A stretch of 64,000 nucleotides of DNA. Source: Halisarca cf. caerulea (lineage: Eukaryota > Porifera > Demospongiae > Chondrillida > Halisarcidae). Shown one piece after another: positions 1-64,000 of the stretch. The stretch is taken from NCBI GenBank assembly GCA_963170055.1, contig CAUJGJ010000444.1, positions 6,985,618 to 7,049,617 of the forward strand. The letters run 5' to 3'. Positions within the stretch are counted from its first letter, which is position 1, and each line of letters starts with the position of its first letter. Both the position numbers and the translations under genes were made by a program. Below the pieces are notes generated by a model that was not told the DNA's origin, did not search any database, and saw only the letters and a list, made by a program, of their open reading frames with translations.

Positions 1-330
1 GTCGGCACAAGAAGCACAGGGAGGGCCCCACCATTCACCAAAATACCGGTATTTAGCAATAACTGTATTTCTATAACTATATATGAATAATGTGTGCACT
101 GGAACATAGTTTATAGTTACGGTAACAATAATAATAAATAATTATTATTATATATATGTATATTATTTATTTTTATTTATTATTTACGGTAACAATGGTA
201 ATATTAAATTTCAAAGAATCATGTAATATAATTAATATAATTAATATTAATAATTAGTACTGTTAAAGTCAAAATATCAGACAGTATTTCTTAGAGCCTT
301 CAACCATTGACTCAGACAAGACAACAGTTC

Positions 331-533
331 GGAGGGGAGACAGATAAAGCCAAGCACACTTCACCAACTGCTTCCAGGGATATACTTTTGGGCGTAAAAT
401 CCCTCATGCCCAATCTCTTCAATGGGAGTGGGAGGGGAGACAGATAAAGCCAAGCACACTTCACCAGCTTCCCAGGGATATACTTTTGGGCGTAAAATCC
501 CTCATGCCCAATCTCTTCAACGGGAGTGGGAGG
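331..533. repeat. Two-copy tandem duplication, 100-bp period
   Basis: A block beginning GGAGGGGAGACAGATAAAGC starts at 331 and again at 431. The copies differ by a few substitutions and small indels near TTCACCA(A/G)CT. Nothing coding is visible. Bases 1..330 are AT-rich with no gene that I can support. Confidence 0.9.
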
Positions 534-1026
534 TCCTTACATTCTGTGCTAGAAGATCCACCACTCTTCGACAAGCTTGATCTGAAACACTTTCAATTGT
601 ACTTAGAGAGTACCACGAGGCTCTCAGTTAAGTAATTTTAATGAAATTCATTTGTTTCTAATCATAGTTATATGCATTATAATCATATTCACGATGTCAG
701 GCAAAACTCCCGACATTTCACACTAACTGCCTACAAATACCCCTTACGTATTTAAATACCCTTTCTCCCGCCTATTGAATATGTCAGAAAGGGCCGGATA
801 CGCCAGACTAGGGTGCCCACTAATCTGAAATGGTGGAAAGCAATATCATACAGTGTTTGGTGTGGAAGGACAATGAGCCTACAACACTGCTAAATACAAT
901 TTGCAACCCTGCCACTAGTCTCAAAGTTCTGATGGCACATATACAGAGTTCCCAATATGCTGTCATTATTGCATAATAGGACTGCAGAGAAGCATATTAT
1001 ATGGATATGAGTGAAAGTTTGCTGTA

Positions 1027-1235
1027 TAGTAGATCCCGTAGATGTAGTAGATCCCGTAGATATAGTAGATCCCGTAGATGTAGTAGATCCCGTAGATGTA
1101 GTAGATCCCGTAGATGTAGTAGATCCCGTAGATGTAGTAGATCCCGTAGATGTAGTAGATCCCGTAGATGTAGTAGATCCCGTAGATGTAGTAGATCCCG
1201 TAGATGTAGTAGATCTTGTAGATGTAGTAGCCGTT
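1027..1235. repeat. 18-bp minisatellite, about 12 copies
   Basis: The unit AGATCCCGTAGATGTAGT repeats head to tail with very few substitutions. Because 18 is a multiple of three and the unit has no stop in several frames, long repetitive ORFs appear on both strands (for example a Ser-Arg-rich frame at 1001..1252). These follow from the period and are not evidence for a gene. Bases 534..1000 hold no supported gene. Confidence 0.95.
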
Positions 1236-1524
1236 GTAGATCCCAACGGTGAACAATCAGATTGTGGAATCGGATTAAACAACAACAGTGACAGATTCAG
1301 ACTGTGAAGAAGACACCTACCCTGTTGGCATAAGCACAGTCAAGACGATCCTGCTGCGTGCAATCCTGTGGCTAAACCTGCACTACTGGTTGACAGACAA
1401 CATGCCCACTGCCACCATTGGACATCACTTCCTTGCCCTTCCTGTAACATCTTCATGTCAATGGGCACCTCCACATGCAGTCATTCTACAAATGACAAAC
1501 TGACTCAACATCAGCAGAGGCTAC

Positions 1525-2660
1525 GTAATAACCTAGCAGCCACACCCTCACTAACCCAATCTGCCTTGCATTCACACGGTATGGAGCTGGACATTATGAT
1601 GCTGTTATTGCAAAATCAACCAGCAGCCAAGAGCAACAAAACCACTTCAGTGATGAACAACAAAGTGAATTGACTGCACCTGCGGTAAAACTTGCAAAAA
1701 CAGTCAGATGTTCTTCAAGGCAAGTATGCACGCCCCACTCTCTGGCAGAATGAAGAATTGAACCATGAAGCCAAAAATTTTATCAGACAGAATGCATCAG
1801 TCCCTGACAAACCCAATCTCACAGCAGCTGCATTTTGTGATCGGGTTAACAACGATCTGTTACCCAGGAGTGAGCTTGATCCTGCAGTGCCAACAAGTAT
1901 TGGAGTGGTCACAGCAAACAGATGGATGCATGAGTTAGGTTTTAGCATAATCCAGAAGAATAAAGGGATATATATATTGACGGGCATGAACACAATGATG
2001 TAGTTGCCTACAGGAGCTGGTTTCTGCGGAAAATGACAGCAATTGGTTTCCTCAAAGTGTCAAATGCTCCATCTGAAGCAGCAGCTACATGTTTGGATGA
2101 TGATCTCCTTCCTGTGTGTTCACGATGAAAGCATTTTTTGCTCAAACGAAGACCAGTCAACCCAGTGGGGATCTACGAAGGACCACTTTGTGCGGCCTAA
2201 AAGTAAAGGATCAGGCATTATGGTGTCTGACTTTATAAGTGAGGAAGATGGATATTTGCGTTTAAGTGATGAGGAGTTTGAAGAAGCAAGGTAGTTGTTT
2301 CCCAACATTCGTAAAGAGGCCTGTGAACTGTTGGAGTATGGAGGCAGCAAGGAAGGATACTGGAATTCTGAACGATTTCTAGGACAAATGAAGGTGGCCA
2401 CTGACATAGCGAAGTTCAAGTATAGCAGACATCTGTATGCATCACAAAATTCTCCATCTGCTAGGTATGCATGGGAGGATACAAGTGCAAATGAGATGAT
2501 GCTACTGCGGGGGATGATGATAATAGCCCTGGGTGTACATAGTTCACCAGAATGGCAGGATTACTGGTCTCAGAATCCTATACTGGGATTGCCTGCCATC
2601 ATCAAAGGTATGCCACTCACAAGATTCTTGCAAGGCATTGATGAGATGCATCCATGTTAA
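1525..2660 (+). pseudogene. Decayed DDE-type transposase
   Basis: Three consecutive reading-frame pieces on the same strand make up one protein. The first (about 1692..2003) has the segment LWQNEELNHEAKNFI and an HTH-like region. It continues in another frame as GHEHNDVVAYRSWFLRKM. The next piece (about 2110..2294) carries HDESIFCSNED and, further on, KGSGIMVSDF. The last (2295..2660) has EYGGSKEGYWNSERFLGQM. The HDES..., IMVSDF and EYG..GYW blocks match, from memory, a DDE superfamily also seen in fungi and other invertebrates; the superfamily assignment is inference. At least two frameshifts and an in-frame stop at 2292 show decay. The stretch 1525..1680 is repeated near 24958, so this is a multicopy element. 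Confidence 0.6.
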
Positions 2661-2744
2661 CGACAAGAGTATTGTTATACCAAGACAGGACATGTGTGCA
2701 TGCAATCAAGAGCGTTGACGGAGGGGCGTATCCAGAACGCTGAC

Positions 2745-2935
2745 CGCCGTACCCACCCTACTCCACCCACCGCCATCCCCACCCTACTTCACCCACCTCT
2801 GTTCCCACCTTGCTCCACCCATCGCTGTCCCCACCATATTTCCACCCACCTCTGTTCACACCCTACTCAACCCATGTCCATCCCCACCCTACTCAACCCA
2901 CGTCCATCCCTACCCTACTCCAACCACCCTCTGTT
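2745..2935. repeat. Pyrimidine-rich degenerate tandem repeat
   Basis: Strings of CCACCC and CCCACCCTACT recur at irregular spacing of about 24 to 30 bases, strongly C-rich on the + strand. Short proline-rich ORFs across it reflect base composition. Confidence 0.7.
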
Positions 2936-3739
2936 ATAAGTGCCCTGTGTAGTCAGTCACCATTAATCTTATTCTTTTTCCTTTTGAAAACAGCTGATCT
3001 TCCTGGTCCGTGAGGGAGTACATCAATGCAGGAATACTTCGATACCTATACCTCGAAGAGGAAGGAGTGTTTCTCGGAAGGACAAGGATCCACACTTTTT
3101 GGTACATTTGAGTATTATTTTGCTTCATTTTGTTTATGAATTTCATTTTGCTTAATTTATTCATTTATTTGTTTTCTTTCTTATAGATGAAGTCATAGAA
3201 CATGAGGTGCTGTAACTGGGTCACCCTCTGTTCTCGGGAGGAAGCCGGAATGCCCCTTTTAAGGAGGGTTGAGGCTGTGCTTATCCTGGACAGACAGGAC
3301 TGAGTGCTCACCAAATGTTGACTTACAGCTGAGGATTTCCGTCCACTTTAAGGTGTGAATTTGTGCGTTCTACTGTCAGGGGGGTGGTTAAAATCTAGTC
3401 CACCCATTTTTGGGCAGATACTTGACACTGACACTACCTGCAGTGGGGCAAATGAGTCCGCACTGAAATCTGGATAGAGAATTCCCTAGTGGCCGCGAGT
3501 ACCTCAAGACCACACACTCCTTGGAAAGGGATGAAGACAAACATTTCCAGCAATGACAGGAGTTGATGTTTAGTGAGTTTAGCATTAACTTACATAAGCC
3601 CTATATAATTTTCATGGATGTAAAATTTCACTGATGGCCAGCTTCAGATTTGCAAACATCTGATAGTTTGGCATGTGGTCCTTATTAGATAATCATGATT
3701 TTAGATTGAAGGAGTTGTTAACTTGAATTTGTTGTTTAG
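2936..3739. other. No supported gene
   Basis: Mostly unique-looking sequence with short unconserved ORFs on both strands. I see no domain, RNA gene or clear repeat. Confidence 0.5.
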
Positions 3740-4250
3740 CACCAGAGGGGCTGACAAGCTTCACCTTTTTGGCACTCGCACAGAATTTGAGTGGCAATCA
3801 TTCTTTTTCAGGGGAGCATGGAACTAGAACCTTACTCCCTCACAACATCAGACAAATCAAGTCAAATGTGCACTTCAAAAGATTTTTGAAATTCATCTAG
3901 ATTTGCATGATTGTTATTATCATACTTATGTTTCTTCTTTATCTGTAACTTACAAATTGATTAATCTTGCTCAAATTTTTATCATTATTATTTATTATAC
4001 CAATCCAATTGTACATATTCAATTAAACCCCCAATCTCAATCATATATCTTTCTTATTGTATATGAAATTTGCTGTGTCTGTATGTATATTATTTTCTTA
4101 ACATGTATGCTCTCAACTCATCTTTAAATTATCATTGTATCAAGATTTAATCTACTGTGTATGTTTTCAGGACACCATTAATACCAGTCCTTGACTGAAG
4201 GGGTCTTCCTGTTAAAATAATTATCTATCTATCTAACTATCTATCTAGAA
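3740..4250 (+). pseudogene. LINE ORF2 C-terminus with 3' tail and microsatellite
   Basis: Reading GADKLHLFGTRTEFEWQSFF, then GAWN, then after a one-base shift LLPHNIRQIKSNVHFKRFLK and a TAG stop near 3900. This is the characteristic end of many non-LTR retrotransposon ORF2 proteins (F...W N.LP.. followed by FK..L). An AT-rich 3' UTR follows and ends in an (ATCT)n run at about 4226..4250. The element is heavily 5'-truncated, as is normal for LINE insertions. The frameshift and short length indicate a dead copy. Confidence 0.65.
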
Positions 4251-5394
4251 ATATACTCCTCATCGTCAACCTTGATACCACTGTTAATGCTCCGGATACA
4301 CCCCCACCATCAACACTCTGGATACACACACACCCCTAGTCTTGATACACACCTTGTCAATGCTTTTGACACCACAGGGTATTTATAACCGTCCGGGAAT
4401 AAAATGCAAAAATGGCCGTCTTGAAATAGCAGCACGAATTATCGATCGCTTCTACTCAGTTGACAAGATTTTCGCCAAGTTCTTCATACTGGATGAAAGT
4501 TGTATATATTCCGCGCATGTTGGTACTTAACTAGCAATTGTTTCTATTGTCTGAAGAAAGATAGCAAGCTAGGAATACATAGCAGTTTCAGACAAACTTC
4601 GCCTTGGTTACACCTTTTGATCCCTCTCAATTCATATGGAACAACATAAAAAGACAGAACAAGTGGTGAGCTATCCAAAAATCGTTCCGGGCTATAGGTT
4701 ATAATCTTCCGTAAGAAAGTTATAACCGAAAAACCTGTTTTTTCATCCTTCAAACGGCCAAAAATTAGCATAAATGGTCCAATTGCGAGAAACTGCTTGA
4801 TTGTAGCACTATGCCCGGAACGATTTTCACAAACCGAAACATCTTAAGATTCCATCGAAGTTAGATTTAGTGGGATTCGAAGGCATCTGAGGTCTAACCA
4901 AGCGACTTTATCTTCGCCCTCAACAAAACTGCCATTTTCGTGACGTTTCACAGATACGTAGGCATAGCGTCACAAAAGTCGCCTTCTTCCCCCATTTTGT
5001 TGATATGTGAAATTTCGTACGTCACCTGAAAGACACTAATTGACGCAATAAAAACAGCCGCTAATTGATGATGTTGAAAACAAGCACCGCCTACAATCGG
5101 AACAAGCAACAGACGGTTATAAACACCCTGTGACCTCCCGTCAATGCTCTGGATTGGATACACCCCCGCCAAAAAGCAAGCAAAACTACATCTGTTTATG
5201 CTATTTCAACCAAGTATTGGTTGAGTTAAAGCACAACAAGCTGTTATTTTAAACTGTGCATTGCAGCTAATATAAACAAAATTAATATTGTTATTTTAAC
5301 AATGTGGATGAAAGGTTCATGAGTTTCAGTTGTTTCAACTAATTTTTCAGTTAAATTAATCTGTTTTGCTGTGTGGCTGGTGGACAGCCAGTGA
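4251..5394. other. No supported gene
   Basis: Two short stretches share GGATACACCCCC(A/G)CC (about 4287 and 5158), hinting at a small dispersed repeat. No protein family was recognised on either strand. Confidence 0.5.
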
Positions 5395-7022
5395 GTGATT
5401 TGAGTGTGTGGGTTGGCAGTGGATATGTGAGGGTGAGGGGTGAAAGCATGGATATGAGTATAGAGGGGAGTGTGGGGGATGAAAGTGCACATATGGATGT
5501 GGAGTTCAGGGTGGGGGAAGAGAGTGGGAATAAGAGTGTGGATGAGAGGGCAAAGAAGAGAGTCTGAGGAAGGTAAAAGGTAAATATTATAGTGTAGAAA
5601 ACTGTAGATTCACATGCATGTACGTACCAGGCATCCCCACCAGCCTCTTCGACACCAGAGGTTTCCTTAGGCTGATCAATGCCACTGCTGGCACCAGCAT
5701 TGATCAGCAAGCCTCCCTCCTGGCTGTGTGGGAGGACCACAGCTTCACCACTTGCTGGACAAGTGTGAAGCTGATTTAAAGCATGATTCTCCCCACCCCA
5801 CCACACCTCCCCTACCCTTAATCTTGGATATTTCTTTCTCCCTCCAACAGCTTGCTGTCAGGGCCCACTATGCCCTGGGCCAGCAGCTCATCAGGGAAAC
5901 CTGCGAGTCAACATCCAAGGATGTCTTCTCCATCATTGCCACTCTGTGTAAAATGTGAGAAGACACGAAGCTCAAACACTACCAGGGCCTGTAACAGGGC
6001 TGCTCCTGTCGCAAGTGTCAACAGGAGCTGAAATGGTTGGATGCCCCCACAGGCAGCCAGCCAGCCACAGGCCCTGCCACAGCCCTGCACATATGTAGCT
6101 GCTGCCATGGCCCTGACAGTGAGCAACTTGACGAATTTAACCCCCACCTTCTTAGACAGGTATATAAACTTTATGAAGTCTTTTTCCCTTTCGAACAAAT
6201 ATTTTTTTTAAATCCCGACAGTCCTCTGCATGTATCAAGCAAGCTCAGCCTTGTCTGACATCACTCACCATCCCACAAACCCAAACACTACCCAATCCCC
6301 TGAGGCTCCTCCAGGGGAGTACTATTCCCATTGTCTGTGGAGGCAATGCACTATGTGGACGGTGATGGGGGCAACCATCTTGCTGAGGCAGTGTCAGGGC
6401 TGCTGGAGTATCTCGACCCCATTTCCACCATTGAGATACTCCAGCTTGCCAACAGTCAGCACCTGGTTGGCTTTCGTGAGAAGTCGCATGACACCATTGA
6501 GCTGACCCACATATTTACAAGTGGACCATCCTAAGATGTGCCAGGCACAACATTGCCACCAGATTGGCCTTTGACGTGGTATCTGAACTCCTTCAGGCTT
6601 TTAACCATCAAGGATACTCTGTGTCCTTTGACAGTTTGTACGCACCACCAGCCCTGCTCCATTCCTTGAAGCCAAGAAGTTCAGTATCACAGGTACATTA
6701 CATTACATACAAACAGGTGTGGTGTTCTCAAAGCAGTGCAGGATCTGAAATCTTCTCTCAGCCGTGCAAATGTACCTAGAGGGATCGGATATTACATCCA
6801 TGAATATGATGATGTGTATGTCTGCTGGCATGACAGCAGCTGTGTGTGTGTCAATGTCCAATGGGCACCCAGGACACAGTGATGGAACAGTCAGAAGGGC
6901 TGGACTCTAGAGATACAACTGAGGCACACCAAAGTAGAGAAGTTCTTGACTTTATACTGAATTTTACAGAAAATCACTATGGTATACACAATAACCTTAC
7001 GTTTGGCCCTCCAAAGATCTGA
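5395..7022 (+). repeat. Low-copy dispersed repeat, copy 1, with remnants of a multi-exon element gene
   Basis: This segment aligns by eye along its length with 29290..31205. Recognisable coding-like pieces are: a piece at 5603..5765 (CRFTCMYVPGIPTSL); a Cys-rich piece near 6000..6160 (GCSCRKCQQELKWLDA then HICSCCHG) ending at a donor CAG|GTATAT; a piece at 6331..6534 (VDGDGGNHLAEAVSGLLEYL); and a piece at about 6715..6960. Frames are broken, for example a stop at 5767. I do not recognise the family. The repeated structure argues for a transposable element whose ends I could not define. Confidence 0.55.
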
Positions 7023-7249
7023 TAAACAGTTCAAATTGGCAATTTAAAGTGAATGAATGTAAAGATAGCATGGAAAACAATGCATTTAGAGTGAAAAACG
7101 AAATCCAACTGACCGCCCATACCTAAGCCCTCTTATCTACTCTCGTCTGCAGCATATGTATTTTGTTTTGACTGCAGTTCACGACCGTACAAATAGAAAT
7201 ATCAAAGCAAACAAAACAATCTACTCCAAAGCTGCAATCGACATCATTC

Positions 7250-7486
7250 ATGGGATTAGATGTTCACATTAATCGCCTAACACTCAAGCTTGTTCTGGAT
7301 GATTGGATTCAAAATGAGCTTATCCCCAGGCATCTCTGTGAAGGGGTGATTTCACAGCCACCAAACCAATTCAATAGAGCCTACTATCTTACCAAAAGTG
7401 ACCTCCAGAATTTGGTGCAAGGAACTATCCTCAATCAGCGAAGCTCCCTTTTTGATCAGGTTAGCACAGTGACTGTATTCATATAG
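7250..7486 (+). CDS. Short unrecognised ORF, possible exon remnant
   Basis: A 78-codon open frame with ordinary-looking composition (LKLVLDDWIQNELIPRHLCE) and a potential donor CAG|GTTAGC near its end. No domain was recognised and no matching downstream exon found. It lies between the low-copy repeat and the LINE, so it may be an exon remnant of an element gene. Confidence 0.25.
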   Translation: MGLDVHINRLTLKLVLDDWIQNELIPRHLCEGVISQPPNQFNRAYYLTKSDLQNLVQGTILNQRSSLFDQVSTVTVFI

Positions 7487-7519
7487 GTTAGTTCATGCCT
7501 TGCAGAGTACGTAGGTTAG

Positions 7520-8465
7520 AGCTTACCACAACCACAGAACCCTACTGTTGTCCTCACTGTGATCTCCAGACCACTGTAAAAGAACTAAACACGCTCAAAG
7601 CCGAATTCACCCAATTCATCTCTTGAAGAGCTTTCTAACCGTCAACAAAACGACAGTTCCACCACCCAAAAGCAGAATACTCCTCAGATCAGCCAAACTT
7701 GCCTGCCTCTAGCCAACCTTCGAAAAACTAGTGTCCAGACAAATCCCACTTAGCCCTCAACATCCACTAGCATCACCGCAGGTTCTCCATTCGTCCCTCA
7801 ATCTCAACTATCGTCCACTACCTCAAACGACAAAAGGTTCAACCTAGTAATGTACGGAGTTCAGGAAAACCCAAAAGGAACTCCCAGACACATTCGTAAC
7901 AGAAAAGATCTTTTTTGGCATTTGCCTCCGTATCCTGAAAGACATCTATCCAGACATATCTGGCAACCCAGTTTGCGACTGCACACGCCTTGGTAAATTC
8001 TCCGAAAGCAGCTCCAAACCTCGTCCCATCTTGCTCACATTCGTAGCCTCAATAGACGTATCAAACGTCCTGTCCAACAGAAAAAGACTATCTGCCCACA
8101 ACGGAATTGCAATCAAGCCCCAGCTAACATTACAAGAACGAGAAGTAGGGTCTTTTCTCCTAAAAGAACGTCGCTCCCTACTATCAACTGGAATTCCCTC
8201 ATACCAGATCAGACTTTCGACATCAACGCTCAAAGTAACGCTCAATGTAAACAATGGAGTTCATGGGAAGGTCATAAACAGATCTTTCATCCCCAATGAA
8301 GACATAGTAGAAATACAAGCGCACAGCCCAACCCTACCTCCTGAACACTACCATGTGCACGCTGATATCATTATGGACACAGCTTCCTCCCCAACTGCTC
8401 CATCACCTGCCAAAACTGTTCCTACTAGCTCTAATGCCCAGCCCACTCCCACCATTCATCAATGA
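7520..8465 (+). pseudogene. LINE ORF1 protein (RRM-type)
   Basis: The piece starts with a zinc-finger/coiled-coil-like segment (CPHCDLQTTVKELNTLK). It then has a typical ORF1 RRM core, RFNLVMYGVQENPKGT, near 7838..7885. After frame changes comes the second RRM half and C-terminal domain in the frame 8031..8465 (LTFVASIDVSNVLSNRKRLS). Such proteins bind the element RNA. At least two frameshifts separate the parts, so this copy cannot make an intact protein. Confidence 0.65.
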
Positions 8466-8902
8466 CTACCCTCCGATCCCATCAGAGCTGGCCTTTGGAA
8501 TGCACAAAGTCTAAACAGAAACTTAATTTTCTTCAATCATTAACCTACAGCAAATCATTAGACATCATATCAGTAACTGAAACCTGGCTTTCAGCACATA
8601 CATACGACCATGAAATCCTACCATCAGATTACACTGTTTACCGTCGAGACAGACCAAACAATGGGGAAGGAATCCTAATAGCCACGTTGAATTGTATATC
8701 TTCCCACCTGTTTCTAACTCATCCGAATGTAGAAATGATTCTCATTGAAATCACTCAACCACTCCAAGCTCATATCTGCTGCCTACAAATCCCTCCGTCT
8801 AGCCTTGAATCATACATGCTAGAATTACTACATGCCTTCAACTCCCTGCCCCGTAACACTCTACTCTTAATAAATGGTGATTTTAACTGCCCAAGACATT
8901 GA
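8462..8902 (+). pseudogene. LINE ORF2 endonuclease domain
   Basis: The start of the APE-type endonuclease is visible just upstream in another frame (AGLWNAQSLNRNL). Then follow the diagnostic SVTETWLS, YRRDRPNN and INGDFNCPRH blocks. ETW and GDFN carry the acidic metal- and phosphate-contacting residues that nick target DNA in this family. The frame stops at 8902, before the SDH-type end of the domain. Confidence 0.75.
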
Positions 8903-9020
8903 CTGAGATACCCTTTCAGGCTCAAACCATCTCAATTCAGTCCTATGCGACACACTATTCGAAATCAACCCAACCCAACTAGTTAGAGATCCCACATACA
9001 TTCACGGCAACATTCTGGAC

Positions 9021-9778
9021 TTGTTAGTTACTAACCAACCATTCGTTTATACTAGGTCTATAAAGCTAATAGAGGGCCTTCTGGCTCCGATCAGAAAAAT
9101 TAGAGAAAAGAAGAAACCTTCACCGTGGATCAACAAGCAAATAAGAAAAGAAATGGATTGTAGAGATAGGCTGTTCAGGTTCCATCGGCGTAGTCCCTCA
9201 GCAGCTTCATGGGACATCTGCAAGGCCCAGCAAAATCGTGCCGTCTGGCTCCATAGAAAGGCAAAAATAGATTACTTCCAACAGCTTCTGCTTAAAAAAT
9301 CACATCCATCAGCCCTTTGGAACACTCTCCCCATTGCAACTTGCTCTTCTGTATCCACCGACAACTGGTCTTCTTTTGCTTCCGATCATGACTCCATTTC
9401 TAACACTCTAAACAACCACTTTGCTTCTGTAAGTTCAACTGTCCCATGTCTGCCTCTGCTTCCCCTTCTTCTTCCTCTTTGCCCTCCCCTCCCTCCTCCA
9501 TGCTCTCCCTTGCAAAAACTACCCCTGCTTGGTGTGAACAGGCTCTTATCAAGTTAAAACCTAGGTGTACTACTGGTCTTGACCAACTTCCCCCTGTTGC
9601 TCTTATTGCTGCTCGGTCCATCATCTCCTACCCTCTTTCTTCTATCATCAACTGTTCCATTGCTTCTTCCTACTTTCCCACCCAGTGTGCGGCCATCAAA
9701 CCACTCCACAACCCTCTTCCCCTTCCAATCTGGCTTTTGTCCCTCCGCCATGTTGTAGATGTAGCGTGTAAAAATTAG
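9021..9778 (+). pseudogene. LINE ORF2 linker and N-terminal RT region
   Basis: Frame 9021..9557 has the RT-preceding linker pattern PSPWINKQIRKEMDCRDRLF and KAKIDYFQQLL. Another frame (from about 9500) continues with CTTGLDQLPPVALIAA, matching the stretch just before RT motif 1. Similarity ends near 9765 at a deletion breakpoint, so no catalytic aspartates are present. Confidence 0.7.
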
Positions 9779-9968
9779 GCTCACGAATCTATGAGAATAT
9801 TCAACTTACCACATTGGAATTGTCCATATACCCTTTCGGATACTATGAAGAAAATGGCGTCCTTGGGAACGTTTTTTTCCCCCTCCCTTTACCTCCCTTA
9901 GGACGGACTGGCATTAACTTCCATTATATTATGTAGAATTATTACTTTTATGTTCAATTTGACTGCAC

Positions 9969-10025
9969 CTTTTTAGGGGCTGCCTGTGGCAGCCCCCACG
10001 AGTTTTTAACTCGAATTACTTGTTT
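9969..10025. mobile_element. Minimal remnant of the GGGGCTGCC hairpin MITE
   Basis: The 5' end of the MITE family (TTTTTAGGGGCTGCC, hairpin GGGGCTGCC-TGT-GGCAGCCCC) is fused directly to its 3' end (CGAGTT-TTT-AACTCG hairpin, then GAATTACTTG). The interior found in full copies at 52996..53440 and 53693..54055 is absent. This could be an internal deletion product or the minimal mobile form. Confidence 0.65.
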
Positions 10026-10192
10026 TTAATGTTGATGCTAATTTTCATTGTCGATCGCCCTACATGCTCGTGTGTGTGGGTGTGTGCGCGCACATGTGTG
10101 GCACCAAGACCGAGCCGGTCGTCAAAACGGGCAGATCAAGCAGGGAGATGAGAGAACAGAGCGAACAAGCGGGGTGGGGACGTAGAAGAGCT

Positions 10193-10222
10193 ATTCACTG
10201 CAAAATCTGGTCTGTTTTACTG
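10193..10222. repeat. Left TSD and terminal inverted repeat of the CACTA element
   Basis: ATT (10193..10195) is followed by CACTGCAAAAT, five bases CTGGT, then CTGTTTTACTG. The right end reads the same on the other strand except for three mismatches in that middle stretch. Confidence 0.88.
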
Positions 10223-10320
10223 TGTTTTACTTTACGTGGTACCTTTACACTACCATAAGTTTACCATGCTTTCCCCAATGCCCCTGTTTTACTGCCTACT
10301 ACCAACATGGTAAATCTTGT
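10208..10320. promoter_or_regulatory. Left subterminal repeat cluster
   Basis: Short motifs GTTTTACT, TTTACC and GGTAAAT recur in both orientations within about 120 bases of the left end. The same motifs recur at 20993..21130. In CACTA elements such subterminal repeats are the binding sites of the TnpA-type protein; the role here is inferred. Confidence 0.5.
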
Positions 10321-10736
10321 ACATCCTTTGAGATCAGAAGCAGTTTATGAATATCATTAATATTGACCACCAAATATGAATATTTAAATTTTGCATGAAA
10401 GCATTCAACTGGCGTATGCAAATTAGAGCATAATGTACATGTATATTCATACTCCATATGTATTTAGTCAATGCATAGTAACTGTACTAATTCGAGTATA
10501 ATAATATGCTGACAGTATACCTTGATACATATAATAATCAATACTGATGCATGATATATACTAAACTATATTAATTACCAATCATTCTGTATGTCTACAG
10601 TATTCATGCTTACACTTACAAGCTCCTAACTGTACATACAAAAGTGTACTGCCACATTTGCAATAATAACATGTTCTGTGCCCAAACCTGACCATTTCAA
10701 TCACAGTATACCAGAAACCCTCACAATAGGATCTAC

Positions 10737-10876
10737 CCCTTAAGGGGAGGAGTGACCAGGGATATGTACATTTATGGTTACAAGGTAAGTTTTGGAGGGA
10801 AAAATCTCCCCCCTTAAGGGGAGTGACCAGGGATATATACATTTATGGTTATAAGGTAAGTTTTGGAGGGAAAATT
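10737..10876. repeat. Two-copy tandem duplication (about 73-bp period) upstream of the kinase gene
   Basis: CCCCTTAAGGGG (a perfect palindrome), GAGTGACCAGGGATAT and TTTTGGAGGGAAAA occur in the same order at 10737 and 10810. The block lies within 60..200 bases of the kinase start codon and could hold promoter elements. The interval 10320..10737 is AT-rich with no gene. Confidence 0.8.
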
Positions 10877-10933
10877 GGACCACTAAAATAGCCTGAAATG
10901 CTCATATTTCACCATTTTGACTGATTGTAAGCC

Positions 10934-12056
10934 ATGGGTCGAAAGAGAAGAGAGAACCAAAAGAAGCAACTTCAACGACTAAGGACAGAACTCCGAAATG
11001 CTTTGGAGACAAATGCACAGAAGCAAGAGAAGTAAGAGTTTTGTATGTTTTCTTTAAAATTGATATCTGGTAATTGCATTCCACTTCATGCCTGCATGTA
11101 CTAGATATGAGCGTACTTTTAAAAACTACATGGTGTTTCTTGTTACCAGGACACCCTATTTAGACAGGATGCACAATGCCTCAGAGAAAACAGAAATAAA
11201 ATTAAAGAACAGGAAACGAAGGCCAACACCATATAGAAAACACGCAAAGCGCATGATCGGGGTCACTCCACGAAGAAGTATGCACATGGATGTGAATGTT
11301 ACACACATTCCTGAAGAGCAATTACAAACAAATGGGAACAAAAGCATGCAAGAGCTGGGAGAAGGCACATTCGGTCATTGTCAAGTCAAAATGTACAAGG
11401 GGTATGCAGTATGTGCTAAATACATGAAAGACAGTGTGCTGGAGCATCATCTGGTAGCTGAAGCTAGGATTTTGGCAGTAGTGGGTGGGCATAGGCACAT
11501 TCCTCATTGTTTTGGGGTATGCCTGGCAGAGAGGGCTCTGATAATGTCATTGCACACTGTAGATGGAGCTCCTTTAAACTATGACCAAGCTCTAGATAAG
11601 AAGGGCTTTTCAGCTAAGGACTTCCTTAGACTGCTCATAGAAATTGGAGAAGCACTAAAGCATATCCATGAGCAAAAAATACTGCACAATGACATCAAGT
11701 TGAATAATGTAACATTGGGCAAGGTAGAAGGTGGAGTGGTACATGCACACTTGGTTGACTTTGGAAAAGCTTGCTATTCCGAGTCAGGAAAAAGGTACAT
11801 CTTATCTAAGGCAGAAATTGCTACATATAAGAAGCACTACCCTCAAGTTGCCCCAGATTTACGCGATGGACTGGTGCAACAAAGCCAAAAGAGTGACGTT
11901 TATGCATTTGGGCGCATTGTCAAAGTGGTTGTTCAAAGGAAACTATCACGTGAGGCACCCCTGTATGATCAGGTCATCAGTGCAAGCATGCGGTATGATG
12001 CAGCTGAAAGACCAGACATCAATACTGTGCTCACTTTCCTAAGGAAAAAGATTTGA
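10934..12056 (+). CDS. Protein-kinase-like protein, two exons (10934..11031, 11150..12056)
   Basis: Exon 1 starts at GCCATGG and ends at a GTAAGA donor; exon 2 follows a TTACCAG acceptor. The split codon AA|G keeps the frame, giving about 334 residues. Exon 1 encodes a basic Gln/Arg-rich helix (MGRKRRENQKKQLQRLRTEL). The kinase fold spans about residues 100 to 330: GEGTFG nucleotide loop (103..108), VCAK with the ATP lysine (about 123), a helix-C glutamate (about 137), catalytic loop HNDIKLNN (212..219), DFG (236..238), VAPDL in place of APE, and SDVYAFG (281..287). The Asp and Asn of the catalytic loop are present. The usual HRD arginine is Asn, so it is probably active but not regulated in the classical RD way. 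It sits inside the CACTA termini upstream of the transposase, on the same strand. The substrate is unknown. The frame is intact, which argues against a passive passenger. Confidence 0.85.
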
Positions 12057-12190
12057 GATTGAGAGTGTTTGAACAAGGTGTACATTCATTATTAATTATA
12101 GAAAGTTGAGACATCAGTGTGGTATTTTTTTCATTGATTGCACATGTAATAGAATTAATTTTGTATAAATTCATGACTGGACACAATGCA

Positions 12191-12990
12191 TGTGTTACGG
12201 GTTGGCCGCTACATGCTGTAGTGTGCCGACTGGATACAGACGTGTTACGGGTTGGCCACTACATGCTGTAGTGTGACGACTGGACACAGACATGTTACGG
12301 GTTGGCCACTAGATGCTGTAGTGTGACTGTTACGGGTTGGCCACTAGATGCTGTAGTGTGACGACTGGACACAGATGTGTTACGGGTTGGCCACTACATG
12401 CTGTAGTGTGACGACTGGACACAGATGTGTTACAGGTTGGCCGCTGCATGCTGTAGTGTGACGACTGGACACAGACGTGTTACGGGTTGGCCACTACATG
12501 CTGTAGTGTGACGACTGGACACAGACATGTTACGGGTTGGCCACTAGATGCTGTAGTGTGACTGTTACGGGTTGGCCACTAGATGCTGTAGTGTGACGAC
12601 TGGACACAGATGTGATACGGGTTGGCCGCTGCATGCTGTAGTGTGACGACTGGACACAGATGTGTTACGGGTTGGCCGCTACATGCTGTAGTGTGACGAC
12701 TGGACACAGATGTGTTACGGGTTGGCCACTACATGCTGTAGTGTGACGACTGGACACAGATGTGTTACGGGTTGGCCGCTACACGCTGTAGTGTGACGAC
12801 TGGACACAGATGTGTTACGGGTTGGCCGCTACATGCTGTAGTGTGACGACTGGACACAGATGTGTTACAGGTTGGCCGCTACATGCTGTAGTGTGACAAC
12901 TGGACACAGACGTGTTACAGGTTGGCCGCTACATGCTGTAGTGTGACGACTGGACTCAGATGCATGTGTTATGGGTTGGCCACTGTTGCT
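12191..12990. repeat. 50-bp minisatellite array 1, about 16 units with higher-order structure
   Basis: Exact 50-base periodicity of a unit containing TGTTACGGGTTGGCC and CTGTAGTGTGACGACTGG. Two units (from about 12293 and 12528) are shortened to 35 bases by the same deletion and lie 235 bases apart. A multi-unit block was therefore duplicated after the deletion arose. The array begins about 135 bases after the kinase stop codon. Confidence 0.95.
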
Positions 12991-13589
12991 CTATTCCATT
13001 CAGACTATAATATGTATTAACTCCAGTTCTGTATGCATGCATGGGTAGCTACCAACTTCCAGTAATCAAATTAGAGAGGCTAGCTAGGTGGTCTGCTTCC
13101 CAAAGACTGGGTTGGGCTTAGCTAAGGTGTTAGGTCCCAGGAGAATCAGGGAGCTTCTTCAAATTAACAGTATTATAGGGGAACAAGCTACATAGTATAT
13201 GTAATAGATTCTATATAATAACCAACTTTCTGTATTATGCTATAAGGCTTGAATGTAGACTTTATATTATGAGACAAATTTTGAGAGTAGACACCTGAAC
13301 TGCATGCAAGGTACCTCCAGGCAGAATGATGAATCTACTTGATTCTGACATAATGAAAATGAAGTCACATACAGGCTAGTGACCTGGAAGCCTACACAAG
13401 TCCATAATAATATACAATGAGGCTTCACTCCTGAATCCTTCAGGCTCCACTTCTGAGGCAATATTGAAATGTTGAATTGAAGGTTAGGGATGGGTACTTA
13501 TTAAGATATGGCATATTGCTTCAAGTTGAAATTTTTGTTTACTTGATCCACACCTTAGGCACACTACATTGGAGATGAAATTTGAATGA
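12991..13589. repeat. Spacer between arrays, partly duplicated after array 2
   Basis: The stretch from about 13047 (CTTCCAGTAATCAAATTAGA, then AGGCTAGCTAGGTGGTCT and TTAGGTCCCAGGAGAATCAG) recurs from about 13920. The array plus its flank were therefore duplicated as one unit of roughly 900 bases. No coding sequence was seen. Confidence 0.8.
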
Positions 13590-14060
13590 ACTCACTGTAG
13601 TGTAATGACTGGACATGTGCACAGACGTGTTACGAGTTGGCCGCTGCATGCTGTAGTGTGACAACTGGACACAGATGTGTTACGGGTTGGCCGCTGCATG
13701 CTGTAGTGTGACGACTGGACACAGACAAGTTACGGGTTGGCCGCTGCATGCTGTAGTGTGACGACTGGACACAGACGTGTTACAGGTTGGCCACTACATG
13801 CTGTAGTGTGACGACTGGACTCAGATGTGTTATGGGTTGGCCGCTGCATGCTGTAGTGTGATGACTGGACACACATGCATGTGTTATGGGTTGGCCACTG
13901 GTTACATGGGTAACTGCCAATTTCCAGTAATCAAATTGGAGAGGCTAGCTAGGTGGTCTATTTCCCAAAGACTGGGTTGGACTTAGCTAAGGTGTTAGGT
14001 CCCAGGAGAATCAGGGAGCTTAGAATCTTAATTCAAATTAACTGTATTATAGGGAAACAA
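13590..14060. repeat. 50-bp minisatellite array 2 (about 6 units) and duplicated flank
   Basis: The same 50-base unit as array 1, from about 13590 to 13905, followed by the second copy of the flank to about 14060. It lies 270 bases before the transposase start codon, so it sits where the transposase promoter should be. Bases 14060..14330 hold no other feature. Confidence 0.9.
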
Positions 14061-14330
14061 ACTGCACTGCATGTAGTAGTTTCTCCATTGTATCCAACAT
14101 TCTATACTATTCCACCATAGTACTCAACTAGGTTTTATATTGTGGGATATAAAGTGCAATGATTGCATGCACAAGGACCTCCAGGAATAAGATGAATCTA
14201 CTTAAACTGGGCACTTGCAATTGCACTAAATAAAGAAATAAGCTAAGGATCATATAAAAGTGCAAGGAGCTAGTGAATTCTAGCTGTATTTCACCATAGA
14301 GGTAGTCTTGGTAATCTATGTACATCTATA

Positions 14331-17300
14331 ATGCTACCCAAAAAGCGTCTTCATTATTGTGGGCACTGCAGTAGACACCTCAGTCACAGCGCATTCTGGG
14401 AACACCGTTGTAAGTACTTCAACAGCACCACCAGGGAGTGGATCCAGAGCAACAATACTTCAGAAGTGATACCTCCTCCCTTTGTGCCCAGTACCTTCAT
14501 TTCACAGCAAAATACTAGTGGAAACATACAGGATGAAGAAACTATGCCAGGTATATTGGTTTGTAAAGTAGGGGATATTTTGTTGTACTACAACTATTAG
14601 TAAACATTTTCATAGGCAAAGCAGACACACACTTGGTCTATCATTAATTGCAGTGTAATTAAATCAATTCACGATCAAGCAGTTCCAACTCATCATCTTA
14701 CATATACAGTTCTGAAGATTCACTTGACCAAGAAGAGCTTTGGAGTAGTTACAATGTGCAGAGTGATGTAGAATTGGAAAGCCCCATGAACTCAGATCTG
14801 GAGGTACATACATACTTCAAGGCTAAATACATATACGAATGATTAATGTACTGTCATGCTTAACAATATTAATATTATAGGAATTTATTACAATCACATA
14901 ATTATAGGAATCTGACTTAGAGACTGCAAGTGATACTGAGGACAAGCTTCCCTACAAGTATGAACGGTGCTTACAAAGTTACAGCATTTTTATGGCTGCA
15001 ACACAAGCTCATTACTCACTATCAGCAAGTTGTATGCAGACTCTTTTGTCCATCAATGGAAAATACCTTAAAATGTTGGCTAAGCTGTCAGAACACGACA
15101 TGCTACAAAAAGTGGCCACACAGCACCCATCAAATGCAAAAAGAATGTGTGTGCTAGCCGATATTAATTGTGATACTTATACAACGTATGCAGTATGTCC
15201 AGACTGCAATGTAATCTACAGTGAACAATTTCTGGAAAAAGCTAACCAAGTATGTTTTATATTTGCCTTGAGTATCCTCAAATAACATATGTATCACTAT
15301 ACATTCTCCCTTTTACACAGCCCACTGTGAAATGCTCAAATGTGCCATATCCACAACACCCTCAGCAATCACGAAGGGGAGCTTGTGATGCTGTTGTAGC
15401 ATCATCCAAACCATCCCCAAGTGGGACAATGTTATTAAAACCAGTTCTTACATATGTATATCATTCAATCTCAGCTTCCTTGGCAAGGGTATTACCAAGA
15501 ATGTGTTCACAAATTTTACCAATGGATAACACTGGCGAAGCAACTCATCTGTTTGACATTACAGATGGCAAAGCCATCAAATCTCAGGTATGTACATAAT
15601 AACTATACAAACTTAAAAGAGACATTATCATGATGTTAGAAATGGTGAAGACCTCATGTACATAGATACTGTATGCGCTTTAGTTTTCGTGGGGTGTATA
15701 TTTCGTGGATTTTGTCTTTTAGCGATTTTTGCATTTTAATATTCGCGGACGGCCATGTTTTGCCATTGCACAAGAGCCCGATCTAAATTTTCGTGGGTCT
15801 AAACTTCGCAGATGGCTTCCAATCCGCGAATACCGCGAATATTAAACCACGCGAAAATTAAAGCATATACGGTAGTGAATTGCTCACTTGTTATTTATAC
15901 TCATTTGTCACTGCTGCACATCCAAGTTCTCCAGCATGCACTAACAGTAACTCTCCAATCAATTTGCCGTTACCATTCCAGTATGACCCTACACTGTTGT
16001 TTTGTATATTAGACAGAATTGTATGTGCAGAATATCTGTAATTATACTATTTACTATACTATTACTACAGTATTTACGCTGTAAAAGAATTACTTTAATT
16101 TTTGCTTGCTATTAGGTGAAGTCTCTACCTGATATTCCAGATGTTGCTGGTAGTTATGAAAAAGTTATCATTAGCTTCATCCTGAATGTTGATTGGTTTC
16201 AACCCTACAAGCATACCCACCATTCTGTTGGAGTAGTATATCTATCCATCAATAATTTACCACGGCACTTACGGTATAAGCCCAGTAACATTTTACTCAC
16301 AGGAATTATACCTGGCCCTCATGAACCAAAAGATTTAAACCCTTTCATGGCCCCAATAGTAGAAGAGCTGAAAGAATTTCGAATAGGACAAGTTGTTGAC
16401 AGATTTATCGTACAAGCATTTCTCACGTGCACTGCCAATGACAATCCTGCAGCACGTAGACTTAGCGGTTTTTCTTCATTCTGTTCCTACAATGGCTGCT
16501 ATAAATGCAATAAAGTTTTCCCCAGCAATGGCTTTGGAAAAGGTATGGATTACTCAGGTTATGACATTTCAAACTGGGAACCCAGGACTAAAGAGGCTGT
16601 TTTGGAGTGTGCTGATAGATATCTTCAGGTACGAAATGTGAGCGTTGTGATTTTAGTTTTCTTTCCTATGTGTGACTTGATAGACAGTCTCACACTGCAT
16701 GGCCTATCATAAATATTTCTTCTGTGAACAGTTAGAATAGTCAATTTTGCGAGTAAGTGCAACTACACTTGTACCTGTACTGTATATATAGCACTAAAAC
16801 TATATACAGTGGAACACTCTTAATAGCATACCCCTTAGAATGACAAAAAAAGTATTCCTATATCCTTAGGCTAAATTTTTCATTATTCAAAATGAAATGT
16901 ATTGGCATTATATACAATTGGTAACAATATTCCTTTATCCACAATATTCCTGTAAGTGCTATACTATTAACAGTGTTTCACTGTATTGTACACATAATGT
17001 GTATACTACATGTCACGAATCTTGTCTCCTCTCATTATGTAGAAACAATATTCCTTTATCCACAATATTCCTGTAAGTGCTATACTATTAACAGTGTTTC
17101 ACTGTATTGTACACATAATGTGTATACTACATGTCACGAATCTTGTCTCCTCTCATTACGTCATACAGGCTAAAACGCCAGCTGAGAGAAAGCAGATTGT
17201 CCGTAATACTGGCTGTCGGTATTCAGTACTAAACTCCCGAAGCCTACCAGGTTTTGACCCAATAGAAGATACAATCATTGATCCTATGCATACCCTCTTT

Positions 17301-18566
17301 CTTGGAATAGCCAAGAAAACAACGCATCTTTGGATTGAAGAGGACACAATTACTGCAGCACAATACAATAACATACAAAAGATTCTGAATTCAATTCATG
17401 TTCCACGGGGTATTACACGTATTCCATCTAAAATATCCAGTGGTTTTAGCAACCTAACAGCTGACCAGTGGAAAATATGGACTACATTATATTCTACTTA
17501 CTGTCTTCATGCCATTTTACCTACTGAACAAATGGATATGTATGTGAAGTTTGTGAAAGCCTGCTGTTTAATGTGTAGTAAGGTGATAACAGAAGACCTC
17601 TGCCAGGAAGCCACTCAGCACATGGTGGACTACTGCACACAATTTCAGTCCCTCTTTGGATCGTCAGCTTGTGTTCCGAACATGCACTTTGCGTGCCACA
17701 TACCTGATTGTTTACGTAGATTCGGACCTGCCCAAGGATTCTGGCTATTTAGCTTTGAACGGTACAATGGGATCCTTGGAGAAGCACAGCTTAATCATAA
17801 GAACATCACAGTGCAACTAATGCGCCATTTTCTGAGGATATCCGAGACAGAGGAGAAGACTGAGAACATCCCAAATGACATCCAGGAGGTAATTAATTTA
17901 GAGAGTACACCACTATACAAAAATAAACGTATTTCAAATAGTGTTCAGGCATCGTTGAACCCAGTAGGCATCACCAAAAATCGATACTATCTTCAAATTG
18001 GATTGACGCGGCATATAACAGATTTTTGTGACTCCAAGTACAATTCTTTGCTAAGAAACCCAGTCCAATCTTTCCTCCATGACCAAGAATTACGCCAGAT
18101 AGAGCAACTCATTGCCAACATTTCTTCTCATAGTGATGTAAAAGTAGCAAAGGAATGCTCAATTTCAAAGAGATGCACGTATGGTGAGATAACTTATGAT
18201 AGCTGTGAGAGTGATAGCAAATGTTGTTATTTCTATTCAATTCATGATCACCAAGGAGTTTCAGTCGGGAAATCAATCGAGTTTATCCAGATAACAGTAA
18301 TATTGGATTGCCATGTGACAATAACCATATCCAGAGTGCACTGGCTTAGGAAATTCAGCGGTTCCCAGTTACCCTTCCCTTGGGCAATTTTTCATAACAC
18401 GGATACAGATTCCAGTAGCAGCTTCATACCCATGTCGCTTATTCTTTCTCGTGCTGCCCATAAAGAATTACCAGATCATGATTTTCAACCCAATTTAATT
18501 GCCATAGCACCAGTTGATTCTATTGCTGATGAAAGTATTCTGCGATGTTTGAATTTTTTCCGTTGA
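14331..18566 (+). CDS. Plavaka/tnp2-type CACTA transposase, six exons
   Basis: Exons by eye: 14331..14550, about 14683..14803, 14908..15249, 15321..15587, 16116..16628 and 17169..18566, roughly 950 residues. The phase-0 junctions from exon 2 to exon 6 all fit; I could not match the phase of the exon 1/2 junction. Exon 1 encodes a Cys/His zinc-finger-like N-terminus (CGHCSRHLSHSAFWEHRCKYF) of the kind found in this family. Exon 4 ends DITDGKAIKSQ, matching the family's DIYDGxxW block. Exon 5 has VDWFQPYKHTHHSVGVVYLS, NNLPRHLRY and GIIPGPHEPKD. Exon 6 has DPMHTLFLGIAKK, which holds a conserved acidic residue and the MHxLFLG signature of tnp2 transposases. The protein should cut at the CACTG termini and join the element into a 3-bp target. 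No internal stops were seen in exons 3 to 6. Fragments of exon 4 recur at 39480..39900 and 43245..43400. Confidence 0.85.
15667..15874. mobile_element. Small MITE in transposase intron 4
   Basis: The ends are imperfect inverted repeats: TACTGTATGCGCTTTAGTTTTCG on the left (23 bases with few mismatches) and CGCGAAAATTAAAGCATATACGGTA, in part, on the right. The interior has clustered TTCGTGG/TTCGCGGA and CCGCGAA motifs. It lies wholly within the intron between exons 4 and 5, so splicing can remove it. Confidence 0.65.
16917..17160. repeat. 121-bp tandem duplication in transposase intron 5
   Basis: ATTCCTTTATCCACAATATT and the following sequence, including CATGTCACGAATCTTGTC, occur at 16929 and again at 17050 with almost no differences. 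The second copy runs up to the exon 6 acceptor at 17168, so it is recent. Both copies contain identical short ORFs that should not be read as exons. Confidence 0.9.
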
Positions 18567-18942
18567 TTCCAGAATCAGATACATAATATGTAACTGAGAT
18601 TTGTGTACTGTTTATTGACATACGTACATTTTCTTTCATTATTATCCTTTATATAAACATTTACACAATTTACCAGAGAGTATGTAGTACATCACGTTGT
18701 AAGTTTTGTATTAAGTTCTTGTGACAATTGAAATCATGTTTTATATCCAGCAGTGAAAATTCTACCACCATTACGTAATTGCATGGTGATGGCAAAGAGA
18801 ACTTTCTGTGCTTTCAAACATGCATATAATATACCTCTGCATACGTGCACACATAGTTATTGCACATTCTATACAAATATTGCACATAATATGCATACAC
18901 CAGGACACTATTACAGCATACATAAATTAATACGTAAAGTGT

Positions 18943-20763
18943 ATGTCATATAATAGTATAAATTTAGTGTGGGTAAGTACGTTCATATATAACCCTACGA
19001 TGGATCACATGACCCAACAAGAATTCCATTGGCCAATAATGTTTGTGGGCAGAAAAGGAGGGAAGTTTAAGCTCCACCCATAATGGAGGGAAATTTGAAC
19101 TCCGCCCACATCTATCTTTCAACGGGGAGGATAGATCAGCAGTCTCTAGAGTTTAGATCCTAGGCCTATTGAGCACCCCTATACAGTTAGGCATGATGTC
19201 TAATGCTTTTTTTAGAGAAGGACTCAGCAGGAGTACTACTTTACCAAGGAAAGAAAAATACAGGAACAAGAAACAGCTCAAAAAAAAGCCCTACAGCAAA
19301 TCAAGCAACAAGCTTCTGATGTAAGAGAAATAAAGTTTCAACAAACAGAAACAGTGAAACAGTTGAGGCACGAAATTGAGAAACAAACGTCTAAAAATGA
19401 AGAGTTAACAAGGAAGCTTGACGACATAACTAATAACCTGTCAGGAAAAAAAAATACGGCTGTGAAGAAACGTTTACCAGCAAACATAAGTGTGAGTTAA
19501 TAAATACCATGTACTTAGCGCACTACCAGATACCAACAGTTACAACATATGTATGTACACATACTATACACAATATTATTCAAGTCCTACTACATTACAT
19601 CCATGTAGAAGAAGGCAAAGCAAATCCATTCAAGTTTGGATGAGAGTAGACAATTCAAAGCCGATGAAATGTATTAAGTTTACATTCACATGTTCATGCA
19701 CTGTATATACAGTACCCGGAATTAAAGTTAAAACTTTCCATACAGAATCACAAGTACACACAACTCAAGTACAAGGGAACAACTTGAATCTGTGCTTACG
19801 GAGACATGTACCCAAAACTCAAGTGAAGAAATCAAAAGTACAATAGAAAGAATATACAAAGTCTTGCCTTCACCTTTACTTGCATGTTTACGTATAACTT
19901 CCTTGACCACATATTCAGGGTCAGTTACATGCCTGTATCAGAATATTCGGCGAAATCATCGAGAAGCTAAGGCTGACTGGAGTGAGCATAAAGAACAACA
20001 GGCAAAGAGGAGGAGGGTCCGATCTAGACAAAACAGAGTAAGCCCGCAATTAATTAAGGTTACAGTGAATGATAATTCTTCCAAAACTACAATTCATTCA
20101 ATGTGACATGTAGAAATACACTAGGCGATCAAAGCATGTCCTTTCTGAAGAGAAGGATCTGTGGATTCCCCTTAAGGTCACTGACATGAGTGAGGAATCC
20201 ACAGATAGCGAGGACAATGGATTTACAGTGCACAAACCTGAATATCGATCTGAAGGTAAGTATACACATTATTATAATATGGATATACACAAAAAGTTGT
20301 CAAAGTATATATGACCCAAAACTATGCCCATATTTCTCTTTTGTAGATCTCAGTAAATTCCTAGAATACCTTGACAAGAGAGCTATTCTAATTCCAACAG
20401 GGGTAAATCTCATGCTAAAGTGCCTAGACGGCTAGGAGATCCTCAAAACGGTAGCCCTCCTCACCATTTGGCTGATATGCAGTGGATGTTGTGCTATGGT
20501 AAGCTACAAAAATATTACAGCTCATATTCTTTCGACTTTATGTTATATATCTACTTCACATAGACACCACTGAACCAGTAAGGACTTGCAGTCCACTAGA
20601 ATTCAGTGTGCCTGATACTTCTGCTCAGGACTTTGAGGACTCTGAGACAACAAGGCAAAATGTCCTTCAGCCACTCCACTTTGAGACAGATAACGAAGAC
20701 TCAGAGACTTCATTGTCAGACTCTTCTCATATTGACATTGCTGCAGGTCTTAGGAATATTTAA
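18943..20763 (+). CDS. Coiled-coil protein with acidic tail, multi-exon (candidate TnpA-like protein)
   Basis: Likely exons: a possible first exon at 18943..18972 (MSYNSINLVW, donor GGTAAGT, phase 0); 19216..19491 (92 codons, strong coiled coil with KQLRHEIEKQTSKNEELTRK, donor GTGAGT); about 19776..20037 (a helix followed by the basic run QAKRRRVRSRQNR); about 20125..20255 (RSKHVLSEEKDLW, DMSEESTDSEDNGF); 20347..20498 (DLSKFLEYLDKR, then in a shifted frame SHAKVPRRLGDP); and 20564..20763 (very acidic, Ser/Asp/Glu-rich, ending LRNI and TAA). The last junctions agree in phase, but two earlier junctions do not and exon 20347..20498 needs a one-base shift. The gene may therefore be slightly damaged, or my exon borders may be wrong. 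Its place after the transposase inside the same TIRs resembles the two-protein layout of plant CACTA elements. That role is inference. Confidence 0.55.
18999..19125 (+). promoter_or_regulatory. Possible promoter or intronic regulatory block before the coiled-coil exons
   Basis: An ATTGGCCAAT box near 19028 is followed by a short duplication (GGAGGGAAGTTTAAGCTCCA and its near copy) ending in CCACCC/CCGCCC GC-box-like motifs, from about 19058 to 19110. If the proposed first exon is right, this is an internal element; otherwise it is the promoter. Confidence 0.35.
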
Positions 20764-20992
20764 CTCTAATACACGTTCTCTTTATAACTTTACTCCATTT
20801 TGTTACACATCATTGTTTTGTTTGCTTCCATGGCTACTTATTCAAATATGAATATTCAAATATATTCATGATCAGTATAATAATATTCATTAGGAGGCGG
20901 TACCTCATTTGAATCAAGGAGACTGACCTCAGGTCCAGGCTAAAGGTGTTAATATTAATGACATTCATAGTGGATTAGTTATGCATTGTTTG

Positions 20993-21152
20993 TAGTTTAC
21001 TCAGAGTTGGTAAATCTACTTGTCAGTTTACTCTATACTACTGCAATGGTAAATCTCTTGGTACATCATGGTATACTACAGTATACCTTAGAACTACTTA
21101 TAGTTTACTACACACTATACGGCAGTAAAACAGATCATATTTTGCAGTGATT
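20993..21152. repeat. Right subterminal repeats, TIR and TSD of the CACTA element
   Basis: GTTTACT and GGTAAATCT motifs recur several times between 20993 and 21110. The inverted terminal repeat follows (CAGTAAAACAGATCATATTT then TGCAGTG, ending at 21149), and then the ATT duplication at 21150..21152. Confidence 0.85.
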
Positions 21153-22890
21153 GCCGCTCCACATGCCAGTAGCAGACGTAACTAGAAGTGCTCCGACTTA
21201 GAGCACATGCATATACCCTGTGCATCCCCGCATGTAGACTCGATATTGCTACACATGCATGGGCACTTCAGAATCAATAGTTATGTACTGACAAGGCCGC
21301 CCGAACCGGTCTGGTTGGTCAGGCCTGGCCACTCCTCATAGTACTCTTCCTCCAGGCCTGCGTACTGTTTACTTGGTGCCTCTGACTGCTGCAGTTTAGT
21401 CTTTTTAGCCACGTCAATCTGTGATATTCTATTGATTCAGAATGAACCCTTTGCATCTGGGTAATACTAATAGCGGCGGCTCTCAGCCTATATTATATCA
21501 GGATGGCGGTGACCACGTGGTGGTGCATGAGGAGTGAGGAAACTGAAGAGTTATTTCTAGAAATGTATACCTTTACATACATAGTCAGCTACGTGGGAGA
21601 GAGAAGCTCGGGAGGTACGAGAAGGCTTGGAGGTTTGAGGATAATGATGCAAAATGATTTTGAGGACTTAGAAGATACCAGCTGCGCGGCAAGGGCACTA
21701 CACAGCTTGAACCCCCATTTGCACTAGTGGCCAGCTGGTGGGGCCAACAGTAGCTGGAGGAGCTCCTTCTCTCAGCCCTGCCAGAGCCGAAGAATCGACT
21801 AGAGCATTGGTTTTCAACCGGCGCTCTAGTTTCTTCCCAACCGGGAACTCTGTGTGTCCGGGGTACTTAACCCTGTAGCAGACTTACGTTATTGTCGCAA
21901 CATGCATGATTCTTGTAATCTCTTTTGACAATAATGTACGTCCCCAATTATCGTTGCAATAACACCTTATACCTCGATCCCTTCTTCGATAGCTGCAGCT
22001 AAGTACAGATTCGTAATACTCCTTTGCGCTATAGCTCACGTAGGTGGCAAACCTTGCCTGCAGGTGACCTACCTACCCCTCCTCACTTTGAAAGAACGAA
22101 TTTATTCGAGCGATATAAGAGACGCTCCGCACATAAATTTTCAGTAGTTTGGCTGGTAAACAAACTCAGCGTATCGTTCCTAGCAATACATGTAAGCCCA
22201 ACCCAGTATAGCTTTTGTACCCCTGTTGCGCATGCGCGCACGGGGTAATAACGAGGTGATTCCCCTAGCCAATGACATCATAGACAAATGGAGGACAGGA
22301 TCTGGGCTACGCCAGACTATGCCTAGAGGCTCCGCTCCGTCAAGGAGCTTGGCGGGGAAGTGCATATGTATGTGCATGTACCCCCAGCCTGGCGCAGCCC
22401 CCATCCACTATCAGCCCCATTTCGAATTCCCGTCACAGTCTAAATGAAGGGGTAACAAATTACTCAAATCGAAAAGAAATGCAATGAAACCTGTCTGAAA
22501 GACCACCTGTCTATACAGACCACAGTTGACTGAAGTCCGTAGACGACCTCAGTCACAATGATGCACCTCTGCATGCGTGTGGACCACTTGTCTACAGAGA
22601 CCACTGTCAGTGGGTTCTTTGAGTACTGACAAAAATCCAATGCAAGTTAGCTCATGGGTAGCACACGTGAGTATAGCTGTTCTCTCAGCCCTGCCCGAGC
22701 TGATGGAAAGCTGCAGTGCCTGTACTCAACCCACAGCCCGCAGCATATAATCAGCCATCTTGGCCTATCGGAACATAATTATAATAATAATAGTAGATAT
22801 ATAATTCAAGTTGGGAACTCTGAGACCTGGGTACTATTCAAACCCTGTATCGGACTACGCTATCCAATTGTCACACACGTATATTACTTG
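21153..22890. other. No supported gene; weak internal repetition
   Basis: The stretches near 21835..21900 and 22800..22865 share GGGAACTCTG, GGGTACT and AACCCTGTA in the same order, suggesting a small dispersed repeat or SINE-like unit. No A/B-box pair, tRNA fold or protein domain was recognised. Confidence 0.45.
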
Positions 22891-22919
22891 ATTTTTGTAC
22901 CAATCTCTCTCTCTTTTAT

Positions 22920-23535
22920 TTCTTGGCTTTAGGTATCATATTCACTGCTGCAATGAATGGCTGCCGTTTCTCCGCACACAGTCGTCTTCCGGAAAGAGAT
23001 TGGGAGGACAAGCACTTGAAGACAGCCTGGGAAAGATGAAGCTTACGTCTGGAAGAGAGAGTACTAAGATGAAGGTCATGGTAAGCAGCAGAAGCAGAGG
23101 AGTGTTTACTTCTACGAAGAACAGTACGGCAAGCAAAGTTAAGCAAGGGCAAAGGGCATTTAGTTTTGCGGGTGCTGCAATATGGAGATCGCTGCCACCC
23201 TCTATCAGAGAGACCAAAGACTTCGGAGACTTCTCGGTCAAGTGTCAAGTATTATTACACTAACTCTTCTATTCTCATGTCCTTGCATGGTTCTGCTAAT
23301 TTCGTATTCATTGCTGTCCCTATAATATTTTGCATGAAATGTGCATGAATGACTTAAATATTTGAGACAATCCAATTGCTTCTGACTCTCTTTGCACATT
23401 TTATTCATTTAACATTAATCTCTCCTTTTTAGATTCTTTCTGTTTTGTACTGTACTACTGTTTCTCTTTTCTTTTGTTTTTCTTTGTTTACTGGGTGCCT
23501 GTAGGAATAGCCAATGGCTAAAGGCTCCCCAGTAT
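22920..23535 (+). pseudogene. LINE ORF2 C-terminus with 3' UTR
   Basis: The frame ending at 23263 finishes with QRAFSFAGAAIWRSLPPSIR and then TKDFGDFSVKCQVLL. This is the conserved tail of many LINE ORF2 proteins (FxxAxxxWNxLPxxIR...F). A T-rich 3' UTR follows. The copy is 5'-truncated, so no RT motifs are present. It differs in sequence from the LINE ends at 3740 and is probably another family. Confidence 0.65.
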
Positions 23536-23539
23536 GAAC

Positions 23540-23747
23540 AAGCGATTCGAGTTTAAAAAACTCGTGGGCTGCCTACAGCCCTGGAAACTCGCATCGCTTG
23601 GAAATCGTCATTATTGACTAAAATAATACTTCTTAGAACTCTTCTGGACGAAAAGACTCTTCGCTGATAAAATCAGAAACAAACAAATGAATTTTACCGA
23701 AATATAGCCAAAAGATTACGTACCGACTTTGCGTCTGCCATGTTGTT

Positions 23748-23806
<59 letters not shown>
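23540..23806. mobile_element. Hairpin element, family AAGCGATTCGAG, copy 1, with (AT)n
   Basis: AAGCGATTCGAGTTT at 23540 is the near-perfect reverse complement of the sequence ending at 23599 (one mismatch). Inside is a second hairpin GGGCTG-CCTA-CAGCCC. About 150 bases further on comes TTTGCGTCTGCCATGTTGTT, then an (AT)n tract to 23806. The same layout recurs at 33768..33985, and a diverged copy lies near 34880..35050. Confidence 0.7.
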
Positions 23807-23809
<3 letters not shown>

Positions 23810-24330
23810 TCGTTCCGGACACTTCCGGTGAAAGTTAAAACAATATAGGGCCTGATACCCTGATCAGAAATGACGCTAAACAAAGGGAGCAGAGTGGAAC
23901 AGAAGAGGAATTTAAAGAAGAAGAACAGCTACTGGAGTCTCTGAGGGGCAGGTTCACGGAAAAGGAGACCCTGAAGCAAGCTTAGCATATGTCTTTCTTT
24001 CTGTATTAGGAGACCACTTTCTTGCAACATTGCAGCCAGTCAGTGATGACTCCATGTGGAATCATTGCACATTTGTTTGGAGAGAAGTTGCCTAAAGCAA
24101 CATCATTTCAAGTGTGGGACAAGGGCATTTTGTGCTTACCCAAGGAGTATGTCAGCAATCCACAAGACATACATATTCCTAGGGGGAAGTCTCGCCTACG
24201 CCTGAATAAGCAAGGACTAGCTGGGAAGATAAGACTAACATCCAACATGAATTAGAAGAATTGCGCCAGCTAATATGCTCTGAAGTCATGAGCAACAAAG
24301 CCAACTTCCCATTCAAGGTACATGTGTAGA
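23807..24330 (+). pseudogene. Unrecognised exon-like fragments
   Basis: One open segment at about 23863..23985 is very acidic (EEEFKEEEQLLESLRGRF). A second follows an acceptor near 24010 (LQPVSDDSMWNHCTFVW) and continues through frame changes to about 24320. They read like exons of a mobile-element gene, but I do not recognise the family. Bases 24330..24950 hold nothing I can support. Confidence 0.3.
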
Positions 24331-24957
24331 AGTGTCGAGCGCGACAGCAAGATGGTCACCGTATCGATCACTTCTATCTGTTGAATTGAATGAATAACCA
24401 CGTGGCTAATAGTTGTGCGCATGCGTGTTTACGTGTGAAAGAGTAAATACAGGAAATAATAATTAGAAGTACGTAATACGGGCATAGAGTGTACACATCA
24501 TGCAACAATGTACAACAAGAACATTACAAGTCCACCACACATGTAGACAACGTTTTCTCAGCTGGTTAACATGTGTACCCAAGTTAATTATCAAAAACTT
24601 TCATTGTCCATTCAGATTCTGCAACTTGATTGGGATCCAGGGCATTATCGGTTGTGAAAACATCAGCAACTTCTCATGGAACAGTAAAGCTGTAGCGACT
24701 TCAGGAGGTAGAAGTTGCATCTGTATTTGAGTAAACAAACAACTGTTACAACCATCATACAAATGACTTAGATTGAGAAAGATTGAATGTATAAATCAAT
24801 AAATGATGAAATTGTACTAGGAAATTGAAGAAGTTAACCCTCTGGTCAGGCTGGATGATAGTCCCAAAGCAATCACTACTGACATTGTACTGTACTATCA
24901 CTACTAACAAAGGAAATGCGGCATCCTCCAGGTACACAGCATTTCTATAAATGACGA

Positions 24958-25610
24958 ACTGAGCAGCAATAACCCAGCAGCCACACCTTCAACTCACCCA
25001 ATCTGCCTTGCATTCACACAGTATTGAACTGGACATTATGACGCTGATATTGCAAAATCAACCAGCAGTTTAAGAGCAACAAAGCCACTTCAGCGATGAA
25101 CAACAAAGGGGAATTAGTAGAACTCGCAAAAACAGTTGAGGGATCAAGGCATGCACCCATTACAGAGTTTGGCATAGTTTTGGCTGTAGCACCCACTGCC
25201 CATGCCACAAAGCTAAACGTGCATGCAATACTCAATGCAAATGCACAAACTGTGCTAATGAATGGGAAAACAGATGTACGTGATACTCCAAAAAGGAAGC
25301 GCATACAAGTACATTTTGCAAATCAGCGCTTCATCCTGAAGGGAAAGGAAGGGCACAAATTCATGTTAGAAATGGGAGAAAATCCAAAGTCGGGTCCTTA
25401 GACTCATGTAGAGTTTATATTAGCAGCTTCCATCCTGAGAGACAGTGGCCACCAGTGAATCAGGTGTTGATATAGATCAGCAGCTGCCACAACAAACGGT
25501 ATTGAAGCAAATGCAGGGGTTCTCAATTTGAAACTATCCATGCCAGAAAGAAGCAGGGAGGAAACTATCAAGATATTCAGACATTGCATACATAAATCAA
25601 CTGAAAATAG
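24958..25610 (+). pseudogene. Second copy of the 1525..2660 element with a CXC-type cysteine cluster
   Basis: The stretch CAGCCACACC, ACCCAATCTGCCTTGCATTC and GATGAACAACAAAG matches 1535..1670 in order, so these are copies of one element. In one frame near 25183..25277 there is a dense cysteine array (HCPCHKAKRACNTQCKC then TNCANEWENRC). This resembles the zinc-binding CXC (tesmin/TSO1-like) motif. Stops interrupt the frame further on. Confidence 0.5.
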
Positions 25611-25673
25611 CAAGGTTTCAAAGCATTATATATGACTATGTTACATAATGTATAATTATTATGATCTGTATAT

Positions 25674-26035
25674 TTTTAGGGGCTGCCTGTGGCAGCCCCT
25701 ATATTAGTTTCATTATGAATTCCGGAAGTGTAATGCTCTATTCATATATATATGCAACAGGAAGTAGGCGAATAAAAATGGCTGCTGAAAGAAAAGACAA
25801 CAAGCAACAGTTTATCTCTGCAACAATGGCAACAGGTTTTTGAAGGTGTTTTATCCTTCAGCTTTGTATTTTTCGCCTTCGTTGCAATTTTGAAGAAAAT
25901 TCGCTGCATTTTGGCAGTTTCAGCCACAGTTTTATCCGTCACCATTGTTGCAGAGATGAGCCGTTATATTCGCAAGTAATTCAGGACAACTGAGGGGCGG
26001 CAGCCCCATGGGTTTATTACCTGAATTACTTATTA
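25674..26035. mobile_element. GGGGCTGCC hairpin MITE, short internal variant
   Basis: The left end TTTTTAGGGGCTGCCTGTGG is followed by CAGCCCCTATATTAG. The right end has GGGGCGGCAGCCCC and then GAATTACTT. The interior has ATCTCTGCAACAATGG and, inverted, CCATTGTTGCAGAGAT. The ORF at 25661..25843 runs across the MITE boundary and is not a gene. Confidence 0.7.
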
Positions 26036-26328
26036 TAATACTTGATCTACGGTGCTCAGTTTGGTTGAAATAATTATAATTATCATTATATTATACAATA
26101 TAAAAGATGATCAATGACATATAAATCATAAAAAACTGAACGCTCTGCCCAGTACAAGACGGACAGGAGATGTGGACTGAATGGGTGTCAGTCTCCGTCC
26201 GTCTCCGTCCGCCCTGAGATCGCACCTGTTAACACCTGATATATTTAATGGATAGGTATTTGGTGAAATTCACTTTAAGTGTTAAGTTGAGATTTAGAGT
26301 TTATTTCGTCGGTGTTTGCTCAGTTGGA

Positions 26329-26745
26329 GATGGTGTACTCGAGTTACATAAAGCAACGAATTCTATATTTTCATTGCTCGGGAAGAAGTTATTCTGACAT
26401 AGTTCGCAAGTTTTTGCTGGAAGGTCACCACGTAACGAAGTCGGGGATATCCTACTTCCTTAAAGTCGCCAAGGAAAGGAACACACCACTGCTCGAAAGC
26501 CATGATCAGGTGCAGCGAGAAATTATCGACGACCAAATGGAAGAGGATGAAGAAACAACGGCACTTGAGCTGCAGCAGCTGCTGAAGAGCAAATTAAACG
26601 ACACTTCGTTGTCATCAATTCTTCAATGGAGATAAGAATTGGGGTGGACCTCGAGGAGTACCCTCTACTGCCAAATGATTCGAGATGCCAACAAACAGAA
26701 AATGTTAAATTGGGCTGAGGAAAATGCGGAGGTAATGGATTTGGT
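26329..26745 (+). pseudogene. Tc1/mariner transposase N-terminal fragment
   Basis: Starts MVYSSYIKQRILYFHCSGRS and matches, block by block, the N-terminus of the fuller Tc1 copy at 61129. After a stop at 26633 the frame resumes with ELGWTSRSTLYCQMIRDANK, the stretch just before the catalytic core. The core itself (WTDE, DND, NPIE) is absent. The copy is truncated, and MITE-like sequence begins about 130 bases later. Confidence 0.7.
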
Positions 26746-26874
26746 GGTTCTGAGACACAATGGTGCGGTTGTGAATTTAGCTGTGGCCATAGGATGTGCT
26801 GAAGGTATTGTGAAGAGTGGGGATAACAACCTGTTCTCATCCAATGGTGGACATATCACTTTAACTAAGCACTG

Positions 26875-27190
26875 GGCAACAGGAAGTAGGTGAATAAAAT
26901 GGCTGCTGGAAGAAAAGAAGAGTTTAAACAAGCAACGATTTATCTCTGCAACAATGGTATCAGGTTTACAAAGGGGTTTTATTCTTTAGCTTTGTATTTT
27001 TCGCCTTCGTTGTAATTTTGAAGGAAATTCGCTACATTTTGGAGAGTTTAAGCTGAAATTCTGCCAAAATGATAAACCCCCTTCGTAAACCTGATACCAT
27101 TGTTGCAGAGAAAACCATTACAACATATTCACAAGTAATTTGGGATGAAGGGCAGTAGCCCCACGGTTTTTTTACCCAAATTACTTGCTT
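26875..27190. mobile_element. MITE with a perfect 26-bp internal inverted repeat
   Basis: CTCTGCAACAATGGTATCAG at 26944 begins a 26-base arm whose exact reverse complement ends at 27110. The right end, AGGGCAGTAGCCCCACGG then AAATTACTTG, is a diverged form of the GGGGCTGCC family end. Related copies lie at 25674..26035 and, partially, at 54997..55120. Confidence 0.75.
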
Positions 27191-28890
27191 TTTTAATCAT
27201 TTACATATGATTTCTATGAATATCGATGTAGCATCCAGGCTGCACCTAGTAAGACCCATTTTTAAAGGACAACAGAATCAGTGATACTATTGTAGTATAT
27301 TTGAAGGTAGGTACGGTGAACCTACACCCAAATGTGGATGTCCAAAATTGTAGACTCCCTGATTCACCGATACCTGTCTGTTGTTGATGACTTGCGAATT
27401 GAACGATAAGAGGAGGACAGTCAGGTGCTAAGCATCAAATTGGCTAAGGAAAGGCCTAGGAAGGACTTAGTCCTTTCCTTAATGAAGAGCACTTTCTATG
27501 CCAGAAGGCAGTCTATCCTGACTGATTCATCTCTTCCGGTATCTACCATGCCGGGCAGATTTGTGGCTTTTTCTTTTCCATATGTGGTGAGCTTTGCACA
27601 GTTTTAAATCTCTACGTATGGCTCATCTACCACTTTGTACCTTGCTTGTAGTTGGAGAAGGAGATCGACCTTATTAATTTTAAGATGCATAGTGAGCATT
27701 TGTTTACAGCTGGAAGCCCTCATTTTTTGCCAGAATTCATCACATTGTTGTATGTGAATATGGCATGAAGTCTAAGGAACTAGCTTCGCGAAAACTGACT
27801 AAAGTGGACCTTCCCGGACATTCATTACTTCCCTATAAATGGCAATACCATTGAAACAGACGTTTCTGGAATACCACTCTTCAGTCAAAAGGCAATAATG
27901 GTAAAGTTCATCCAATGATGCTAGAGAACAGTATGGGCTCTGTTGAATTATCCTATGGCAGAAAAAGGTCTGGGGTTACCAGGGTTATTGCTTACAAGCA
28001 TGCCTTACATGCTTTGAAGGCTGTTTCGTCAATAGAAATTTTAATGCCGAGAAATGTTTCAGCTATGAGAAAGAAAGTTTCTTTGATGAAGACAGTCATG
28101 AAGAAGATTTAAAGGACTAAGTGAAGGAGACATGAATGGGTACCATATAGGAGCTAGAGTAGGAGAGCATAACATTAAAGAAGCCACGACAGAAGCAGAA
28201 TGAGTAGTCGAAATGGGTGAGCTATCTACCAACCCTCGTGAGTATCACGAAAACATTGGACTATGTTGAGTATTGCAGAAGAAATGAAGTAGCCTTCAAG
28301 GCCCTAGATGGTACTCTTCCCAGAAGTAACAAAATTTCTACCAACACACAGAAATACTTGTTCTTTCATCAGCCTTGGCTTTTGCTATGGACGCTGAACG
28401 TCATACCTACCTAAACAGACATACAAAGCCAGAACAAACCTAGATGGAGATATGCACATTGTCAAGCCAACAACAAATGCTCAAGATGTGAAAGTTTTGA
28501 TCAAACTGGTGAAGACAAGAAGTCATCCCAAAATGAGGACTAATGGTGGCTGTACACCTTCCCTTAATAGTGTGACAGATCTTGCAAAGTGGATGCTCAT
28601 GAACAATCCTAACAACTGGAAGGAGAAGTTTGTGCTGAAAGTTAAACACAAGACGAAAAATTCATGTGACATTTATGAAGTAATGGCGGAATTGTCACCT
28701 AAATTCCCATATGATGGCCTGATTAAATTGGCAATGATGATTATATGGCTATTGACATACCTCACAACAACTTATGCATGTTTCACTCCCTAGAGGGAAC
28801 ACTTCCCCTGCTTATCAAGAACTAAGAAAGGATTGATGACTTTTACGAAAACTGTGATTAAAGACTGAAGGACTGCCTAGAAACAAACTG
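27191..28890 (+). pseudogene. Fragments of an unrecognised element gene
   Basis: Several short frames in the same direction look like eroded coding sequence: 27425..27607; 27915..28112, which includes MLENSMGSVELSYGRKRSGV; 28217..28414; and 28452..28793. A piece of this (TTATCCTATGGCAGAAAAAG) recurs near 39440, so the source is repetitive. No domain was recognised. The order relative to the OTU-like piece that follows suggests a single decayed element. Confidence 0.3.
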
Positions 28891-28897
28891 GCCAGGA

Positions 28898-29140
28898 GTG
28901 ATGACTTTTGCTAAAAGAGCAAAGAAGTTGAGAGATGATCCGTCACAGTGGGGTGAACATATGGACTTCATTGCAGCAGCCTGGTACTTCAAAGTCAACT
29001 TCAATATCTTCACGAAGGGAGTGGTCAATGGCAAATATGTTGAAGAAATTTGGGCACTCACAAGTGATGGAAAAAGACTTAGCAGTACAAAGCAAGCAAC
29101 TAGAGTCTACAACCTGGGATATAAGTTATTATATTATTAG
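28898..29140 (+). pseudogene. OTU-like protease C-terminal fragment (tentative)
   Basis: The frame contains QWGEHMDFIAAAWYFKVNFN, which fits the WGxHxxxxAxAxxxxxxI pattern after the helical core of OTU cysteine proteases. The catalytic Cys region is not visible here. OTU-like domains are often found in metazoan DNA transposons, and a separate Cys-containing OTU fragment occurs at 56227. Confidence 0.4.
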
Positions 29141-29289
29141 GGTTAAGACATACACACTGGATATTATGTAGACATAATAGATAAAGATGACAACAGCAAA
29201 CAGCACTAGTGCATGTGACTGGAAGTGTGAGCATACTGTTGAACCAGCAATGGCAGGAAAAACCAAAGACTATTACCTCATTGGATGAT

Positions 29290-31205
29290 TGGATGTTAAC
29301 TCTTTACAGAAAGAATGATGAGTGTGAATGAGAATGTGGATGAGAGGGCGGACGAAGAGTGTTTGGGGGCAAGGGATGAGTGAATGAGGTGTGGATAAGA
29401 GTCCAGGAGCAAAGGATGAGGTGTGAGTGAGGGAAAAAGTAAACATTACAGTGTAGAGAACTGTAGATTCACATGCACGTATGTACCAGGCATTTCAACC
29501 AGCCTCCCCAACACCAGAGATTTCCCCAGGCTGATCAATACCACTGCTGGCAACAGCATTGATCAACAAGCCTCCCTCTGCTCTGGTGTGTGGGGAGGAC
29601 CACAGCTTCGCTCGCTGGACGAGTGTGTGAAGCTGCTGTTAGAGTATGATTCTCCCCTCCCTACCACACCTCCCCTAACCTTAGTCCTGGATATTTCTTT
29701 CTCCCTCCACCAGCTTGCTGTCAGGGCCCCAGGGAAACCTGCAAGTCAACATCCAAGGATGTCTTCTCTGTCATTGCCACTCTGTGTAAAATGGAGAAGA
29801 CATGAAGCTCAAACACTACCAGGGCCTGTAGCAGGGCTGCTCCTGTCGCAAGTGTCAACAGGAGCTGAAATGGTTGGATGCCTCCACAGGCAGCCAGCCA
29901 CAGCCCTGTCGGAAGCATTTTTGAGGTGGTAAGGCCATTTCTAAGCATTACTAATGCACTGGGGGGGGATACAGGTATAAAGTTTGTTTATGATTTTAAG
30001 CAAGCTGGTATCTCATAGAGAACTGCTTATAACAGCTAAATAAAGTGGTATATCTGGAGTATTTCTGTAGACAATGGACTTATAATATTATTATGTGGTT
30101 GCCATATGATGCTTCATGACGTCACAGTAAAATGGCGAAAATCGGCAGGAAGATTGTTTGCCATTTTCGAAGGTTAGAAACTGGAATTTGGAAAATCGAA
30201 CTAAGTATTTTCTTTTATAATATGGTTTAAATAGCAAATTAACTTTGTTTTGTTCAAAAAGTGGTACGGCCAGAACCGTACCAGCCGTACTAGCTCCTAC
30301 GGCCTTGCATATGTAGCTGCTGCCATGGCCCTGACAGTGAGCAACTTGACGAATTTAACCCCCACCTTCTTTCTTAGACAGGTATATAAACTTTATGAAG
30401 TCTTTTTCCCTTTCGAACAAATATTTTTTTTGAAATCCCAACAGTCCTCTGCATGTATCAAGCAAGCTCAGCCTTGTCTGACATCACTCACCATCCCACA
30501 AACCCAAACACTACCCAATCCCCTGAGGCTCCTCCAGGGGAGTACTCTTCCCATTGTCTGTGGAGGCAATCCACTATGTGGATGGTGATGGGGGCAACCT
30601 TCTTGCTGAGGCAGTGTCAGGGCTGCTGGAGTATCTCGGCCCCATTTCCAACATTGAGATACTCCAGCTTGTCAGCACCTGGTTGGCTTTCGTGGGAAGT
30701 CGCGTGACACTATTGAGCTGACACACATATTTACATGTGGACCATCCTAAGATGTGCCAGGTACAACATTGCCACCAGATTGGCCTTTGACGTGGTATCT
30801 GAACTCCTTCAGGTTTTTGACCATCAAGGATACTCTCCTGCTCCATTCCTTGAAAGCCAAGAAGTTCAGTATCACAGGTACATTACATTACATACAAACA
30901 GGAGTGCTATTCTCAAAGCAGTGCAGGATCTGAAATCTGCTCTGAGCCGTACAAATGTACCAAGAGGAACCGGGTATTACCTCTGTGAAAATGATGTGTA
31001 TGTCTGCTGGCATGACAGCAGCTGTGTGTGTGTCAATGTCCAATGGGCACCCAGGACACAGTCATGGGACAGCCAGAAGGGCTGGACTCTAGAGATACAA
31101 CTGGGGCGTACCAAAGTAGAGAAGTTCTTGACTTTATACTGAATTTTACAGAAAATCACTATGGTATACACAATAACCTTACGTTTGGCCCTCCAAAGAC
31201 CTGAC
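29290..31205 (+). repeat. Low-copy dispersed repeat, copy 2, with an insertion
   Basis: Aligns with 5395..7022 over its length. It preserves frames better at its 5' end (29423..29932 open) and 3' end (30735..31142 open). Compared with copy 1 it has an extra block of about 370 to 390 bases at roughly 29911..30303, inserted within the Cys-rich exon. The insert ends in the repeated TACGG/CCGTAC motifs of a likely small element. No family was recognised. Confidence 0.6.
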
Positions 31206-31241
31206 AAATAGTTTACAAGTTGTAATAATGGGCACTTTTAT

Positions 31242-33440
31242 ATGCAGATGTATAACCATGCACCTCTGAAACAGAGAATCGTAACAAGCCAGAGACCTCA
31301 GACAGCTTTTCATGCCGCCTACAATGGTCCACTTCGAGATCCAGCATACAAGCAGTGGGGTCCAGACAACCTGATGAATGCAATAGAAGCGGTTGAACGA
31401 GGGCAGTCTTTGCAATCATCTGCTATAATGTATGGAATACCACATTTCACACTGTCAGATCACATGCGATGAGAACAACCAGTAGGAAGGTCAGGAGGTG
31501 CATACCTTACACTGGATGAAGAAACGGAATTGGTTAAGTTTTTGGTTCAAATGGCTGCAATTGGATATCCCCACACCAGAAAAGGATGTACTAGCAACGG
31601 TTCAAAATATCCTGGACAGTAAGGGAAGCAACAACACTGTGTCCAGAGGGTGGTTGGATAGATTCCAGAAACAACACCCAGAGCTAAGCGTAAAGGTCGC
31701 AGTACCTCTGTCTAAGGCTAGAGCTTTTGCTACTGATCCAGAAACACTTCAGAAGTATATTGGAATGCTTGAAGCATGTATGAATGAGAACGACATTGAT
31801 GGCTCCAACCAAATCTTTAATTGCGATGAAACTGGGTGCCCCTCAACCCTCCTTCAGAGAAAGTCTTTGCACCCAAGGGGTCAAAGCACACAAGTCACAT
31901 CACGGGAGCAGACCAGGCTCAAATTGCTGTACTGGCATGCACATGTGCTAGTGGAACAGCACTACCACCAATCATCATATTTGATCGTAAGTCGCTAAAT
32001 CCAGCCTGCACAAGGGGTTAAGTACCTGGAACACTATATGGCTTATCCGACAAAGGATGGATGAACCAGGAGCTGTTCCACAGTTGGTTTACAGCCCATT
32101 TCCTGCAGTACGCACCATCAAAGTGTCCCCTACTCCTCTTGTTGGATGGTCATGCTTCACATTACTGCCCTAAAACCATCCAAATTGCTGCCGAAAAACA
32201 AGTCATCTTATTTGCAGTACCACCAAACACCACACATCTAACCCAGCCTCTTGACAGGACATGTTTTAGCCCTCTGAAAACAGAATGGAAACAGGAATGT
32301 CACAAGTTTCGTACCAACAATCCAGGGAAAGTCGTCAACCGGCTGGAGTTCAACAGTATTTTCGCAAGGGCATGGTTTCAAACTATGAAGATGGAGAATA
32401 TCATCGCTGGATTCAGGGTCTCAGGTATCTACCCACTTAACCTGGATATACTCAAGAGTCTACACATCCAACAGGTGGAAAAGCCAGCTTCACCAAAGCT
32501 GGCATACATCCCGTTCCCAATTCCAAAGCAATCTATATCGGCTGCCCATGTTACACACCAACAGCACAAAGTACATGCGGTGACCGAGACTGTACCAAAT
32601 TCACAGGTACAGTTCGGTACCGTACAGCCACTGCAGTTTTTACCCTGCCCCTCACCATTACTGCAAGAAAGAAATTACCATCTGCAGGGACAGTTCTAAC
32701 GAGTAAACAGAGCATGAAGATTCTCAAGGAGAAAGAGAAGAAAAAAGCTGAAAAGGAAGAGAAACGTGTACAAAGGCGGAAAAAGATAGAGTAGAAGCTG
32801 CAAAGCAATTCACAAGGTAAGCAGTGCCAGGTACTATACTACGAAGATGTGTAATATTTGCATATACATGTAGCTACACCATGCATACTTAATTGCATGG
32901 AATAATAATTTTAGTATATAACTGTATATTATATAGACATCTAAAGTTGACTTTGAGTCAGCAAGTACTTGCTAAAGTAGTCATTGTATATACTTACGAT
33001 GTATTTTACTAAACTTATTAATCAGATTTTAAAACTATAACTCTAAAAGTACGACTTTACTATACTAACACATTGCAGGAACTGCATCCATGAGCAGAAT
33101 GGGAAAAGAAAAAGCTTCTGAATCAAGGCAATCGATTCAGAGGACCACATAAAACTAAGAAGCCCACATCGACTCAGAAAGCCACATTGACTCAGAAGGC
33201 CATATTAACTCAGAAATCCCCATCAAAGAAGGAAACAAAGCAACAAATGCCTAAAGAGACTGCAGAATGTGAGCATGGCATTTGTGTTTAGATATATGAC
33301 ACATAATAGTCTACATGTTACTCTTTAAACCCACGTATGTAGGTACAATTGTGAAATGTGACTCTGAGTGCCCACCCATAATTGATGTTGATGGGGTTGA
33401 GCAAATCACATGCACAGAGAAGGAAGCCAAAAAGATTAGC
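31242..33440 (+). pseudogene. Tigger/pogo-like (CENP-B/DDE_1) transposase with frameshifts
   Basis: The order of domains is right for this family: an N-terminal HTH (PDNLMNAIEAVERGQSLQ); a CENP-B-type HTH with RGWLDRFQKQHPELSV; the DDE_1 core with IFNCDETG; a shifted frame ASGTALPPIIIFD; then LLLLDGHASHY and TTHLTQPLD; and the C-terminal GFRVSGIYPLN. The frames 31242..31472, 31498..31998, 31836..32021 and 32061..32699 must be joined by several shifts, so this copy is dead. Basic downstream pieces (about 33079..33255 and 33345..33440) may be its last exons or unrelated. Confidence 0.75.
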
Positions 33441-33767
33441 ACAAGTGAGGGTAACAAGACTGTTGCATAACTGTTATGTACTTACATATTCCATTACGAG
33501 TGTATTTTCACTTAAGATCAAGGTCACGAGCAATATGACCCGGATACACCACACAGTTGAAAGTAACTTCATGCGTTCTATCCAAGAAATTGATGATTAT
33601 ATATATGATTTCATATATACTTGGCATATATATATAATGATTTCATATACGTATATTATAGGATACATTTCTTTTCTATTGTGTAGGACAAGCCGATGAC
33701 AACGATGGCTCATGGTGAATAAGAAATCTAAATTTAAGCATGACAGCCAAACACCGCCTGGTAAAAC

Positions 33768-33985
33768 AAGCGATTCGAGTTTAAAAAAACTCGTGGGCCG
33801 CCTACGGCCCTGGAAACTCGAATCGCTTGGAAATCGTCGTTATTGACTAAACTAATACTTCGAAGAACTCTTCTGGTTGAAAAGACTCTTCGCTGATAAA
33901 ATCAGGAGCAAACAAATAAATTTTATCGAAATATAGCTGAAAGATTACGTACCGACTTCGCGTCCGCCATGTTGTTGACATATAT
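33768..33985. mobile_element. Hairpin element, family AAGCGATTCGAG, copy 2
   Basis: A perfect 15-bp inverted repeat (AAGCGATTCGAGTTT at 33768, complement ending 33828) encloses the hairpin GGGCCG-CCTA-CGGCCC. The same downstream sequence as copy 1 follows, ending in (AT)n. Copy 1 carries CAGCCC/GGGCTG instead, so both stems have changed together and kept pairing. Confidence 0.75.
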
Positions 33986-33999
33986 ATATATATACACTG

Positions 34000-34215
34000 A
34001 TGAATGGAGCACAAACTCTTATCAAGAGGCAGTATGCATACATCAATGGATTTCAGAACACTGTTCTGGGTCAAGGCCTGCACATGACAAAGGTTGATTC
34101 CAAAAGAAAGGTCGTGCAGCTATTGCATACAGGTGAGGAAATGTTCATAGAAGGGGGGGGGGGGCATGCAACCTTAACACATGACATACATAGTGATATA
34201 TCACAGGCATAGGAA
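34000..34215 (+). pseudogene. Ulp1-like (C48 protease) N-terminal fragment, tentative
   Basis: The 70-codon frame MNGAQTLIKRQYAYINGFQN followed by TVLGQ and VVQLLHTGEE resembles the segment before the catalytic His in transposon-encoded Ulp1-like proteases. It lacks the HW and the Cys. A run of 12 Gs lies at about 34152. Ulp1-like domains are common in metazoan DNA transposons, so this is probably an element fragment. Confidence 0.4.
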
Positions 34216-34550
34216 CCAAGGGGCCATGGCCCATGGGGGGCTGGCCCCTTACATTTACGTTCATGTAGATACGTGTGAAGCATGCTGTTGCAGCTGACCA
34301 TACAGAAATTTCCGGAATTTCTGGACAAGTCGGTGGAGATCGAGATCATGCCACAAGTTGCACACCCACCAATGATGACAAGTGGACATGTACTGCGTAT
34401 CCATCAACTTTACTACAGCAACGAGTTGCCCACCTAACATGTGTGTAATGATTAGCAAACACAAGGAATTTTAAAACAGGACCTTGACATGTTGGCCAAG
34501 AAGACTAATGCAAGCAAGTGGTAGGCACTGGGATCAACAGCTACAATTAC

Positions 34551-34870
34551 TGCAGACTGTTTGAGCTATTAGTGTACATTGGTTCATTTTCTCAAACCCT
34601 TTGTACTTGTACTAGAGATTCCCATTGGCTCCAGCTTTCAATCCATGTTGGAATACAGGAATGCTGGAAGAAGCCCACAAGAAATTGGATAGACTATTTA
34701 AATCTAAAATTAGCTTCTGTCTGTGAAGTGGAGGTGCCATAGCACCCCAGCACCCATGGTTCTGACACCCAAGTAACTAGTACTGTTCAACAGAGCAGGG
34801 TAGAGCCCGATCTTCTAGTTGTTGAGAGGGAAGGGAAGATTTCTTAAGTGGGCTTAAAACAACCATTTTT
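34551..34870. repeat. Dispersed repeat R3, copy 1
   Basis: Shares TTTCAATCCATGTTGGA(A/G)TA, AAATTGGATAGACTATTTAA and GCCCGATCTTCTAGTTGTTG, in order, with 44165..44430. Its 5' third also matches 44545..44720. Its copies flank the large duplicated region on both sides. Confidence 0.85.
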
Positions 34871-34879
34871 GGTACCAGA

Positions 34880-35963
34880 AACCTATGGCCCTGAAAACTT
34901 GAATAGCTTGGAAATTATTGTTATTGACGAAACTTAATATGACAAAACTGACACTTTGAAGTACACTTCGGAGCTAAAAGACTCTTTGCTAATGAAACAA
35001 GGAGCAAATACGCAGTTTTGTTGAATTATAGCAGAGAAATTGAGTTTCGCTTTAACATTATTAGGCCAGTGCGAGGGATTTATCCCTGTGTCAACAATTA
35101 TATTGACACCACCTTGGGTATGCCAAGAGATTCCAAATGGAGGCCACCACCTTTAGCCAGCTGGTCAATCCATTCGTTGCAGTGGATGCAGTAAATGCTG
35201 CTGATCAGCTTGGGCAGGCTTTATTAGCCTTGTGTCAGGGTAAAGAAGGCCATGAAGTGAGCTAAGCACATGCACTAGCTATTCAATGCTGTCTGTCCAC
35301 CTGTTTTGTATGCATGCAATGCTCCTACAGGTTTTCACATTTGTGCGGGGCAAGACAAGGCACATTATGGCTGACATGTCTGAAGCTAAAGCAATTGCCA
35401 CAGTGCTGAAGCTCAACAGAGATCAGTAGCCTTGACAATGACCTGATTGTATAGTAAAGTGTGTGAAACAGCAGGCCATATCATCGAAAGTCCTAGATGG
35501 CAAAACCACTGGCACTAGGGACTTTTTGAAAAGGGGTGTGGTGACTTCCAACCCAATGGCTGCTGTAAGTTATACACATTTGTATTATTATGCCGTATAT
35601 TACACATTTCCTGTGCCTTACATAAATTACCCCTGTACACACCTTGTAGCTTGCAAGGACTTCTGGACTATCGTCTAGTGTCTGGTGCCCGGCTGAAATG
35701 GTTAGGCATTGGTTCAATTGAGTTGTTTTGTATCGTGACTTACTACCACTCTGTCCTTCCCTTTTAAGCTCGATTTGAAAAATCGTGATAGGAAACACGG
35801 ACCGGAAGGTGCCGAGCTCCTGCATGTACCACATATTTTGCTAGCAATGAAAATGGCGGCGTGTGTGCGTGTAGATTAGTCTTTCATTAAGCAACTTATG
35901 GACGCTATGGATGTCTTAGGGACCAATTTGTATCGTAATACATTTTCGGAAAGGGGAAGGAAA
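34880..35963. other. Diverged hairpin element and non-coding spacer
   Basis: 34880..35050 is a diverged third copy of the AAGCGATTCGAG-family element (GGCCCTGAAAACTTGAATAG, TAAAAGACTCTTTGCT). An exon-like piece lies at about 35138..35260 (EATTFSQLVNPFVAVDAVNA), with no recognised family. Another open piece is at 35463..35678. A block from 35690 to 35780 recurs near 36626 inside the duplicated segment. Confidence 0.4.
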
Positions 35964-37204
35964 CAAAATGAAGAGGGGTTAAGAAGTTTAAATAAGCGAT
36001 TCAAGTGGATGGGAATCAAAAGAAGTATCTCTTGATTTTGTGCAGATTTAGTTGGGGAAATAAGGAGTTGCGCTGTGATTTCAGTATCACCTGTTATGGC
36101 GATGAGAGAGAAGTCGTAGCAACTCTTCTACTAGAAGAGGATTTCTTCTTTACACAAACTATGAGACAAATTTTGTATTGCTCTGAAGCTTGATGTCTCC
36201 GATCATTTATGGACACAAACTATTTATAGAATATTGTTCGACCAAATGATTGTGGAAGGACTACAGCAACGTAGCCACCAACAGCAGTGTAAGCAAATGC
36301 GTGGTGGGGAAGTACAGTTGGGATCAGACGAAGAAAACATCATTTGATACATGGCAGGATACATTCCTTTCAAACTCATGAAGGCATACTTGAAGAAGAC
36401 CAGTATTTTCAAATTCCTATGTTGTACCTGATGTTTGAATTACAATGCATGGTGAAATTAAAAATAAAAATACACATTATAAACTTCCACACTAACATTA
36501 ATAATTGTAAACATTCTGCAATAATGCAAAAATCCTGCATAAGAACAGTTGGGCATGCTGCATTTGTGTATAATTGTGGCAATGTCAGTACCACACCCAA
36601 ACACATAATTTTTATATGAGAAAATGGCTGAAATGGTTAGGCATTGGTTCAGGTATCATGACTTACTACCACTCTGTCCTTTCCTTTTAAGATCAATTTG
36701 AAGAACATTAAGAATGTTTCTTATGAAGTAAGTGCTGCAATGAATATCAATTACAATACACTATTGCTATTTTATTGTAGACTTTGACAAAGGCTCGAAA
36801 TGTAATATTTCGTGAATTGAGGAGGAGGAAGAAGAGGGACCACACCAAGAGACAAATGAGGATATGGAGATCCCCCTATCGTACTCCTCCACCGCCACTA
36901 CCTCCTCCTCCTCCACCACTGCCACCACTGGTGGAGGCAAGGTGAGAAAGCATGAAGGCATGTGGTGACATCAATGTTACGAGACCTCTCCATTATCTAT
37001 GCCATGCTCACATACACATCTAGGAGGTAAAAGCCACTACCACCCACTGCCAAAGGGTGGGGAAAAGGTGGCACTAGTGCCATTTGAGGTCATATACAGG
37101 TCTCACATGGCACTGGTGGCCCTCGCCAAGGCCCAGGCCAATCCGCCCAAAGGGAAAAGGGGTAGGAGACAAAGATCAAAAAACTTACTAGTTTTGATTT
37201 GTGT

Positions 37205-37237
<33 letters not shown>

Positions 37238-38600
37238 TGTGAAATTGATTTAAATTATATCATAGACTTACATACATATGTACACACATACGTACCTTAG
37301 CAATCTTCGGTGTTAGTTTCCTTCGTTTAGGCTTACATGTAGAAACACTACTTCTTTTATTCAATAAGTTGTTCGTTATTTGGAATTCAGACTTTGTGTG
37401 AAAGTCTGAGGTGAGCTGTATTGAGTGCACTTTGTCTTTGCTTTGGTGTGTCGCTCTGTGGGTTGTTGGCCCAACAAGCTCCGCCTCCTGTCAGAGCATT
37501 TGCCCATTAACTCACGGAAAGACGTTGCTTCCAGCCCGTTGAGCTGGATCGATCACCCTTAGGCCGAAATCTACTTAACCCACGCAGAAGTTCCAGCCCT
37601 CCACCTAAAAGACGCTGCATGCGCAATAATACTACTGTGCATGGGTGATCAGAGAGGATTAATCCTAACAATCCACTTGCCTGAGGTTTCACCCCTGAAA
37701 CTTTGGATTTGTTTGTTTATTAGTATTAGTTTTTGTTTATATATGACATACGTTTTGCTGCCTTCCAAATTGCATAAGAGCTCAAAATTTGCACAACATC
37801 GCAAATACGTTTTTTTGTCTTTGCGCAGCTAGCAACTGGATTCGGAAAGACCACAATACTGGCACTACTACCTCTGGCTTTCGATTATCTCCCACTGAGT
37901 ACCAGCATACACACAAATTGGGGAGATAAAAAGCCTTCTTCATCCAGGCATAAACATCCTGGCAATGACAGCTACAGTAGAGAAGAGAACAAGAGACAAA
38001 ACTATCTCAACACTCCAAATGTGCCATCCAGTAGTGATACAGATGTCACGAGACAGGGCCAGCACATTTTATGGTGTACTGAGAATCGTGCACCTCTGCT
38101 GCAAGTGTCGTTTGCTCTGGCAAAGGATTGGCTGCTGAAGCAGCAAAATATACAGTCTGAAGCTCTCCAAACAGGTGCTATAAACCGAGAAGCACAAGAG
38201 GTTATGTCGACCTTAACTCTACTCTAGCTGAGCAGCCAATGTCTACAGCTGCAATTCTGGAGCAGCCACCTCACCCTGCCTCTCCTGTCGTTCTCTCACC
38301 AGTGATGTCTACTGGTCCTGATCGAGTCACCGATCAAGAGAGAGTTGAAGAATGTGCTGAAGCACGTGAAGGCAGAAGCGCCACATACATACATCAACAC
38401 CTCTTAGAAAGAAAAAGGTCATCATCTCACCTGAGCTTGAGGAATGACAGCAGCAAGCATATGCTCGCATGCTTGAGCTAGGAGTCACTCCGCTTGAGGT
38501 AAGGATAAATAATACATGTAAGTACTGCTTGATTTTCTTCTGTACATACGAGACTATTTCTACTTTATTTTTGGATGCATTTAGGTAGGATCAGGGTGCT
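35964..38600. repeat. Large direct duplication, copy A
   Basis: Nearly identical to 40128..42766, with scattered substitutions and small indels. It contains several exon-like pieces on the + strand: one ending in a shifted form of IIRYMAGYIPFKLMKAYLKK (about 36300..36412; copy A has a TGA in place of CGA at the Arg codon); one at 36784..36966; one at 37023..37190 (PLPKGGEKVALVPFEVIYRS); and one at about 38090..38400 (ALAKDWLLKQQNIQSE). The RYMAGY motif recalls a conserved block of metazoan transposon proteins, but I cannot name the family. A (GT/GC)n microsatellite lies at 37200..37242. Confidence 0.85.
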
Positions 38601-39479
38601 GATGGAAACAAGTGTCGCTGTCCTGTGTCCTTGGCCTTTCCAATAAGATTGGGTGTCCTTATGCAGGAAGGGCAGGAAGCAGGCATCGTGGTGCAAAAGT
38701 AATGAAGCGGCCACCGAGTAAAAGAATGACTGAAGCCAGGGAAGTAACAGCAACTGGAGCTACATAAAGGCAGTGGGAAAAGTTTTTTAGTGTTTCTTTT
38801 ATGTTCTTGTTATATGAAAAAGTATGCTGCCTGCGTGATGGTGTTGTTAGTACTGTAATGACATGGTCACTCATGAAAGTTGCTTGGTGGGTACTTCAAA
38901 ATCGACTAAAAAAGAAACAGTTTCAGTAAGAATGTAATACTGAACTTAAACTACCTCAATTCGTTGTCGGGGAAGGTTTCCCTTTGAGAGCAATATTGTA
39001 AGTAGCAGGTTTTTCCCTTTTTCCCCTTCTGTCCGTTTCTTTTGCCCTGACCCCTGCATGGAAAGGAGAGCATAATACTGATCATCTCACCACCAATTGC
39101 ATTGATAGCAACCTGAGTACATAAATATGACAGCTGGATGTTAGATCTAGTAAGTATTAGAGCAAACTATCTGTTTGGTGTTCTTGCTGCGTGTTGGAGT
39201 GAAGGTATTTTCAAGTTCATCAGTTGAATTGAATTGCGTTCAAGCCAAGCCGGAGTTGTTGCTGCTCCGGGCTGAGAAGTAAGTACCAGATGCTCATCAT
39301 GCTCGCTATAGAGGTCTATGCCATTGAACTTGTTCAGTAGGTATCTTTGTTGGTCTACCTCACTGGTGGGCATATAGCAACATGACAACAGCGAACACCT
39401 CATGATGCTACAAAACAGTATGGGTTCTGTAACGTTCAATTATCCTATGGCAGAAAAAGGTCTGAGGTTACCAGGGTTA
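38601..39479. other. No supported gene
   Basis: Contains a Cys-containing frame near 38590..38700 (GADGNKCRCPVSLAFP), and at 39410..39480 a short copy of the 27915 element (CCTATGGCAGAAAAAGGTCT). Nothing else was recognised. Confidence 0.4.
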
Positions 39480-39900
39480 ACCTAGCAAGTACATTTTATA
39501 TTTGCCTTGATTATCCTCAAATAATGTATCACTGCAAATTCTCCCTATTGCGCAGACCACTGTGAAATGATCAAATGTGCCATATCCACAACACCCTCAG
39601 CAATCACGAAGGGGAGCTTTTGATGCTGTTGTAGCATCATCCAAACCATCCCTAAGTGGGACAATGTCATTAAAACCAGTGCTTACGTATGTTTATTAGT
39701 CAATCTCAGCTTCCTTGGAAAGGATATTACCAAGAATGTATTCACAGATTTTACCACTGGATAAAACTGGTGAAGTAACTCATCTGTTTGACATTACAGG
39801 TGGCAAAGCCATCAAATCTCATATGTACATATTATACAAACAGTTAAAAGACAGCATCACCACCATGCTGGAAATGGTGAAGACCTCATGTACATAGATG
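39480..39900 (+). pseudogene. Fragment of the CACTA transposase (exon 4 region), copy 1
   Basis: Aligns with 15250..15665: the end of intron 3, exon 4 and the start of intron 4. It is diverged, with a TAG inside TATGTTTATTAGTCAATCTC and a TGA at the former CVA codons. The final donor CAG|GTATGT has been lost (TCATATGTACAT). A dead remnant of the same transposon family as 10196..21149. Confidence 0.85.
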
Positions 39901-40127
39901 GTAAATTACTCACTCATTTACTTACTCACTTACTCATTTACTCATTAGTCACTGCTGCACATGCAAGTTCTCCAGCAAGTAATAACAGTAAAACACAAAT
40001 ACTTTTTACTTATATATTGTTTTCATTTGGACTTCTGGTGTGTAACACTTGTCCAATATATACTAGTTACTACATGCCCGCAAGGAACTATTGCATTTAC
40101 TGCTCCAGACCTCCAACTCCTGAGTGA
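39901..40127. repeat. CTCACTTA-rich tract and MITE 5' fragment
   Basis: ACTCATTTACTTACTCACTT is a short imperfect repeat at 39908..39948. At 40014, TTGTTTTCATTTGGACTTC and GTGTGTAAC is a piece of the GGGGCTGCC MITE interior. Confidence 0.6.
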
Positions 40128-42766
40128 AACAAAATGAAGAGGTTAAGAAGTTTAAATAAGCGATTCAAGTGGATGGGATTCAAGAGAAGTATCTCTGATT
40201 TTGTGCAGATTTAGTTGGGGAAATAAGGAGTTGCGCTGTGACTTCAGTATCACCTGTTATGGCGATGAGAGAGAAGTCGTAGCAACTCTTCTACTAGAAG
40301 AGGATTTCTTCTTTACACAAACTATGAGACAAATTTTGTATTGCTCTGAAGCTTGATGTCTCCGATCATTTATGGACACAAACTATTAATAGAATAATGT
40401 TCGACCAAATGATTGTGGAAGGACTACAGCAACGTAGCCACCAACAGCAGTGTAAGCAAATGCGTGGTGGGGAAGTACAGTTGGGATCAGACGAAGAAAA
40501 CATCATTCGATACATGGCAGGATACATTCCTTTCAAACTCATGAAGGCATACTTGAAGAAGACCAGTATTTTCAAATTCCTATGTTGTACCTGATGTTTG
40601 AATTACAATGCATGGTGAAATTAAAAATAAAAATACACATTATAAACTTCCACACTAACATTAATAATTGTAAACATTCTGCAATAATGCAAAAATCCTG
40701 CATAAGAACAGTTGGGCATGCTGCATTTGTGTATAATTGTGGCAATGTCAGTACCACACCCAAACACATAATTTTTATATGAGAAAATGGCTGAAATGGT
40801 TCGGCATTGGTTCAGGTATCATGACTTACTACCACTCTGTCCTTTCCTTTTAAGATCAATTTGAAGAACATTAAGAATGTTTCTTATGAAGTAAGTGCTG
40901 CAATGAATATCAATTACAATACACTATTGCTATTTTATTGTAGACTTTGACAAAGGCTCGAAATGTAATATTTCGTGAATTGAGGAGGAGGAAGAAGAGG
41001 GACCACCACCAAGAGACAAATGAGGATATGGAGATCCCCCCATCGTACTCCTCCACCGCCACTACCTCCTCCTCCTCCACCACTGCCACCACTGGTGGAG
41101 GCAAGGTGAGAAAGCATGAAGGCATGTGGTGACATCAATGTTACGAGACCTCTCCATTGTCTATGCCATGCTCACATACACATCTAGGAGGTAAAAGCCA
41201 CCACCACCCACTGCCGAAGGGCGGGGAAAAGGTGGCACTAGTGCCATTTGAGGTCATATACAGGTCTCACATGGCACTGGTGGCCCTCGCCAAGGCCCAG
41301 GCCAATCCGCCCAAAGGGAAAAGGGGCAGGAGACAAAGATCAAAAAACTTACTAGTTTTGATTTGTGTGTGCGCGCGTGTGTGTGTGTGTGTGTGAAATT
41401 GATTTAAATTATATCATAGACTTACATACATATGTACACACATACGTACCTTAGGAATCTTCGGTGTTAGTTTCCTTCGTTTAGGCCTACATGTAGAAAC
41501 ACTACTTCTTTTATTCAATAAGTTGTACATTATTTGGAATTCAGACTTTGTGTGAAAGTCTGAGGTGAGCTGTATTGAGTGCACTTTGTCTTTGCTTTGG
41601 TGTGTCGCTCCGTAGGTTGTTGGCCCAACAAGCTCCGCCTCCTGTCAGAGCATTTGCCCATTTACTCACGGAAAGACGTTGCTTCCAGCCCGTTGAGCTG
41701 GATCGATCACCCTTAGGCCGAAATCTACTTAACCCACGCAGAAGTTCCAGCCCTCCACCTAGAAGACGCTGCATGCGCAATAATACTACTGTGCCTGGGT
41801 GATCAGAGAGGATTAATCCTAACAATCCACTTGCCTGAGGTTTCACCCCTGAAAACTTTGGATTTGTTTGTTTATTAGTATTAGTTTTAGTTCATATATG
41901 ACATACGTTTTGCTGCCTTCCGAATTGCACAAGAGCTCAAAATGCGCAGCTACCAACTGGATTCGGAAAAGACCACAATACTGGCACTACTACCTATGGC
42001 TTTCGATTATCTCCCACTGAGTACCAGCATACACACAAATTGGGGAGATAAAAAGCCTTCTTCATATAGCCATAAACATCCTGGCAATAACAGCTACAGT
42101 AGAGAAGAGAACAAGAGACAAAACTATCTCAACATTCCAACTGTGCCATCCAGTCACCAGTGATACAGATGTCACGAGACAGGGCCAACATATTTAATGG
42201 TGTACTGAGAATCCTGCACCTCTGCTGCAAGTGTCGTTTGCTCTGGCCAAGGATTGGCTGCTGAAGCAGCAAAATGTACAGTCTGAAGTCCTCCAAACAG
42301 GTGCTATAAACCGAGAAGCACAGGAGGTTATTGCCAACCTTAACTCTACTCTAGCTGAGCAGGCAATGTCTACAGCTGCACTTCTGGAGCAGCCACCTCA
42401 CCCTGCCTCTCCTGTCGTTCTCTCACCAGTGATGTCTACTGGTCCTGATCGAGTCACCGATCAAGAGAGAGCTGAAGAATGTGCTGAGGTACGTGAGAGA
42501 GCTGAAGAATGTGCTGAGGTACGTGCTCTTAGGAAGGCAGAAGCGCCACATACATACATCAGCACCTCTTAGAAAGAAAAAGGTCATCATCTTACCTGAG
42601 CTTGAGGAATGACAGCAGCAAGCATTGGCTCGCATGCTTGAGCTAGGAGTCACTCTGCTTGAGGTAAGGATTAATAATACATGTAAGTACTGCTTGATTT
42701 TCTTCTGTACATACGAGACTATTTCTACTTTATTCTTGGATGCATTTAGGATCAGGGTGCTGATGG
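40128..42766. repeat. Large direct duplication, copy B
   Basis: The partner of 35964..38600. Copy B preserves the frame IIRYMAGYIPFKLMKAYLKK intact (40397..40594). It also preserves a longer frame at 42231..42572, which contains ALAKDWLLKQQNVQSEVLQT and a private 30-bp tandem duplication encoding RAEECAEV twice (near 42468..42530). It ends at GGATCAGGGTGCTGATGGAA, the same breakpoint as copy A. Confidence 0.88.
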
Positions 42767-43244
42767 AAGGCAATAGGGAGAATTTGCAGTGATACATACA
42801 TTATTTGTGGATACTCAAGGCATCTTCTCGACAGTTGCCACGGGTTACCTGATTTTCAAAATATGGCGTGCGAAAAAAGTGGTAGAAGGGGATGGAAGAA
42901 GGGAGACACGAGAGAAGTGTCCATTCAGTAGAACAGGTTGGTTAATTCAGACTGGAAGTTCTGTGTTTTGGGATACTTCTTATGGTAGAGTGCCCTAGAG
43001 AGATTTAGGTTTTATTCTTCAGCAGCTGTTATGTCCTGTGTCAGCGCTAAGAAATGTCCGGTTGAGCATTGATAATATCTCCAACTTTAGTTCTTAAGCT
43101 CAGGGAAAGCGGTGATCAGAATTAGGTCACTCTACCTTATTTGATGCTGGCATGTGTCTAGTCGTCTGGTTTGTTCTGTGTAGTTTATGCTGTTCTATGT
43201 AGTTTGTGCTGTTCTGTGCTGTTAGGGTTAATATATATATATGT
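42767..43244. other. Breakpoint spacer with an inverted piece of intron sequence
   Basis: 42772..42803 is the reverse complement of 39524..39557 (GAATTTGCAGTGATACAT against ATGTATCACTGCAAATTC). It marks a rearrangement junction. The remainder shows no gene. Confidence 0.55.
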
Positions 43245-43400
43245 ATATTAGTCAATCTCAGCTTCCTTGGAAAGGATATTACCAAGAATGTATTCACAGA
43301 TTTACCACTGGATAAAACCGGTGAAGCAACTCATCTGTTTGACATTACAGGTGGCAAAGCCATCAAATCTCAAGTATGTACAAACAGTTATAAGGGACAG
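43245..43400 (+). pseudogene. Fragment of the CACTA transposase (exon 4 region), copy 2
   Basis: Matches 39709..39840 and, more distantly, 15465..15600. It shares derived changes with the 39480 copy (GGAAAGGATATTACCAAGAA, ATTACAGGTGGCAAAGCC), so the two are duplicates of each other. This piece is the distal part of the large duplication. Confidence 0.85.
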
Positions 43401-43935
43401 CGTCATGTTGGAATTACTCATTTACCAGTTATCGTGTCAGAAGTTTTGTGCCGCAAGAAGGATGGCTCACGTACACCAATACCCTGTCCGTAGAGTGTAC
43501 AACTGTACAACAAGTACATGGGAGGTGTAGATGTCTTTGATTCTCGGTGCAAAACCTACTCATGTACTAGGGAATTTAACAAATGGTGGCTACGATTATT
43601 ATTCTACTTCCTTGTAGATGCTACGACAACAAACGCGTACATTCTGTACAAAGCAACAAGTGAAACCAAACCCCTCACCTCAGGAATTCATTCTACAGCT
43701 CGTAGAATTCCTCAGCTGTAACAACTCCAAGAAGCGTTCCTCCACCAGCAAGTCGTCTTTGTGAGCATCACTTCATAGTGAAGCTTGACAAGCACCAACA
43801 GTGCCAGTTGTGCTCACAAAGACACTATCATCTTTTGCTGCAGGCATTGCTCCTCCAGCCATCCAGTACCCCCTTTGCCCCCACTGAATGTTTCAAAATG
43901 TACCACACAAAGCTTCATTTAGCAGAAAATAAAGA
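43400..43935 (+). pseudogene. piggyBac transposase C-terminal fragment
   Basis: Frame 43518..43721 reads MGGVDVFDSRCKTYSC, followed by FNKWWLRLLFYFLVDATTTN and AYILYKA. This is the piggyBac YN.xMGGVD...KWW...NAY signature, containing the last catalytic aspartate. The preceding frame (CRKKDGSRTPIPCP) fits the block just before it. A later frame (VKLDKHQQCQLCSQR ... ECFKMYHTKLHL) resembles the C-terminal Cys-rich domain. Frame changes at about 43495 and 43830 show decay. Confidence 0.8.
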
Positions 43936-44164
43936 CATATACAGTCATTTTTGTGGTTTGTATAACTTTTTAATTTTTGTTGTTTGTATAACTTTTTTAA
44001 ACTAGTTTGTGTATAACTTTTTAAACTAGTTTGTATAATTGCGTTTTAGAGTGTTCACCTGTGTTTTTTGCCTAATTTCCAACCCTTCTTATACTGTTTA
44101 AACAAGTATACTGTATCCTGTTGCACCATACATTATGCTATTCTTGCTCTATCGTTTATACCAA
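43936..44164. other. AT-rich spacer with short internal repeats
   Basis: TTTGTATAACTTTTTAA recurs three times within about 80 bases (43956..44040). No coding potential. Confidence 0.6.
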
Positions 44165-44720
44165 TGTTTGGCTTTCAATCCATGTTGGAGTACAGGAATG
44201 CCAACTTGAACTGGAGCTAGGAGAAGTCCAAAAGAAATTGGATAGACTATTTAAATCTATAACTAGCTTCTGTCTGCAAAGTGGAGGTGCTATAGCACCC
44301 CAGCACCCCTGGTTCCGACACTTAAGTAACTAGCACTGTTCAACAGAGCAGGGTAGGGCCCGATCTTCTAGTTGTTGAGAGGGAAGGGAAGATTTCTTAA
44401 GTGGGCTTGAAACAACCCTTTTTGGTACCAGAAACCTGTTTTCCTTTCTTTTAATATAAAGTATTATGATCTATTATAGCAAAAGTGAGTTTACTTTAGG
44501 AACACGACTTTGTGTAGATTGTCTCAGTGGCTGTATCTAGGTTTACAATTATTGCAGACTGTTTGAACTATTATGAGTGTATATCGGTTCATTTTCTCAA
44601 ACCCTCTGTACTTGTACTAGAGATCCCATTGGCTCCGACTTTCAATCCATGTTGGAGTACAGGAATGCTCAACTTAAACTGGAGCTGGAAGAAGTCCATA
44701 AGAAATTAGAGAGAACTATA
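44165..44720. repeat. Dispersed repeat R3, copies 2 and 3
   Basis: 44165..44430 matches 34630..34870. 44545..44720 matches 34551..34690. The two pieces are in direct orientation and overlap in content, so a partial tandem duplication followed the original insertion. A frame with AQLKLELEEVHKKLE reads like the end of a coiled-coil exon. Confidence 0.8.
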
Positions 44721-45177
44721 ATGGGATCCTGTGGCTGTATATTTTTATGCAGTACTACCGGGTAGCATAAAATAAATTGACAAAGTTGGATTTATTGAGT
44801 GCTAGAGCGAGATTCCATGAGCTGGGAGTGAGACAGTGAGATCTCATTGAAATGAGTGAGACTCACTCCCAATGAGTGAGACTTGATGTCTCCGAGGTAC
44901 ATGACTTTTATTAACAGATATAAACTTTGTGATCTGCTTGATTTTGGATCGTTTTAATTATTAAAGGATGGTGGTTTCATATGGGGTTGTTGTGTGCATT
45001 TCTGCTCAGCCAGGTATGTATGATGCTTTGATGTGTAGAAGTGCTAACAAGTATGGAATTTCACCTGGGCGCTCTTGCGTGGCGGTGTCATGATATCCGT
45101 TTCCGGTAATGAATAAAATTAGCATCTGACTCCCAACGTGCACGTGCCCCATTGAACTTGTCATTGGAGCGTGCGAG
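44721..45177. other. Spacer with GAGTGAGAC repeats
   Basis: GAGTGAGAC and AATGAGTGAGAC recur at 44826..44884. No gene was recognised. The last 100 bases probably include the promoter of the zinc-finger gene that follows. Confidence 0.5.
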
Positions 45178-45543
45178 ATGTCTTACGACTTGAGGAAGAG
45201 GACAAAAAGTGTACTACAGGTGTGTTGTTTCATTTCGGTTGCCAGGACCTGTCAAAGAGGATCCGAAAAGACTACAAAGCTCTACCCCTCTGCAAGTTTT
45301 CAACGTGCAGAGGGGAAGCGGCGCAAAATGAAGATATGCAAGTATCAGAATGCTTGTAAAAAGATCAGCAAAAAGGAAAATCGACGTCCTTATATTCATT
45401 TGGAAGACGAATATCTCGCGGGCAAGAGAGCTCCATACTTCATTTGTAGACTCTACCCGAAGTGTGACAGAACTGACTGTCCTTATGTACATTTTATATT
45501 ACCAACAAGCAGTAGTAGTGCAAGCTCTGATGGCTGCAATTAG
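45178..45543 (+). CDS. Small CCCH zinc-finger protein, 121 residues
   Basis: A single-exon frame starts at GCGAGATGTC and begins MSYDLRKRTKSVLQ. A basic region contains GKRRKMKICKYQNACKKISK. The C-terminal half has CRLYPKCDRTDCPYVHF, which fits C-x5-C-x4-C-x3-H, the spacing of Nab2/ZC3H14-type RNA-binding zinc fingers. A second, degenerate finger may start at CKYQNAC (C-x5-C) but lacks an obvious third Cys. It ends in a Ser-rich tail. If real it would bind RNA in the nucleus or cytoplasm. It is the best candidate here for a gene that is not part of a transposon, but it could also be a retained element exon. Confidence 0.5.
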   Translation: MSYDLRKRTKSVLQVCCFISVARTCQRGSEKTTKLYPSASFQRAEGKRRKMKICKYQNACKKISKKENRRPYIHLEDEYLAGKRAPYFICRLYPKCDRTDCPYVHFILPTSSSSASSDGCN

Positions 45544-45761
45544 TCTATTATTACATTGTTTTTAGCTATCTGTCCATAATTTATTTATTATTAAAATAAT
45601 TATTATTTGACTAGAGTATATTTTAATAAGTTCACTACACGCTTGAGGGGGCAAACCGCAACAACACTGCATGGTAAAATTAAAATAGCCTCCTTTGCTT
45701 TACTACAGCTACCGTGAACCTCTTTATAACGGACAAGCAGTTTGTTATTCAGAATCGAAAT

Positions 45762-45984
45762 GAAGATGGCGGCGTCCAGGTACATTGAACAGTTACACAA
45801 TCATGCAGATTTTTATCCTAATATGGTTTGCTCCCCGCCCTTGTCGGTCCAGCACTGGGCTCTGAATATTTCAATGCTATTTGTTTCCAGTTTCTGGTTA
45901 TGGCTGAGCAGCGCCCAACACCTCCTCTCACAGAAACCACTAAAGTCGTCGGTGAATACCCCGCGGTTAGTTGTTGCCCTGTAA
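45762..45984 (+). CDS. Short ORF at a YY1-like ATGGCGGC start (uncertain)
   Basis: GAAATGAAGATGGCGGCGTC combines a start codon with the AAGATGGCGGC motif found at many metazoan promoters and starts. It opens an 80-codon frame, but the frame soon enters the 82-bp repeats and has no recognised domain. It may be a first exon whose partner exons I could not identify. Confidence 0.25.
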
Positions 45985-46165
45985 GCAGAGAAAGTATGAA
46001 CACCTCTTCTCACAGAAACCGCTAAAGTCGTCGGTGAATACCCCGCGGTTAGTTGTTGCCCTGTAAGCAGAGAAAGTATGAACACCTCCTCTCACAGAAA
46101 CTGCTAAAGTCGTCGGTGAATACCCCGCGGTTAGTTGTTGCCCTGTAAGCAGAGAAAGTATGAAG
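45919..46165. repeat. 82-bp tandem repeat, three copies
   Basis: CACCTCCTCTCACAGAAACC starts at 45919, 46001 and 46083, each followed by AAAGTCGTCGGTGAATACCC and CCTGTAAGCAGAGAAAGTAT. The copies differ at only one or two bases. Each contains a possible acceptor (CTCACAG) and donor-like CTGTAAG, so each could act as a repeated small exon. Confidence 0.92.
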
Positions 46166-47973
46166 GAATCACTGAGGCACATTGTTGAGGAAGACGAAAA
46201 GGTTCACCTCCTAAAGTCAAGTCAGGTCAGCACCAGCAAAGGATGACATCCCCCTGCTTATCACTGACCTAACCTACTGGTGGAGCTGCTTATCGCAGAC
46301 CTAACCGACTATGATAGCAAAAATGCTAAAGTCTCTGGAGGTCCTTCACAATATGATAGCTAAAGTGGAGGAGGTCCTTCACAGGGCCTGAGGAGGCTGA
46401 AGGAATCGGGCACATTGTTGAGGAAGACCGGTCAGCGCCAGCAAAGGATGACATCAAACTACAAGACATGTGATGTGCTTGAGTAAAGAGCAAATACAGG
46501 ACCAACTCAATATGGACAGACAAGTAACGTTGTCTCAGACCACCTGGGCATTACTACCAAACGCAATATGTGGCATGCAACATTTACGACCACTTTTAGA
46601 AAATGAACAGAAAAGGGAAAATAGCAGGATTGAAGAAGATAGCAGTATTGACTGAGCTTGACTAGTCCAATGAGCTACTGTATGTAGTTGATGGAGCTGC
46701 ATACATCATTGTATCGCACATCTGCAGGTAGGGGACCCCACAATGCACGTGGCTGAGACTAAATCCTATGTGTCCACATAGTACTTATATAAGAATCACT
46801 GACAGCTCCTGAGTCATAGTTGCAATATACAAAGTGACCTGTTAGCAACATGTAACCGATAGCAACAGCAACATCTTAGCAACAAGAATAGACCAATCCC
46901 ATAAGAGCTAACCAGAGGAATGTACTGAGGTGAAATAAGTCATACATCAGTCATGCAACACACAAGAATGACAATGCTTGTACAAATAAGCACTCTTGTA
47001 ATAATTCGTAGGTCTGTGAATGCTGGGCTTTGCAGTCTCCTGGTCAAGTTGAAGATATTACACACATGGGCCTGATGCCATCATGCATGAGTTTGTATTA
47101 TAATATATAGTACCTCATTCTATATTTTATTGTAATGGAAAGAGTCTTTAATACTCTGAGCTAGTCTCGTACTCACACCATCAGTCAGCTGTCACTTTAT
47201 ACTGACCTTGCGCTGATGATCTGGAAAAGACTGGGCTGAAATCTTTGATGGGGTGAGTCAAAATGATTAACAGACAACTGCATTTCCAGCAATTAGCAAC
47301 CTTACTGATTACAAAGCACTTTTATGAAAGTGTAGTCTATTTAGGTGGGAAAAGATGTAATAGACCACAAAAAGGCATGTTTGATCAATCTTGAGACAGC
47401 AAATGCAGAAATCATTAGAAGCGCATGTGGCACATGTCCAAAATCCCACTATTGTGTTAATGGGCTGGAATTTGGGTGTGTGTAAGGCTTCGATCATGTG
47501 ATATGCACGTGACATTTCATAACACATAATTTTAGTGTAGAAGCAAGGGCGATTGCGCTGCATGATATTTGTTCTACTTTTCGTACATGTGAAAGCCATT
47601 ATTTACCAAAAGTCAATTTTCAAGTATAAAATTTTTACATTGCTTGAACCATTATAAAGAAGCTATAGTCACAAACGCGGAGTTCTAAACGCCAGTGCAG
47701 TGATTTGATATCCACTGAGAAAGGTTCCTAGATACAATATCTAACCTTTCACCGTGGTGGATTTTGAAACTCCACTCTATTCCTGAGATGTGCAGGTTTT
47801 TGTAGTTATTCTGAGTGATAAATTAAACCCTATAAAATAAACACTGATAAATTAAACCCTATAAAATAAACACGTGCACATAAAACGAAAGGAAGCATAT
47901 TAGTATAGGGTCATGGTGAGAAATATGAAAGAACTGCAATTGGTCGCAAGTTCTCACTGCTTGAAATTAGTGC
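46166..47973. other. No supported gene
   Basis: GCACATTGTTGAGGAAGAC occurs at 46179 and 46410, and TGATAAATTAAACCCTATAA occurs twice around 47830. A copy of the CGCATGTGG(G/C)ACATGTCC motif lies at 47422..47445. Short frames exist but show no recognisable domain. Confidence 0.45.
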
Positions 47974-48540
47974 AATGGACAGGGAGGACATGCTAAAACT
48001 GGTAGAAAAGGCTGCACCATACGCACTGAATGAATTTGAGAGCTGTGATTTGAAAACCATGCAAAATAAACTTGCAATGTACGAGCGCAACAGAGCACTG
48101 TGGGTCTGGTCTGACCACTCTGTACTAGAAAGGCTATGGATTAGTACTCTTCATAGTAGGAGTAACCTATGACCTCTTTGTACTCCACACTGACGACTAG
48201 CTTACAGAAACCCCAAAACAAGTATGTCAGTAGAGGAATTAGTGGAACAGGGGGAAATATACATAATGACTCACTGTTCATCTTCATCTGCTGATCAAGC
48301 AGGGTTGATGCCTGAAAGAGTAGCTTGCCTGGATTGCCCATCTGATCACATTGTCACTGAAAATGGCATAAAGGTAAGTGATAAGATGCATTTTTTCAAA
48401 GGTGACAAACAATCTGCCTGGTTTGAAGCAGGCATTCAGAGGGGTGGCCACTACTGCTGTATTGCATGCAATTGTAGTACAATGGGATTTTGTGATTTCA
48501 CAGAAGTACACCATTTTCAGTTAAGAAGCTATACAGACAT
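47974..48540 (+). pseudogene. Fragment of a metazoan transposon protein (RFFxGD family)
   Basis: The first frame (47975..48172) reads MDREDMLKLVEKAAPYALNE, then NRALWVWSDHSVLERLW. After a frame break the next (48224 on) reads MSVEELVEQGEIYI, then FFKGDKQSAWFEAGIQRGGH and CCIACNC. From memory, the block order WSDHS, LVE..IYI, FF.GD..A..FE.G.Q.GG.Y.C..C is shared by a multicopy family in cnidarians and sponges. No catalytic function can be read from the preserved part. Confidence 0.45.
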
Positions 48541-48988
48541 TCATTTATCACTTTACTTGTTATATAGAAAAATTAGATACTTACCCAACAACATGCATGT
48601 CTTGTCCACATTGTGTGTGATGTGCATGTATGCGCGCGTGTGTGAGCGTGTTTGTGTGGTGTGTGTTTGTGTGCTTGTGTATGTACTTGAGTATGTTTAG
48701 TTGGTGATTATCTTGTGGTTTTTCAGCCCTTTAGTGGTAGAAAGAAGTGATTTCTCTGAACACGTACGTATATGTATGTAATATGTATATTGTTTTATTA
48801 TTTACGTTTATTATTATTATTATATGCATGTAAGGTTGTGTACATATATATAGTGTCTATGGCCATAGCTCATGTGCTTGCAGTGCACGTGCATGCGCAC
48901 ATATATAAGGGTAATTCCCTCCTTCACATACACGCTTGCGGGCGTTTGTGTACCGAATTCTATTGGCTTGTGCTTGTTTCAAGTTTGC
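48541..48988. other. TG-rich and AT-rich spacer with a possible TATA box
   Basis: TG-rich tracts run from 48605 to 48700. ACATATATAAGG at 48899 is a plausible TATA element about 90 bases upstream of the exon-like ATG at 48989. Confidence 0.4.
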
Positions 48989-49427
48989 ATGGTCGAGTCC
49001 ATGCACCCGAAGAAAAAGAAAGGTGAGGTGTGTTTCTCTCTCCACCCCTCCGTCATCCTTCCTTCCTCTCACATTAGATGGCACCTATTTGTCATCTTCG
49101 GTACTTTACTCATGTCCATGAGTGTGTCCTTTCACAGCAGGCTAGGATGCGATGAAGTGACTGTAGTTTTTTCCCTTCTTTGCAGAAAATGTTTCCTGAT
49201 AAAGAAGACCTGCCTTCGTCCAAGGTATTATACCCAATATTTCCATGTCAGGTGGAAATACCCTTTGGGATAAAAGTTCCTCTTGGAGGAGTACCAGGTC
49301 CAAGAAGCCGGATATGTGAGTTTACTAGTTCAAATAGTAAAAAATAAAATCATTCTTCTTTCTCCACAGGGGTTCCTTGTAAGTATTGCAAACATTGCCC
49401 AAACAATCTTTCAATGAACTCGTGTGC

Positions 49428-49459
<32 letters not shown>

Positions 49460-49978
49460 AAATTGTACTTTTTATATTATTTTTCTTGTGACTATAAATT
49501 TATAATTATTTATACTGTTATAGTAATTATGTATTATTATTATGTACTTTGAATTATTTGGTGATCATGTCGTGAGACAGCAACAATCAGTATTATCAAT
49601 GAAGAACACATGCAAACTCACATGCATTGTACACATATACACATTTTTTTTCTGGATCCGCCCCTGGCATTCCAGAATACAACAGATATCAATAGAATTA
49701 TTATGTACTATCAGTAATCCCTTATAGGTCAAATTGAGCTTTTTACCAGTGGGTCACACACATAAAGACATTGATCAGATGTTGTCATGTGTTTCATTAC
49801 AGCAACAAAAAAGGTGCTGAAATACAATCAGGTATGTATGTTAAGCTAAGCTCCTTATGTAATTTACTAGGACAAGAAAGATATGCAAGTACCTGCTCGT
49901 GTCAGATGGAACGTCCAAAGTAAAGGCTAGAGTGCTGCAAGAAAGAGGGATAGACACCAAGAGGATAAAGAAATGAGT
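48989..49978 (+). CDS. Exon-like pieces of an unrecognised multi-exon gene
   Basis: A start ATGGTCGAG at 48989 encodes MVESMHPKKKKGE (basic, NLS-like). After a T-rich acceptor (TTCTTTGCAG) a second open exon runs 49186..49315 (DKEDLPSSKVLYPIFPCQVE then VPLGGVPGPRSRI) to a GTGAGT donor. Further candidate exons follow: a very short one near 49371, one at about 49801 with KKVLKYNQ and donor GTATGT, and one after 49870 (KYLLVSDGTSKVKARVLQER then GIDTKRIKK and TGA). The ordered splice signals support a spliced gene. The last exon resembles SAP-like LxERGxDTxxM pieces of metazoan transposons. Confidence 0.35.
49425..49457. repeat. (GT)n microsatellite
   Basis: An uninterrupted GT run of about 14 units after GTGTGCT. 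Confidence 0.95.
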
Positions 49979-50039
49979 CACTTTCTCAGCTCACACCTTT
50001 GAGTATGAGAAGACCCGTCTTGAGTGACTGCTACACCAC

Positions 50040-51430
50040 TACAAGTATGCATGCACAGTCGACTCTCATTACAACGAAAACGCCTCAAGCGAATTTTGCA
50101 TTATAACAAAGTGTTTCTATTCGCATGTGGGACATGTCCATTTGCACTTAAATGGCTTCGGAAGTCGGCGATTTTACTCGCTACAAAACTCCTCAGTTTC
50201 TTACTTGCACAAATCAAAATGGACAGTTAATGATCTCAAAACAGTATAAACACATCTAAGCTACTTGTTGCGCTACTTTTGAACCAAATATTTTCCTTTG
50301 GTGTCCGAATAATCGACGATTTATCCGACAGTCCCAATCAGCAGTTTTTGGACTGGAGTAAATCAGAGCGTAGGCCTAGAGACACAGAATATGGACTAAA
50401 ATGTTCCTATCAGTGATATCTAATGTTCTACCCATGGGGGTTTTGAATACCAAAACAGTTTTAAAGATATTCAAGAAAAACTTAGAATGTTCTGAATTAT
50501 TCCGCAATAACTCCCTGGAAAAGCGCAGCATCAAAACCCCCCCATGGGTAAAAAGTTGAAGTACCCAACACTGATAAGGATAAAACCCTCGGAAGGCTCC
50601 TAGGACGATCCTCTGATTTACTCCACGACATGGCAGTTTGCTGACAAGATCTCCTTCACAAAGAGCCGCCTTTCACATGACAGTCATGTGATTTTTTATG
50701 TGACGTCATCCTAGACTTTCTTTGCAGCTCCAAAGTGAGGACGATCTCGAAGCCTTGACGTGGATAAACAAGGGAGTAATCGATACGCAAGCGAAATCAA
50801 ATTTGACGGAAACATCCCATTCTGATCTATAAGCCATTTTCAGCAAAATCAGGAATTGATTGGAGTCAAGCGTCGGCAACAAAGAAAGTCTGAAACCTGA
50901 GTCGAACCATCGGCGATCGGCAACATCGAGGTGTGCGATCTTTGTTTATGCGCTAGTCAGTGTTACGTTGATACTTTAGAATGTCTTCGTTCAACCTATT
51001 AACTGATTGTAAATGTCCTGGGCATCATTCGATCTCGAATGAATTGCAGTTCGTGCTAACAAATATTGATCGTAAATGCGATCCTTTAAGTTTTCTATTA
51101 GAAGAAGCGTATCTGAGATCAATCGTGCCCGAAATAACATTTGCAAAAGCGCGAGTGCAGAATAATTTCCATAACGCTAACAAACTTGAGTCTGTGAACA
51201 AAATACACTTCATCACGTGCATGTCACATGACTTGAAGCCTTACGTAGGAAATTTTAGGCCAAATTCCAGCTAATTAACACCATGACGAGATTTTGGACA
51301 TGTCCCACATGCGTTGTCCCAGATTTAGGTCTGTTGAAAAGTATGTAACTTGAGATGCTTATAATGAAAACACATATAACGAATCTTGCGTTATAGCGAA
51401 GGCAGAAAGTGTCACCTGTCTCCGTACTTT
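50040..51430. mobile_element. Candidate DNA element with inverted CGCATGTGGGACATGTCC arms
   Basis: CGCATGTGGGACATGTCC at 50122..50139 is exactly reverse-complemented at 51296..51313. Outside the arms both sides have CATTATAAC/TTATAATG-type and ACAACGA sequences in opposite orientations. The interval holds an unrecognised 97-codon frame at 50981..51274 with CKCPGHHS. A third copy of the arm lies at 47422..47445. The true ends and TSD were not resolved. Confidence 0.45.
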
Positions 51431-51725
51431 TCCCTCGTTTACAACGAAGTATGAGCGGGAACAAGTGCAAGTCCTGACTTGCGACTTCGGAAATGGCAAT
51501 TTCTGTCTTTTACCGAAAGTTTATGGCTCCTTTGTTGTTGTTGCCTCAAATTTGTTGCGTATATACTTTCTTATTCGGGTGTGCATACCAATGTTTAATT
51601 TTATAAAGTGTATTGCATAAGTTTATTTGTATTGGAAGCATAATATGCTATGAAATTTGGCCAAGTTTCGTGATGGCCATTTTACCGTTATACCCGAGGG
51701 CTGAAATTAATACCCTGTATACTTT

Positions 51726-52094
51726 GGCATGGGGGACACGGGAGGGTCGTCCCCCATGGCACCTTACATCGGCATGGGGGACACGGGAGGCGTCGTCCCC
51801 CATGCCACCTTACATCGGCATGGGGGACACGGGAGGCGTCGTCCCCCATGCCACCTTACTCTGGCATGGGGGACACGGGAGGCGTCGTCCCTCATGGCAC
51901 CTTACTTTGGCATGGGGACACGGGAGGGTCGTCCCCCATGCCACCTTACTCTGGCATGGGGGACACGGGAGGCGTCGTCCCTCATGGCACCTTACTTTGG
52001 CATGGGGACACGGGAGGGTCGTCCCCCATGGCACCTTACTTTGGCATGGGGGACATGGGAGGGTCGTCCCCCATGGCACCTTACATTGGCATGG
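51726..52094. repeat. Palindromic 45/46-bp minisatellite, about 8 copies
   Basis: Units begin GGCATGGGGGACACGGGAGG and contain CGTCCCCCATG before CACCTTAC, with a 45- or 46-base period depending on GGGTCG or GGCGTCG. Each unit carries the inverted pair CATGGGGGAC/GTCCCCCATG, so every repeat can fold into its own hairpin. Open frames across it come from the repeat. Confidence 0.95.
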
Positions 52095-52990
52095 CTGTTG
52101 GCATGAGATACCTTATGATTGTACAACAGTGTCTGTCATGGTTGTGCTTCAGTTGTAATCACAGCATTTGGTAACACTAATGCCGGACAACAAATGATAG
52201 TCCTGTGTAATGTACACAAAGCCCCTTGCAATTGGCCATATTTCCAACAGGGTTAACCATGAGGGACAGTGTTGCTGTTTACAGGTTGTCTTTAATCTAG
52301 GCAATTTCACATTAACTGTTCTACTCTATTCAGTTGAAATCCCTTTCATTATTGTTATAAGGCATTTATAATTACCAATTGAACTATAATTACTGAAACT
52401 TAAGACATAACATGGTAACAACAACATTGTCCCTCATGGTAAACCCTGTTGGAACAGGGATTGGGTTGGAGAATTAGTCACAATATTCCTTTTGGGACTT
52501 CAACTTGATTGATCAATAATTGATATGAAAATGTCCAATTATCTATCCCTGTTTGCGGACATAGCATACCTGCGTAATTGCAGGATTTTTGGGAATTCAA
52601 CTTAATCCATGAATAGTTTACACACTCTTCCTCATCATACATACTATAAGGGGCTAAATTTCGGAATGTCCATTAAGGCGATTTGTTTTCAATAAGGCTA
52701 GCATTTAGAGTCTAGCATCTCAGCAATGACGTTGAAATTGACAGGAAAATGGTGCTGTTTGCACTGTATGAATCAAGACAGACTGTCATTTAATTGTACA
52801 GTATCTCCAATGCCAGCAACTACTCTAAACCCTAACCCCTAACCCATTAATCCTAAAACTTATTTGGGACTAGATAATCATGGCACATGTATTTACATAG
52901 TATTTCAGGTGTGTATTGTATGCAAAGTACTTTCTAATATTAGTCAGAAGATAAACTTTTGGTTTATCTTGACAGAAAGTCACTAAGCCA
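52095..52990. other. No supported gene
   Basis: AT-rich. AAACCCTAACCCCTAACCC at about 52826 is a short telomere-like string. A direct pair, GGTTAACCATGAGGGACA and TGTCCCTCATGGTAAACC (inverted), lies at 52252 and 52428. No coding sequence was recognised. Confidence 0.5.
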
Positions 52991-52995
52991 TCGAT

Positions 52996-53440
52996 TTTTA
53001 GGGGCTGCCTGTGCCCTATATTGTTTTCATTTGGACTTCCGGTGTGTAACGCTCGTCCGATATATATCTATATATATATATAATATGGATTTGAAGAAAA
53101 GTCTTATAATAGAGAATTTATATAATAGTAATAGAGAAGTATGAATTTATACAGGAATGAGTTATAGGAATTGTTTTGAAAACAATTGCCAAATATGGCA
53201 ATTGTTTTCAAAACAATCATCCAGTTACAATGAAGTATGAATTTATACAGGAATGAGTTATAGGAATTGTTTTGAAAACAATTGCCAAATATGGCAATTG
53301 TTTTCAAAACAATCATCCAGTTACAATAAACAGTATGTTCAATGAATGTTCAGCTGTGCACTTACACTCCAATGCTTTGCAAGTGATTCGAGTGCGTGGG
53401 GCGGCAGCCCCCACGAGTTTTTAACTCGAATTACTTGTTG
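52996..53440. mobile_element. GGGGCTGCC hairpin MITE, full copy with duplicated internal hairpin
   Basis: The left end TTTTTAGGGGCTGCCTGTG has lost part of its hairpin. Then follow CATTTGGACTTCCGGTGTGT, an (AT)n tract, two tandem copies of a perfect hairpin (53170..53217 and 53266..53313), and the right end GGGGCGGCAGCCCC with CGAGTTTTTAACTCG. Confidence 0.8.
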
Positions 53441-53619
53441 TACTTTGATTATCGGCTTAACCCTAGGCAAACAGACAGTATGGAAGCTTTTGTTCATTGC
53501 TTTTATATCATGTTACATTGTACAATTGTTGTACACATAAAATTGCAAACTTGGATGACAAACAATGTACAGTCTTACAGTATATATAGAACCATAGTGG
53601 GTATTTCTCTCATTCTACT

Positions 53620-53760
53620 GACAGGAACAATAACATGGAGCTTGATCTGGCACTAGATGCTCTTTTTGAGCTTCTTGAAATTCAAGGGTGGGTTTTTAGG
53701 GGCTGCCACAGGCAGCCCCTATATTGTGTTCATTTGGACTTCCGGTGTGTAACGCTCGTC

Positions 53761-53797
<37 letters not shown>

Positions 53798-54440
53798 GGA
53801 TTTGAAGAAAAGTCTTATAATAGAGAATTTATATAATAGTAATAGAGAAGTATGAATTTATACAGGAAGGAGTTAGAGGAATTGTTTTGAAAACAATTGC
53901 CAAATATGGCAATTGTTTTCAAAACAATTGTTCAGTTACAATAAACAGTATGTTCTATGAATGTTCAGCTGTGCACTTACACTCCAATGCTTTACAAGTG
54001 ATTCGAGTGTGTGGGGCGGCAGCCCCCACGAGTTTTTAACTCGAATTACTTGTTTCATATGAGCTATGAAGTAGTGACTACATTTTACGAGCAGCAACTC
54101 TTGGACTAATGCGATTTATACTTTAATTGCAATATACTACTCTACTTTGGCCACAGATTGGAATTTCCGGAAGACCTTACCTTGCTTCTAGATGAATTTG
54201 ACTCCAGATAGCATTTTGAAGTTGCATTCGAAAAACTGTATTTTGTAAGTTGATTGGTTGGTTGGATGGTACTGCATTGCATTGATTCTGTTCTCTACTT
54301 GCAGCAACGATGTCTAAATGAAGCAAAGTTGAGGCTTGCCATGTTTCTGTACCCCATCTTTCCTACCCAGTTGGAAATAGTCCTTGGACTATTATTCCCT
54401 GAAGAAGAATCCAGGGCTTCTGAGATGGGATATGTAAATT
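53620..54440 (+). pseudogene. Unrecognised gene remnant interrupted by a MITE
   Basis: Three exon-like pieces with splice signals: one after ACAG at about 53626 (MELDLALDALFELLEIQG); one after CCACAG near 54157 (LEFPEDLTLLLDEFDSR, an in-frame TAG, then HFEVAFEKLYF) ending at a GTAAGT donor; and one after TTGCAG near 54304 (QRCLNEAKLRLAMFLYPIFP). The MITE at 53693..54055 lies in the first intron. The stop suggests decay. No family was recognised. Confidence 0.35.
53693..54055. mobile_element. GGGGCTGCC hairpin MITE, full copy
   Basis: Has the complete left hairpin GGGGCTGCC-ACA-GGCAGCCCC, ATATTGTGTTCATTTGGACT, (AT)n, a single perfect 48-base hairpin at 53881..53928, and the right end GGGGCGGCAGCCCCCACGAG ... 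AACTCGAATTACTTG. This is the best reference copy in the window. Confidence 0.85.
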
Positions 54441-55120
54441 AAAATTGTCATCTGCTATATATACATGTATGCACCTGCAGCTCTTTGTCTCTTTCTACAG
54501 GGATACATCGTTACAGTTGCTGAAATTGCATTTATTTATTCTTGATTTAAATTATATTATATTTAATGATAGAAGTGTTATTTTAATCAGTTAATTTAAT
54601 GACAATTAATAGAATTGTGATGTTATCCTTTCAAGCTACTGTTTAATCATGTACATGTATTGCTACCATCTTGGTGTATGTCCGATTTCTGAACATAAAG
54701 AAAATGGCGGACGTCTTCAAGGTACTATAAATTTTCCCTTCGTTATTCATGCAAATGTGAGTAGACATGTCAGGACGGTATCTGCCATACATATACTTGG
54801 CTTGGAAAGCGACAAAAGCTAGTTTTTAACATCCCCCATGGCACCTTACTTTGGCATGGGGGACACGGGATGAATTGGGGAATAATCCTGTGCAAATACA
54901 TTGATGCTATTGATTCTGGTCAAGACACTTCCATTAACCTATTGGATGTCTTGCATGTGATAAGGGCAGCTTGGTCAGAGGTTACCAGTGCAACGAAAGG
55001 ATAAAAATTCTTTGTAAACCTGATACCGCTGTTGCAGAGATAAACTGTTATATTTGCAAGTAATTCGGGACGAGAGGTGGCAGCCATATGTGTTTTTTAC
55101 CCAAATTACTTGTTTAAACT
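54441..55120. repeat. Spacer with a solitary minisatellite unit and a MITE end
   Basis: AAAATGGCGGACGTC near 54702 is a YY1-like start motif. 54831..54869 is one isolated unit of the 51726 minisatellite (CCCCCATGGCACCTTACTTT then GGCATGGGGGACACGGGA). 54997..55120 is the right half of the 26875 MITE (GTAAACCTGATACCGCTGTT ... CAAATTACTTG). Confidence 0.65.
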
Positions 55121-55164
55121 AGAATTGCTTGTTATTCAGCGTGATGCTTGCTTTATTTTCAGTT

Positions 55165-55560
55165 GGTACATTCTGTGTATTTGGAGGCCTTCCTCAGATA
55201 TGTCAACACACTTACTGATTACTTATCGAAATGGGATGAAGCCTAGCCTGTCCCTTATCAAGGAGGCATCACACGTGGTGCTCATTTTGTTCGGGCTTTT
55301 CCTGAAGTTTGTGCTTCCTGAAGAGGAATATATCTGAATAGGGCTGTGAGTTGTGTAACTCTAACGGATATGTTGCAGGATATGACTGGATTGAGGCATA
55401 CGGTCACTAGTGTCTACCACCCTCAATCCAATAGTTTGGATGAAAAGCTCAACCAGACTCTGAAGTGCCAACTTCAGCAGTTAATTAATGAAAACTGTGA
55501 TAACTGGGATAACATTATTCTCTAGGCAATTCTCGGAAATTTCACCACCATATGGCGGAC
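55165..55560 (+). pseudogene. Ty3/gypsy-type retrotransposon integrase fragment
   Basis: Broken frames contain VNTLTDYLSKWDEA (the first catalytic Asp region) and, after a stop, TGLRHTVTSVYHPQSNSLDE followed by KLNQTLKCQLQQL and NWDNI (the YHPQ...E region with the catalytic glutamate). The spacing and order match integrases of Ty3/gypsy elements. No protease, RT or LTR was seen nearby, so this is an isolated remnant. Confidence 0.75.
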
Positions 55561-56226
55561 CAATGAAAACAGACAGTAAGATGATCCAAAGAAAAGTGTG
55601 CGTGTCACATGTGTGCTGTTCACCTATTGCGATTTAGTCTTATTTTTGATCTCATACTGATAAACAGTGTCATCTCATTCTCCTTGGTTGCTGGTTTTTG
55701 GAGTAGTTAAGTGGGAAATATACTTTCTTTAGGGAAGTTGCTTATCCTGATCTAGACAACAGACATTTGATCTTGCAGGTACAAGAAGAAGGGACATTGC
55801 ATTAGTGTGCTCGTGCGGGTGTGTGTATGTGTGCATGTTTGTGTGTGCTTCCATACAAATGACTGACATATTCAGAGTCTACTGGGTACCAACTACATCT
55901 CTGATGAAGGTATAAACTTCTTCTTGTAAATATATATTGGCATAGTGACAGTGTGCCTGTGTGCACGACATTGCAAAATCAACGTATGTACGATCACACA
56001 TAATACAACTGTAAAGGTCACCCTTGTCAGACATTCTGTCATCTTTCATACAAAGTGTGGCAGAAAATCCCCCCTACATCAGCATTTTACAAGAACAACC
56101 AGCCAGCAGAAAATGCACAGATGTACCTTGTCACAAACCTTTATGACCGCTAATCCTGCCACAACATGCATATTACAATCATGTACTGTACGTACATGAC
56201 ATGATATTGTATAGGTATTCAATACT
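55561..56226. other. No supported gene
   Basis: A GT-rich tract lies at about 55806..55850. A short unrecognised frame runs 55945..56199. Confidence 0.5.
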
Positions 56227-56700
56227 CAAGGATCTACCATTGAATTGCATAGCAGGCAATGCAATTGGTAATGGCAATTGCCTGTTTAATTCCATCTCCA
56301 TATTACTGTGGGGTTCAGAAGCCAAAGCCAGTTGGCTGCGGCTTGGTGCAACAGTGTGGGGAGCTCCTCATCATGAGCATTGCCTACAACAAATGGTGAG
56401 GACTTTGAAGATAATGTTTTAACCAATGAAGAGAAAACCTTCAAGGCAGCTTGCCTCATACAGTCCCTGATTCTACACATTTCCATTGCTGTGCCTGAAT
56501 GATCAGAATGCTGCATATGCTTTCATGGTGGAAAACTGTAGCAGTGACATCGTGCAGTCTATTCCACAGCCATGTGTTTTGTCCAAGCAGGATACAATTA
56601 GGTTTAGTTTTCCTGCAAGCCAAAAGGACACAGATAGATGGTCGCTATTCCAGCGAGGAAAGATTTATTTTTAATGCTTGCAACACATGTGCAAAATCAG
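56227..56700 (+). pseudogene. OTU-like cysteine protease fragment
   Basis: The frame contains IAGNAIGNGNCLFNSISILL then WGSEAKASWLRLGATVWG. This matches the OTU catalytic block (GDGNCLFRSIS...LR) with the nucleophilic Cys present and the first Asp replaced by Asn. Later frames (KTFKAACLIQSLILHISIAV) run on with stops. OTU-like domains are frequent in invertebrate DNA transposons, which fits this setting. Confidence 0.6.
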
Positions 56701-57002
56701 CAATGATGATGTTCTAATTACATGCAGGCAAACTTTAAGTGCAATACTTGGCTGGTGTCTTGCAAACACCAATCCAGATGTTTTGTGAGGGACATTGAAC
56801 AGAGTATGAAGGATTAGATTAGTTCATCCCTGTCCTTGTTTTCAAGGTTGTCTAGTTCCACCACTGCAAATAATGTGGGCATTTGCAGGAAAGAAGCGAG
56901 GTCACACCTGCTCTAGATCTCTGAAATCATATCATACCTCTAGCTAGTAGAACAGTAGGCAAGTGCAGTATCAACTATTATGCTTCATGCTGTCCAATTA
57001 TA

Positions 57003-57258
57003 GGTAACATGCCCATTTTGAAATCCCCCTATAAGAGAATGCGATATGGCCTGTAGTTATTCTAATGAAGTCACCCGGGTGCTATGCAATGATTGCCAAA
57101 AATGGTGTCATTGCAGGTGCATTGGCCTACCGCAAAGTGTGTTGAAGACAAGTGAGTCCTTTTCATGTTGCAATCCAGATAATTGCAGCAATACAATGCG
57201 AGTGGATTTAACACATAAAATTAACCGCATTCAATATCAATTAACCAATATTTTATGA
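57003..57258 (+). pseudogene. PHD-finger-like fragment
   Basis: VLCNDCQKWCHCRCIGLPQS, preceded by CSYS and followed by FSCCNPDNC, fits the Cys4-His-Cys3 layout of PHD fingers (CxxCxxWxHxxCxGL). Transposon proteins in invertebrates often carry such fingers. No longer frame surrounds it. Confidence 0.5.
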
Positions 57259-57433
57259 ATAACCATACAGAGTACTAAATTATTATTGCGGAATTTCTTG
57301 AGTGCAGCATACTACACTAGTTCAATTAAGTGAATACAATCTGTGCGTCTATCATGGATCCAACAATTAAATCAACAATCCCATACCAATAGGAGCCTTG
57401 TACACTTGCCTTTACATGGTATCGCTATAGACA

Positions 57434-57670
57434 TTGTCCGGGAAGGTGATAAGGGATGGAGTAGAAGTTACAAAGTTGGAGTGTGTCGGTCACATACAGA
57501 AACGCATGGGAACTGGTCTACGAAAATTGAAGAAAGAAAAAAGGCTGGGAGGGAAAGTGAAACTGACAGATGCACTAATCGACTCGATGCAAATGTATTA
57601 TGGTAAAGCCATTTGTGAAAATAAGGGGTGTGCTGAAGAAATGCAGAAAGCTACACTTGCAATATCCTAA
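57434..57670 (+). pseudogene. Fragment of a metazoan transposon protein (KLECVGHxQKR block)
   Basis: The 78-codon frame reads VTKLECVGHIQKRMGTGLRK, then KVKLTDALIDSMQMYYGKAI, the hallmark block of a transposase-like family that is multicopy in insects, cnidarians and sponges. Together with the OTU and PHD fragments upstream it may represent one decayed element between about 56.2 and 57.7 kb. Confidence 0.5.
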
Positions 57671-57902
57671 TAAAAGAAGAGCACAATATAAGGGACCTCC
57701 CTGGCAGTGGGAGCAACAGGTTCACTCCTAAAGTAGATGAATGGAAGAATATACACAGCACTTCACTACTGATTGTATTATTACAAGCTGCTTAACTGAT
57801 GGGGGCAAACGGGATGAGTTGGCACCCAATTTTGATCAAGTGGTGCCTCTATATCAAGTCATTGTCCACTAGTGCATATAGTACACTCTAGGAAGTGCTA
57901 CA

Positions 57903-58560
57903 ACTACCATCAAGTCAGCTAGCTCCAATATGCAGTTGGCTGTGGAGCACCCTGAAGTGGTGGAAAGTTACCTGGAGGCTGAGCTTGCTGCCAGTAATCT
58001 GGCTGGCCCCTTCCACTTAGAGGAGTTGCCAGGCATGTCTTCAATCGCTTCGGTGTGATCCCCAAACCAAACAAACCTGGTAAAAGGCACTTGATAGTTG
58101 ACCTTTCATACCCAGAGGGCCACAGCATTGATGATGGAATATCTTCTTCTGATGCTAGCATGATCTACTCTTCCATCGACGATGCAGCTAGTCTCATCTG
58201 TGATGCAGGTAAGGGTGCACTTTTGGCCAAAACTGACATAGCCAGTGCCCTTCGCATAATTCCAGTGCATCCCGGTGACGGCACCTTTCAGGTATGTTTT
58301 AAGCAAGGTCGTGCCTACGTCGACAAGCAGCTCCCCTTTGGCCTCAGGTCTGCTCCTGACAAGGCAATGAGAAAGCTGGCCTTTCAGGGCAGATTGGCTA
58401 ACTACACTCAGCCGGACTGGAAGGTAGTTGACCAAGTTGCAGAGCGTCACTGCAATGCTAAGTTTTATCGTCATGGCCAATCCCTTTGTGTTGGTACCCC
58501 CAGAGCAATAGATTTATCCCCAACAACCCCCAGAGAATTACTTATAAATTATGGAATTTG
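57903..58560 (+). pseudogene. DIRS-like reverse transcriptase fragment
   Basis: Frame 1 has AAELAASNLAGPFHLEEL (approximately) then shifts to NRFGVIPKPNKPGKRHLIVD, LSYPEGHSIDDGISS, LLAKTDIASALRIIPVHP and VDKQLPFGLRSAP. These correspond to the RT fingers, motif A with its Asp, and motif B of the DIRS/Ngaro group. There is one frameshift near 58038. After about 58370 the sequence changes to the YTQPDWKVVD block that recurs at 60240..60330. The motif C (DD) region is missing. Confidence 0.7.
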
Positions 58561-58785
58561 AATTACTGGCTTCCCTACCTTGCTGGCGAGGCCCTCTCTC
58601 CCAAGAGCTCCCATTTACAATTTCTACTATGAGCTCTTAGCAATTGCAATTGCAACAGGCCTAACACCCTGAAAAGCAGATTAACCTCCTTTAAAAGTAT
58701 TACCCCCAACCAAATACATGATCCCCATGGCCACCATCTTACCAATACTCCCAGAGCTTGTAGAAATTAACTTCCATCTCTTTCT
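58561..58785. repeat. Dispersed repeat shared with 60230..60430
   Basis: 58360..58590 matches 60245..60420 (ATTTATCCCCAACAACCCCC, ATTACTGGCTTCCCTACCTT), so the block downstream of the RT is repeated about 1.85 kb away. Confidence 0.7.
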
Positions 58786-59300
58786 ATTCCAGATACAGAA
58801 ACAAAGTACCTGAACACCCCTTACCCTCACCCACTCTTTCTATTCCATGATATGGAAACAAAGTAACCCTCACACACCTATGCAAGAACAGAGTACCTGG
58901 TACCCTCACACACCTATGCAAGAACAGAGTACCTGGTACCCTCAACACACCTACACAAGAACATTGCATGGCACATATCACGTATCATTTTCAATATGGG
59001 GAGCCGTTAACCATAGGCACCCACAATTACATGTATATGTGCATAATTGAGTTTGAATACCAGGTCCTGGTTTATCCACAATATTATATGTTATTATGAA
59101 AGCATGCAATTCCCTCAACACTTTGGAACATGGATTCACTATACATCAAACTTGAAATTATGTCTATGTTTCAGTGGATTTGTATAGGCTTACTAAGAGA
59201 GCCTTTTCAATATTGTTGATCAGCAGTACCTGCTACCCTCACACACCTATACAAGAACAGAGTACCTGTTATCCTCACACACCAACACAAGAACAGAGTG
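58786..59300. repeat. Imperfect 36-bp minisatellite, two clusters
   Basis: CCTCACACACCTATGCAAGA, ACAGAGTACCTGGTA repeats at 58868..58965, with degenerate copies from 58793. A second cluster lies at 59227..59300. Proline/threonine-rich ORFs are artefacts of the repeat. Confidence 0.8.
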
Positions 59301-59710
59301 GATTTTGCGAGAGCAGAGCTAGCAGAGTTTAAGCAAAGACGGCAGCTCCTCTCCTCCACTGAGGTAAGCACCACCATTGGTAGTGACGTCTGCTGAATCA
59401 CGAGTCAAGCTGGAGAAAGCAATGAAGGCCACTTAATGATTTGGAAGAGCACTATCAAAGGTGCAGGGCTGGGTCTCTTAGTGCATGGGGACTGAGCCAA
59501 TTTCAGGGGCATACGTATCCAGGATTTTTGTAGGATGGTTCCAGTCAGCCAGTAAAAGAGGGTTTTGCTGCACCGCTCGATCATTCTTGCAAATATAATT
59601 ATATGTACGTCTTATATATATGTCTTATTATTTTAATTAATATTGATAATTATCATTACATTCAAACCAAGACATTGTACATAAATGATAAGAAATGGTT
59701 AATTACTGCA

Positions 59711-59761
<51 letters not shown>

Positions 59762-60439
59762 TCTTTTTGCAAAAGCCACAAGCCTATTCTGACACACTAG
59801 CCTAATGATTACATCATTTTTGTCACATGATGTCAAATAAAATGGCTGTTTTTGTCATCGTTCATTTGAAGAGAATTTAGAGACTTACATTGGTTAGATA
59901 AGCCTAATACAACATTTGAGAATTACTAAAGTTTTATTTTTCAAAGCTTTACTTTGTTCCCTGGATCTAGTTTAAAAAAGCACATTATTTTGTTTGTCTT
60001 GGCAATTTTGAGAGGGGTTTCCTGAAACCTTAGAAACCCCCTCCATACACCCTTGAATTTGTACATAGCCAGTGACAAATTTTTCACTTTTTATTCCCTC
60101 CACCCCCTTCCCATAGATCACCTCACCTGCAACCCTGATTATGAATTGGGTGTAAATAATTTATTTTTGGTGCCAATCACTATGACGGAACCAACTTATG
60201 GAGGGACGTCAACCAAGGGGGGCTGAACCAAAGGGCCTGGACGAGGCAATGAGAGAGCTGGCCTCTCAGAGCCCATCGGTTAACTACACCCAGCCAGACT
60301 GGAGGGTAGTTGACCATGTTGCAGACATCACTGCAATGCTTATTTATCCCCAACAACCCCCAAAGAGTTATTTATAAATTATGCAATTTCAAATTACTGG
60401 CTTCCCTACCTTGAGGAAGGGGGTAATATATCCCCAACC
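59301..60439. other. No supported gene; (TA)n microsatellite
   Basis: (TA)n at 59711..59757. 60230..60430 is the second copy of the block at 58360. No other feature was seen. Confidence 0.6.
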
Positions 60440-60808
60440 AAACAGTGCCACAGATGTGAACCTGGGACAATGATGGTTCTAACGGCTACAAATGGAGAAG
60501 TCCCAGTTGTCGCACTTTTTCTTTTGTATAAGGAGGATCTATTTACAGACAAGAAAGATTTTCCACAACTCTTTAGTAAACTATGTCTGCAGACATGGTT
60601 AATGATGATTTGGTTTTGGGTCATCAGCTTTCCTGTCACCAAGGCAGCAACACAGGCCAAGATTGCAGAGAGCTCTGTTGGGAACATCTACCTCTGGTTG
60701 CGTGATGCATGTTCTTGGAAGTTGGTGCAAACTAAATTAGGATTCCTAGGTGGCCCGAGAACAAGGTAGTGCACATTGATGAGTCACTCTTCAGACACCA
60801 GCCAAAGG
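60440..60808 (+). pseudogene. Merlin/IS1595-like transposase fragment
   Basis: A zinc-ribbon-like CHRCEPG is followed by KKDFPQLFSKLCLQTWLMMI, SSVGNIYLWLRDACSWKLV, LGFLGGPRTR, and after a stop VHIDESLFRHQPK. The LGGPG...IDESLF block carries the first catalytic Asp/Glu of ISXO2/Merlin transposases. The end of the fragment looks like an exon end (CCAAAG|GTA). The stop between the R and VHIDE shows decay. Confidence 0.65.
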
Positions 60809-61128
60809 TATGAAGATGAATATTTAAATGTGCTGTTGTAATGTCATTAACCTGATTAATTATATGATCTGTGCAGAAAGGAAGATGGAGGACAGCTACG
60901 GTAGGGATCAAAAAAAAAGTCAACATCACTATCCGCAATACGTGTGTATTACGAGCATATTACTGTGCGTAATAACGGAGAATAGCGTAATCACTGAAGA
61001 AAAGTGTAATTAGTAATAATGTATACTCATGTGAGCACAGATGATGTATCGCCTCGTGTTTCGAGGTGTGTGTGAAGTATAGAGCAAATTGTTTTTCGGT
61101 TAAGATTTTGATAGTTCTGTGGATAATG

Positions 61129-62120
61129 ACATACAGTTCGTACAAACAGCAGAGGATTTTATATTGGCATTCGCAGGGGCTCAAAGCTCCTGCGGTAAGA
61201 AAACATCTCTTAGAGGAGAATCTGGTTTGTACGCGGGTAGGTATCTTCAAGTTCATCCAAAAATGGATCGCTAACGGTAGCATCGCAAGAAAGGGAGGAT
61301 CCGGCAGGCCCCTGACAGCAACTGTACCCGTTGAGGAGATTGTGGAATGCCAAATGCAGGACGACGAAACAAGTGCAAAACAGCTGAACGTGATTTTGAA
61401 CAAAAGCGGACACCACCTTTCCAAGAGTACCATTCTTCATTGTAGGAAAGGCTAGGCTGGAACTATTGCGGTACTGCGTACTGCCAGATGATACGGGAAC
61501 AGAACAAAGGCAAGCGTCTTACTTGGGCCCTGGAAAACCGCAACGACAATTTCTACCATGTAATCTGGACGGATGAAACCACTGTGCAGATGGAAACTCA
61601 CAGGCGCTTCAGTTGCAGGAAAAGGACTCAGAGACCAAGGTACAAACCAAGACCTAAGCATCCCATAAAAGTGCATGTGTGGGGAGGAATAAGCTGGGCT
61701 GGAAGAACAGGAGTCTGTATCTTTGAGGGCAAAATGAACGCTCCTATGTATACAAAGTTGTTGGAAAATGCCTTGATTCCTTTTATTCGCGAGTATTACC
61801 CAGCAGGCCATCGCTTCCAACAAGATAACGATCCAAAACATACCTCAAGGCATGCCAGCAAGTTTTTCGAAGAAAACAACATTTTGTGGTGGAAGACTCC
61901 TCCAGAATCGCCAGATCTCAATCCTATTGAGAATTTATGGCACAAACTGAAGGAATTTATCAGGAGAGAGATCAAACCAAGAACAAAGCAGCAACTAATC
62001 AATGGGATCCAAGAGTTTTGGGAAACTATGGACATTTCTCAGTGCCATAAGTACATAGGGCACTTGAAAAAAGTCATTCCAGCTGTGATTGCAAATGATG
62101 GTGATGCAACTGGGTACTGA
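61129..62120 (+). pseudogene. Tc1/mariner DD34E transposase with one frameshift
   Basis: The frame from ATG 61129 gives an HTH N-terminus (MTYSSYKQQRILYWHSQGLK) and the linker GSGRPLTATVP. It stops at 61455 through a single-base shift; the neighbouring frame continues NYCGTAYCQMIREQNKGKR without loss and stays open to 62120. The catalytic residues are intact: WTDET (D1), QDNDPKHTS (D2) and PDLNPIENLW (E), with 34 residues between D2 and E, which is the Tc1 class. Length would be about 330 residues, normal for the family. Clear TIRs were not found, although GTATCCGCAATAC-like strings occur on both sides (60926 and 62918). Confidence 0.85.
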
Positions 62121-62239
62121 AAGCATGTACATGATGAATCTGCTTTGCTATTCTACATGACTATATTGTATGTATATATATTGTATATTCTACTATTATT
62201 GGGAGGATGGGATACCACAAGTAAAATGTCACACTTGGT

Positions 62240-62825
62240 TCTTTTCCTACTTCCTCCTCTTCCTCCTCCTTCCTCTTCCTCCTCTTCTTCCCAGGCTGGC
62301 TAGGTTCTTGTTCTGCAGTGACTTTCCCCTCTTTGTCAACTTCGACTTGGTCACATTACATACAGAGCTTAATGAGCTTTTCTTGGCTTCTCCACTATTT
62401 TCGTCCTGCTGGGCCGTTAGGAAGTCTTCCTGTGCTGTTCTGACATCGCTTAAGAGCTTCCAATTTCCTTTATTATACCTTTAAACAAGCGTTTACCAAC
62501 TTTCGCGGAAGTTTCTTGGCCAATGCTGCAGTTTGTTGAGTTGGCAAGATCACGCTTCAAGATGGGAACACTCGCTTCGTCTGGCCAAAACACTAAAAAC
62601 CATTTGTTCTCCTAAACAAAACGAAAACGGGTTAACAAGCAGACTAGTTGTACGTAAACTACAAGTGTAAAACTAGCGAAAATACCTGTCTTCTTTGCCG
62701 ATTCCTTTAATGCTTTTCGGAGACTCATAATAGACAATAACTGAAATCCTCCTTGAAATCGATTCCTCTGCCACTGGTAAATCACCTTTGTTGCACAATA
62801 ATTCCAAGGTTGCCGATACAGCCAT
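62240..62825 (-). CDS. Minus-strand spliced gene fragment, WPDE-type N-terminus
   Basis: Exon 1 (62825..62686) starts MAVSATLELLCNKGDLPVAE and ends at a CAG|GTATTT donor. A second piece begins after TTTGTTTAG at 62611 and reads ENKWFLVFWPDEASVPILKR, then SIGQETSAKVGKRLFKGIIK, stopping near 62455. A third frame continues SDVRTAQEDFLTAQQDENSG and ends in a basic GRRGGRGRRRKRRK run near 62245. The pattern (W.LV.WP.E.SV...VG..V......G.I) resembles the N-terminal module of BEN-like or TnpA-like metazoan proteins. The exon 1/2 phase does not join cleanly, and there is a frame change near 62455, so it may be decayed. Confidence 0.4.
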
Positions 62826-63054
62826 TTTATAGGAAATAATATTTCGCGCCCTTCTACAACTGAGTCCGACTTCGCAATCTGCAATTCTATTGGTCAAAAT
62901 GTGTCATGGTGTATCCGCAATACATTTATGCAATCGTAATACGCAATGCAAACCGGAGAGTGATTTATCTGCAATACACTTGGTGATTACTGCACAATAC
63001 AATACGTATTACTATTACGAAATGTAAACTATTTTGTTTATTTGGAATTTTATT

Positions 63055-63182
63055 TTCTATTTTGTTTTCATTTGGACTTCCGGTGTGTAACGCTCGTCCG
63101 ATATATATATATATATATATATAATATGGATTTGAAGAAAAGTCTTATAATAGAGAATTTATATAATAGTAATAGAGAAGTA
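63055..63182. mobile_element. GGGGCTGCC MITE, interrupted left half
   Basis: TTGTTTTCATTTGGACTTCC, GTGTGTAACGCTCGTCCGAT, (AT)n, then AATATGGATTTGAAGAAAAG up to AATAGAGAAGTA. In the copies at 53040..53150 and 53750..53855 the next bases are TGAATTTATACAGG. Here they are replaced by CCGTACTTCC, the start of another element. Confidence 0.8.
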
Positions 63183-64000
63183 CCGTACTTCCTCTAAAAA
63201 TTCGGAAATCTAATTTTCGACAGGGCAGCCCGATTATGCCTTCTAATCCTTCTAAAAATTCGAATTTTGCACGACTCCAATATTCGGGGTAGACCCTCTA
63301 ATTTCGCCAATTGATTTTCTGTATACACCTCCACAGATAGGTGAGAACACGTGTTTCCATTAATTGTAATTTTGTTTCTTGAGAGAACAAAGATAGTATT
63401 GTCTTCAGTTGGAAGAATGTCATCTGACAGTGAGATTGAGATTACCGGCTATAGGGACCCGCCGCCATCCCCCGAACGCATTGACTTGACGGCAACGAAG
63501 ACAAGAAAGAGACAGAGCTCTCTTTTAGATTTTATTGCGAGTCCAGGACAGTCATCATCAACGCAGTGGCCATCATTTCTGCAGAGCTACAAGCCCCATC
63601 ACCCATTGAACAAGAATCAAGCGACATCCGTTTCAAAACGTAAGGAAATAGTAGTGCCAAAGGAATCCTCGGATTCTGAGGAAAAACCTGATGTGCATGC
63701 TCCACCTCAAGAAAAAAAGCTGAATTCTAGAGGAAAGTATTGTGCGTATACACTGCAGTTTAAACTCAAAGCCATTCAAGCTGTGCAGGCCTCAGATGCT
63801 AGGACAGTGGCCAAGCAATTTCAACTACCACGTTCAACACTTGAAACATGGGTGAAAACTTACAGCCAGGATGACTTGAAAGAATGTAAATCCTCTAAAG
63901 GTAAAGGCAAGAAAGGTGTTCACTTTAAAACAGGAGCCGGAAGACCTCTTACCTACCCCGAAAGCATGGATGCTGAATTAGCTGAGTGGGTCCTGCATCA
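63183..64000 (+). mobile_element. Pogo-like element inserted at TA, left part only
   Basis: Starts CCGTACTTCCTCTAAAAATT directly after TA (63181..63182) within the MITE. TTCTAAAAATTCGAATTTTG repeats the same motif near 63250. The first 230 bases are AT-rich with TCTAAAAATTCG motifs, followed by the DNA-binding protein below. The right end lies beyond the window. Confidence 0.65.
63417..64000 (+). CDS. Pogo/CENP-B-type DNA-binding protein, 5' part (partial)
   Basis: Open from ATG 63417 to the window end (194 codons, no stop). The first 100 residues are Ser/Pro-rich and disordered, with SSLLDFIASPGQSSSTQWPS and an acidic SSDSEEKPD. Residues about 108..150 form a psq/CENP-B-like HTH (YTLQFKLKAIQAVQASDART then VAKQFQLPRSTLETWVK). 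After a Lys-rich linker comes GAGRPLTYPESMDAELAEWV, the start of the second HTH seen in pogo/Tigger and CENP-B proteins. Position right after a TA-inserted terminus fits a Tc1/mariner-pogo transposase. A DDE core should follow outside the window. Confidence 0.7.
   Translation, partial: MSSDSEIEITGYRDPPPSPERIDLTATKTRKRQSSLLDFIASPGQSSSTQWPSFLQSYKPHHPLNKNQATSVSKRKEIVVPKESSDSEEKPDVHAPPQEKKLNSRGKYCAYTLQFKLKAIQAVQASDARTVAKQFQLPRSTLETWVKTYSQDDLKECKSSKGKGKKGVHFKTGAGRPLTYPESMDAELAEWVLH

Follow-up and report, generated by a model that had tools for sequence, protein, structure and literature searches.

Most cut-and-paste transposons carry little beyond what their mobility needs, and the genes of CACTA elements are a transposase together with one of TnpA type. 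The part of one published account used here gives EnSpm elements CAC..GTG termini and a 3-bp target site duplication (TSD), PlavakaA elements TGT..ACA termini and a 2-bp TSD, and PlavakaB elements CATCA..TGATG termini and a 2–3-bp TSD (PMC12730594). The same pages describe cargo genes: fungal transposons of the EnSpm, Plavaka, IS3EU and other groups carry TET/JBP dioxygenases, which have been passed between them and are thought to aid escape from silencing, and alpha-kinase genes occur in IS3EU elements of rusts (PMC12730594).

Here we describe an element, W, in a 64,000-nucleotide stretch of DNA from the sponge Halisarca cf. caerulea (the window, whose positions are used below). W is a complete EnSpm/CACTA element with exact boundaries, delimited by the following features:

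10193..10195, no strand: left TSD, ATT (flank reading)
10196..21149, plus strand: EnSpm/CACTA element W, 10,954 bp; ends exact in copies A and B and within 2 bases in copy C
10196..10222, plus strand: left terminal inverted repeat (arm complementarity and terminus pattern search)
21123..21149, minus strand: right terminal inverted repeat (arm complementarity and terminus pattern search)
21150..21152, no strand: right TSD, ATT (flank reading)

The inverted termini are CACTGCAAAAT...ATTTTGCAGTG, and the junctions, marked by slashes, read ...GCTATT/CACTGCAAAATCTGG...ATTTTGCAGTG/ATTGCC.... The arms (10195-10222 and 21123-21150, 28 nt) are 93% complementary, matching at 26/28 positions, while the best 28-mer inverted match reached 22–24/28 in 12/12 first-order resamples of 9000-22500. 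The outermost 250 bp at the two ends together contain 11 candidate subterminal repeats (TTTAC[CT], either strand), and the 10,454 bp between them contain 14. The preliminary description had taken the inverted repeats and the ATT/ATT duplication to bound a single complete CACTA element from 10196 to 21149, and this view is upheld by the exact ends, the 3-bp TSD, a tnp2-type transposase and termini common to other copies.

To find these copies we searched the host assembly (194.5 Mb, 454 contigs) with both ends of W, as had been proposed. Positions 10150-10350 gave four matches, the window and three others, two starting at 10196 and one at 10195; positions 20950-21200 gave five, the window and four others, two ending at 21149, one at 21151 and one being internal. 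Allowing ≤3 mismatches, the 194.5 Mb contain the 27-bp terminus 11 times and a reversed control pattern 0 times; eight occurrences are the paired inverted ends of W and of three further copies that end at the same points as W (C within 2 bases):

C352:439524-450360: copy A, paired inverted termini
C352:732292-743037: copy B, paired inverted termini
C412:5649074-5663167: copy C, paired inverted termini

The other three occurrences belong to elements of about 380 bp with similar ends, a family of three members that are 95–98% identical to each other, one with an exact 3-bp duplication (TCA), and that is probably non-autonomous.

Copies extending past 10196 or 21149, or termini unique to W, had been named as evidence against the element. 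We looked for both: the similarity of A and B to W stops exactly at 10196 and 21149, and so the boundaries withstood this check. W and A differ by 0–3.5% depending on the region. The flanks of A and B are the same, and their two main aligned blocks, flanks included, are 98.2% and 99.6% identical; they therefore represent one insertion, either duplicated with its surroundings or seen in two haplotypes, so that W, A=B and C are three insertions. Kinase, minisatellite, transposase and third-gene sequence follow in one order between the same ends in A, B and C. The A/B flank is itself repeated, and its best relative (C352:223093-223269, 91%) reads through the insertion point with a single TAG and no element, as does a second, likewise uninterrupted relative (C118:295819-296000, 77%); these are related empty sites rather than alleles. 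For W, the assembly contains no empty site: the 20 matches to its flanks are the two flanks themselves and 18 occurrences of a scattered repeat of the right flank, none spanning the junction.

The preliminary description had also attached the name Plavaka to the element. Pfam has a Plavaka-named model, and none so named is among the matches of the W transposase up to E 5. The CACTG..CAGTG termini and the 3-bp TSD are likewise unlike those of Plavaka, which are TGT..ACA or CATCA..TGATG with a 2- or 2–3-bp TSD, and we rejected the assignment on these three criteria (termini, TSD and Pfam). In the part of the account cited, the transposase of fungal Plavaka is a distant relative that shares the zinc motifs (PMC12730594). 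Among EnSpm/CACTA elements (CMC group), that source gives the features that W has: CAC..GTG termini, a 3-bp TSD and a tnp2 transposase with D, D, E, C(2)C and H(3-4)H (PMC12730594). Inverted CAC..GTG termini are present in W, A, B and C as CACTG..CAGTG, and in two elements of a second family, D and E, as CACAGCGC..CCCTGTG. The 3-bp TSD is ATT/ATT in W, TAG/TAG in A=B and GAA/GAA in E, and is inexact at D and at C, whose junctions read ATAT/CACTG...CAGTG/ATATA (TAT against ATA). Termini, duplication and transposase motifs of W thus fit EnSpm/CACTA rather than Plavaka. Beyond the gene content given above for CACTA elements, W has a gene for a protein kinase and a minisatellite with a 50-bp unit. 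Its internal features are:

10934..12056, plus strand: protein kinase gene, 334 aa (Pkinase match; exon model with predicted exons 10934-11031 and 11150-12056)
12175..12984, plus strand: first array of a minisatellite with a 50-bp unit, behind the kinase
13040..13156, plus strand: 117-bp block following the first array, with a second copy (94%) at 13905-14021 after the second array
13620..13873, plus strand: second array of the 50-bp minisatellite
14331..18566, plus strand: tnp2-type transposase, 960 aa with exon 1 ending at 14599 (Transposase_21, 3.9e-11; open frame)
14331-14599 (or -14584), 14710-14803, 14908-15249, 15321-15587, 16116-16628 and 17169-18566, plus strand: predicted exons of the transposase
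16923..17158, plus strand: tandem duplication of 121 bp within the final transposase intron; A and B lack about 119 of its aligned bases
19195..20760 (limits approximate), plus strand: remains of a third gene, partly coiled-coil-like by eye, with a 34-bp deletion relative to A and B

Three genes had been proposed, including an apparently intact transposase. The transposase holds up, with no internal stops once spliced through a predicted exon 1–2 junction that we picked from several frame-keeping GT-AG pairs, and the first gene, also open, proves to be a protein kinase, which the proposal had left unmentioned; the third gene is damaged. Our Pfam scan, the frame reading in A, B and C and the selection counts use an exon 1 end at 14563, which has no GT donor, and the 14599/14584 version was checked in W only. 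The Transposase_21 match (residues 333-450) is the same for either choice of exon 1 end. The W transposase has 184 relatives, of which, among the 120 listed, one is named from the sea anemone Exaiptasia. We aligned 18 of the 120 with W and two host-genome loci, G and C226 (21 rows), and the motifs NVDWFQP, NDNPAARRL, CYKC, IIDPMH, HFACH and FSFERYNG align throughout, except that two of the 18 proteins (P0036 and P0037) lack the stretch with the first three. Both Asp residues that we take to be catalytic and the C(2)C motif are kept in 19/19 rows with letters there, and DPMH, H(3)H and the Glu in 21/21. Among the copies, read with the slightly different exon 1 end, the frame is open in B, has two internal stops in A and is shifted in C. 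Between W and B, 15 changes are synonymous and 15 non-synonymous (p = 0.0005 against neutrality): the transposase of the W family is under purifying selection.

In the third gene, W lacks 34 bp near the start that are present in A and B and mostly present in C, and its frame is consequently shifted. With the exons of this gene placed approximately, each of the copies A, B and C shows separate stops in apparently the same frame. Given this damage, W may lack a helper protein. Separately, an open frame of E (L048:2672-3091, minus strand) resembles the third gene at its end when compared by eye.

The frame at 11064-12053 matches Pkinase at 1.3e-20, and the nearest solved structures are BTK kinases (about 1e-11); alpha-kinases have a different kinase fold. 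The exon model gives an open frame in W, A and B, whereas the copy in C is broken. The kinase motifs of W are GEGTFG (glycine loop), VCAK (VAIK-type Lys), HND (HxD), NN (catalytic-loop Asn) and DFG. A search of 5.8 billion proteins yielded 33 relatives, ten of which we aligned with W, D and E. In these 13 rows, the catalytic Asp, the Asn and the Asp and Gly of DFG are invariant (13/13), the Lys nearly so (P0004 is without an N lobe), and the stretches IPHCFGVC, HNDIK, VDFGKAC and APDLRDGL are common, not invariant, forming a signature that can sort uncharacterised relatives into transposon and host genes. Viral contigs gave no kinase relative (60 pattern stretches), and bacterial and archaeal genomes gave six weak loci among 545 stretches (25–43% identity).

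Across the host genome, 52 kinase matches correspond to 49 loci, three second pieces having been merged away. The eight best-scoring loci (W and A to G) are all linked to elements, seven of them lying ≤15 kb from a transposase match and the eighth, F, being joined to W-family sequence; after these eight, the score falls from 211 to 71 bits. Of the remaining 41, five have a transposase match at ≤15 kb, where uniform placement would predict ≤0.41 (P = 6e-5, a value that overstates significance because transposons cluster; at least one of the five also borders a withheld stretch). The loci and elements beyond the W family are:

C369:6674293: D kinase, 55% aa identical to the W kinase
C40:1165388: E kinase, 55% aa identical to the W kinase
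C412:7130572: F, a broken kinase piece joined to sequence like W 18969-20671
C412:7430261: G, with a kinase 54% identical and a transposase 34% identical to those of W
C40:1157072-1173111: element E, 16,040 bp, termini matching at 18/22 positions, TSD GAA/GAA
C369:6663970-6682658: element D, same termini as E, flanks TAA/ATA, TSD inexact

The 18/22 match between the termini of E was reached by 0/300 resamples of its left 12 kb (windows starting with C), while the ends of G were not located, as CA repeats swamp the terminus search there. The transposase of E is 33–36% identical to that of W. In D, E and G, kinase and transposase are divergently oriented; in W, A, B and C they point in the same direction. 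Immediately to the left of E is a further EnSpm transposase copy (C40:1154920), showing that such elements do adjoin one another. In a kinase tree of 25/33 protein relatives and 19 sequences from the host genome, W, A, F, D, E and G form one clade (99/94) with own_L019, P0002, P0003 and P0004, and eight other host-genome kinases form a separate group (100/99). Four more, own_L021 to L024, make up a further group, two members of which (L023 and L024) are among the five loci near transposase matches.

Nearly the same 50-bp unit lies directly behind the kinase in W and in D/E. The consensus differs between W and D at 2/50 positions and between W and E at 3/50, some columns being near even, while the kinase DNA of W is 69–70% identical to that of D/E; the minisatellite is thus either constrained or was exchanged later than the divergence of the kinases. 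Among the matches listed, the array is found in W, A, B, C, D and E, and contig C129, on which there is no kinase match, contains a relative with 74–77% identity and a 47-bp unit. As a separate matter, we considered a structured RNA in the minisatellite, where two W stretches of the palindrome CACTACA-TGC-TGTAGTG gave folding z scores of -3.1 and -2.4 on the plus strand and -2.0 and +0.7 on the minus strand. This candidate was dropped because the folding was not reproduced in E (plus -1.1, minus +1.0) or in the C129 relative (plus -1.0, minus -0.1), and a scan of 10100-21250 gave no Rfam match up to E 1.

Selection on the kinase differs with the distance compared. For W and D, dN is 0.35 and dS 1.67, a ratio of 0.21 over 290 codons with dS near saturation, and for D and E the ratio is 0.28, on six changes. 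Between W and B the changes are few, 3 of them synonymous and 9 non-synonymous (p = 0.73 against neutrality), and the difference in this ratio between kinase and transposase is not significant (p = 0.18). The kinase therefore changed under constraint between families, with no measurable constraint within the W family.

We consider it likely that W is a complete EnSpm/CACTA cut-and-paste transposon whose kinase belongs to the element lineage rather than being a stray piece of a host gene; kinase and minisatellite make up a cassette that at least two unlike EnSpm families of this genome have in common. A related kinase and nearly the same tandem repeat in a second, unlike family look like lasting cargo rather than an accident. 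By comparison with its relatives, the transposase of W would most probably recognise the CACTG ends and the candidate subterminal repeats, excise the element, whose structure is seen directly, and reinsert it with duplication of 3 bp. The kinase probably has its own expression as a separate gene and may help the element; our guess, by analogy, is that it tunes transposition or silencing by phosphorylating either the transposase or a host protein of chromatin or repair. More tentatively, the cassette could be a selfish module moved between animal EnSpm families, its kinase disarming silencing or licensing transposition as an animal counterpart of the fungal TET/JBP cargo, and its minisatellite serving as a binding array or escape element.

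Other histories can be drawn from the same data. It is possible, though not probable, that W is an ordinary autonomous EnSpm element whose kinase serves only its own spread, having been cargo ever since one old capture and having later changed families through recombination between nested elements; the single kinase clade, the cassette common to two families and the transposase copy adjoining E all suit this account, while the low W–D ratio and the kept catalytic residues suggest long-term use, partly perhaps in a host gene. Two independent captures, in which each family took a host kinase in the Pack-type style as passive cargo that is now drifting, seem unlikely to us: such drift would agree with near-neutral kinase change within the W family and with the broken kinases in C and F, and the opposite kinase orientations in the two families would follow easily, yet minisatellites so nearly the same behind both kinases would require the array to have stood in the host gene, and the genome has no close-scoring kinase outside elements. 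We give almost no credence to the idea that kinase and transposase are unrelated insertions, adjacent by chance, with the inverted repeats bounding a nest. The general habit of transposons to nest is all that speaks for it, and A, B and C share content and order between the same ends even though W, A=B and C stand at different sites.

Our preferred reading, a kinase and minisatellite cassette of the element lineage, resembles known cargo systems in part. Transposon cargo genes have already been published, and the kinase in EnSpm is the new part here: among the papers listed from the open PMC library, a weak test with Repbase reports and most subscription papers outside its scope, no title or opening of an abstract describes a protein kinase in an animal EnSpm/CACTA element. 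That two unlike EnSpm families have this kinase in common suggests that phosphorylation may figure in the contest between element and host. Pack-CACTA and other gene-capturing plant transposons are also CACTA elements with captured genes. Those genes, however, are mostly fragments in non-autonomous elements, whereas W has an open kinase beside an open transposase and the kinase recurs in two families. The TET/JBP transposons of fungi are alike in that unlike lineages share a cargo enzyme gene whose order and orientation vary (PMC12730594). They differ in that their cargo is a dioxygenase, their hosts are fungi and the kinases in the part of that account used here are alpha-kinases in IS3EU (PMC12730594), while in W a protein kinase is the cargo of an EnSpm/CACTA element in an animal.

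Copies A and B of the EnSpm/CACTA element W lie 293 kb apart on a single 942-kb contig (C352) of the host genome (G000), are 98–99.6% identical and have their flanks in common, and so represent either a segmental duplication or two haplotypes assembled together. W-like termini (CACTGCAAATTTGGG..TTTTTTGCAGTG) are also found on three almost identical elements that make up a family of ~380 bp; they are probably non-autonomous and could be mobilized by a transposase of the W type.

G000:C352:439-450k and 732-743k, A/B insertion, with shared flanks
G000:C1:2482091 (L056), C40:3395490 (L057) and C312:1269103 (L058), ~380-bp family
Window 12201-13890, W minisatellite units, core CACTACATGCTGTAGTG
G000:C129:598913-599850 (L054) and 645344-646045, two 47-bp-unit arrays
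Window 7851-9554, left of W, three open frames of 155-216 aa
G000:C369:5742421, 11816836, 516365 and 6089727, and C226:3054490, distant kinase matches

Most units of the W minisatellite contain a perfect or near-perfect palindrome, and notable single-strand folding was observed in W and was absent from the minisatellite of E (a member of the second kinase-bearing EnSpm family) and from the C129 arrays. The 47-bp C129 unit is ~74–77% alike to the 50-bp unit of W; no kinase on that contig was among the matches listed in the host-genome search. Left of W, the frame at 8907-9554 had no Pfam match and may resemble part of a LINE.

EnSpm transposase matches were located within 15 kb of each of the five more distant kinase matches, and the host genome may harbor additional kinase-bearing families besides those found.
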